41,913 nt of DNA from Acidobacteriota bacterium (GTDB taxonomy: Bacteria; Acidobacteriota; Terriglobia; Bryobacterales; Bryobacteraceae), in contig CANIVU010000083.1 of NCBI GenBank assembly GCA_947470805.1, forward strand, positions 1 through 41,913, written 5' to 3'. Within the stretch, counting starts at the first letter, position 1, and each line of letters begins with the position of its first letter. Shown here in pieces: positions 1 through 41,913 of this stretch. The translations under genes were made by a program, and so were the position numbers. The notes under the pieces are model-generated. The model made no database searches. It was not told the origin of the DNA and saw nothing but the letters and a program-made list of their open reading frames with translations.

Positions 1-1419
1 GGTGGCTTCGCGCTGTTGGGATTCGTCGACGGAGAGGGTGTTGTGGGCGATTGTTGTTTGATCCCAGGTGGCGTGGGTGGGGGCGGTGTAGGACTGGGTG
101 CCCGGGTCGATAGCGAGGGGGCCGCCGAGTGCGTAGGAGACGAGGCCGAGTTTGTCGTAGTGGCCGTGGCCGCCGCCGTGGGGGCCGAACTTCATCATGA
201 CGGCGTGGTCGTTGGATGGGGCGCGGAGGACGGCGTAGCCGGCCTGTTCGAAGAGGTGGCTTTCGAGCGGGGCGCGTTCGGTGGGGGGGAGTTGGGCGGC
301 GCCGAAGAGGAGGCCGTTGCGACCGCGGGAGCGGCGGCCGAGGACGGTCATTAACGCCGCGTCTTGCGTGCGGTTGTAGGCGTATTCGTAGAGGGCGTCC
401 TGGGAGAAGAGATTGAGGGCGCCGGTGTCGTTGAACATGGGCAGCGAGCCGTCGGCGAAGATGAGGCGGCTGGGGGTTTTGAACAGGGCCGTGAGATTGG
501 GTTCTTCGCGCCAGAGATCGATGCCGTTGCGGGTGGCCATTTCGGCGGTGCGGGCGAGGGCGTCGAGGGCGTAGAAGTGATAGCCCCAGGCGCCTTCGTA
601 CCAGAAGCCGTCGTCGAGGACCGATTTCTGCATTTGGAAGCGGAAGCTTTCGATGGCGGGGGACCAGAGATTGGAATCGTTCAGGGTGAAGCCGGCGGCG
701 GCGAGGGCGGCGTTGTGCCAGCTTTGCCAGTTGGAGGCGCCGGCGTCGTAGGCGCGGATGGTGGCGGCGGAGGGGCGGAGGAGGTTGTCTTCGATAGTGG
801 AACGTTGGTCGGGGGTTAGGGAGTCGCGGATGAGGTCGTAGGCCCAGGCGATGTCGATGAGCCAGATGGCTTCGTCGAGGGTTTGGGCGTAGGCGCGGGC
901 GGCGGGGCGGGTGATTTTGTTGGCGGTGTCGTGGAGGGCGTAGGACTTGTAGCGGGCGGCGTATTGGGTGAGGATCCAGGCGGCTTTTTCGGCGTGTGTG
1001 GGTTGGTTGGTGAGTTGCCAGGCGAGGCCGAGATCGCGGGCGGCGGCGGCGAGGTCGTTGTGGCGATCGGAGAGGATGACCTGGTCGTAGGGCCACCCTG
1101 TGTAGGTCTTGCCGTCGACGGGGCAGCGGTGGGTGGAGGGCGGGCGGAATTCGAGGCGAACGCCCTGGGTGGGGCAGACGTAGTGGTGCCACCACTGGCC
1201 GCCTTCGGCGGGGATTTCGAGCTGGCGAAGGCCGAAGCGGGTGAGGTGGGATTGGGGCCAAGCGTTGGCGGTTTGGAGGATGGAATCGCGGAGGCCGGCG
1301 GCCCAGGGTTGTTGTTTGGCGAGGTCGAGGATGCGGTCGCGGTCAGCGGGGGAGAACAGGAGTGCGGGTTGGGCGCTGACCGCGACGGTGAAGAGAAGAA
1401 TCGAAATGGCGCGCGACAT
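1..1419 (-). CDS. Heparinase II/III-like polysaccharide lyase, secreted (3' end outside window)
   Basis: The frame is open from an ATG at 1419 to the left edge (473 codons, no stop). It starts with a short signal peptide (MSRAISILLFTVAVSAQ). The first ~350 residues look like the alpha/alpha-toroid of alginate-lyase/heparinase-type enzymes, with Trp- and His-rich stretches (QWWHHY, WQSWHNAALAA, YEGAWGYHFYALDAL). They are followed by the start of a heparinase II/III beta-sheet domain, seen as GGGHGHYDKLGL, AIDPGTQSY and AHNTLSVDE, which match the usual GH.H.D.L / DPGT / HNT pattern. The family cleaves uronate-containing polysaccharides by beta-elimination in the periplasm or outside the cell. 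The gene lies 21 bp downstream of a TonB receptor on the same strand, suggesting a shared uptake-and-degradation operon. The substrate cannot be read from the sequence. No clear ribosome binding site precedes the start. Confidence 0.85.
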   Translation of the reverse strand, partial: MSRAISILLFTVAVSAQPALLFSPADRDRILDLAKQQPWAAGLRDSILQTANAWPQSHLTRFGLRQLEIPAEGGQWWHHYVCPTQGVRLEFRPPSTHRCPVDGKTYTGWPYDQVILSDRHNDLAAAARDLGLAWQLTNQPTHAEKAAWILTQYAARYKSYALHDTANKITRPAARAYAQTLDEAIWLIDIAWAYDLIRDSLTPDQRSTIEDNLLRPSAATIRAYDAGASNWQSWHNAALAAAGFTLNDSNLWSPAIESFRFQMQKSVLDDGFWYEGAWGYHFYALDALARTAEMATRNGIDLWREEPNLTALFKTPSRLIFADGSLPMFNDTGALNLFSQDALYEYAYNRTQDAALMTVLGRRSRGRNGLLFGAAQLPPTERAPLESHLFEQAGYAVLRAPSNDHAVMMKFGPHGGGHGHYDKLGLVSYALGGPLAIDPGTQSYTAPTHATWDQTTIAHNTLSVDESQQREAT

Positions 1420-1440
1420 CGGGGGCTACTGCCCATTAGA

Positions 1441-4400
1441 TCAGAAGAAGAGCTTCAGACCGAACTGCATGAGCCGGGGCATTTGCGAGGTTTCCGTCAC
1501 GGTGCCGAAGGCGGTGGAGGACGGGGTGGTATTGGGCGCGGAGAACTGGGAATGGTTGAAGGCGTTCAGGAACTCGGCGCGGAACTGGAGGTAGATGCGT
1601 TCGGTGAAGTGGGTGTTCTTGATGACCGAAAGATCCCAGTTATCGATGCCATCGGAGCGAATGCCGGAGAAGCGGCTGGGCATGTAGCGGATGTTGGAGC
1701 CGAGCTGGCGGGCGGCGTTGCGTTCGAAGCCCGCGTCGGTATTGAACCAGCGGCCGATGGAGCGCTGGCCGCTAGAGAGGGGGATGGCTTTGAGATCGCC
1801 ATTAAAGATGGCGTTGCCGAAGCCGAGCGGAGCGCCGCCCTGGTACTGGTAGATGCCCTGGGCTTGCCAGCCGCCGAAGACTTTGTCGGCCACGCGGTGC
1901 ATGGAGCCGCCGATGAGTTTGCCGCGGCCGATGGGGAGTTCCCAGACACCGCTGGCGACGAAGCGGTGGGTGCGATCCTGATCGCTGACGACGTATTCCG
2001 GGTTGGCGTCGGTTTCGTTGAGGTAGCCGGTGCCCTCCATGAACTTCGACCAGGTGTAGGCGGCCATGAGCGTGTAGCCGCGGGAGAAGCGGCGTTCGAG
2101 ACGGGTCTGGAGCGAGTGGTAGTTGGAGTAGCCGTCGTTATTGGTGACGGAGACGCCGGTGAACTGCGGGAAGGGGCGGAGGAGCTGGCCGCGGCTGGTG
2201 GTGGTGGCGGCGAGACCGGTGCCCGGGAGAGCGGGATAGAAGGGGTTGGAAACGGTGCGGGAGAGCGCGTCGATAGCGGGCTGGTCCCGGGTGAGGGCGG
2301 GGCTGAGGTATTGGCGGGGGGTGGGGTTGATGGAGCGGCCGATCCGGAGGTCACTTGAGCTGGTGCCGACGTAGGCGACTTCGAGCGCCATATCCTTCCA
2401 GACTTCGCGCTGGAGGCTGAACTGCCAGCGGTGGGCGTAGGGGGTGCGGAGGTTGGGATTGAAGTAGCTGACGCCCTGGCCGGCGAAGGTGAGGAGGCCC
2501 TGCGCGGTGCCGGTGGGACGATCGATACCGCCGGGGTAGGGATTGGCGGTGTTGGCAAGGAAGTTGACGCCGTTGTTCAGGCTGGGAACGATTTGGGTGC
2601 GGCGAGAGAAGCCGGACTGATTGACGGTCTGGCGATCGAGATCGTAGAAGCGGCCGAAGCCGCCGCGGAGGGCGGTGCGGCGATCGAGCTGGTAGGCGAA
2701 GCCGAAGCGGGGGGAGAAGTTGTTGCGATCGGCATTCCAGAGACCGCGATTCTCGCCGTTGACGCCAGCGAAGGTGAGGCCGCCGGGGACGCGGAAGTTG
2801 GCGGGATCGATGTCGGCGATGGGCGATTTGGCGTAGTTGGCACGGGCGGCGGCTTCAAGGGGGCTGGCGACTTTGGCGTCAAAGCCGCGGACGGTGCGGT
2901 TGAAACGTTCCGTTGTGGGCAGGCCGAGTTCGTAGCGGAGACCGATGGTGAGGGTTAGTTTGGGGCTGAGCTTCCAATCGTCCTGGAGGTAGAAGCCGTG
3001 GACCATGGCCTGCTGGGCGTAGGTGTCATTGAAGTCGAGGAAGCCGCCGGTGGGGAGGCCGAACATGAACGACGCGAGGGTCTGGCCTTGGGGGGCGGCG
3101 GGGGAGTTGTCGAGCGGGCCGCGGGTCCAATCGGCGGCGTAATCGAAGCGGCCGGAGTTGAGGCCGAGGTTGATGGAGTAGTCGCGATAGAGGCGGGTTT
3201 CGTAACCGTATTTGAGGGAGTGGTTGCGGATGATGTTGTTGACGTTGGCGGCGACGGAGTGGATATCGCGGGAGGCCTTGGAGACGCCAGAGGGGCTCAG
3301 CGGGGCGAAGCCGCCGACGTTGATGTAGGGGAGCGAGACGGCGCTGGGGGAGATGGACTTGACCTGATTGACGTAGGCGTCGGAGAAGCCGAGAGCCTTG
3401 ATGTCGGTGCCCATGCTGCGGGGGTCCTGATTGTCGTAGTACTTGGTGTAGCTATAGCGGGTGTTGAGGAGGAGATTGGGGCGGAAGATGTAGACGTGAT
3501 CGAAGCCGGCGCCGAGATTGCGGCGGAAGTAGAGGGTGCCGTAGGCATCGTTGCCATAGCGGTTTTCGGTGTCGGAACGGCGGCGGTTGGCGTCGCCACG
3601 GAGGAAGAAGCGGTTCTTTTCGCTGATGTTGTGATCGACGCGGTAGACGTGGCTCCAGAAGTCATCGATGTCGGGGACGAGGATGGTGTAGTTGTTCGAG
3701 CCATCGCGGGTGCCGGGGAGGTTGGCGGCGGGCCAGTATTTCTGGACGGAGAGGGCGAGGGGGGCGATGCGGCTTTGGGGGATGATGTTGCCGGGAAGGG
3801 GTTGGCGGGAGAAGCGGCCGTTGGCGGCGGAGGCGATGGTGGCGGGGTCGTAGATCTGGTATTGAGAGCCGGCGGCGAGGAGTTGGGAGAAGTCACCGCG
3901 GCGTTCGGCGTCGGTGGGAACGGTGTCGGTAACTGTCTGGCGGGGGAAGGTATCCTTGATGCCTTCGTAGCCGTACATCCAGAACGACTTGTTGCGGCCA
4001 TCGTAGAGTTTGGGGATGTTTATGGGGCCGCTGGCGCTGCCGCCGAAGCGGTGTTGGCGGATGTTGGCGCGGGGCTGTTTGGAGAGGTTGTTGAAGAAGC
4101 TGTTGGCGTTGAGTACGGGGTTCTGGAAGAACTCGTAGAGCTGGCCGTGGAGCTGGTTGGTGCCGGCTTTGAGGCTGACGTTGACGACGGCGCCGGAGGC
4201 GAAGCCGTTGGCGGCATCGAAGGTGGCGGTTTGGATTTTGAACTCTTCGACGACGCCGGCGGGAGGGATGTAGGCGACGTTGCCGCCGGCACCGGTGGTG
4301 TTGGGCGCGCCGTCGAGGGTGAATTCATTGGTGCCGGTGCGGTTGCCGCTGATGGCGATGGAGGAGGGGGAGGCGTTGTCGAAGGGACGGGACCAGCCGC

Positions 4401-4893
4401 CGGTGGAGAGGTTCATGACGCCGGGGCTCAGGGAGGAGAGCATGATGGGGTTGCCGTCTTTGAGGGGGAGTTCGGAGACGCGGCGTTGGTCGACGACGGT
4501 GCCGAGGGAGGCGGAGGCGGCATCGACGAGAGGGGCGTCGGCATTGACGGAGACGGTTTCGGTGGCGGCGCCGACGGTGAGGGAGATGTTGAGTGTGACG
4601 CGGTCGTTGACCTGGACGCCGATGCCATCGCGGATCCAGTGTTTGAAGCCGGTGGCTTCGACTTCGACGCGGTAGGCGCCGGGGACGAGGAAGGGGATGA
4701 GGAAGTCGCCGGTGGAGTTGGTGGTGACGGAGGTGGAGACGTTGGTGGCGGTGTTGACGGCGCGCACGGAGGCGGCGACGACGACGGCGCCAGAGGGGTC
4801 GTTGACGCGACCTTGGATTTGGCCACGGGAGTCCTGTGAGAAGGAGACGAGGGAAAGCGCGAGAGCGGCGACGAGGAGTTTCGCGATTTGCAT
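1441..4893 (-). CDS. Oar-like TonB-dependent outer-membrane receptor
   Basis: This 1150-residue protein has a signal peptide (MQIAKLLVAALALSLVSFSQ), then a carboxypeptidase-regulatory-like domain at about residues 25-110 (GQIQGRVNDPSGAVV, GVQVNDRVTLNISL). A plug follows (LGTVVDQRRVSELPL, SGNRTGTNEFTLDG), then a long beta-barrel with NANSFFNN, FGGSASGPI, FYLQDDWKLSPKLTLTIGLRYE and NNFSPRFGFAYQLD. It ends in Phe (GLKLFF), the usual outer-membrane signal. Such receptors are abundant in Acidobacteria and are thought to import oligomers using TonB energy. The start at 4893 is preferred over an upstream in-frame start at 4911 because it begins the signal peptide and lies 6 nt after a TATAAT box. 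The next gene downstream is a polysaccharide lyase, which hints at a carbohydrate ligand. Confidence 0.93.
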   Translation of the reverse strand: MQIAKLLVAALALSLVSFSQDSRGQIQGRVNDPSGAVVVAASVRAVNTATNVSTSVTTNSTGDFLIPFLVPGAYRVEVEATGFKHWIRDGIGVQVNDRVTLNISLTVGAATETVSVNADAPLVDAASASLGTVVDQRRVSELPLKDGNPIMLSSLSPGVMNLSTGGWSRPFDNASPSSIAISGNRTGTNEFTLDGAPNTTGAGGNVAYIPPAGVVEEFKIQTATFDAANGFASGAVVNVSLKAGTNQLHGQLYEFFQNPVLNANSFFNNLSKQPRANIRQHRFGGSASGPINIPKLYDGRNKSFWMYGYEGIKDTFPRQTVTDTVPTDAERRGDFSQLLAAGSQYQIYDPATIASAANGRFSRQPLPGNIIPQSRIAPLALSVQKYWPAANLPGTRDGSNNYTILVPDIDDFWSHVYRVDHNISEKNRFFLRGDANRRRSDTENRYGNDAYGTLYFRRNLGAGFDHVYIFRPNLLLNTRYSYTKYYDNQDPRSMGTDIKALGFSDAYVNQVKSISPSAVSLPYINVGGFAPLSPSGVSKASRDIHSVAANVNNIIRNHSLKYGYETRLYRDYSINLGLNSGRFDYAADWTRGPLDNSPAAPQGQTLASFMFGLPTGGFLDFNDTYAQQAMVHGFYLQDDWKLSPKLTLTIGLRYELGLPTTERFNRTVRGFDAKVASPLEAAARANYAKSPIADIDPANFRVPGGLTFAGVNGENRGLWNADRNNFSPRFGFAYQLDRRTALRGGFGRFYDLDRQTVNQSGFSRRTQIVPSLNNGVNFLANTANPYPGGIDRPTGTAQGLLTFAGQGVSYFNPNLRTPYAHRWQFSLQREVWKDMALEVAYVGTSSSDLRIGRSINPTPRQYLSPALTRDQPAIDALSRTVSNPFYPALPGTGLAATTTSRGQLLRPFPQFTGVSVTNNDGYSNYHSLQTRLERRFSRGYTLMAAYTWSKFMEGTGYLNETDANPEYVVSDQDRTHRFVASGVWELPIGRGKLIGGSMHRVADKVFGGWQAQGIYQYQGGAPLGFGNAIFNGDLKAIPLSSGQRSIGRWFNTDAGFERNAARQLGSNIRYMPSRFSGIRSDGIDNWDLSVIKNTHFTERIYLQFRAEFLNAFNHSQFSAPNTTPSSTAFGTVTETSQMPRLMQFGLKLFF

Positions 4894-4899
4894 TGCGGG

Positions 4900-4905
4900 A
4901 TTATA
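4900..4905 (-). promoter_or_regulatory. -10 box of the Oar-like receptor gene
   Basis: Read on the minus strand, a perfect TATAAT is followed by six bases and then the ATG at 4893, so the predicted transcript start is the first base of the start codon. No Shine-Dalgarno sequence is present, consistent with a leaderless mRNA. No good -35 hexamer is visible. Confidence 0.5.
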
Positions 4906-4963
4906 TATCACGCCGGGAGGGGGTTGGTGGGGAAAAACTGAGGAGGAGAGGATTGCTCCGGCA

Positions 4964-4985
4964 AATATTAGGAGACCCTAATATT
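4964..4985. promoter_or_regulatory. Perfect inverted repeat, candidate operator between divergent genes
   Basis: AATATTAGG (4964-4972) and CCTAATATT (4977-4985) are exact reverse complements separated by AGAC. The AT-rich element sits in the 152-bp gap between the receptor gene (minus) and the chemosensory operon (plus). A TAATAT -10-like hexamer for the plus strand lies inside the right arm (4979-4984). It looks like a site for a dimeric regulator. There is no T-run, so a terminator is unlikely. Confidence 0.5.
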
Positions 4986-5045
4986 CTTCGCCAGTCCGTC
5001 GATGTGTTGTTTTTGAGGGCAGAAATGCTTGCCCACGGGAGTATC

Positions 5046-5981
5046 ATGACCGCCGAAGATACCGTGGCTGGCAGCGTGAGTTCGATCACATTGCTCAGCC
5101 GCCACATTCGAGAAACAAAGTCGCTGATCGAGACCGCCGTCGAGGAAGTTTGCGACAGCTTTGATAGTACGGCGAGGTTGTCGCAGCAGAACTTTGAGCG
5201 GACAACACAGTTTCTGGGCCAGGAGCGGGGCGGCGCGGGGCAGGAGGACGGGGCGAACATCGCCGCGTTGATCGGCAGCTCCGAGCGGGTGCTGCATCAT
5301 TTGCTGGACCGGCTGGCGGAGGCGAGCGAGAAGTCGCGCAGTGCGATTCAGCGATTGAAAGAGATCGATGAGCGGATTGTGCGGGTGACGCACATGGTGG
5401 ACCAGATTAACGACATCACGGTTTCCAATCGGATCCTGGCGGTGAATGCGCGCATCCAGGCGGCACAGTTGGGCGAGCAGGGCCGGGGGTTTGGCGTGGT
5501 GGCCGATGAGATCACGATGCAGTCGAAGCGGTCGACGGAGTTTTCGGCTAGCATCGCGACGCTGATCGAGCAGCTGCGGTCCTCGGTTTCGATGTCCTGC
5601 GAGGACCTGGTGGACCTGGCGTCGCACGACCGGGAGGCGATGGCGGAGAGCAAGCAGGAAGTGGTGCGGACGCACGCCGATTTCCGGGTGTTTCTGGACC
5701 GTTCGCAGGGGTTCCTGCGGGAGGCGGCGGCCGACAGCCACCGGGTGACGGGTGAGATTCACGCATCGGTACGCGGGTTGCAATTCCAGGACCGGGCGAG
5801 CCAGCGGCTTGATTTCATTGCCAGCGAGTTGGACCGGGTGGGGACGGAGATGGCCACGGAGTTTCATGTGAAGGCCGGGGATGGGCACGAGGCGATTGGG
5901 GCGATGATGACACGGACCTCCATGCGCGAGCAGCGAGAGCCGGCCGCGTGCGTGAGCGCCGGAGAGGTGGAGCTTTTCTGA
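5046..5981 (+). CDS. Soluble methyl-accepting chemotaxis-like protein with CheZ-like motif
   Basis: This 311-residue protein has no signal peptide or membrane segment and is mostly long helix. The region at about residues 120-160 (INDITVSNRILAVNARIQAA, GEQGRGFGVVADEI) aligns with the hairpin tip of chemoreceptors, but conserved NAAVEAA has become NARIQAA. The C-terminal helix has LQFQDRASQ (residues 245-253), which resembles the FQDLTGQ active motif of the CheY phosphatase CheZ. It is probably a cytoplasmic receptor or adaptor for the CheA encoded downstream, possibly with phosphatase activity (inference). The start at 5046 has GGGAG upstream; an in-frame ATG at 5025 with GAGGG is nearly as good. 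Its TGA overlaps the next ATG. Confidence 0.8.
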   Translation: MTAEDTVAGSVSSITLLSRHIRETKSLIETAVEEVCDSFDSTARLSQQNFERTTQFLGQERGGAGQEDGANIAALIGSSERVLHHLLDRLAEASEKSRSAIQRLKEIDERIVRVTHMVDQINDITVSNRILAVNARIQAAQLGEQGRGFGVVADEITMQSKRSTEFSASIATLIEQLRSSVSMSCEDLVDLASHDREAMAESKQEVVRTHADFRVFLDRSQGFLREAAADSHRVTGEIHASVRGLQFQDRASQRLDFIASELDRVGTEMATEFHVKAGDGHEAIGAMMTRTSMREQREPAACVSAGEVELF

Positions 5982-6349
5982 TGGCACCGAAACGGGCACT
6001 GATTGTCGATGACTCGCGATCCATGCGGCAGATGGTGAGCTTCACACTGAAAGAGGCGGGGTTTGAGGTGTTGGAGGCCGAGCATGGCCAGGACGCGCTG
6101 GACAAGCTGCGCGGGCAGAAGCTGGGGGTCATCGTGACCGACCTGAACATGCCGGTGATGGATGGGATCAACTTCATCCGGAAGGCGCGGGGGACGCCGG
6201 AGGCGCGATTCCTTCCGATTTTGATTTTGACGACCGAGAGCCAGCAGGAAAAAAAGATCGAGGCCAAGGCGGCGGGCGCGACCGGTTGGATCGTAAAACC
6301 GTTCGAGCCGGAGAAGTTGATTCAAACGATTCAGAAGGTGATGGGTTGA
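5981..6349 (+). CDS. cheY: CheY-type single-domain response regulator
   Basis: This 122-residue protein is a lone receiver domain. Visible are the acidic pair D10-D11 (ALIVDD), the phospho-acceptor D54 (VTDLNMPVMDG), the switch threonine region (LTTES, residues 84-86) and K106 (VKPFEP). All catalytic positions are present, so it should accept phosphate from the CheA encoded three genes on. The ATG overlaps the TGA of the preceding receptor-like gene (TGATG), indicating translational coupling. Its output partner is unknown: no flagellar motor genes lie in the window, so it may act on type IV pili, gliding or another function. Confidence 0.95.
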   Translation: MAPKRALIVDDSRSMRQMVSFTLKEAGFEVLEAEHGQDALDKLRGQKLGVIVTDLNMPVMDGINFIRKARGTPEARFLPILILTTESQQEKKIEAKAAGATGWIVKPFEPEKLIQTIQKVMG

Positions 6350-6352
6350 TGT

Positions 6353-6655
6353 ATGGACGCCCAATTCCAAATTCGCGAGGACCTGCTTGACGTAGCGGGT
6401 GAGCTTGATTTGTCTTGCGCCGAGGCGTTTCGCGACGCGCTGGTGGAGTTGTTGGAAAAGGCGGCACATCCGCACGTGGACGTGAGCGGGGTTGAGAGTT
6501 GTGATCTGTCGGGGCTGCAACTGCTGCGCGCGGCGGTGGTGAGCGGCGAGGCGCAGGGGACGCCGGTGGTGGTGACGGGCGGGGATGGGGTGGTGGACGA
6601 GGCGTGCCGGCGGCTGGGGAGTTCGCTCGGCGAGTTGTTGCAAGGAGGCCGCTAG
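6353..6655 (+). CDS. STAS-domain protein of the chemosensory operon
   Basis: This 100-residue protein matches a single STAS domain (anti-sigma-factor-antagonist fold): QIREDLLDVAGELDLSCAEAFRDAL, then VDVSGVESCDLSGLQLL. The DLSG motif keeps the Ser that is phosphorylated in SpoIIAA-like proteins (DSSG there). It is inserted between cheY and cheA, three bases after cheY. STAS proteins in chemosensory clusters are known but poorly understood. It could be a protein-protein switch read by the kinase or the soluble receptor. No anti-sigma kinase gene is present in the window. Confidence 0.88.
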   Translation: MDAQFQIREDLLDVAGELDLSCAEAFRDALVELLEKAAHPHVDVSGVESCDLSGLQLLRAAVVSGEAQGTPVVVTGGDGVVDEACRRLGSSLGELLQGGR

Positions 6656-8461
6656 ATGCCCGCGCCGAATCCTGCCGAGACGTTTCTGGTGGAAGCAGAG
6701 GACCTGCTGACGCAGATTGAAGAGAGTGCGTTGGAGTTGGAGGTGAACCAGCCGGGTGGGGAGTGCGTGCACCGGCTGTTCCGGGCGTTCCACACAATCA
6801 AGGGATCCGGGGCGATGTTCGGGTTCGAGGCGGTGGCCGAGTTTACGCACGGGGTGGAGACAACCCTCGACCGGTATCGCACGGAGAATCTGCCGGTGAC
6901 GGCGGAGCTGGTGGAGACGGTGCTTTCGGCCAAGGATGAGATCAAGCGGCTGCTGGAAGGCAAGCCGGCGGCGAAGGAGTGGGCGATTGGGATCCGGCTG
7001 CATCCGGATGTGCTGAAGAACGGAACGAATCCGCGGCTGCTGCTGGACGAACTGGCGGAACTGGGGGAGTGCCAGGTGCGGGCGCATTGGGACGCGGTGC
7101 CGGCGCTGGCGGCGATCGATGTGCATTCGTGCTACGTGCATTGGGACGCGCGGTTGCGGACAGAGAAGGCGGTGGAGGCGATTCGCGACGTTTTCATTTT
7201 TGTGGAGGACGGGAGCGAGATACGGATCGGCGAGGCGAAGGCGAAAGAAGTGGCCGAGTCCGCGCGGCAGGTGGTGACGGCGAAACCGGCGGCGGCTGAA
7301 TCGACGGTGCGGGTGCCTGCGAGCAAGTTGGACCGACTGGTGAATCTGGTGGGTGAGCTGGTGATGAATCAATCGCGGCTGAGCCAGGCGACGGCGGGCA
7401 TGGGCGCGCCGGAGTTGGCGGCGCCGGTGGAGGAGATTGAACGGCTGGTGGGCGAGTTGCGGGAGACGGTGTTGGGGATCCGGATGATGCCGATCGGGGT
7501 GACGTTCCACCGGTTCAAGCGGCTGGTGCATGATCTGTCGGCGGAGCTGGGCAAAGAGATTGACCTGGTGACGGAGGGGGCGGAGACGGAGTTGGACAAG
7601 ACCGTGTTGGACCAACTGGGGGATCCGCTGGTGCACCTGATCCGGAACAGCGTGGACCACGGCATTGAGAGCGGCGAGCAGCGGCGGGCGGCGGGCAAGG
7701 CTGGACGCGGCACGATCCGGCTGGCGGCGCGGCATATGGGTTCGAACGTCGTGGTGACGATTGAGGACGACGGGCGGGGGCTGAATCCGGAGGCGATCCG
7801 GGGGAAGGCGATCGAACGGGGGCTGATTGGCGCCGAGGCGGCGCTGAGCGAACGGGAGATTTTCCAACTGATCTTCCTGCCCGGGTTCTCGATGGCGAAG
7901 GAGGTGACTTCGGTGTCGGGACGCGGGGTGGGGATGGATGTGGTGAAGCGGCAGGTGGAGGCGCTGCGGGGATCGGTGAACATTGCCAGCACTTTGGGCA
8001 AGGGCACGGTGATTTCGCTAACGCTGCCGCTGACCCTGGCGATTATTGACGGGCTGCTGGTGGAGATCGGCGGCGACCAGTTTATTGCGCCGATGGCGGT
8101 GGTGACGGAAAACGTCGAGTTGCACCGCGGCGACCGCGCGAAGAACAACGGCCGGAATGTGGTGGCCGTGCGCGGTGAGTTGATTCCTTATTTGTATTTG
8201 CGTGAGTTGTTCTCGATCGAAGGAGAGGAGCCGGAGATCGAAAAGATCGTGATTGTTCGCCACGAGGAACAGAGAGTGGGGCTGGTGGTCGACAGGGTAC
8301 TGGGAAGCCATCAGACAGTCATTCAATCGCTCGGTACTTTTTACCGGAACATCGATATGGTTTCCGGGGCGACCATCATGGGCGATGGCCGCGTGGCACT
8401 GATTCTGAACATGGCGGGACTGGTGCAACTGGCCAGCCAGCGCCTTCGAACTGAACATTAA
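6656..8461 (+). CDS. cheA: Chemotaxis histidine kinase CheA
   Basis: This 601-residue protein has the full CheA layout. An HPt domain carries the phospho-accepting H46 (FRAFHTIKGSG). A P2-like regulator-binding domain spans about residues 105-200 (WAIGIRLHPDVL, VFIFVEDGSEI). A dimerisation domain begins near 220 (STVRVPASKLDRLVNLVGEL). The ATPase has N-box HLIRNSVDHGIE, G1 DDGRGLNPEAI and G2 SGRGVGMDVVK. A C-terminal CheW-like domain follows. It autophosphorylates in a receptor-CheW array and passes phosphate to CheY and CheB. The start is supported by AAGGAGG eight bases upstream, and the ATG directly follows the STAS stop codon. Confidence 0.97.
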   Translation: MPAPNPAETFLVEAEDLLTQIEESALELEVNQPGGECVHRLFRAFHTIKGSGAMFGFEAVAEFTHGVETTLDRYRTENLPVTAELVETVLSAKDEIKRLLEGKPAAKEWAIGIRLHPDVLKNGTNPRLLLDELAELGECQVRAHWDAVPALAAIDVHSCYVHWDARLRTEKAVEAIRDVFIFVEDGSEIRIGEAKAKEVAESARQVVTAKPAAAESTVRVPASKLDRLVNLVGELVMNQSRLSQATAGMGAPELAAPVEEIERLVGELRETVLGIRMMPIGVTFHRFKRLVHDLSAELGKEIDLVTEGAETELDKTVLDQLGDPLVHLIRNSVDHGIESGEQRRAAGKAGRGTIRLAARHMGSNVVVTIEDDGRGLNPEAIRGKAIERGLIGAEAALSEREIFQLIFLPGFSMAKEVTSVSGRGVGMDVVKRQVEALRGSVNIASTLGKGTVISLTLPLTLAIIDGLLVEIGGDQFIAPMAVVTENVELHRGDRAKNNGRNVVAVRGELIPYLYLRELFSIEGEEPEIEKIVIVRHEEQRVGLVVDRVLGSHQTVIQSLGTFYRNIDMVSGATIMGDGRVALILNMAGLVQLASQRLRTEH

Positions 8462-8473
8462 CGAGAGGCTCCA

Positions 8474-10141
8474 ATGAAGAACTGGAAGTTGGGAACACGA
8501 ATCGCCGCCGGATTTTGCGCGGTGACGCTGGTGGCGATCGCGCTGGGCGTGGTTGCGTACCTGGAGATGTATTCGATTGGCGAGAGCGCGCATCGGATTG
8601 CGACCGAGACCATCCCCGGGCAGTATCAACTGGGACAACTGCAGGACAGCGCGCAGCAGACATATAGCCAGCTGCTGCAGCACACCTATGCGAAAGACGA
8701 CGCCGACAGGACACGAGTGGAAGACGAGATCCGTACGAGCCGGGGCGTGATCGGGAAGATATTCACGGATTACGAGAAGCTGATTGCGTCGGAAAAAGAG
8801 CGGGCCGCGTTCGACAAGACGAAGGCGGCGCGGGGGGCGTTTGTGACGAAGTTTGACGCCGTGATGGCGCTGAATGGCGCGGGGAAAACGAAGGACTCGA
8901 TTGAGGCGATCCACCGGGAGGTCCGGCCACTTTTCGCCAAATACATGGAGGTGGTGGACGAACTGGTGGGGGTGAACAAAGCCGGCGGCGATGCGATGGG
9001 CGAGGCGATTCTGGGCTCGGTGAGCTCGGGGAAAATGGCGGTGGTGATTGCGTTGCTGATCGCCATATTCTCAGCGGTCGGCATTGCGTTCTATGTGACG
9101 CGGACGATTACGGTGCCGCTGGCGGAGACCGTGGATCTGGTGAACAAGGTGGCCGAGGGCGACCTGACGTCGCAGGGAACCAACGTTTCGGGCGATGAGC
9201 TGGGGCAGATGATGACGTCGATGAACCGGATGATCGAGAACCTGCGGAAGACGGTGGGCGAGGTGTCGGCGGCATCGGACAACGTGGCGTCGGGCAGCCA
9301 GCAGATGAGCGCGACGGCGCAGCAGTTGGCACAGGGCGCGACCGAGCAGTCGGCGGCGGCCGAGGAGAGCACGTCATCGATGGAAGAGATGGCGGCGAGC
9401 ATTCAGCAGAATGCCGATAACGCCAAGCAGACCGATAAGATCGCCTCGCAAGCGGCCGAGGACGCCCGCAGCGGTGGCGAGGCGGTGGAGAAGACCGTCC
9501 TGGCGATGAAAGAGATTGCCGAGAAGATCAGCATTATTGAAGAGATCGCCCGAAAGACCGACCTGCTGGCGCTGAACGCGGCGGTGGAGGCGGCGCGCGC
9601 CGGGGAGCACGGCAAGGGCTTCGCGGTTGTGGCGAGCGAGGTACGGAAGCTGGCCGAACGCAGCCAGACGGCGGCGGCGGAGATCAACCGGCTGACGACC
9701 GAGGGCGTGGGCGTGGCCGAGGGCGCCGGGAAGTTGCTGGCCAAGTTGGTGCCGGATATCCGGAAGACGGCCGAGTTGGTACAAGAGATAGCCGCGGCGA
9801 GCGCGGAGCAGAACACGGGCGCCACACAGGCGCACAAAGGGATACAGCAGCTGGACCAGATCATCCAACAGAATGCATCGGCCAGCGAACAGATGGCGGC
9901 CACTTCGGAGGAGCTGTCGAGCCAGGCGGAGGTTTTGCAGACGACGATTTCATTCTTCAAAGTCTCCGCACATGGCTCGCAGTCGATGGCGGCCACGCGG
10001 CCGGCGGCGGCAAAGTCCAAACCGGCGACGCACTCGCTGGCAAAGCTTGCCGGAGCCGTGCGGCCGGCGGGCAAGCGGATTGACCTGGGCATGAAGGCGC
10101 CGGCGGCCGATGCCCGGGACGACGAATTTGTCCGCAACTAG
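8474..10141 (+). CDS. Membrane-bound methyl-accepting chemotaxis protein
   Basis: This 555-residue receptor has TM1 at about residues 10-31, a periplasmic four-helix-bundle-like sensor at about 33-187, TM2 at 188-208, HAMP at 210-262 and a long cytoplasmic coiled coil. The signalling tip is canonical ([38 protein letters not shown]). Gln/Glu pairs in [19 protein letters not shown] are likely methylation sites for CheR. The C-terminus ends DDEFVRN and lacks an NWETF-type tether. GAGAGG precedes the ATG. The ligand is unknown. Together with cheA, cheW, cheR and cheB it makes a self-contained array. Confidence 0.95.
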
Positions 10142-10155
10142 AACGGAGGACGATC

Positions 10156-10662
10156 ATGACAACTGCAATCACAGAGACGGCGCAGTACATGACGTTCAAG
10201 CTGGGCGACGAGCTATTCGCAATTAATGTCGCCCAGGTGCGGGAAGTGTTGGAAGTGTCGCAGATCACGCGGATTCCGACGGCCCCGGAGTATATGCGGG
10301 GCGTGGTGAATGTCCGCGGGAAGGCGATTCCGGTGGTGGACCTGCGGCTGAAGTTCGGGCTGCCGAAGGGACAGGCGACGGTTCACACGCGGATCGTGGT
10401 GATCGAACTGGAGATGGACGGCGAGGTGACCGTCGTTGGGGGCGTGGCCGATAGCGTGCATGAGGTGATCGAGCTCGAGCCTTCGCACATCAACCCGCCG
10501 CCGACGATTGCCAGCCGGTGGAGAACCGACCTGATCCGCGGCATGGGCCGGCGGGGCGAGGACTTCATCATCATCCTGGACATCAACGCGATCTTCTCTT
10601 CGGACGCGCTGGCACTGGTGAAGCAGAGTAGTTTTTCGGCGGAGGAGGTTGCCGTCAGCTAA
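10156..10662 (+). CDS. cheW: Chemotaxis coupling protein CheW
   Basis: This 168-residue protein is a single CheW domain: QYMTFKLGDELFAINVAQVREVLE, then YMRGVVNVRGKAIPVVDLRLKFGL, and DSVHEVIEL later. It links chemoreceptors to CheA. A strong Shine-Dalgarno sequence (GGAGGA) precedes the ATG. Its stop codon overlaps the start of cheR (TAATG), so the two are translationally coupled. Confidence 0.96.
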   Translation: MTTAITETAQYMTFKLGDELFAINVAQVREVLEVSQITRIPTAPEYMRGVVNVRGKAIPVVDLRLKFGLPKGQATVHTRIVVIELEMDGEVTVVGGVADSVHEVIELEPSHINPPPTIASRWRTDLIRGMGRRGEDFIIILDINAIFSSDALALVKQSSFSAEEVAVS

Positions 10663-11465
10663 TGCTGGAAACAGCCGACTGGAGCGAGCAGGATCTGGCG
10701 GAGTTCTCGCGGTGTGTGCGCGCGGAGTTGGGAATCAAGATGCCCGCTTCGAAGTCGCTGATGCTGCAGAGCCGGATCCTGCGACGCCTCCGGCAGTTGA
10801 ATATCGAGAGTCTGGATGAGTACCGGGAGCGGCTCTTTCACTCGGCGTATTCGGAGGAGGAACGGACTCACTTCCTGGATATTGTGACGACGAATCACAC
10901 GTCGTTCTTTCGTGAGCCGCAGCATCTGGAGCATTTGAAACGGCAGGCGAGGCAGGCGCGCGGAGTGGTAACGGTTTGGAGCGCGGGGTGTTCGAGCGGG
11001 GAGGAGCCGTATACGATCGCGATGGTGCTGGCGGAGATGGACGTGGAGTTTGTGGTGCTGGCGACGGATGTTTCGACGGCGATGGTGAAGCAGGCGGCTG
11101 AGGGGATTTACGAGCAGGACCGGGTACTGTCGGTTCCGCCGGAGTTGCGGAAGAAGTATTTCCTGCGGAGCAAAGACGCGCGGCAGACGCTGGTGCGGGT
11201 GGTGCCGGAGTTACGGGAGCGGGTACGGTTTCACCATTTGAACTTCATGGACGATGACTATGGCGTGGCCGACCGGATGGATGTGATCTTCTTCCGGAAC
11301 GTCATGATCTACTTCGACAAGCCGACGCAGGAGCGGGTGGTGAATCGGCTATGCCGCCATTTGAAACCGAAGGGACTGTTGTTTACGGGCCATTCGGAAT
11401 CGCTGGCGGGGTTGGCGGTGCCGCTCGATATGACGGCGCCGGCGGTGTACCGGAGGACAGAGTAA
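10662..11465 (+). CDS. cheR: Chemoreceptor glutamate methyltransferase CheR
   Basis: This 267-residue protein has the N-terminal helical CheR domain and the S-adenosylmethionine-binding domain. Diagnostic motifs are [31 protein letters not shown] (the SAM loop), [10 protein letters not shown] and [16 protein letters not shown]. It methylates glutamates of the receptors for adaptation. It starts within the cheW stop codon and ends by overlapping the ATG of cheB (TAATG). Confidence 0.96.
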
Positions 11466-12532
11466 TGGCGCGAATTCAGGTATTGATCGTGGACGATTCG
11501 GCTAGCGTACGCCAGGCGTTGCGACAGGTGCTGGAGGGGGATCCGGAGTTGGAGGTGATCGGGGCGGCGTCCGATCCGTTCGTGGCGGTGGAGATGATTG
11601 CGCGGCAGAAGCCGGATGTGATCACGCTCGACATCGAGATGCCGCGGATGGATGGGCTGACGTTTTTGGAAAAGCTGATGGAGCAGGAGCCGATTCCGGT
11701 TGTGGTGTGTTCATCGCTGGCCGAGAACGGCTCGCAGACGGCACTGGCGGCGCTCGATCTGGGCGCGCGGGAGATCATCACGAAACCGAAGTTGCAGACG
11801 CGGGCGTTTTTTGAAGAGTCGCGGATTCTGATTTGCGATGCGGTGAAGAGCGCCTACCATGCGGGGGCGGGGCGAACACGGGTGCGGCCGTTGACGGTGA
11901 CGCCGAAGCAAAATGCGGACGTGATTTTGGAGAGGCCGGGGTCGCAGGCGATGATCGCGACGACCGAGCGAGTGGTGGTGGTTGGCGCTTCGACGGGCGG
12001 GACGGAGGCGCTGCGCGAACTGTTGGAATCGATGCCGGGGGATTCGCCGGGGATGGTGATTGTGCAACATATGCCGGAGAAGTTCACGGCGAGCTTCGCG
12101 GCGCGGCTGAACAGTATCTGCGAAGTGACAGTGAAGGAGGCGGCGACGAATGACTCGGTGATTCGCGGGCAGGTGTTGATCGCGCCGGGGAATCATCATT
12201 TGCTGCTGAAACGGAGCGGGGCGCGGTACTTCGTGGAGGTGAAAGACGGGCCGCTGGTGAGCCGGCACCGGCCGAGCGTGGACGTGCTGTTCCGGTCGGC
12301 GGCGCGGTATGCGGGGCGGAACGCGGTGGGGGTAATTCTGACTGGGATGGGGGACGACGGAGCGAAGGGGATGTTGGAGATGAAGCAGAGCGGGGCGTAT
12401 AACATTGCGCAGGACGAGGCGAGTTGCGTAGTGTTCGGGATGCCGGCAGAGGCGATCCGGGCGGGCGGGGTGGACCGGGTGTTGCCGCTGTCGCGGATTG
12501 GGGAAGAGATCGGGCGATTGGGCCGGTATTGA
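11465..12532 (+). CDS. cheB: Chemotaxis methylesterase/response regulator CheB
   Basis: This 355-residue protein joins an N-terminal receiver domain (acidic pair D10-D11; phospho-Asp D56 in [11 protein letters not shown]) to a C-terminal methylesterase with catalytic S176 (VVGASTGGT), H202 ([10 protein letters not shown]) and D298 ([12 protein letters not shown]). It removes methyl groups from receptors when phosphorylated by CheA. The start at 11465, overlapping the cheR stop, is chosen over an upstream in-frame ATG at 11351 because the receiver domain begins exactly here. It is the last gene of the operon; no clear terminator follows. Confidence 0.96.
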
Positions 12533-12814
12533 CCGCGGCGGGAGTCTAGAGAGACGGTAATTCGGGCATAATGGACACTGGGGCGTGCGGCATATATTCG
12601 GGGAAGAACTGCGTGAGGGCAGCGGGCGAATGCACCGCAGCCGATGAGACCGCACCCGATTCCGGAAAAACGGCAGGGCCAGCGCGGCGCTCACGTCGTT
12701 GATGTTGTGCGGCCGGAGGAACGCCGGTTCATAGGACCGAAGCGGATTTACGACGAACGCGGCACTGCAAATGGGGGCCACGTGGTTCGACGGCGCTTGG
12801 TCGCGGAGATCGGA
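12533..12814. other. Intergenic region between convergent cheB and beta-helix gene
   Basis: This 282-bp stretch lies between two convergent genes. Open frames here are extensions of shadows of the neighbouring genes. A CATAAT box (about 12570) is the only promoter-like word, and no RNA gene, strong terminator or repeat was recognised. Confidence 0.5.
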
Positions 12815-14737
12815 TTATTTTGCCGAGCGGGGGCCGATCTCTTTGAACGGGATGGGCGTGTGGGGCGCGGATTCGGGAATGACATAGGAACCGGTTGCGG
12901 GGTCGAAGCCGGTGATGTCGGTAAGGGTTGTGTTCTCCGCTACTGCGGTGACGTAGGGGCGCGCGGGCTGGCGGATGGAGATGCCGTCTCCAAAGATAAG
13001 ATTGCGGCGGATGTAGTTCCCCTCGGGCGGGACGCCATCGTTTTTCGCGAGGTAGGGTAGGATGTCGCGGAGGTCCGGGTAGCGCGTCAGGAACGGCCCC
13101 GGGGCGAGCACCTTGGGCTTCATCGTGTCGTAGACCATGTTGTGCCACACGGGCTTGGGATCGATGCAGCGGGCATCGACGTGGACGGCCGGACTGGCGG
13201 AGATGAAGACATTGTTCTGGATGATGTTGTCACGGCCGCCGCCGATGAAGGCGCCATACTTCACCTTGTAGAAGATGTTGCCGAAGACGTTGATGCCGCT
13301 GGCGCAATCGTCCAGATACACGGCCATGGAGCCGAGGCCGACGCCGCCGAGTTCGTGGATGTAATTGAAGCGAATGAAGGTGCCGCGTTCCGTGTAGTCT
13401 CGGCCGACGTAGATGGCGCCGACATCGCCGGTTTCGAGGGCGAGGTGGTGGATGTTGTTGTACTGGATGAGATGGTTGTTGCCGGTGATGATGATGCCGG
13501 CATGGGGGGCGTCGTGAATGTGGTTGTGGGCGATGTGGTTGCCGACGCCGTTGATCTTGACGGCGGGGTTGTAGGTGCGGACCCACTGACCCATGTGGTG
13601 GATGTCGCAGTCCGCGACGCGGTGGTTGGCGGAGGCGAGAGTGGTGCGGTCGCCGCCGGTGATTTCGACGGCGCTATCGCCGATGTAGGAGAGTTCGGAG
13701 CGGAGGACGCTGTGCTCCTTGCCGCCGTTGACGATGACGGCGGAGTTGCCGACGTTGCGGATATTCGCGTTGGTGATGGTGACGGCGCTGCCGCCCTCCA
13801 CTTCAATGGCGGTGCCGCGCGTGGCTTCGATGGTGAAGCCATCGAGCGTGAGGCGGTTGGCGTTGCGGATGCGGAAGATGGGGGTGTCGAGCTGGGAGAG
13901 GAAGACTTCTGCGCTGGCTGGGTCCGACGGGGGCCAGAAGTAGACGCGATTGGCTTTCGCGTCGAGATAGTATTCGCCGGGCTTGTCCAGTTCTTCGAGA
14001 ACGTTCAGAAAATAATAGCGCTGGCCTTTGCGAAAGCCGTAGAGGCCGTGGGGTTCGGCGGTGGTTAACTCGCGAGTCTTCGGGTCAAGTTTGACGACGC
14101 GTTCGTAGCTATCGGCCCAGTCCCAGGACCAGTAGCCGTGGACCCAGATGTTGGCGTCGGGAGCCCAGGAGGCGGGGCGGTCCCCTTCGAAGCGGAAGCC
14201 GAAGGGGAGGCGGCCGAGGGGCTTGCCGTGGCCATCGTCGGGGGCTTCGGTATCAAGTGATTCGGCAATGCGGGCGAAGTCATCATTGGGCCAGCGGGCG
14301 ACGGTCATGCGCGCGCCCTGGAAGAAAAGTTCCGAATGGGCAGGCAGGTGGGCACGGCCGAAGCCGCGGGCCTGGAAGGCGCCGAGGTTCGCGACATCGT
14401 GCACCAACACTTTGGAGCGCGCTTCAGGAGAGAGGCGTTTCAACACTTCCGTGTCCTGCACGGGGCGCCACTGCGCGAGACGGACGCCGCCAATCCAGCG
14501 CACGCCGGGGGCGGCGCGGTAGACGGTTCCGGCGGGTTCGCGAGCGTCGAGTTCGACGGTGTGATCGACCAGATAATCGCCGGGTTGGAGAGTGATGGTC
14601 CCGGCCTTGCGGGACTGGCGAACCTGATCGCGAGCCTGCTCAAACGCCTTCACTCCACCCGAGGGCGAAACGGTGATGGCGGCGGACAAAAGAAGTACAG
14701 ACAGCATGGATATAGCCATGATACGATTTGGCCGCAT
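12815..14737 (-). CDS. Secreted right-handed parallel beta-helix protein
   Basis: This 640-residue protein has a likely signal peptide (MRPNRIMAISMLSVLLLSAAITV). A central and C-terminal parallel beta-helix follows, seen as repeated Asn/Ile/His-rich coils: RLTLDGFTIEAT, VTITNANIRNVGNSAVIVNGG, NHIAHNHIHDAPHAGIIITGN, NHLIQYNNIHHL, NIIQNNVFIS. This fold is typical of polysaccharide lyases and glycosidases that act outside the cytoplasm; the substrate is unknown. The start at 14737 gives an n-region with two Arg; ATGs at 14719 and 14707 are alternatives. The first start codon shares bases with that of the divergent gene at 14736. Confidence 0.85.
   Translation of the reverse strand: MRPNRIMAISMLSVLLLSAAITVSPSGGVKAFEQARDQVRQSRKAGTITLQPGDYLVDHTVELDAREPAGTVYRAAPGVRWIGGVRLAQWRPVQDTEVLKRLSPEARSKVLVHDVANLGAFQARGFGRAHLPAHSELFFQGARMTVARWPNDDFARIAESLDTEAPDDGHGKPLGRLPFGFRFEGDRPASWAPDANIWVHGYWSWDWADSYERVVKLDPKTRELTTAEPHGLYGFRKGQRYYFLNVLEELDKPGEYYLDAKANRVYFWPPSDPASAEVFLSQLDTPIFRIRNANRLTLDGFTIEATRGTAIEVEGGSAVTITNANIRNVGNSAVIVNGGKEHSVLRSELSYIGDSAVEITGGDRTTLASANHRVADCDIHHMGQWVRTYNPAVKINGVGNHIAHNHIHDAPHAGIIITGNNHLIQYNNIHHLALETGDVGAIYVGRDYTERGTFIRFNYIHELGGVGLGSMAVYLDDCASGINVFGNIFYKVKYGAFIGGGRDNIIQNNVFISASPAVHVDARCIDPKPVWHNMVYDTMKPKVLAPGPFLTRYPDLRDILPYLAKNDGVPPEGNYIRRNLIFGDGISIRQPARPYVTAVAENTTLTDITGFDPATGSYVIPESAPHTPIPFKEIGPRSAK
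14719..14727 (+). promoter_or_regulatory. Extended -10-like element before the enolase-superfamily gene
   Basis: TGATACGAT fits TGn-TAnnnT and is followed by eight bases and the ATG at 14736. If used, the transcript would start at or next to the start codon. It lies inside the coding sequence of the divergent beta-helix gene. Confidence 0.35.
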
Positions 14738-15947
14738 GCTTCTTACGCGCCGCGATCTCTTGAAGACACTTCCCCTGTTCCCTGCCCTGGCCCGTGCCGC
14801 GGCTCCGATTCAGGGGAAGGTGAAAATCACTGCCATCAAAGCGATGGCGTTGCAGAATATTGCGGGGAATTGCCTGATCCGGATCGATACCGACGCGGGG
14901 ATTTCGGGGTATGGCGAGGCTGGCGCGACGGGGCCGATGGCGCGGGCGCGGATTGCGACGATGGAGTCGAAGTTGATTGGCAAAGACCCGTTGTCGATCG
15001 AGGTCCATTTTCATGAGCTGACGACGCTGATGCATACATATATGGCGCATATTCCGACGATCAGCGGGATCGATATGGCGCTGTGGGACCTGGCCGGGAA
15101 ACTGTTGGGCAAGCCGGTGAACGTGCTGCTGGGCGGGCCATTCCGGGAGGCGATTCCGATGTATTCGCACGGGATCGGGCTGAACATGTTGGACAAGGGA
15201 TCGTGCAAGGAGTGGGCGGCGCGGATCAAGTCGGCTTCGGAGGGGTTTAATACGTTTAAGATCGGCATCGATTCGACGCTGGGGGTGCCTTCGGCGCGGT
15301 ATGCGACGACGTTGACGAGCCAGCAACTGCGCAATGTGGCGCGGGCGTATATGAATGTTCGCGAGGCAGTGGGCGACGATATCGACATTGCCGTGCACTG
15401 CCACAATGAGCCGGACACGCCGAGCGCGATTGCGATTGCGAAGGCGGTGGAGGCGATGAATCCGTTGTTCCTGGAAGACCCGATCAACGTGCCGCATCAC
15501 GAGGGGTGGATGGCGTTGAAGCGGGCGACGAGGATCCCGATTCTGACGGGCGAGAAGCTGGAGATGGTGCGCGGGTTCAAGCCGTTTATCGACGCGCAGT
15601 CGTGCGACATTATTCATCCGGATCTGGCGTTTTGCGGCGGTTTCACGGGGGCGCGGAAGATTGCCGATTATGCGTATCAGACGCGGACGCCGGTGGCGCT
15701 GCATAATGTGGGGTCGATTGTGCTGACGTATGCGAGCGCGCACTTTGGCAGCGCGATTCACAACTTCTATCGCAGCGAGAGCGCACTGGGGCGCGCGACG
15801 CGACACGTGGAGAAGATGGTGAAGGGCAATCCGCCGATTGTGAAGAACAGCCAGTTGACGGTGCCCACGGCGCCCGGATTGGGGCTGGATTTCGACTTCG
15901 ATTATTTGAAGAGCCAGTTGGTGCCGGGCGAGCCGTGGTGGGGGTAA
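14736..15947 (+). CDS. Tat-exported mandelate racemase/muconate lactonizing-type enzyme (enolase superfamily)
   Basis: This 403-residue protein starts with a twin-arginine signal (MLLTRRDLLKTLPLFPALARAAA). The rest is an enolase-superfamily barrel close to galactonate dehydratase-type enzymes: GYGEAG, GIDMALWDLAGKLLGKPVNVLLGG, FKIGID, metal ligands E247 (LFLEDPIN) and E273 (LTGEKLEM), and a His-Asp dyad from D296 (IIHPDL) and H323 (PVALHN). The first metal ligand, normally Asp, appears to be H221 (AVHCHNE). A sugar-acid dehydratase or epimerase in the periplasm is plausible. The start at 14736 begins the Tat signal and lies 8 nt after a TGATACGAT extended -10; ATGs at 14718 and 14706 are possible but poorer. 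Confidence 0.85.
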   Translation: MLLTRRDLLKTLPLFPALARAAAPIQGKVKITAIKAMALQNIAGNCLIRIDTDAGISGYGEAGATGPMARARIATMESKLIGKDPLSIEVHFHELTTLMHTYMAHIPTISGIDMALWDLAGKLLGKPVNVLLGGPFREAIPMYSHGIGLNMLDKGSCKEWAARIKSASEGFNTFKIGIDSTLGVPSARYATTLTSQQLRNVARAYMNVREAVGDDIDIAVHCHNEPDTPSAIAIAKAVEAMNPLFLEDPINVPHHEGWMALKRATRIPILTGEKLEMVRGFKPFIDAQSCDIIHPDLAFCGGFTGARKIADYAYQTRTPVALHNVGSIVLTYASAHFGSAIHNFYRSESALGRATRHVEKMVKGNPPIVKNSQLTVPTAPGLGLDFDFDYLKSQLVPGEPWWG

Positions 15948-15963
15948 TCCGATTTCCCCCTCC

Positions 15964-15998
15964 GACAATTCCTGGGTGACAGTCACTTAGGAATTGTC
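15964..15998. repeat. Long imperfectly nested palindrome, REP-like
   Basis: GACAATTCCT (15964-15973) and AGGAATTGTC (15989-15998) are perfect 10-bp inverted arms. The 15-nt loop holds a second palindrome, GTGACAGTCAC. The element fills the gap between two convergent genes. There is no T-run, so it resembles a repetitive extragenic palindrome more than a standard terminator. Confidence 0.55.
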
Positions 15999-16002
15999 TG
16001 GG

Positions 16003-16773
16003 TTATTGGATGGGGAGGACGGCCTTGCGGAAGGGTTCGTCGTCGGGGAGCCAGATGGCGTGGCGGCGGAGTTGTTGGATTTCCAGCGTCACGTCGCCGG
16101 TGGTGAAGGCGAGGGCGTGGCCGCCGGACTTGCGGTCGTCGGAGACGAAGTGGAAGTGGTGGCCGACCTGGTTGATGCCGGCGACGAAGGACGGGCTGCG
16201 GATGCCGACGGCGGTTCCGGCGATATTGGCGTAGTTGAAGACGCTTTGGCCGGGAATCAGGTCGGCGAGCGGCGGGTAGGGCAGGACTTGTTTCGCGATG
16301 GCGCGGGTGGTGAGATCGCGGAAGGTGCCGTGGACTTTGATGGCGTAGAAGTGGTTTTTGGTGGGGATGAGGGAATCGATCAGCTCGCCGAGTTGGGCCT
16401 GGGTGACGTTACGCGCGGAGAACTGGACGTCGGCTTTGAACTTGACCAGAACGGCGAAGGGGATCTTGTCCTTATCGGTGGCTTCGGTGAGTTGGCCGTT
16501 GGCACGCATCTGGTAGAAGCGCCCGTCTAGAGCGATCAGTTCGCCATCCAGCCCTTCGTAGGTACCGACGCCGAAATCGCCTTGCTGCTTGAGGTCGGCG
16601 ACGGTGTAGGAGGCGGCGTAAAGGCCGCGGAGCAGGGCGTCGAGCGTGGAGACCTGGAGAATTTGGGGCGGCTGGGCTTCGGGGGCGGGTTGCTTGGACC
16701 GGGCGGCGCGCCAGAGGGATTCGGGGGTTTGGGCGGCGAGGGTGAGGGTGAAAAAGAAGAGGATTGTGCGCAT
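16003..16773 (-). CDS. budA: Alpha-acetolactate decarboxylase with signal peptide
   Basis: This 256-residue protein has a signal peptide (MRTILFFFTLTLAAQ) and the acetolactate decarboxylase pattern: STLDALLRGLYAASYTV, GDFGVGTYEGLDGELIALDGRFYQM, FYAIKVHGTFRDLTTRA, GTAVGIRSPSFVAGINQVGHHFHFVSDDRKSGGHALAF. The H-x-H zinc ligands (HHFHF) and the later GGH are present. The reaction converts acetolactate to acetoin. The signal predicts a periplasmic or secreted enzyme. AGGA lies six bases before the ATG. The gene begins 20 bp beyond the acnA terminator, so it may be transcribed alone or by read-through. Confidence 0.9.
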   Translation of the reverse strand: MRTILFFFTLTLAAQTPESLWRAARSKQPAPEAQPPQILQVSTLDALLRGLYAASYTVADLKQQGDFGVGTYEGLDGELIALDGRFYQMRANGQLTEATDKDKIPFAVLVKFKADVQFSARNVTQAQLGELIDSLIPTKNHFYAIKVHGTFRDLTTRAIAKQVLPYPPLADLIPGQSVFNYANIAGTAVGIRSPSFVAGINQVGHHFHFVSDDRKSGGHALAFTTGDVTLEIQQLRRHAIWLPDDEPFRKAVLPIQ

Positions 16774-16792
16774 GTTTGTTCCTGGGAACGCG

Positions 16793-16822
16793 AAAAGGGC
16801 GCCGATTGCGCGGCGCCCTTTT
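16793..16822 (-). terminator. Rho-independent terminator after acnA
   Basis: AAAAGGGCGCC (16793-16803) and GGCGCCCTTTT (16812-16822) form an 11-bp hairpin with an 8-nt loop. Read on the minus strand, a GC-rich stem ends in TTTT, 20 bp past the acnA stop. The symmetric A/T flanks would also allow termination on the plus strand. Confidence 0.85.
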
Positions 16823-16842
16823 TGTTTGGATTGGTTGTTTGC

Positions 16843-19485
<2,643 letters not shown>

Positions 19486-19499
19486 GAATCCTCTGGATT

Positions 19500-21434
19500 T
19501 TACATGAACGCCGGGACAGTGATGCCCAGGATACCTAGCGTTCGTTCGAGTTGCGCGCGGAACTGCGCGGTGAGCCAAAGCAGGAAGGCGCGCTTGTCGG
19601 CGTCGGTTTCCTGGATGACGGGATAGTCGTGATAGAAGTTGGCGAACTGCTGAGCCAACTGGAAAGCGTAGCGGGCCATGTGGGCGGGTTCCCCGGCGGT
19701 GAGGGCGCTGGTGAGCGCCTGATCGGTGCGGGAGACGGCGAGCACGTACTGCCAGAGCCCTTCCTCTTCGAGGAGGCGCGCGCAGACGGCGGGCGTGAGT
19801 AACGCGGCGAAGTCCGGCAGGTCACCGGCCTTCTGCAGGATTTTGCCGGCGCGGACGGCACCGTACTGGACGTAGGGGCCGGTCTCGCCGGTGAAGCTTA
19901 GGGCTTCCTGGAAATCGAAGGCGATGACGGTGTTGCGCGTGAACTTCAGCATGAAGTAGCGCAGGGCGCCGATGGCGAGGGCGCTGGCGACGGCGAACTG
20001 TTCGTCGCCGGACTTGTCCTCGTTGCGGCTGGCGACTTCGGCGAGGGCCGAATCGATGAGCTTGTCGATGAGGTCATCGGCCTTGACGCCGAGGCCCTTG
20101 CGGCCGCTGACTTCGACGTAGGGGCGGGCCTGATCTTCGGCGCTGAGTTCGATGCCCATCTCGACGCAGGCGCGCGGCGACATGGCCACCATTTCGTAGC
20201 TGAAGTGGATGGAGTTGGCGGCCTGTTCGTGGTAATTCAGGGCCTTCAAACCGGCGACGACGACGTCCTGCAGGTAGCTCTGGCGCGAGTCGATGACGTT
20301 ATAAACTTTGCGGCCGCCGCCGAAGGCAACCGGCGCGGCGCCATCGGGGGACGCTGTCGAAACGAACACGGGATGGCCGTCGGAGTAGGTGCGGAAGGGC
20401 TGATAGTAGAAGTCCTTGCCGAGGAGGCCAAACTTCCACATCTGGTAGGCGATGTCCTTGCCGACGTAGGTGACGGTGCCGTTGGAGCGGACGATGACTT
20501 TGGAATCTTCGTCTTCACGGTTCTCGTCGAAGGCCGAGCCGGGCATGACCCAGCAGCCCGAATTCTTGCCTTCGGTTTCGAGGTAGATCGCCTTGCGTTC
20601 CTTCAGCTGTTCGAAGGCCGAGGCCCAGAACTTGAGGTGCAGAATTTCGCTTTCGCGCGGGAGGACGTCGTATTGGATGCCCAGGCGCCACATCGTGTTC
20701 ATGTGGCATTCGACGATGGCATCGGCAACGAGGCGGCCGAGTTCGGCCAGTTCGCCTTCGCCCGATTCGATGGCGTGGAGCGTGTCGCGGCGCCATTGGA
20801 GCGAGTCGGGATTGTCTTTGTAGTACTGCGAGATCTTCGCGTAGAGGTCCCAGCAGGTGTAATCGAACTTGTCGGCGGCGATGAGGGCGTGGACTTGGGC
20901 CGGGGTGGTTTTGTCGAGGTAGTGGAAGCCGACGACGACATCGGCCACTTGGACGCCGGTGTTATCGATATAGTTCTGCACTTCGACGTGCTGGCCGCCG
21001 GCGCGGAGCATGCGCACGAAGGTGTCGCCCAGGATGGCGTTGCGCAGATGGCCGATGTGGGCGGCCTTGTTGGGGTTGATGTTGGTGTGTTCGACGATGA
21101 CTTTGCCATCGCCCGCGGCCGCCGCCACGGGGGCGGGCGAGAGCGCGGCGAGGGCCAGCGCGGCGCGGTCCAGACGGAGGTTGATGTAGCCGCCGCCGGC
21201 GACTTCGAGCGTCTTCACGCCATCGATCGAGGGCAGTTCGGCGACCAGCTCGTCGGCGATCGCGCGGGGGGCTTTCTTAAGCTGGCGCGCGAGCTGGAAG
21301 GCGACGGGGAGGGCGAACTCGCCGAACGAAGCCTGGCGCGGCTGCTCTAAAGCGACCGCGATATCTACGCCATACCGGATGAGGATGTGTTGGGAAACCG
21401 CGCTGACAATGCGCGATTCAAGTTGTGGAAGCAC
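19500..21434 (-). CDS. argS: Arginyl-tRNA synthetase
   Basis: This 644-residue class I synthetase charges tRNA-Arg. Visible are the N-terminal additional domain ([27 protein letters not shown]), [23 protein letters not shown] with the HIGH motif, the ArgRS-typical [16 protein letters not shown], a KMSKS-region variant ([19 protein letters not shown]) and the C-terminal anticodon-binding domain ([11 protein letters not shown]). The start codon is GTG at 21434, placed 8 nt after a TGATATAAT promoter element. The mRNA may therefore be leaderless. Confidence 0.97.
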
Positions 21435-21442
21435 GTTTTTCC

Positions 21443-21451
21443 ATTATATCA
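21443..21451 (-). promoter_or_regulatory. Extended -10 promoter of argS-acnA
   Basis: On the minus strand TGATATAAT is a perfect extended -10 (TGn-TATAAT). GGAAAAAC follows and then the GTG start, so the predicted transcript start is within one or two bases of the start codon. No -35 hexamer is evident, as is common with extended -10 promoters. Confidence 0.6.
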
Positions 21452-21475
21452 GCGGGTTCCGCGCCCTTTGCCGCC

Positions 21476-21512
21476 AAAAAAAAGAGGCCCGGGCCATTTG
21501 CAGGCGCCGGGC
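21476..21512 (-). terminator. Rho-independent terminator after the PEP-CTERM gene
   Basis: On the minus strand, GCCCGG (21512-21507) pairs with CCGGGC (21492-21487), followed by CTC and eight T (21483-21476). It lies about 50 bp past the stop of the gene at 21565 and just upstream of the argS promoter. Confidence 0.8.
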
Positions 21513-21564
21513 ACGTAAGAAAGGAGTAGAGAGGAACTTCGAAACAAACCAAACGAAAGGAAAA

Positions 21565-21774
21565 CTAACGCGGACGGCGGAGGGCGGCGAGGGCCAGCAA
21601 TCCGGCGCCCAGCAGCGCGGTGACTCCGGGCTCGGGAACATCGGCGGAGTCGGCAAAACTGGCCGGCTCGGCGGCGGGAGAGAGGATGGATCGGCCGTTG
21701 ATCTGGGCCGTCGACAAACCGATCGCCAGAATTGCGGCGACGGTAAGGGCTCGGGTCAAAGATCGAATTCGCAT
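21565..21774 (-). CDS. Very small PEP-CTERM protein
   Basis: This 69-residue protein has a signal peptide (MRIRSLTRALTVAAILAIGLSTAQ), a mature stretch of only about 20 residues (INGRSILSPAAEPASFADSAD), and a C-terminal sorting signal: VPEPG, then hydrophobic VTALLGAGLLALAAL, then RRPR. PEP-CTERM proteins are processed by an exosortase in the inner membrane and are often linked to exopolysaccharide; none is encoded in the window. The start is supported by AGGGAG six bases upstream. The predicted long N-terminal extension in the same frame lacks a ribosome binding site and was rejected. A terminator follows. Confidence 0.8.
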   Translation of the reverse strand: MRIRSLTRALTVAAILAIGLSTAQINGRSILSPAAEPASFADSADVPEPGVTALLGAGLLALAALRRPR

Positions 21775-22004
21775 CGGACAACTCCCTGCAATGTTCTGCC
21801 GCGGTCGAACAACGGCTGACAATCGAAGGATAGCGAGAGGCCGCGCGATGCAAAATGGCAAGGGCGTACCAGTCCCAGTTTTCGGTTTATTGGAGGGAAA
21901 CGGAGCGGAAACAGCGGATTCCCGGGTGAATAGGACGCCTGGTAGGCCACGGGTCCTACGAATCCGGGACCTGGCTCCTATATGGGCAGGTTTACCGGCA
22001 GCGA

Positions 22005-22019
22005 GTACTGGCCCAGTAC
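22005..22019. repeat. Short perfect dyad upstream of the PEP-CTERM gene
   Basis: GTACTGG and CCAGTAC flank a single base. The site lies 231 bp upstream of the PEP-CTERM start in a 263-bp region (21775-22037) that holds several weaker inverted repeats (for example GTAGG...CCTAC near 21940) but no recognisable gene. It could be a protein-binding site. Confidence 0.35.
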
Positions 22020-22037
22020 CCGGCGCGGAGTTGGCCT

Positions 22038-22265
22038 TTAAATTTCGTACTCGGGCGCGGGCGCTTTCTGGCGGCCGAAGTTGATATGGTTCCAAACGCG
22101 TTCGTGCAGGAAGTAGAGACCGAGCTTAATGACAGAGTCGGCGATACCGGCGCCGGCAGATAGTTTCCAGTCTCCGGAGAGAAAGTAGAAGATGAACCCG
22201 GTCGACAGGGAGCCGAACACGCGATAGCTAATGGCCTTGGCGACACTTCTGCTGTGTGAATCCAT
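22038..22265 (-). CDS. DUF2061 family small membrane protein
   Basis: This 75-residue protein (MDSHSRSVAKAISYRVFGSLSTGFIFYFLSG...) fits the DUF2061 pattern: a basic N-terminus with SxxKAIxxR, two hydrophobic segments (about residues 18-32 and 37-57), and the signature LYFLHERVWNHINFGR near the end. Family members are predicted inner-membrane proteins of unknown function. An in-frame TTG at 22280 is a less likely start. The divergent ferredoxin gene begins 92 bp away. Confidence 0.85.
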   Translation of the reverse strand: MDSHSRSVAKAISYRVFGSLSTGFIFYFLSGDWKLSAGAGIADSVIKLGLYFLHERVWNHINFGRQKAPAPEYEI

Positions 22266-22357
22266 GCGAACTGGAATCAATCATAGCAAACCCGATCAGA
22301 AAGATCGACATATTGTTTCCTGCATCCTGGAGGCCACTTGGATAATCTGGTTATAAA

Positions 22358-22747
22358 GTGCCCAAAGTAACCTTTCTTCCAGAGAACATCACCATTGACT
22401 ACGACCCGGAGACGATGCCGTATTCCGAACATGGGTTGAAAGGATCCCTGTTAGACATTGCGTTGAACAACGGCTTGCATCTGGAGCACGCCTGTGGCGG
22501 CAGTTGCGCCTGCACGACGTGCCACGTGATTGTGAAGTCCGGGGACGCGAATCTGTCGGAGATGGAAGACGAAGAGGCCGACCGGGTGGAGTTGTCTCCG
22601 GGCCTGACGTTGCACTCGCGGCTGGGTTGCCAGTGCGTGGTGACGGGGGACGTCACGGTGGAGATTCCGAACTGGAACCGGAACTACGTGAGCGAAGGCG
22701 GCGGGTCGATCAACTTGGGCGACGCGATTCCGGTTAAGAAGGCGTAG
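22358..22747 (+). CDS. fdx: [2Fe-2S] ferredoxin of the ISC/adrenodoxin type
   Basis: This 129-residue protein starts [11 protein letters not shown], like ISC-associated ferredoxins. It has the cluster ligands in [12 protein letters not shown] (three Cys of C-x5-C-x2-C) and a fourth in RLGCQC, within [17 protein letters not shown]. It carries electrons for Fe-S cluster assembly or cytochrome/oxygenase reactions; no isc genes are next to it. The start is GTG at 22358. A GATAAT box (22341-22346) ends 11 nt before it, so the leader would be very short. Its 3' end overlaps the convergent kinase gene by 14 bp. Relative to short Fdx it has a C-terminal tail ([20 protein letters not shown]). Confidence 0.92.
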
Positions 22748-25097
22748 CCAGGACGCGTTCGATCGTCTCCAGGAGTTCGGTGGCGGAGAGCGGCTTGGTG
22801 ACGTACTCATCCATACCCGCCAGCAGACAGCGTTCGCGATCGCCCTTCATTGCGTGGGCGGTGAGCGCGATGATGGGCGTGTAGCGTTTGGTGACAGCCT
22901 CCATGCGGCGGAGGACGGCTGTGGCTTCGTAGCCATCCATTTCCGGCATCTGCACGTCCATGAGGATGAGGTCGAACTGTTCCTTTTCGGCTGCGGCGAC
23001 GGCCTGTTTCCCATTGACGGCGGGCGTTACGGAATGGCCCCGCTTGACGAGCATCTGCGTGGCGACAAGGCGATTCACGCCGTTGTCTTCGGCCAGCAGA
23101 ATGCGCAGCGGGCGCAAGCTGCCGGGCGAGACGGTCTCGGCGGATTCGAAGCGGGTAATGCCATCGAGCAGGCGGCGCAGATCCTGCTCAAAGATCGGGT
23201 CCAGCAGGTAGCGTTGCACACCCGCGGCGCGTCCTTCGGTGATGCCTTCGGCCAGATGGAGGGCATCGAGAACAATGACCGGCACCGCGGCCGAGCCGGA
23301 TTGGAGGCCGCGCAACATCCGAAGCAGGTCGAAGCCGCCGCCGTCGGGAAGAGTGCGATCGGCGAGGATCAGATCGAACGGGGAGGATGCGGCGGCCTGG
23401 CGTAAGGCGTCAGCGCGGGTATAGGCAAGGATGGGGAGACAATGACACGCTTCCAATGACCTGGCAAGTAGCGCGGCTGCATTTGCTGATCGCTTGGCGA
23501 CGAGAACGCGGAGGGGCGGGGCGGTGTTCACCGAGCCTGTTATTGCTTGCTCCGGCGCCCCCCGCAGCGGGACGGAGAACCAGAAGCAACTTCCCTTCCC
23601 CGGATCGCTGGACACGCCGATCTCGCCCTCCATGAGGGCCACCAACTGGCGAGAGATCGACAGGCCCAGCCCGGTCCCGCCGTAGCGCCGGGAGTGCGAG
23701 CCATCGGCCTGTTCAAAGGAGTCAAACACCGATTGCAACTTCCCGACGGGGATACCAATGCCGGTGTCCTCCACCTCCCAGCGAATGCAGCCGGCGACGG
23801 CGCGGACGCGGAGAACCACCGAGCCGGCCGCCGTAAACTTCACCGCGTTGCTCAGCAGATTCAGCAGGATCTGCCGCAACCGGAGTGGATCGCCGATAAT
23901 CATCGCCGGGACATCCGGAGGCAGGTCACACAGCAGTTCCAACTCCTTTTCGGCGGCACGCAACGCGACCGCGCGAAGCGCGCCCGCCGCCACTTCCGAG
24001 ACGCTGCAAGGAACCTCATCCAAGCGCAATTTTCCGGCTTCAATCTTGGAGAAATCGAGGATGTCATTGATGATTCCCAGCAACGATTCCGCCGCGCCCT
24101 TGGCGGCCGTCAGGTACTCGCGCTGCTCGACCGAAAGGTCGGTCTCGAGCGTCAACTGCGTCATACCGAGCACGCCATTCATCGGCGTCCGGATCTCATG
24201 GCTCATGTTGGCCAGAAATTCACTCTTCAGCCGCGTCGCATCTTCGGCGCGCTCTTTGGCCGCGCGCAGTTCGCGATTCACACTCACCAACTCTGCCGTT
24301 TGCGCCGCCACCTCCTGTTCCAGCCGTCCGCGATTGAGTGCCAACTGCTCGTCGCGACTGGCAATCTGTTCCAGCATTCGATTAAACGCCAGCATCAGTT
24401 GGCCGATCTCATCCCGCCGATGGTGGGGCATCCGGAGGGTGTAGTTTTCCGACTGGGCAACGTCGCCGGCCAGAGTGGCTAAGTCGAGCACCGGCTGTGA
24501 AATATAGGATTGGAAGCGGAGCAAGACCAACCAGGCGACGCTCAACGAAGCCAGCAGCACGACGCTGGCAATCAGGAAGTAGGATCGCGCCCGCTCCATT
24601 CCCCCGGCCAACCGGGCCCGGATAGCCAGTGTGCCGATACGGTCATTTTCCAGCCGGACCGGCACGCGCACGCGCAACTGGCCACCGTCCCAGGTCGCGC
24701 CATCCCGGCCTGCGGCATCGCCCAGCGCCGCAAGGATCCCCGGCGCCGGCGTCCAAGGATCGGTGGGAGCGAAGCGGGCCGTGAGATGGCCTTTGCGATC
24801 GACAATCCAGGCTTCCTCCACGCGAACATCGGAACGGAGCGAGGCGAGAATTTCGCCGGCCGCGCGATCGTCTTCCAGGCTGACCGCGGCACTGGCATTT
24901 TCGGAAAGAATCGTCGCGACCGCGGTCAATTCCCCGGCCACCGAGCGGCGCGCCTCGAAGAACTCGTAGGCCCCGAAAAACGCACAGGCGAGCACCAGGG
25001 AAATCGCGCACGTTCCCAGCGTGACGACCGCCAACTTCCGCACCAACGGCATGTCGGCGAAGGCGGTCTCCAGTCGTTGGCGGAGGCGACGGATCAT
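22734..25097 (-). CDS. Hybrid sensor histidine kinase with two receiver domains
   Basis: This 787-residue protein has TM1 at about 23-45, a periplasmic sensor at 46-173, TM2 at 174-194, HAMP at 195-247, and a coiled coil leading to the HisKA domain with H300 ([19 protein letters not shown]). The ATPase has [17 protein letters not shown] and [11 protein letters not shown]. The first receiver keeps an Asp ([13 protein letters not shown]) but has lost the acidic pair (LRVLVAKRS instead of a DD). The second is complete ([30 protein letters not shown]). It overlaps the upstream YfiR-like gene by 4 bp. The coupling suggests that it reads a signal passed by that periplasmic protein. Confidence 0.93.
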
Positions 25098-25672
25098 GGT
25101 TTCGCCCTCCCCCGCTTGTTGTCCCGGGTTGTATAGCCAAGCCGCAGCAGTTTCGAGCTGATCGTCAGATTGGCCTGCTGCAACGCGTCCAGATTGGCGT
25201 CAAAGCTCATCCGCCCGTCTTCTTCAAACAGGTGCACCGCGCCACCGGCGGAGAGAAAGCGATCATCTTCCCCAATCAGCAAACGCGCCGGCCGAGCCTC
25301 CCCAGCCAGTATTTCCTTCAAAGCATCGGCCAACTTCAACCCTTGCAGCCGCCCGAAGTATACGATGTGGCAACCAGCCGCCTGGGCAACCGTTCGCAGC
25401 GGACGCACCGTGATGGGACGGCCATTGACGCTCTTGCCGGCCGCCACCGTCTCCATGGAGGAGACGATGCCGGGATGGCCCAAGACCCCAATCACCAGTG
25501 GCCCTTCCCGCTGAGCGGCAGGCCATTCGGTAAACCGGGCGAAGCCCAGAACCAGGGCCGCGCGCAGGTCGTCTTCCTGCTGGAGCACGCCACCGACTTG
25601 CGCGCTCAGACTGGATCCCAGCAGCAATGCCGCCGCCAGCCAGCGCAGCCGAATTGGGGTCAGTAGGGTCAA
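25094..25672 (-). CDS. YfiR/DUF4154-like periplasmic protein
   Basis: This 192-residue protein has a signal peptide ([18 protein letters not shown]) and the YfiR (DUF4154) pattern: [92 protein letters not shown]. In Pseudomonas, YfiR is a periplasmic inhibitor of the diguanylate cyclase YfiN. Here the partner is a hybrid kinase gene that starts within its stop codon. The start is TTG at 25672 with AGAGG upstream; there is no alternative ATG near the signal peptide. It lies 13 bp after a TonB receptor. Confidence 0.88.
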
Positions 25673-25685
25673 GAACGGAAAACCT

Positions 25686-27752
25686 CTAGAACTGCACTGT
25701 CCAGCGAAGAATCACGGCCCTTCGAGTGGGGATGGAATAGACAAAGAGGTCCGGCTCCCATTCCAGCCGGCCGTTGTTAAACAAGTCCTGCGTGACGAAG
25801 CTCCAGTCCTGATTGCGGGTAGGCCGCCAACTGATGCGGGTGTCGGCCCGCAAATAGCCGGGCACATTGCGCTCCCTGGCCGGGCCCACGCCATAGAGAG
25901 ACACATCGGCCTGCCAGCGACGCCCCAGGTTCCAGAACGACTGCAGCTTTGCCTGATGCGCCGGATCAAGCGCCGAGGATTTGCCCACCAATCCGGCGAT
26001 GCCCGGATAGGGTTCAGTGACGCTCCGCAAGTACGAATAGGAACCATGCAGCCGCCACCACGAACGAGGCGCTCCGGCCAGCGCCAGTTCCGCGCCCCGG
26101 CTAGTCCCGTGACGCCCATTGGAGAAGATCACGTCCTGCCGCAAGTCGACGGCGGGAAAGTACGAAGCGTGAAACTGCCCGTAGGAAACCGAACTCAACC
26201 GTTCATACCGGTTGTAGAACAGCGCCACGTCGAAGGACCATAGTTGGCGACGCTGCAACCGAAAGCCCGCCTCCGATGCCGACACCCGTTCGTTGGCGAA
26301 CGAACTGCTCCCTCGCACCTGCAGCAGCACCGGCGTCTGCCCAAGGCCCATTTGCGGGGCAAAGAAGATGCCGATCGGCAGTGCGTCGGTATCTGCCTCC
26401 ACGCGCGAGGGTGTGCGCACCGCCCGCGACCAGGACAGCCACCAGGCCTGCTCCTTGACAGGGGTAAAGAGCAGCCGCACCGAGGGCTGCAAGGCGAACC
26501 CGGTATATCCGTTGTGTTCCCCGCGCAATCCGGCCGAAAGCGTCAATTTCCGGGCGATCAGTTGATGCTCGTCGCGGATCACGCCGTTCCACAGCGCTCC
26601 GCTCCTGCTGCCGGGCCGGAACTGAAAGGGCCCATTGCGCAACGAATCCAGCGTCAGGCGATAACCGCCGCCGACGTGGATCTCGTTATTTTCCGCCAGC
26701 AATCGGCGGTGCTGTATCTCGGCGTCGATCGTGTCGACGCGCACGTCATAGAGCGTACCGGTCTGGTTCGCCCGGTCCACGTAAAACTGAACGGTCGTGT
26801 CTTCCCCGGCTGCCACTGAACGCGACCAGCGGGCCAGAAAATTCCCGCCCGCCGGCGTATCGCGGGAATACAGTTGGCGCAACTGCGCACCCTGACCGAT
26901 CTGCCAACTCGCTTGCGCGTACCGTTGCCCGTACAACTCACCGAGCAGCGTCAGCGTCTCGCGCGCCGATCGATCCCAGTCCATACGAAAGCCGGTCCGC
27001 CACAACTGCCCGTCATCGCCAGCCAGGCTGAGATCGGGAACGAAAGAATGTCCCGTATTCGGGTAGGAGACATTGGGCCGGTAGACGGCGGTTCCGGCGT
27101 CCCGATACTGTCTGGCATTGAACTTTCCCCAGAACCGATATGCCAATCGGTCCCCGCGGCGTCCGCCATAGCGAAAGCCAACCAGCCCCCTGTCGTCACT
27201 GCCCACGCCCAGCGTCACCAATCCGCCCTGCGTTGCCTGGCTGCTCTTGGTAATGATGCTGATGACGCCGTTGACGGCGTTCGACCCCCACATCACCGCG
27301 CCCGGCCCGCGAATGACCTCAATCCGATCAATGTCTTCGAGCAACAAATCCTGCGAGTTCCAGAAAACGCCCGAGAAGAGCCGTCCGTAGACGCTTCGCC
27401 CATCGATCAGCACCAGCATCTTCTGGCTATACTGCCGGGCGTCACCGCGTGCCGAAATCGCCCAGGTCGACCCATTGATCCGCGCCACCACCAGGCCAGG
27501 AACAATCCGCAGCAAGTCCGGTATATTGGTCGCCCCGCTGCGCCGAATATCCTCCTGCGTGATGACATAGACGGCGGCCGGCGCCTTGGCCACCTGCTGC
27601 GCTTTCCGCCCGACACTGGTGATCTGCGTGCGCAGAATCTCTTCCACAGATAGGTCATCGGCAGCAGGTGGCGCCTGCCCATAAACGGCCGCGGCGACCA
27701 GACAGGCGATCACGGAGACAGGAACACTACGAGATGTCGAGCCGATACCCAC
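25686..27752 (-). CDS. TonB-dependent receptor (cobalamin/siderophore-receptor-like)
   Basis: This 688-residue protein has a signal peptide (VPVSVIACLVAAAVYGQ) and a TonB-box-like region (LSVEEILRTQITSVGRKAQQ). A classic plug follows (APAAVYVITQEDIRRSGATNIPDLLRIVPG, MLVLIDGRSVY, IDRIEVIRGPGAVMWGSNAVNGVISIITK), then a 22-strand-type barrel ending in Phe (WTVQF). It differs from the Oar-like receptors at 1441 and 33043 in lacking the carboxypeptidase-regulatory-like domain. The ligand cannot be told. The neighbouring YfiR-like and kinase genes suggest that it feeds or serves a sensory pathway. Confidence 0.93.
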   Translation of the reverse strand: MGIGSTSRSVPVSVIACLVAAAVYGQAPPAADDLSVEEILRTQITSVGRKAQQVAKAPAAVYVITQEDIRRSGATNIPDLLRIVPGLVVARINGSTWAISARGDARQYSQKMLVLIDGRSVYGRLFSGVFWNSQDLLLEDIDRIEVIRGPGAVMWGSNAVNGVISIITKSSQATQGGLVTLGVGSDDRGLVGFRYGGRRGDRLAYRFWGKFNARQYRDAGTAVYRPNVSYPNTGHSFVPDLSLAGDDGQLWRTGFRMDWDRSARETLTLLGELYGQRYAQASWQIGQGAQLRQLYSRDTPAGGNFLARWSRSVAAGEDTTVQFYVDRANQTGTLYDVRVDTIDAEIQHRRLLAENNEIHVGGGYRLTLDSLRNGPFQFRPGSRSGALWNGVIRDEHQLIARKLTLSAGLRGEHNGYTGFALQPSVRLLFTPVKEQAWWLSWSRAVRTPSRVEADTDALPIGIFFAPQMGLGQTPVLLQVRGSSSFANERVSASEAGFRLQRRQLWSFDVALFYNRYERLSSVSYGQFHASYFPAVDLRQDVIFSNGRHGTSRGAELALAGAPRSWWRLHGSYSYLRSVTEPYPGIAGLVGKSSALDPAHQAKLQSFWNLGRRWQADVSLYGVGPARERNVPGYLRADTRISWRPTRNQDWSFVTQDLFNNGRLEWEPDLFVYSIPTRRAVILRWTVQF

Positions 27753-27793
27753 ATGAAGCGTATCGGCTATGCCCGCGTAAATTTGAGAGAGGG

Positions 27794-28759
27794 TTAATCG
27801 GCAGTTTTCGCGCCCGTCTTCGGCTGCAGCATCGCCTGCACATTTTCAAACTGCTCCACCGTCAAACGCGCCCGCAACGTCGCCTCGGACTGCTTCTGCG
27901 TCACCTCGACAGCATCCAGCAGCGGCAACACCGCTTCCCGCTGCGGCCCCGGCATCATCACGCGCGCCAACCCCACCACCCCGCGCAGCGAATCATGCAC
28001 CTGTTTCGCCCCGGGATCGTCCGCGCAAAACGCCGTCATCTCCAGCGCCATTCCATCCACCAGACTGACCTGCAGGGCCACCGTCCGCACCGTCGCCAAC
28101 AGCTTCGGCAAGTTCTGCAGGAAGTTCATCGCCATCTGGTTCTGCGGTTTTTCGCCATCCTCACGGCCCGCGGCCGGCAACTTCGGCATCGCCGCCGCAT
28201 CGGCCACCATCCAGAAATGGGTATTCGGCGGCAACGCATTGATCCGCTCCCGCAGCGCCGCCGACGGTCCCGCCTTGCCCGTGTCGCGCGAATCAATCAA
28301 CTGCCGCAGCTTCGCCGTATGCCCGAATATCCCGGTCGACGAATTCACGAACCAAACCGCGTTCTCCTCATTTCCCAACAACATCGAGCCTTTGTAGCTC
28401 ATCCGCTGCACGCCCTCACGCTCAATCTTGGGTTCCAACCCCATCGGGGCGAACTCGCCGCGGGCATACACCAGCGGCTCCTTCCCATCGGTCGACCACA
28501 GGATCTCCCACAAATCTTTCCTCGCATCGAAACTGGTCTCGGCAGCCAACTTCTCCAACTGTGCATTCACGCCCGGCTGTGCCAACAGCTTCTTCCACGC
28601 CGCCGTCCCGCGCAGCGCCTTTACGCGCATCGCGCCCACCATCACCGAATCGGCCGGCACTTGCGTCAACAACGCCGCATCCACCGCCACCGATGTCCGC
28701 TCGCGCGAACACCCCGCCGCCACCGCCAGCAATACGACCAGAGACAAACGAAAACCCAT
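27794..28759 (-). CDS. Putative lipoprotein of unknown function
   Basis: This 321-residue protein has a lipoprotein signal (MGFRLSLVVLLAVAAGC), with Cys at residue 17 as the expected lipidation site. The mature part is soluble, with alternating helices and strands (AWKKLLAQPGVNAQLEKLAA, YKGSMLLGNEENAVWFVNSSTGIFGHTAKLRQLID, HFWMVADAAAMPKLP). It is not recognised as a characterised family. An in-frame ATG at 28771 lies directly after AGGAAGG, and the ATG at 28759 is 12 nt from the same sequence, so the exact start is uncertain. It diverges from the amidohydrolase-like gene. Confidence 0.75.
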   Translation of the reverse strand: MGFRLSLVVLLAVAAGCSRERTSVAVDAALLTQVPADSVMVGAMRVKALRGTAAWKKLLAQPGVNAQLEKLAAETSFDARKDLWEILWSTDGKEPLVYARGEFAPMGLEPKIEREGVQRMSYKGSMLLGNEENAVWFVNSSTGIFGHTAKLRQLIDSRDTGKAGPSAALRERINALPPNTHFWMVADAAAMPKLPAAGREDGEKPQNQMAMNFLQNLPKLLATVRTVALQVSLVDGMALEMTAFCADDPGAKQVHDSLRGVVGLARVMMPGPQREAVLPLLDAVEVTQKQSEATLRARLTVEQFENVQAMLQPKTGAKTAD

Positions 28760-28793
28760 GTATCGGAACATCCTTCCTACAATAGTTGCAGAC

Positions 28794-28833
28794 CGTCTAC
28801 TTTCTTTAGACGTCGCACAGGGGTACTTTCTTT
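28794..28833. promoter_or_regulatory. Inverted repeat and duplicated 10-mer between divergent genes
   Basis: CGTCTA (28794-28799) and TAGACG (28807-28812) form a dyad. TACTTTCTTT occurs twice, at 28798-28807 and 28824-28833. The second copy contains TACTTT, a possible -10 eight bases before the ATG at 28838. This may be a small control region for the divergent pair. Confidence 0.35.
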
Positions 28834-28837
28834 CATT

Positions 28838-29455
28838 ATGTTTCGCGTCGACGCGCAACACTCCTACGCTCCCCCGGCCCAGGGCCCGGAGTGGTACGGC
28901 AAAATCCTGGCCCGGAACAAGTTCGAGGGCTCCGTCTACGTCCCGCACGACGGGTCGCTCGAAGACGCGCTTTCGATCGCCAGCGCCCATCCCTATATTC
29001 GCCGCGTCGTCCCCCGCGTGACGCCCGAAGAGCTCGCAACGCTGCCCGAACATCCGCTCATCGTCAGCGTGCATCTCTCCGAGCCGTCGGCGGCCGCCAT
29101 GGAAATTCTGCGCCAACGCAACCTCGCCGCCGAAATCGACGCGCACTTCTGGCCCTTCCCCGCCCCGGTCCCGGTCGCTCTCGACGGCATGCCCGCGGCC
29201 GGCGAACTCCCGGCGAACGTCTACGTCAAACTCACCGGCTTCCGCCTGCCCGTCACGCCCGAACAGACCCAGATGCTCCGCCAACTCCTCCGCGCCCCCG
29301 GCCCGGAGCGGCTCATGTTCGCCTCCGGCTGGCCCTACGGCGGCGGAACGTGGAAGGAAACCCTCGCCGCCTTCACACAGTCTCTCGGCGCCATGCCAAT
29401 GGCGTTACGGGAACAGCTTCTCGGCGGCACGGCTCGCGACTTTTACCGCCTCTGA
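28838..29455 (+). CDS. Shortened amidohydrolase-2-like protein, likely catalytically inactive
   Basis: This 205-residue protein shows the strand order of COG3618/amidohydrolase-2 TIM barrels: MFRVDAQHSY, VSVHLSEPS, NVYVKLTGF, PERLMFASGWP and LLGGTARDFYRL. Active members are near 280 residues and carry a DxHxH at the N-terminus and a catalytic Asp in (F)GSDWP. Here the first motif reads DAQHS and the Asp is Gly164 (ASGWP). The metal-binding centre therefore seems lost although the frame is intact. It may be a binding protein or pseudoenzyme. There is no Shine-Dalgarno sequence. It is followed on the same strand by PHP and glycosyltransferase genes. Confidence 0.7.
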   Translation: MFRVDAQHSYAPPAQGPEWYGKILARNKFEGSVYVPHDGSLEDALSIASAHPYIRRVVPRVTPEELATLPEHPLIVSVHLSEPSAAAMEILRQRNLAAEIDAHFWPFPAPVPVALDGMPAAGELPANVYVKLTGFRLPVTPEQTQMLRQLLRAPGPERLMFASGWPYGGGTWKETLAAFTQSLGAMPMALREQLLGGTARDFYRL

Positions 29456-29515
29456 AACCAAACATTCAACGGTCGACAATCGCATTGTGACACCCACGGC
29501 GCACCCTAGTGGCAG

Positions 29516-30616
29516 ATGCCCAGTCACATCCTGCGCGCCTGGAAAGATCCCCGTTGTGCCGATCGTTTCCGCACCGGAATTTCCCTGCATTCCCACACCC
29601 TGCATTCTCAGGACAGTCTGGCCTTTCTGGCGCGCCACGCCGGACGGTTTCCGCTCCTGGCCAAAATCCTGCCGAAACCCGGCCACGGCTTCGACTACGC
29701 CCGCGCCTGGTGGACCCCTCCACTCACCCCCGCCGACGCGTTCCATCTGGAGTCCCGCCAGGTCACCCAACTCGGCCTCACCCCCATCGTCTCCCTCACC
29801 GACCACGACTCCATCGACGCCTGCCAACACCTCCAACTGCTCGGCATCAACGCCCCCGTCTCGGTCGAATGGACCGTCCCCTACGGCCCCTCGTTCCTCC
29901 ACCTCGGCGTCCACAACCTTCCCGCCGGCGACGCGCCCAACTGGATGCGCCTGTTCGCATTCTGGACGCACCGCCCCAATCCGGGAATTCTCAAGGACAT
30001 CCTCGCCGGCCTCCATGCCATGCCCGGCGTGCTCACCGTGGTCAATCACCCGCTCTGGGACGAAGGCGGCATCGGCGCCAATGGCCAGCGGGCAATGGTG
30101 CTCGACTTCATCGCCCGCTTCCGCCCGTTCCTTCACGCCCTGGAACTGAACGGCCTCCGCTCCGCCCGGGAAAACCAAGTCGTGGCCCGCATGGCAACCG
30201 AATGCGGTCTGCCCGCCGTCTCCGGTGGCGACCGCCACGGCTGCGAGCCGAACGCCAACATCAACCTCACCAACGCCCGCACCTTCGCCGAGTTCGCCGG
30301 CGAAATCCGCTCCGGCCAGGAAAGCCACATTCTTTTTCTCCCGCAATACCGCGAATCCCACGTCCTGCGCTGCATGGAAGCCGTTGCCGACACCTTGCGG
30401 GATTACCCCGAATACGTCGGCCGGGAGCGCTGGAGCGACCGGATCTTCCACCGCGACCCCGCCGGCCGCGTCCGCAGCCTGACCGACCTGTGGCAGGGGG
30501 CCGGACCGCATATCGTGCGCAACGCCGCGGCTTCCCTTCGCGTCTTTCAGAAGCAGAGCGTGCGGACGGCCCTGCGGCTGGCGTTCGCTGCAAGCCAGGA
30601 GGAAGCGGCCGGATGA
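29516..30616 (+). CDS. PHP-domain metal-dependent phosphoesterase-like protein
   Basis: This 366-residue cytoplasmic protein has the PHP motifs in order: ISLHSHTLHS, SLTDHDSIDA, VVNHPLWDEGG, LELNG and VSGGDRHGCEPN. These His and Asp residues bind the di- or trinuclear metal centre. Family members hydrolyse phosphate esters, but the substrate here is unknown. The ~100-residue tail (RERWSDRIFHRDPAGRVRSLTDLWQG...) is not a known domain. The stop overlaps the next start as ATGA, so it is coupled to the glycosyltransferase, and the two may act in making or modifying a glycolipid or glycan. Confidence 0.87.
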   Translation: MPSHILRAWKDPRCADRFRTGISLHSHTLHSQDSLAFLARHAGRFPLLAKILPKPGHGFDYARAWWTPPLTPADAFHLESRQVTQLGLTPIVSLTDHDSIDACQHLQLLGINAPVSVEWTVPYGPSFLHLGVHNLPAGDAPNWMRLFAFWTHRPNPGILKDILAGLHAMPGVLTVVNHPLWDEGGIGANGQRAMVLDFIARFRPFLHALELNGLRSARENQVVARMATECGLPAVSGGDRHGCEPNANINLTNARTFAEFAGEIRSGQESHILFLPQYRESHVLRCMEAVADTLRDYPEYVGRERWSDRIFHRDPAGRVRSLTDLWQGAGPHIVRNAAASLRVFQKQSVRTALRLAFAASQEEAAG

Positions 30617-31794
30617 GTCTCCCGCGGGTCGCCTTTTTTGCCGACTCCTACCTCGAAGTCAACGGGGTTGCTCATACCTGCCGCACGCTGGCCGCGCTCG
30701 CCCGCCAGCACCAGAGTTCCTTCTTCCTCGTCCACGGGGGCCCGGAATCGAAGACGGAGATTTCGGGGCCGGTCACCCGTTGCCAGCTCAAGCGCGGCCG
30801 CACCAGCTTCGCCGTTGATCGCGATTTCCGCTACGACCTTCTGTTCTACCGCCACCGTGCGACCGTCGAACGCGCGCTCCGCGTCTTTGCGCCAGATGTC
30901 GTCCACATCACTGGCCCCGGCGACGTGGGCACGCTCGGCCTGGTTCTGGCCCGCGCCCTCGGCATACCGCTGTGCGCGTCATGGCATACCAATCTCCATG
31001 AATACGCCGGCCGGCGATTGGAAAAGGTGATGCCGTTTCTGCCCGGATCGTTGCGCCATGGACTGGGCCGCGCCGCGGAAGGCGGGTCGCTCCAGGCGTT
31101 GGGGCACTTCTACGGCCTGGCCGATACCGTCATGGCGCCCAATCAGGAGTTGCTGGACCTACTGGCCGAGCACGGCTCCGGCCCCGGATTTCCCATGCGC
31201 CGCGGTGTCGACACCGAACTGTTCACCCCGGCCCGCCGCCAGCGGGAGGATTCCGCCGTCACCATCGGCTACGTTGGGCGACTGACCGTGGAGAAGAATA
31301 TCTATTTTTTGAACCAGATCGCCGCCGCACTCACCGACGCTGGTTTGGCCGACACCCGATTCCTGATCGTCGGCGACGGCATCGAGCGGCCCCGGCTGGA
31401 ACGGGAACTGCCCAACGCGCGTTTCACCGGCGTTCTGCGCGGCGAAGCGCTGGCCGAAGCGTATGCCAATATGGACATCTTCGTCTTCCCATCCCATACC
31501 GACACCTTTGGCAACGTTGTTCTGGAAGCGCTCGCCTCCGGCGTGCCGGCCGTGGTCACCGCCAGCGGTGGACCGAAGTTCATCGTCCGATCCGGGGAGT
31601 CCGGCTTCATCGCCGATACCGACGCGGCCTTCGCCCGTTGCGTTGTCGAACTCGCCCAGAACCGCCATCTGGCCCGCCGAATGGGTCTCGCCGGCCGTCG
31701 CCAGGCGCTCGAAACCACCTGGCATGCGGTCTGGATGGAGATGCAGTCCGCCTGGAGCGCCACCGGCACCCGAAAAAATCGAATCCCGGCCTAA
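30613..31794 (+). CDS. GT4-family glycosyltransferase
   Basis: This 393-residue GT-B enzyme has an N-terminal acceptor domain (RVAFFADSYLEVNGVAHTCRTLAALA, DVVHITGPGDVGTLGLVLARALGIPLCASWHTNLHEY) and a C-terminal nucleotide-sugar domain (IGYVGRLTVEKN, FLIVGDGIERPRLERELPNARFTG, VFPSHTDTFGNVVLEALASGVPAVVT). In the E-x7-E motif the first Glu is Asp (TDTFGNVVLEA). Close relatives transfer sugars to lipids, for example mannosyl- or sulfoquinovosyl-transferase-like enzymes. The start is the ATG at 30613, overlapping the PHP stop codon; a long upstream frame is a shadow. Confidence 0.9.
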   Translation: MSLPRVAFFADSYLEVNGVAHTCRTLAALARQHQSSFFLVHGGPESKTEISGPVTRCQLKRGRTSFAVDRDFRYDLLFYRHRATVERALRVFAPDVVHITGPGDVGTLGLVLARALGIPLCASWHTNLHEYAGRRLEKVMPFLPGSLRHGLGRAAEGGSLQALGHFYGLADTVMAPNQELLDLLAEHGSGPGFPMRRGVDTELFTPARRQREDSAVTIGYVGRLTVEKNIYFLNQIAAALTDAGLADTRFLIVGDGIERPRLERELPNARFTGVLRGEALAEAYANMDIFVFPSHTDTFGNVVLEALASGVPAVVTASGGPKFIVRSGESGFIADTDAAFARCVVELAQNRHLARRMGLAGRRQALETTWHAVWMEMQSAWSATGTRKNRIPA

Positions 31795-31849
31795 TGTTCG
31801 GCCGCCGGGCTGACGATGTACCTGTGTGAGGCGTCTTTTCGAAGGATCG

Positions 31850-32281
31850 ATGAAACACATTGAGGCGCAACGGGGGCGGAGGGAGCGAGGGAGTGCTCTT
31901 CTGCTCACCCTTCTGTTGACCTTGACCGGCGCCTTGATTCTGGGACTCACTGTGGATGCCACGTCCCTGCTGTGGGTTCGGTCGAACGCACAGACCACCG
32001 CGAACCTCGTCGCCGCGGCCGTCGCCCTGGAGCAACAACGAAATCCAGCGGCATCGCAGGAATATCTAGTGGAAACCGCGCGGGCAACTGCCGCGCTCAA
32101 CGGCTACGCCCACGGTGTGGACTCGGCGGCGGTACATCTGGAATTGGCGGAAGGCAAAACCAGCGTCCTGGTGGAAAAGGATGCGGGCGTCTATTTTCTA
32201 CGGGTCCTCCGGCCGCAACCGGTTGCGGTCCGCGCCCGCGCTGGCGTTGAGACACCAGGCGCGGTAAAGGCGGGTCTGTGA
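31850..32281 (+). CDS. TadG-like pilus/pseudopilin-type membrane protein
   Basis: This 143-residue protein has a short basic N-terminus, RERGSALLLTLLLTLTGALILGLTVDATSL (a single membrane segment at about residues 14-40) and the TadG-like continuation LLWVRSNAQTTANLVAAAVALEQQ. TadG-type proteins are minor, surface-associated components of Flp/Tad pili. No tad ATPase or secretin gene is nearby. The ATG at 31850 is preceded by GAAGGA, which decides it over the in-frame GTG at 31826. Its TGA overlaps the GTG of the next gene. Confidence 0.75.
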   Translation: MKHIEAQRGRRERGSALLLTLLLTLTGALILGLTVDATSLLWVRSNAQTTANLVAAAVALEQQRNPAASQEYLVETARATAALNGYAHGVDSAAVHLELAEGKTSVLVEKDAGVYFLRVLRPQPVAVRARAGVETPGAVKAGL

Positions 32282-32745
32282 ACCGGCGGAGGCGTCAACG
32301 AGGAGCCGCGCTGCTCGAATTCGCCATGGCTTTGCCCTTTGCGCTGACGCTCTTCCTGGGCATCAGTGATTTTTCCATCTACTTCTGGTCGCAGACGCGG
32401 ATGGAAGAGATTGCCCGGTTGACCGTAAGCCGCATGACACCCGGCCTGGCCGGCTACGCCACCGCCAGTGACGCCGCCCTCACGCAGTTCTCACGCTCCA
32501 TCGAAGAAACCGTCCGGCGGGAGTCCGGCGTGGCCGATGTATCGCTCGCGCTCTCGCGCCACTTCGCCTGCCCGCTCGCCGACGGCAAGGAGAAGAATCT
32601 GACCGCCGAACCGCAACTGTGCGAAGGAGAGAGGGTTTACCTTCGTGTAGCCAGTGATCGAGCCGTGGCGCCGCTGCTTGGTCCTCTTCGCCTGCTTGGA
32701 TATCCGAAAACGGCTTTTAGCCGGCATTTTATTCGCGTGCGCTAG
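32278..32745 (+). CDS. TadE-like protein
   Basis: This 155-residue protein begins RRQRGAALLEFAMALPFALTLFLGISDFSIYFW, the TadE-type pattern: a basic segment, GAA(L/A)xEFA and one transmembrane helix. A soluble part follows with two Cys (HFACPLADG, QLCEGERVYL) that may form a disulfide. TadE-like proteins are pilin-like and are exported across the inner membrane. The start is GTG at 32278, overlapping the previous stop (GTGA), so it is translationally coupled to the TadG-like gene. Confidence 0.8.
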   Translation: MNRRRRQRGAALLEFAMALPFALTLFLGISDFSIYFWSQTRMEEIARLTVSRMTPGLAGYATASDAALTQFSRSIEETVRRESGVADVSLALSRHFACPLADGKEKNLTAEPQLCEGERVYLRVASDRAVAPLLGPLRLLGYPKTAFSRHFIRVR

Positions 32746-32773
32746 GATAGGCCGGGCTCGCTGATGGGATTAT

Positions 32774-32787
32774 GCGCGATATCGCGC
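32774..32787. repeat. 14-bp perfect palindrome
   Basis: GCGCGATATCGCGC is fully self-complementary. It lies 28 bp after the TadE-like stop and 36 bp before the start codon of the small ORF at 32824. It could be an operator. Confidence 0.4.
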
Positions 32788-32823
32788 GTCTAGGTATGTA
32801 CCACCTGGAAGGAGGTCACTTAT

Positions 32824-32976
32824 ATGAATTGCACTGGAAAGTTTCTCGTCTCCGCGTTGTTAGTCCATGCGGCAAACTTGAAGAAGATCGGCGATACGCA
32901 AACGGCGATTCCCATCGCGAAAGCCACGCTGCCGATGAACCAAAACATAACTCCGCAGCAGGCGCCGGGTAAATAA
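32824..32976 (+). CDS. Possible small ORF of 50 codons with optimal ribosome binding site
   Basis: AAGGAGGT (32809-32816) stands seven bases before the ATG, an almost perfect Shine-Dalgarno arrangement. The frame encodes MNCTGKFLVSALLVHAANLK and then a polar tail ending QQAPGK (50 residues), with TAA at 32974. It belongs to no family I recognise. It lies between the TadE-like gene and the receptor at 33043, on the same strand. A competing minus-strand frame over the same bases encodes a membrane-like peptide (FWFIGSVAFAMGIAVCV) but has a poor ribosome binding site. Moderate to low confidence. Confidence 0.4.
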   Translation: MNCTGKFLVSALLVHAANLKKIGDTQTAIPIAKATLPMNQNITPQQAPGK

Positions 32977-33013
32977 GCCCCTCCCCTTCCCACTTCGGGG
33001 TAACCTGCGGACC

Positions 33014-33027
33014 AGACTATGTAGTCT
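33014..33027. promoter_or_regulatory. Short inverted repeat upstream of the glycine-rich receptor gene
   Basis: AGACTA and TAGTCT flank TG and are followed by TTTT. The dyad ends 15 bp before the TTG at 33043. A two-base loop makes an RNA hairpin unlikely, so an operator overlapping the promoter is the better guess; TAGTCT could serve as a -10. Confidence 0.35.
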
Positions 33028-33042
33028 TTTCGTTGGATTCCC

Positions 33043-36000
33043 TTGGGTAAACTCTTTCTTCTCACCTTTGTTTCTCTCGCCGCCAGCGCACTGTTCGCGC
33101 AACCGGCCACCTTCACCGAACGTGGTGTCGTCAAGGCGCAAGGCCGGCCGGTCCCGGGAGTTACGGTTACAGCCGCCTCGGGAACGGAAAAGGTCGCCAC
33201 CTCCACCGGAGACGATGGGACCTATGAACTCACACTGCCTGCCGGGGAGTGGAAAGTCACCGTGGAAATGTTCGGGTTCGCACCGGCCACCCAAACGCAT
33301 CACCCTGGCCCATCCGCTCCGCCCATGCAGTGGACACTGCAATTGCGGCAAGGCGGCTTCGGCGGCGGCGGGGGCTTTGGCGGACGGGGCGGCCGTCCCG
33401 GCGTTGACCCGGCCAAACCGGCGGTGGAAGTGCAGGAAGACCCGTCGGTTCCGGACTCGCTGACCGGCGCGCCCAACTTGGCGCCTCCCGGCGGCGACCC
33501 CTCCCAGGGCGCGGGAAGCGATTCGTTTCTGATCGCCGGCAGTACCGCCCAAGGCCTGCCTGGACTGCTACAAGAAGGATTGCCGGAAGGATTCGGGCCG
33601 GGCTTCGGCCCTCCTGGCGGTGGTCCCGGCGGGATGGGCCCGGGTGGTATGGGCGGCCCAGGCGGCGAAGGTGGCGGCCAGCCGGGTAATATTTTCGCTG
33701 GCGGAGATGCCGGTGGCGCCGGAGGTCCCGGCGGCGGCCGTGGCGGGGGGCCCGGCGGTGGTTTTGGCGGTGGACGCGGCGGTCCCGGTGGCGGACCGGG
33801 TGGTGGTCCCGGCGGCAGAGGCGGCTTCGGCGGCCCTGGTGGCGGACCCGGCGGTGGCCCGGGCGGCCGGCCCGGAATGACGCCGGAAATGATGGAACGC
33901 ATCCGGCGCGCCCGCGCCCAGAACGCGACGATCGGGAATCGGTCGCGACGCCGGGGCCGGGATTCCATTCGCGGCATGCTCTCGCTCACCGCGCGCTCGG
34001 CCGATTGGAACGCCCGCCCGTTCTCGTTGACGGGCCTCGAATACGCCAAGCCCGACCAGTCTTCCTACCGGTTCTCCAGCCAGATCGGCGGCCAACTCCC
34101 CAAGCTCGGTGAAGGGACGAACTTCTCCATCAGCTATGATTTCCGGAAAGAGAAGCGCGCTTTCAATGGCGTCGCCACCGTTCCCACCGCGCTCGAACGC
34201 GCCGGGGACTTCTCCCAGTCCATCACCTCGCGCCCCATCACGATTTACGACCCGGCGAGCGGCCTGCCCTTCGCCGGCAATCGAATTCCGGCGTCCCGCG
34301 TGAACTCCGCCTCCACCGGACTGCTGGCGCTGATTCCGCTTTCCAATCTCCCCGTCAGCGTCCAGAACTATCAATATATTACCGGCGTGCCGCAGAACGC
34401 CCAGAACCTGAACGTCCGGCTCAGCCGCCCGCTCACCAAAAAGGACCGGCTCTCCTCGAACTTCACCTGGCAAAATCGGGACGGCCAGAACGCCCAATTG
34501 TTCGGCTTTGTCGACGATTCCAACGGCTACGGCTGGACGACCGATCTGGGTTGGTCCCGCAACTTGACTCCAAAGATCATCCAGAATATCCGCACCCGCT
34601 TCACCCGCAACGTGTCGAACGCATCGCCCTACTTCGCCGGCCGCCGCAATGTCGCCGCTGAGCTCGGTATCCAGGGCGCCTCCACAGATCCCATCAACTG
34701 GGGCCCGCCCAACCTGAACTTCACCAACTTCGGCGCGCTCCGCGATGGCGCCCCTTCGTCCCGGCGCGATCTGCAGATGAACGTCAGCGCCGGGTGGAAC
34801 TTCGTCCGGGGCAAGCACAACATCGCCACCGGCGTCGACGCCACGCGCCTCCGGATGAACCTGCGCACCGAACAGAACGCTCGCGGGACATTTACTTTCA
34901 ATGGCTTAGCCACATCGCAACTGGATGCCTCCGGGAATCCGACCTCGGCCTCCGGCTTCGATTTCGCCGACTTCCTGCTCGGCCTGCCGCAGTCCTCCTC
35001 CATCCGCTTCGGGTCTTCATCCAACTATTACCGCGCCTGGAACTACAACTCCTTCGTTCAGGACGATTGGAAGCTGCGGCCTAATCTGTCGCTGTCGCTC
35101 GGTATGCGCTACGAGATGTTCGGCCCCATGCAGGAACGGTACAACCGTATGGCCAATCTCGACATCGCCCCCGGCTTTACCGGTGTCGCCGTCGTGCTGC
35201 CCGGCCAGACCGGCCCCTACGGCGGCGCATTCTCATCGGCGCTGGTCGATGCGGATCGCAATAACTTTTCGCCCCGCTTCGGCCTGGCCTGGAAAGCATC
35301 GGACAAAAAGAAGATCACCGTCCGCGCCGGCTACGGTTGGTATTACAACGGCAGCATCTATCAGAACTTCGCGCAGCGCATGGCCTCCCAGCCTCCGTTC
35401 GCGCAATCGGGCACGGTGAACAGCACCGCCTCCCGGCGCCTGACGATTCAGAACGGGTTTGCTGTGACGCCATCCCAGCAGATCACCAACACATTTGCGA
35501 TCGACCGGTCGTACCTAGTGGGCTACGCGCAGACCTGGAACCTGAATGTTGTCAAAGAGTTCAAGCGCGCCTACGTGCTCGACCTGGGGATCGTTGGCAC
35601 CAAAGGAACCCGGCTCGACATGCAACGCCTGCCCAACCGCGCCGCGCCCGGGTCGCCGCTGAACGCTGAGGACCGCCGCCGCATCGGCAACGCCGTCGGC
35701 TTCACGTTCGATAGCTCCGAAGGCAACTCCATCTATCATGCCCTGCAGGCCCGGCTCACCCGGCGGTTCAATAAGAACATCTCGTTCAACGTGAATTACA
35801 CGTTCGGCAAATCGATCGATAACGCCAGCACGCTCGGCGGCGGAGGCGGCGGCACGGTGGCTCAAGACGACAACAACCTGCGGGCCGAACGCGGCCTGTC
35901 CAGTTTCAACGCCAGCCACACCTTCGGAACCAACTTCGTTCTGCAGTCCCCCATTCGCGAACGCAGCGGCGGGAAGTGGTCCGCTCTCGGCCGAGGGTGG

Positions 36001-36432
36001 AACCTCATGGGCGCGACGACGTTCCGGAGCGGCACGCCGCTCACGGCGCGCGTCCTTGGCAATCAATCGGATTCAAGCGGCACCGGCGTCATCGGCTCCG
36101 GCCGGGCGGACGCCTCCGGACTCTCCATCGACTCCGGCAGCGGCTTCTTCAACCTCGCCGCATTCACCCTCCCGCCCTCCGGGCGGTTCGGGAACGCGGG
36201 GCGCAATACCATCACCGGCCCGGCGCTGTTTGCCGTCAACGGCTCTATCGGCCGCGGCTTCCGGATCGGCGACAACCGCCGGCGGCTGGAGTTCCGGCTG
36301 GAAGCCAACAATCTGACCAATCGGGTCTCCATCACCACCCTTGGCACGGTGGTGAATGCATCGAATTATGGACTCGCCCAGGGCGCCGCCGCGATGCGTA
36401 CCCTGCAGGCCGTCGTGAGGTTCCGGTTCTAA
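33043..36432 (+). CDS. Oar-like outer-membrane barrel protein with glycine-rich segment in place of the plug
   Basis: This 1129-residue protein has a signal peptide (MGKLFLLTFVSLAASALFAQ) and a carboxypeptidase-regulatory-like domain at about 25-102. Residues 103-310 are low complexity: GGFGGGGGFGGRGG, a linker with SDSFLIAGSTAQGL, and then 185-278 almost entirely Gly, Pro and Arg. The usual plug motifs (VxxLPLNGR, RGxRxxxNxxxLDG) are not seen. A typical barrel starts near 310 (SIRGMLSLTARSADWNARPFSLTG) and runs to a terminal Phe (VVRFRF), with SFVQDDWKLRPNLSLSLGMRYE and NNFSPRFGLAWKA. The start is TTG with GGA upstream. The VWA gene follows after one base. Confidence 0.88.
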   Translation: MGKLFLLTFVSLAASALFAQPATFTERGVVKAQGRPVPGVTVTAASGTEKVATSTGDDGTYELTLPAGEWKVTVEMFGFAPATQTHHPGPSAPPMQWTLQLRQGGFGGGGGFGGRGGRPGVDPAKPAVEVQEDPSVPDSLTGAPNLAPPGGDPSQGAGSDSFLIAGSTAQGLPGLLQEGLPEGFGPGFGPPGGGPGGMGPGGMGGPGGEGGGQPGNIFAGGDAGGAGGPGGGRGGGPGGGFGGGRGGPGGGPGGGPGGRGGFGGPGGGPGGGPGGRPGMTPEMMERIRRARAQNATIGNRSRRRGRDSIRGMLSLTARSADWNARPFSLTGLEYAKPDQSSYRFSSQIGGQLPKLGEGTNFSISYDFRKEKRAFNGVATVPTALERAGDFSQSITSRPITIYDPASGLPFAGNRIPASRVNSASTGLLALIPLSNLPVSVQNYQYITGVPQNAQNLNVRLSRPLTKKDRLSSNFTWQNRDGQNAQLFGFVDDSNGYGWTTDLGWSRNLTPKIIQNIRTRFTRNVSNASPYFAGRRNVAAELGIQGASTDPINWGPPNLNFTNFGALRDGAPSSRRDLQMNVSAGWNFVRGKHNIATGVDATRLRMNLRTEQNARGTFTFNGLATSQLDASGNPTSASGFDFADFLLGLPQSSSIRFGSSSNYYRAWNYNSFVQDDWKLRPNLSLSLGMRYEMFGPMQERYNRMANLDIAPGFTGVAVVLPGQTGPYGGAFSSALVDADRNNFSPRFGLAWKASDKKKITVRAGYGWYYNGSIYQNFAQRMASQPPFAQSGTVNSTASRRLTIQNGFAVTPSQQITNTFAIDRSYLVGYAQTWNLNVVKEFKRAYVLDLGIVGTKGTRLDMQRLPNRAAPGSPLNAEDRRRIGNAVGFTFDSSEGNSIYHALQARLTRRFNKNISFNVNYTFGKSIDNASTLGGGGGGTVAQDDNNLRAERGLSSFNASHTFGTNFVLQSPIRERSGGKWSALGRGWNLMGATTFRSGTPLTARVLGNQSDSSGTGVIGSGRADASGLSIDSGSGFFNLAAFTLPPSGRFGNAGRNTITGPALFAVNGSIGRGFRIGDNRRRLEFRLEANNLTNRVSITTLGTVVNASNYGLAQGAAAMRTLQAVVRFRF

Positions 36433-36433
36433 C

Positions 36434-38437
36434 ATGCGCAAATTTTCGGCTCTCTTGCTGGTAGCGGCCCTCTGTGGCCAGGACTTGAAGTTCGAGACGA
36501 GTTCGCAGCTGGTGGTGGTCAACGTGACCGTCAAAGGCAAAGACGGCCAACCGCTTACCGGATTGAAAAAAGAGGACTTCCGCGTCTATGAAGACGGCAA
36601 GCCGGTCAATCTTTCGATCTTTGAATACCAGGAATTGAGTAAAGAGGTCCTCGCCGCGGTCCCGATCCCGAAACCCGCGCCGCTCGCCGTCAAGCCGCCG
36701 CCGGAGGAATTGGAACCGGCGCCGAAGCCCTCCTTCCGCGATAAACGGCTGATGGTATTGTTTTTCGACTTCACCAGCCTGCCGCAAATGGACCTGATTC
36801 GGGCGAAAGAAGCCGCTTCGGAGTTCCTGTCCAAGCAAGTGACCGCCTCCGATCTCATTGCCCTGTATACGTTTAACACCAAATTAAAAAAGGTGGTGGA
36901 TTTTACCGGCGACCGGGAAGAATTGTTGAAAACGGTACAGAGTTTCGGCGTCTCCGCCGGCGTCGAGCAAGACGCCGCCGCCACCGATGTTGTTGAAAAC
37001 GTGGAAGATGAAGACGGCGCACTGGTTACCGACGAGACCGAGTTCGCCATTTTCAATACCGACCAGAAGCTGGGCGCGCTGGAGGATCTCTCCAAGGAAT
37101 TAGCGGTAATTCCAGAGAAAAAGGCGGTGGTCTACTTCTCGAGCGGCGTAGGCAAGAACGGCATGGACAACCAGAGCCAGCTGCAGGCCGCGGTGAACGC
37201 GGCGGTGCGCGGCGGGGTGGCGTTGTACCCGATCGATGTGCGCGGTTTGATCGCTATGGCCCCGGCAGGCGACGCTTCCAAGGGCGCGCCGCGCGGCACG
37301 GCCATCTTCAGCGGCGCCCAGCAACGGCAGACGCGCGACCGGGTGAACGACCAGCAGGAAACGCTCTTCACACTGGCGGCGGACACCGGCGGCAAGGCTT
37401 TATTAGACTCAAATGACCTCGCTTTAGGCATCAAAAACGCGCAAAAAGACGTAGAAAGTTACTATACTTTGGCGTATTATTCGTCCAATTCCGCCAAGGA
37501 TGGGAAGTTCCGGAAGATCAAAGTGGAGCTAACGAACCGAAAGGAAGCCAAGCTCGACTACCGTCCGGGATACTACTCAGACAAGATCTGGAACCAGTTC
37601 GACACCTCCGATAAGGAGAAGCAGTTGTCGGAGGCGATGGGGCTGGGCAACCCGGTAACGGAACTCCCGATGGCGGTGGAACTCCTTTATTTCCGGCTAG
37701 ATAAGAACCGGTACTACGTCCCGATGGCGGTGAAGATTCCGGGTTCGAAGGTGGGCGTGAAGTCCGGGAAGACCGATCTGGACTTCGTCGGAACCGTGAA
37801 GGACTCGAAAGGCCGGACCGTCGCGTCGCTGCGCGACGCGATCAAAGTGAAACTGCCCGAAGGGGCGGCCGAAAAACTGGCCCAGCGGAGCCTGCTCTAC
37901 GACGCCGGGTTCCAGCTAACTCCTGGAAAATACACGATCAAGGTCCTGGCTCGCGAGAACCAGGAGGGGAAACTGGGAACCTTTGAAGCCAAGTTCACTG
38001 TGCCCGATCTGGACCAGGGCGGGGCGGCGGCGGTGAGCAGCCTGGTGTTGGGGACGGGCCGGGAGACCATGGCGGCGCTGGTGGGGAAGGCCGGTAAACC
38101 AAAGAAAACCGGAGAGTTAAATCCACTTATCCAGGACGGGAAGAAACTGGCGCCAAGCGTCACCCACGTCTTCCGGCGTCCGCAGACGATGACCGTTTTC
38201 AGCGAGACCTACACGCCGGGCACGATGGCGCGATTGGCGCTGTTTCACAACCGGAAGCAGATCTGGCAGTCCGCGCCACTGCGTGCGACCGCCGGGCGGA
38301 ACGGCGTTTTCTCCCTGGAGACGGCGGTGCGCCTAGGCCGTTTGCAGCCGGGAGAATACGTCTGTCAACTGACCGTGGTGGACCCGGTGGCACAGAAGTT
38401 TGAAGTGCGCCGGGTACCGATGTCTATCGTTCCTTAA
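36434..38437 (+). CDS. Secreted VWFA-related protein (acidobacterial type)
   Basis: This 667-residue protein has a short signal peptide (MRKFSALLLVAALCGQ), then the VVVNVTVKGKDGQPLTGLKKEDFRVYEDGKPV domain that opens VWFA-related acidobacterial proteins. A von Willebrand A-like domain spans about 100-320 (RLMVLFFDFTSLPQMDLIRAKEAASEFL, DLIALYTFNTKLKKVVDFT, KAVVYFSSGVGKNG, VALYPIDVRGL). The metal-site sequence is DFTSL rather than DxSxS. The C-terminal half (about 390-667) is beta-rich and unrecognised. It probably mediates protein-protein contacts in the periplasm or at the surface. It is one base downstream of the glycine-rich barrel gene, so the two products probably work together. Confidence 0.87.
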   Translation: MRKFSALLLVAALCGQDLKFETSSQLVVVNVTVKGKDGQPLTGLKKEDFRVYEDGKPVNLSIFEYQELSKEVLAAVPIPKPAPLAVKPPPEELEPAPKPSFRDKRLMVLFFDFTSLPQMDLIRAKEAASEFLSKQVTASDLIALYTFNTKLKKVVDFTGDREELLKTVQSFGVSAGVEQDAAATDVVENVEDEDGALVTDETEFAIFNTDQKLGALEDLSKELAVIPEKKAVVYFSSGVGKNGMDNQSQLQAAVNAAVRGGVALYPIDVRGLIAMAPAGDASKGAPRGTAIFSGAQQRQTRDRVNDQQETLFTLAADTGGKALLDSNDLALGIKNAQKDVESYYTLAYYSSNSAKDGKFRKIKVELTNRKEAKLDYRPGYYSDKIWNQFDTSDKEKQLSEAMGLGNPVTELPMAVELLYFRLDKNRYYVPMAVKIPGSKVGVKSGKTDLDFVGTVKDSKGRTVASLRDAIKVKLPEGAAEKLAQRSLLYDAGFQLTPGKYTIKVLARENQEGKLGTFEAKFTVPDLDQGGAAAVSSLVLGTGRETMAALVGKAGKPKKTGELNPLIQDGKKLAPSVTHVFRRPQTMTVFSETYTPGTMARLALFHNRKQIWQSAPLRATAGRNGVFSLETAVRLGRLQPGEYVCQLTVVDPVAQKFEVRRVPMSIVP

Positions 38438-38468
38438 TCTCCCATTTGGGTGGGCGGCGGGCGGGGTT

Positions 38469-38477
38469 TGGTATAAT
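38469..38477 (+). promoter_or_regulatory. Extended -10 promoter of the lysozyme-like gene
   Basis: TGGTATAAT is a perfect TGn-TATAAT element. Six bases later (38484) is the A of an ATG, so the predicted transcript starts on that ATG. No convincing -35 hexamer is present. Confidence 0.65.
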
Positions 38478-38483
38478 TAAGGC

Positions 38484-38611
38484 ATGACCCCTTGGTAAAT
38501 TCCCTTTATAGGGTCACGCAAACCCGCCTGCATTTCCTGCAACGAATTCACCCCCAACGGATCTACTAGCAGATCCCGAAAACCCCCAAACAAACATAGA
38601 GGTGACCGATT
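38484..38611 (+). ncRNA. Structured 5' leader with switch-like pairing (candidate cis-regulatory RNA)
   Basis: The ~128-nt leader holds three segments: A TGACCC (38485-38490), B GGGTCAC (38511-38517) and C GTGACC (38602-38607). C lies within the ribosome-binding region AGAGGTGACC of the gene at 38612. B can pair with A (six base pairs) or with C (six base pairs), but not both. B:C would hide the Shine-Dalgarno sequence. Between them is a separate hairpin, GGATCT-ACTAGC-AGATCC (38559-38576). The leader begins with a four-codon ORF, ATG ACC CCT TGG TAA (38484-38498), that covers A. It does not match a riboswitch class I know. Confidence 0.45.
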
Positions 38612-39082
38612 TTGAAACGATGGATAACCAAAGGATTGGTGTTGTGTTCTATTTTTCTGCCGCCCGCGGCGACATCTCCGGCCGAAGTACTGACGGAGAA
38701 ACACTACACCAAGGACTCCCGGTTCCAGAGAATCAAGGCGTTTTTCCAGAAACGCTCGTGCCCGATGGAGCGCTACGCAGCTGACCTTGTAGCCGCTGCC
38801 GACCAGAACCATCTGGACTGGCGACTTCTTCCGAGTCTGGCGCTCGTGGAGAGCAGCGGCGGCAAGGTGTTCGTTAACAACAATGTCTTCGGCTGGGACT
38901 CCTGCCGTCAAAAGTTCCCGAGCATTCAGGCAGGGATCCACACTGTCGCCGAGCGTCTTGCGAATTCGCCATACTACCGCGGCAAAAGCCTGGAGGGCAA
39001 GCTACGGGCGTACAACCAGAATCCACACTACGTGGCAACGGTGAAGAAAGTGATGTCCCAACTGGCTACAGAGCCCTGGTAA
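38612..39082 (+). CDS. Exported lysozyme-like (glucosaminidase/lytic transglycosylase-type) protein
   Basis: This 156-residue protein has a signal peptide (MKRWITKGLVLCSIFLPPAATS) and a compact lysozyme-fold segment: AADQNHLDWRLLPSLALVESSGG with probable catalytic E80, then NNNVFGWDS and RLANSPYYRGKSLEGKLRAYNQNPHYVATVKKVM. This resembles peptidoglycan glucosaminidases and soluble transglycosylases, but short. C50 and C98 could form a disulfide. It probably cuts or binds peptidoglycan in the periplasm. The start is TTG at 38612, supported by AGAGGTGA eight bases upstream and by the signal peptide. Its expression may be controlled by the leader described above. Confidence 0.8.
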   Translation: MKRWITKGLVLCSIFLPPAATSPAEVLTEKHYTKDSRFQRIKAFFQKRSCPMERYAADLVAAADQNHLDWRLLPSLALVESSGGKVFVNNNVFGWDSCRQKFPSIQAGIHTVAERLANSPYYRGKSLEGKLRAYNQNPHYVATVKKVMSQLATEPW

Positions 39083-39097
39083 TCGGTTATCCGATTA
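39080..39097. terminator. Stem-loop that spans the stop codons of two convergent genes
   Basis: TAATCGG, TTAT and CCGATTA form a 7-bp stem with a 4-nt loop. The left arm begins with the plus-strand stop TAA (39080-39082), and the loop holds most of the minus-strand stop (39087-39089). It lacks a T-run, so it may stabilise 3' ends or stall polymerase rather than act as a classic terminator. Confidence 0.4.
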
Positions 39098-39233
39098 CAC
39101 GGACTCCGAAATAGAGACCACCGAAAACGAGGACGCTGGCGGCGGCAACGGCAAGCCATAGCATCATTCGTTCGGAATTGGACGTTTGTTCTTTCGCGTC
39201 CTTCTTCATGGTTTCGTCGAGGCTATCAAACAT
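39087..39233 (-). CDS. Small single-pass membrane protein (48 residues)
   Basis: AGGAGGT (39245-39239, minus strand) lies five bases before the ATG, an excellent ribosome binding site. The product starts MFDSLDETMKKDAKEQTSNS, a charged N-terminal region, followed by one hydrophobic helix at about residues 24-46 (MLWLAVAAASVLVFGGLYFGV) and ends RVIG. It has no known family that I recognise. It converges with the lysozyme-like gene, four bases between stop codons. A function in the inner membrane is likely; the partner is unknown. Confidence 0.75.
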   Translation of the reverse strand: MFDSLDETMKKDAKEQTSNSERMMLWLAVAAASVLVFGGLYFGVRVIG

Positions 39234-39489
39234 GGGAGACCTCCTGGGGTCGGTGCCTACTTATGAACGTATGAGGCCGAATCGGTCTCGCCAGGTGGCC
39301 CGTGCGCTGTATGAAAGGGTGTAAGGTGCGCGGGTCGCTGGGCGTATTTCCAATTTGAGAATACACCCGATTTGTTCCCGCGATTCACAATTATTTTTCG
39401 TTTGCTTGCAACAGGTTGGCGGAGCAGGGGGCTGACGCTGCTTCCTTTGGGCGGTGTGTCGCGTATTGGGGCGATCCCCTTTTCTCGCA
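39234..39489 (-). other. Leader/intergenic region of the small membrane protein gene
   Basis: This 256-bp region carries the ribosome binding site of the 48-residue protein and, read on the minus strand, a hairpin GGGTGTATT...AATACGCCC at 39368-39340 (nine pairs with one G-U, 11-nt loop). GGGGCGATCCCC followed by TTTT (39468-39483) is terminator-like on the plus strand, but no plus-strand gene ends there. No clear promoter was found and no other gene is visible. Confidence 0.4.
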
Positions 39490-40743
39490 CTATAGGAGGT
39501 TGGCGGGGGTGCGCGGGGTGGAGAGGATTTCGGTGAACGCCTTCCAGCGGGCGGCGGGGTCTTCGCCGGCAGTCTTGGCAACCCAGTTGGCGACGATGTC
39601 TTCGCCGAAGCTGTAGTTGATGATGTACGTCCGGTTTTCGTTGAAGAAACGGAGGCGGCGCTCGGCCATGGATTTGGTCTGCAGGTTGTAGCGCTGCAGA
39701 TAGGCCACAGTCTCCTCGGCGGTCTTGACGCCGTCGAGATAGGCACGGGCGGCCTGGATGGGCGCGTGACGGAGCGGACGGAGCAACTTCTGCATCTGAT
39801 GCTGTTCGGCGGCTAAGGCGGGGTCGAGGCCGGCTTCCTTGAAGAGCACATCGCGCTTGAAGGCCAGGCGCTCCTCTCCGTGAATCACCAGGCTGGCGCC
39901 GTAATCCGCCGTTCCTTCGGCGATCAGCGACTGGGGGCTGAAGAGCGGATAGACGCAATACTCCATCCAGCCCTTCTCCTTGACCAGGCGGGCTTCGAGA
40001 AGGGCGTTATAGACGTGGTGGCCGGGGTAGCCTTCGTGGCAGGCGAGGTGGATGATGCGATCGATGCCGATGGGCAGTTCAATGTTGACCTGGATGAGCG
40101 AGCGGGCGTTGCCTTTGTACCAGTTGTAGGCGCTCCAGGATTTGTCCTTCACGTATTCAATTTCGAAGGACTCGTTGGCGGGGAGGTTGGGGATCCACTT
40201 CTTCGTGCGGGTGCGGGCTTCGGCAATGGCGGCTTTGAAGGTGCGGTCGACGCGGTCGGCTGGAATGGCGAAGCGGGCATCGAACTTGGCGTACCGGTCT
40301 TCGAGAGGACCGTCGCCGGGGAGCGCTTTTTCAAGCGCCGCGCGGCCGGCTTCGAACTCCGAGAGGCTGACGCCGGGCGGGTCGACTTCGTAGAGCGCCT
40401 TGGCTTCCCTGTCGAACGACAGTTTTTCGCCGCGGAGGAGACTGATGCGGGCGGCGGCGGCGCGGGTTTGGGTGAGGAGATAAGTCTGGCGGCCGAGGTC
40501 CCCCCCGGTAAACTGCCCGATGGCGTCGAGGAGGGTGCTGGCTTCGGTGGAGAGGTTCTCGATGGGTTGTTTGGCCGGCTTCCATTCGGCGGGGCCGTAG
40601 TAGGCGTCGACGTAGTTGGGGTCGTGGTGGCCGATGGCGAGGATCAGCTTGACGTAGCGCTCGGCGAGAGAGTTCATATCAGCGGATTTGCGGGCGCAAC
40701 TGGCGGCGGAGAGGGCCAGGAGCGCATGGCGGCGGGTTAGCAT
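39490..40743 (-). CDS. DUF885-type putative zinc peptidase, exported
   Basis: This 417-residue protein begins MLTRRHALLALSAASC, a twin-Arg/lipobox-like export signal with Cys16. The body shows the DUF885 metallopeptidase signature: H236-E237 in HLACHEGYPGHHVYN (ligands H236 and H242 or H243) and the third ligand E276 in SPQSLIAEGTADY, an HExxx(H) gluzincin-like arrangement. The N-terminal half is helical (YVKLILAIGHHDPNYVDAYYGP). The enzyme is probably an envelope carboxypeptidase or dipeptidase. It starts 9 bp after the NtrC-like gene on the same strand, without a clear ribosome binding site, so it is likely in an operon with it. Confidence 0.82.
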   Translation of the reverse strand: MLTRRHALLALSAASCARKSADMNSLAERYVKLILAIGHHDPNYVDAYYGPAEWKPAKQPIENLSTEASTLLDAIGQFTGGDLGRQTYLLTQTRAAAARISLLRGEKLSFDREAKALYEVDPPGVSLSEFEAGRAALEKALPGDGPLEDRYAKFDARFAIPADRVDRTFKAAIAEARTRTKKWIPNLPANESFEIEYVKDKSWSAYNWYKGNARSLIQVNIELPIGIDRIIHLACHEGYPGHHVYNALLEARLVKEKGWMEYCVYPLFSPQSLIAEGTADYGASLVIHGEERLAFKRDVLFKEAGLDPALAAEQHQMQKLLRPLRHAPIQAARAYLDGVKTAEETVAYLQRYNLQTKSMAERRLRFFNENRTYIINYSFGEDIVANWVAKTAGEDPAARWKAFTEILSTPRTPANLL

Positions 40744-40752
40744 TTGGGTTTC

Positions 40753-41913
40753 TTATTTATCGAGACCGAACCGGTCAATGAGGCGGTAGAGAGTTTTGCG
40801 TTCAATACCGAGAATTTTCGCGGCTTTGCTTTTGTTGCCGCCAGTAGCGGCGAGCACCTTGCGAATCTGGTCGACCTTGGCGTCTTCGAGGGTTTCGCCG
40901 GCGGTGTCGCGGCCTTCGCTATCGGCGATGGCGTCGTTGACGGCCGATTCGTCGATGCGGCCCTGGGGGGCAAGGATGACGAGGCGTTCCATCAGGTGCT
41001 GGAGCTGGCGGACGTTGCCGGGCCAGGTGTGGACGTCGAGGGCCTTCACGCCGCTCTCGGTGAGAATGGCGTGGGTGAAGTAGCGGCTGTTGTAACGGTC
41101 GAGGAAGGTCTGGGCGAGGAGCGGCACGTCGCCACGGCGTTCGCGGAGAGCTGGAATTTCAATGCGTACCACGTCGAGGCGGAACCAGAGATCCTCGCGG
41201 AACTTGCCCTGTTCGACGAGCTGGCGGACGTTTTTGTTTGTGGCGGCGACAATGCGGACATCGATGGGACGGCCGCGCGGGGCACCGATGGGCCGGATTT
41301 CGCGTTCCTGGAGGACGCGCAGGAGCTTGGCTTGGAAATTGAGATCGATGTCGCCGATTTCATCGAGGAAGATCGTTCCCCCGTTGGCGGATTCAAAGAC
41401 GCCCTGGCGGTCGCGGTCGGCCCCGGTGAACGAGCCCTTCATGGCACCGAAGAGTTCGCTTTCGAGCAAAGACGGCGGGATGGAGCCGCAATCGACGGCG
41501 ACGAAGGGCTTTTCCGAGCGGCGGGAGTAGCGGTGGATCATCCGGGCGATGAGTTCCTTCCCGGTACCGGTTTCGCCTTCGACGAGGAGAGTGGCGTCGG
41601 TGGGGGCCACTTTGGCGAGCACCTTAAAGATGTCGACCATAAGGGCGGAGGAGCCGATCATCTCGGTTTCCGGGATGTCGTCGATGCGGGTTTCCTTCTC
41701 CTCCGGTTCAACGAACGACGCTTCGGCACGGCGGATCTTTTCCACCATGTCGTCGAGATCGAAAGGCTTGGCCAGGTAGTCGAACGCGCCGCCGCGGGTG
41801 GCGGCCATGACTGTTTCCATGGAACCGCGGCCGGACATAAGGATGACGGCGCAATCCGGACGGGAGGTGCGGGCGGCGTTCAGAACATCCAGGCCGGTAC
41901 GCTCATCGAGATA
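40753..41913 (-). CDS. Sigma-54-dependent NtrC-family response regulator (5' end outside window)
   Basis: The open frame covers 386 codons up to the right edge. The partial receiver is YLDERTGLDVLNAARTSRPDCAVI, GGAFDYLAKPF, with its phospho-Asp just outside the window. The AAA+ domain has Walker A GETGTGKE, the sigma-54 contact loop written GSFTGA instead of GAFTGA, Walker B IFLDEIGDI, and sensor motifs LREDLWFRLDV-like FREDLWFRLDVVRI. The Fis-type helix-turn-helix is at the C-terminus (NKSKAAKILGIERKTLYRLIDRFGL). It activates sigma-54 promoters after phosphorylation. Its sensor kinase is not in view. An internal ATG at 41838 is not the real start. Confidence 0.93.
   Translation of the reverse strand, partial: YLDERTGLDVLNAARTSRPDCAVILMSGRGSMETVMAATRGGAFDYLAKPFDLDDMVEKIRRAEASFVEPEEKETRIDDIPETEMIGSSALMVDIFKVLAKVAPTDATLLVEGETGTGKELIARMIHRYSRRSEKPFVAVDCGSIPPSLLESELFGAMKGSFTGADRDRQGVFESANGGTIFLDEIGDIDLNFQAKLLRVLQEREIRPIGAPRGRPIDVRIVAATNKNVRQLVEQGKFREDLWFRLDVVRIEIPALRERRGDVPLLAQTFLDRYNSRYFTHAILTESGVKALDVHTWPGNVRQLQHLMERLVILAPQGRIDESAVNDAIADSEGRDTAGETLEDAKVDQIRKVLAATGGNKSKAAKILGIERKTLYRLIDRFGLDK

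Follow-up and report, generated by a model that had tools for sequence, protein, structure and literature searches.

Very short reading frames at the predicted transcript start of a hydrolase gene in Acidobacteria suggest control of the gene by a ribosome that lands on the message tip

The window, i.e., the whole stretch of 41,913 nucleotides that was analysed, contains a leader that is followed by a gene for a protein with a Glucosaminidase-like domain (Table 1). The PF01832 match of the 156-aa product had an E-value of 2.4e-05 and a score of 25.4 bits, which is under the Pfam gathering score of 30.2 bits, and it bears out the lysozyme-like gene that an earlier note on this DNA had seen downstream of the leader. 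Among proteins with a solved structure, a profile of the hydrolase family retrieved one, the phage enzyme PDB 8yxk, a cell wall hydrolase (E 0.00036). The glutamate E80 is invariant across 12 aligned hydrolase homologues, and, with FlgJ-like enzymes as the analogy, we take it to be the catalytic acid. The gene product is a glucosaminidase-like cell-wall hydrolase that is probably secreted. By eye, the gene has its own Shine-Dalgarno sequence: AGAGG in the window, and a sequence resembling AGAGG or AAGGAG in the relatives aligned with it.

Table 1. Features of the leader and the hydrolase gene (window positions).
Feature	Position	Strand	Remark
Extended -10 element TGGTATAAT	38469..38477	+	
Leaderless mini-ORF ATG ACC CCT TGG TAA (MTPW*)	38484..38498	+	ATG 6 nt after the -10 (leaderless as predicted)
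Segment A, TGACCC	38485..38490	+	pairing not conserved
C-rich, G-poor leader, candidate Rho loading stretch	38493..38589	+	C minus G 0.196 (L001)
Short hairpin CCCT-TTAT-AGGG	38502..38513	+	3 nt after the mini-ORF stop; four pairs; alternative to A:B
Segment B, GGGTCAC	38511..38517	+	changed in L058, deleted in L059
Possible hairpin GGATCT-ACTAGC-AGATCC	38559..38576	+	by eye
Shine-Dalgarno-like AGAGG	38598..38602	+	by eye; final base is the first base of segment C
Segment C, GTGACC	38602..38607	+	kept in L057 and L058; GTGACA in L059 (no B)
TTG-start gene, 156 aa	38612..39082	+	signal-peptide-like N terminus (by eye), Glucosaminidase-like domain PF01832

On its 3′ side the hydrolase gene adjoins a convergent ORF of 48 residues (39087-39233, strand -) with the start MFDSLDETMKKD and an AGGAGG-like site, the product of which looks, from its sequence, like a small membrane protein. 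The same small-ORF start was seen by eye beside the hydrolase gene in L002, L004, L006, L009, L010, and L011. Ten proteins encoded in the neighbourhood at six named loci were compared with Pfam, which revealed no function common to all six; MacB/FtsX-type permeases were present in two loci (L127, L083) and a sigma-54 response regulator in L100, and four of the ten proteins had no Pfam match. A sigma-54 activator is also encoded in the window (40753-41838).

Of 101 relatives, 52 have a homologue of the hydrolase, and so do, at an E-value of 1e-10, 200 of the 237 genomes of the family. In named genomes (Bryobacteraceae, Candidatus Solibacter, Sulfopaludibacter, Paludibaculum, and others) 168 stretches with a homologue were confirmed, 80 of which were kept. 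Most genomes of the same genus harbour a less similar second copy, e.g., G000:C15:52495-52863 (L241). The second copies (L241-L253 and L256 in the genus, L224 and L232 outside) had a best -10 score of at most 8.9 and lacked the layout described below; L250, L251, and L256 nonetheless have an ATG at 6-8 nt and count as 3 of the 98 leaders with that spacing.

The promoter and the four-codon frame of the earlier note are both present where it had placed them. A scan found no -35/-10 pair, and no -35 match for TGGTATAAT. At the 16 loci of the window's genus, TGNTATAAT is present in 15 and TGGTATACT in L006, and the -10 is followed after exactly 6 nt by ATG in 11 loci and by TTG in three. The start codon is missing in two (L005 has ATA and L011 has CGG); L012, a locus near-identical to L011, has a start. 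For a comparison across the family, 156 non-redundant loci out of 201 were used, second copies included, and 154 of these had enough upstream sequence; the other 45 (L057 among them) duplicated another locus over the first 60 nt of the gene and were left out. The -10 sites were chosen blind to the downstream letters using hand-set weights, and sites with a score of at least 10.9 were regarded as strong. The best extended -10 was followed by an ATG after 6-8 nt in 98 of the 154 homologous leaders, and in 79 of the 114 with a strong -10. Within the latter group 33, 21, and 25 leaders had the ATG at 6, 7, and 8 nt, and each other offset from 0 to 39 was represented by 0-6 leaders. These counts are not independent, because the homologous loci are related. 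Comparable -10 sites elsewhere in the same loci served as a small control, and none of the ten had an ATG at 6-8 nt. The spacing of the ATG from the -10 is conserved and fits a transcript that would begin at or within 2 nt of the mini-ORF, a start that is predicted from the -10. The comparison fixed the position of the start codon, and, as far as the alignments tell, the 5′ end, i.e., an extended -10 followed by a start codon, is the conserved part of the leader in Bryobacteraceae-like Acidobacteria.

The same comparison revealed the frame and its shortness. Within the 79 leaders a stop follows the ATG after 0-4 sense codons in frame 0 in 56 cases, vs. 5 and 9 cases in frames 1 and 2, and shuffled leaders yielded 10.9 ± 3.2 early stops, with a maximum of 18 in 200 rounds. 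Exactly three sense codons after the ATG were found in 37 leaders. The 120 stretches among the matches listed represent 55 genera (second copies left out; five loci have no genus label), and a short ATG frame occurs in 29 genera, only a GTG frame in one, only longer frames in 11, and none in 14. The window's genus contains MTPW*, MTPL*, MDSL*, MSRL*, MSQT*, MW*, MR*, ML*, and TTG-stop. Other leaders fall into a Pro-stop group (MSVP*, MSIP*, MDAP*, MEAP*, MPVP*) and an MxxTH group (MRTTH*, MSMTH*, MCTAH*), and in L077, L082, L083, L115, and L190 the ATG is directly followed by the stop. At the same place L124, L130, L202, L208, L217, L236, L237, and L238 have longer frames with an M-x-x-x-Tyr start (e.g., MRFGYSRC), which are possibly another type of leader peptide. 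As frames with zero or one sense codon occur in several genera, a classical amino-acid-sensing attenuator does not apply. An attenuator of the trp type was rejected also because the short frames listed, inspected by eye, contain no run of codons for one amino acid, and a scan of window positions 38380-38720 found no intrinsic terminator.

The Pro-stop group allowed the coding potential of the frame to be addressed. The fixed CC in 23 rows of the type xxxP* is a circular result, because these rows had been picked by their Pro codon. The coding test was redone on a clade of the protein tree, which avoids such a selection. The tree comprised the 78 loci with enough coding sequence, and the clade that holds the Pro-stop loci has 13 rows and a support of 99/96. 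Twelve rows were scored, 11 of which end in Pro-stop, while L133 reads MTSS*; the remaining row of the 13, L110, has, by eye, the frame MEAP* and a weaker -10. The differences in codons 2-4 of the 12 rows were located at third positions in 142/198, at first positions in 87/198, and at second positions in 62/198 comparisons. The synonymous fraction was 0.357 vs. 0.138 in column shuffles, and 25 of 5000 shuffles reached 0.357. In the alignment of this one clade Pro-stop is kept with synonymous changes; outside the clade the peptides vary freely. The codon-position pattern gives indirect support for a translation of the mini-ORF, and from the comparisons taken together we consider it quite likely that the mini-ORF is conserved and translated.

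The 237 genomes were also searched with two patterns. The start-stop pattern TGNTATAATN{6,8}ATGTRA had four sites, all of which lie upstream of the hydrolase gene (backward control pattern: 2 sites), and the MSVP*/MSIP* pattern TATAATN{5,8}ATGTCNRTNCCNTA had nine sites, again all upstream of the hydrolase gene (control: 1 site); the assignment to the gene was made by eye against gene coordinates. Within the scope of these two patterns, the comparison ties the short-frame layout to one gene. In the window's own genome (8.7 Mb) TGNTATAAT occurs at 21 sites vs. 18 for the backward pattern, and an ATG follows at 6-8 nt after four of the 21, vs. two for the backward pattern. The four sites are the hydrolase leader, L257, L258, and L259. 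L257 and L258, with genes of 142 and 399 aa, are probably leaderless, because the ATG is located 7 nt after the extended -10; at L259 the ATG opens a frame of nine codons, which precedes a frame that by eye is PhoH-like.

Promoters have an initiation preference for CAT, and the start codon could be a by-product of a preference for CA or CAT at +1, the short ORFs being due to chance. The ATGs at four of the 21 own-genome sites, two of them the starts of probable leaderless genes, can be read in this way; the backward pattern has two. A by-product would, however, not be expected to show stops enriched in frame 0 only, a codon-position pattern in the Pro-stop clade, and two patterns that match one gene only, and none of the ten sites of the small control had an ATG; this explanation is therefore regarded as very improbable. 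Instead, the alignments support the promoter with the mini-ORF at the predicted transcript start as a conserved cis element. The earlier note had proposed a riboswitch or a leader-peptide attenuator, and with this conserved element the leader-peptide half of the proposal was on the right track, while the riboswitch and the classical attenuator were not upheld.

The switch had been envisaged as two mutually exclusive helices, A:B and B:C. The three segments are indeed present, and in the window as well as in L057 (98% identity to the window) both helices can form all 6/6 pairs. The four alignable sequences did not, however, reveal any covariation, an outcome that the earlier note had named as refuting the switch. 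In L058 (85% identity) both helices are reduced to 5/6 pairs, because the same base of B is changed and neither A nor C compensates, and in L059 (79%) both have 0/6 pairs, because B is deleted. An equally exact triple of segments arose in 45 of 5000 shuffles, and among 114 homologous leaders three have one, that of the window being one of the three. Folding of the leader together with the gene start was no better than that of shuffled sequences (z 0.10). Rfam covariance models, a check that the earlier note had suggested, gave 0 matches at the gathering score in the window, and thus no riboswitch class, c-di-GMP-I included; a permissive scan of 38400-38680 yielded one chance-level match to a microRNA family (E 6.2) and again no c-di-GMP-I. 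The three-segment switch was rejected on these grounds, and despite the perfect six-pair helices in the window and in L057, a riboswitch at this site is hardly credible.

Structure of a different kind was found after the stop codon. For 15 of the 22 leaders of the Pro-stop set, the distance from the stop to the start of the best hairpin is 10-14 nt, and for the other 7 it falls outside this range. The mean folding z was -1.13, with 12 of 22 below -1, and examples of stems are GGGAGA/TCTCCC, GGGAAC/GTTCCC, and GCGGGAT/GTCCCGC. RNAalifold predicted a three-pair hairpin after the stop for the Pro-stop group and nothing clear for the MxxTH group. The post-stop folding z had a mean of -1.33 in the window's genus (n=13) and a weak mean of -0.70 in the other groups (n=37). 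Sixteen picked stems, which were copied from the hairpin scan and some of which were trimmed to a common length, show pair changes in both arms at positions 4-6 of the stem; L195 of this tally sits in the "other" hairpin group, since its start had been placed at a TTG further upstream. The short hairpin after the stop in the window is possibly the counterpart of the post-stop hairpin of the homologues, and is weak here. At the place of the second hairpin of the window, pairing by eye is possible in L058 (GGAGATCT/AGATCTCC) and in L059 (AAAGATCT/AGATCTTT). A ribosome with a stop codon in the A site covers about 9-10 nt beyond the stop, and the hairpin of the Pro-stop set would therefore be located near the front edge of the ribosome.

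In MxxTH-type leaders (L078, L087, L079, L100, L103, L097, L114, L086) an inverted repeat contains or adjoins the mini-ORF, e.g., by eye, ATGCG-CGCAT or GACTC-GAGTC, and part of the conservation in this group could be due to RNA structure. Together with the hairpins after the ORF in other groups, such repeats are what would be expected if the selected feature were a 5′-terminal stem-loop that stabilises the mRNA and the mini-ORF were incidental. However, no stem-loop was seen by eye over the ORF in Pro-stop and start-stop leaders, which keep ATG and stop all the same, and the bias for frame-0 stops spans the whole family. A selected stem-loop is thus an improbable explanation.

The leaders are also C-rich, albeit modestly: C minus G had a mean of 0.077 (n=108) vs. 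0.023 in 49 control upstream regions (p 0.0013), and the regions upstream of the promoter lean toward C as well (65/111, vs. 90/112 of the leaders). Directly after the stop of 59 short ORFs the sequence, a candidate rut-like stretch, has 48% C and 16% G at 0-5 nt, and G peaks with 37% at 10-15 nt.

Other leaderless messages are bound by 70S ribosomes. We give about an even chance to the reading that the leader contains a minimal upstream ORF, itself leaderless, by which a ribosome is brought to the tip of the mRNA and the fate of the C-rich leader is set. A 70S ribosome would bind to the 5′-terminal AUG of the hydrolase mRNA and would terminate almost at once. It would occupy the 5′ end for a while, because termination would be slow at Pro-stop or at a start directly followed by a stop. 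The hairpin of the Pro-stop leaders would begin about at the front edge of this ribosome, and the two together would prevent the start codon from pairing and leave the 5′ end occupied. A full-length, translated mRNA would be favoured in the occupied state, and in the free state the C-rich leader would be exposed to premature Rho-dependent termination or to decay from the 5′ end. The cue would be the state of the ribosome and not a ligand of a nascent peptide. In this reading the transcript start, translation, ribosome parking, and the effect on Rho or decay are inferred. Points that speak against it are the 14 of 55 genera with no ATG at 6-8 nt and the 11 with longer frames only, the two loci of the window's genus that lack the start codon and the three with TTG, the free variation of the peptides outside the Pro-stop clade, the four-pair hairpin of the window with its 3-nt distance from the stop, and the modest size of the C excess. 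That ribosome occupancy controls the fate of the mRNA has, in our estimate, slightly less than an even chance, and Rho as the executor is weaker still and rather unlikely.

A 5′ AUG could also serve simply as a stand-by site that recruits ribosomes, raises their local concentration, and boosts initiation at the hydrolase gene; the stop would prevent a wasteful peptide, and nothing would be sensed. Such recruitment accounts for the drift of the peptides and the shrinking of the ORF to ATG-stop in several genera, and ptrB of E. coli (PMC4965119) offers a precedent. It leaves unexplained that Pro-stop is kept with synonymous changes and that the post-stop hairpin of the Pro-stop set has its spacing, and we regard it as possible, with a chance well under even.

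The reading that a ribosome on the message tip sets the fate of the leader can be sharpened to a gene-specific "ribosome cap," which is put forward tentatively: a minimal leaderless ORF, down to AUG-stop, would park a 70S ribosome abutting a hairpin on the hydrolase mRNA, and survival of the message would be set by the availability of leaderless-competent 70S ribosomes and by the speed of termination. AUG-stop elements exist in plants, and the cap, if true, would be their bacterial counterpart and, to our knowledge, the smallest cis-regulatory ORF in bacteria. As far as we know, bacterial regulatory uORFs are normally read as peptide sensors; a leaderless frame that is found across the family, is reduced to start-stop in some genera, and keeps its place at the predicted transcript start of one gene points to control by the presence of a ribosome alone. 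MSVP*, MW*, MR*, and M* form a natural test series, and the state of translation would, if this is true, be linked to peptidoglycan turnover in Acidobacteria. The best full-text literature matches listed, a coverage outside which many subscription papers lie, contained no report of such an element.

Several known systems share single traits with the hydrolase leader. The tnaC leader of E. coli is a Rho-linked attenuator that ends in Pro-stop, and TnaC is a nascent peptide of 24 residues that senses tryptophan. Slow termination at Pro-stop and a C-rich stretch adjoining the stop would be common to both; in contrast to TnaC, the four residues found here are too short for a sensor in the ribosomal tunnel. 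The mgtQ frame of Salmonella is likewise a very short uORF, and its translation frees downstream expression; it differs in having eight codons and its own Shine-Dalgarno sequence, in its intergenic position, and in that a stem covering the downstream ribosome-binding site mediates its effect (PMC8092293). The leaderless uORFs of mycobacteria also are small first cistrons with a proposed cis-regulatory role, and they include candidate cysteine-rich attenuators (PMC4633059); unlike in these cysteine-enriched candidates, no amino acid is repeated here, and the frame can be ATG-stop. The 5′-uAUGs of E. coli, of which ptrB, rcnR, and pnp are examples (PMC4965119), bind 70S ribosomes and alter downstream expression. 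Changing the 5′-uAUG of ptrB to AUC lowered downstream expression to <8%, and a start-stop version restored 40% (PMC4965119). The hydrolase leader resembles these mRNAs in having an AUG at the mRNA 5′ end, here a predicted one, and a downstream gene with a Shine-Dalgarno sequence. In contrast, the E. coli uORFs among the rows listed in PMC4965119 encode 5-26 residues and precede unrelated genes, whereas most frames described here stop after 0-4 sense codons beyond the start codon, and 29 genera have them in front of one and the same gene family. As described in these sources, none of the ptrB-type, mycobacterial, or mgtQ precedents is the present element, which often has a shorter frame and is bound to one gene family.
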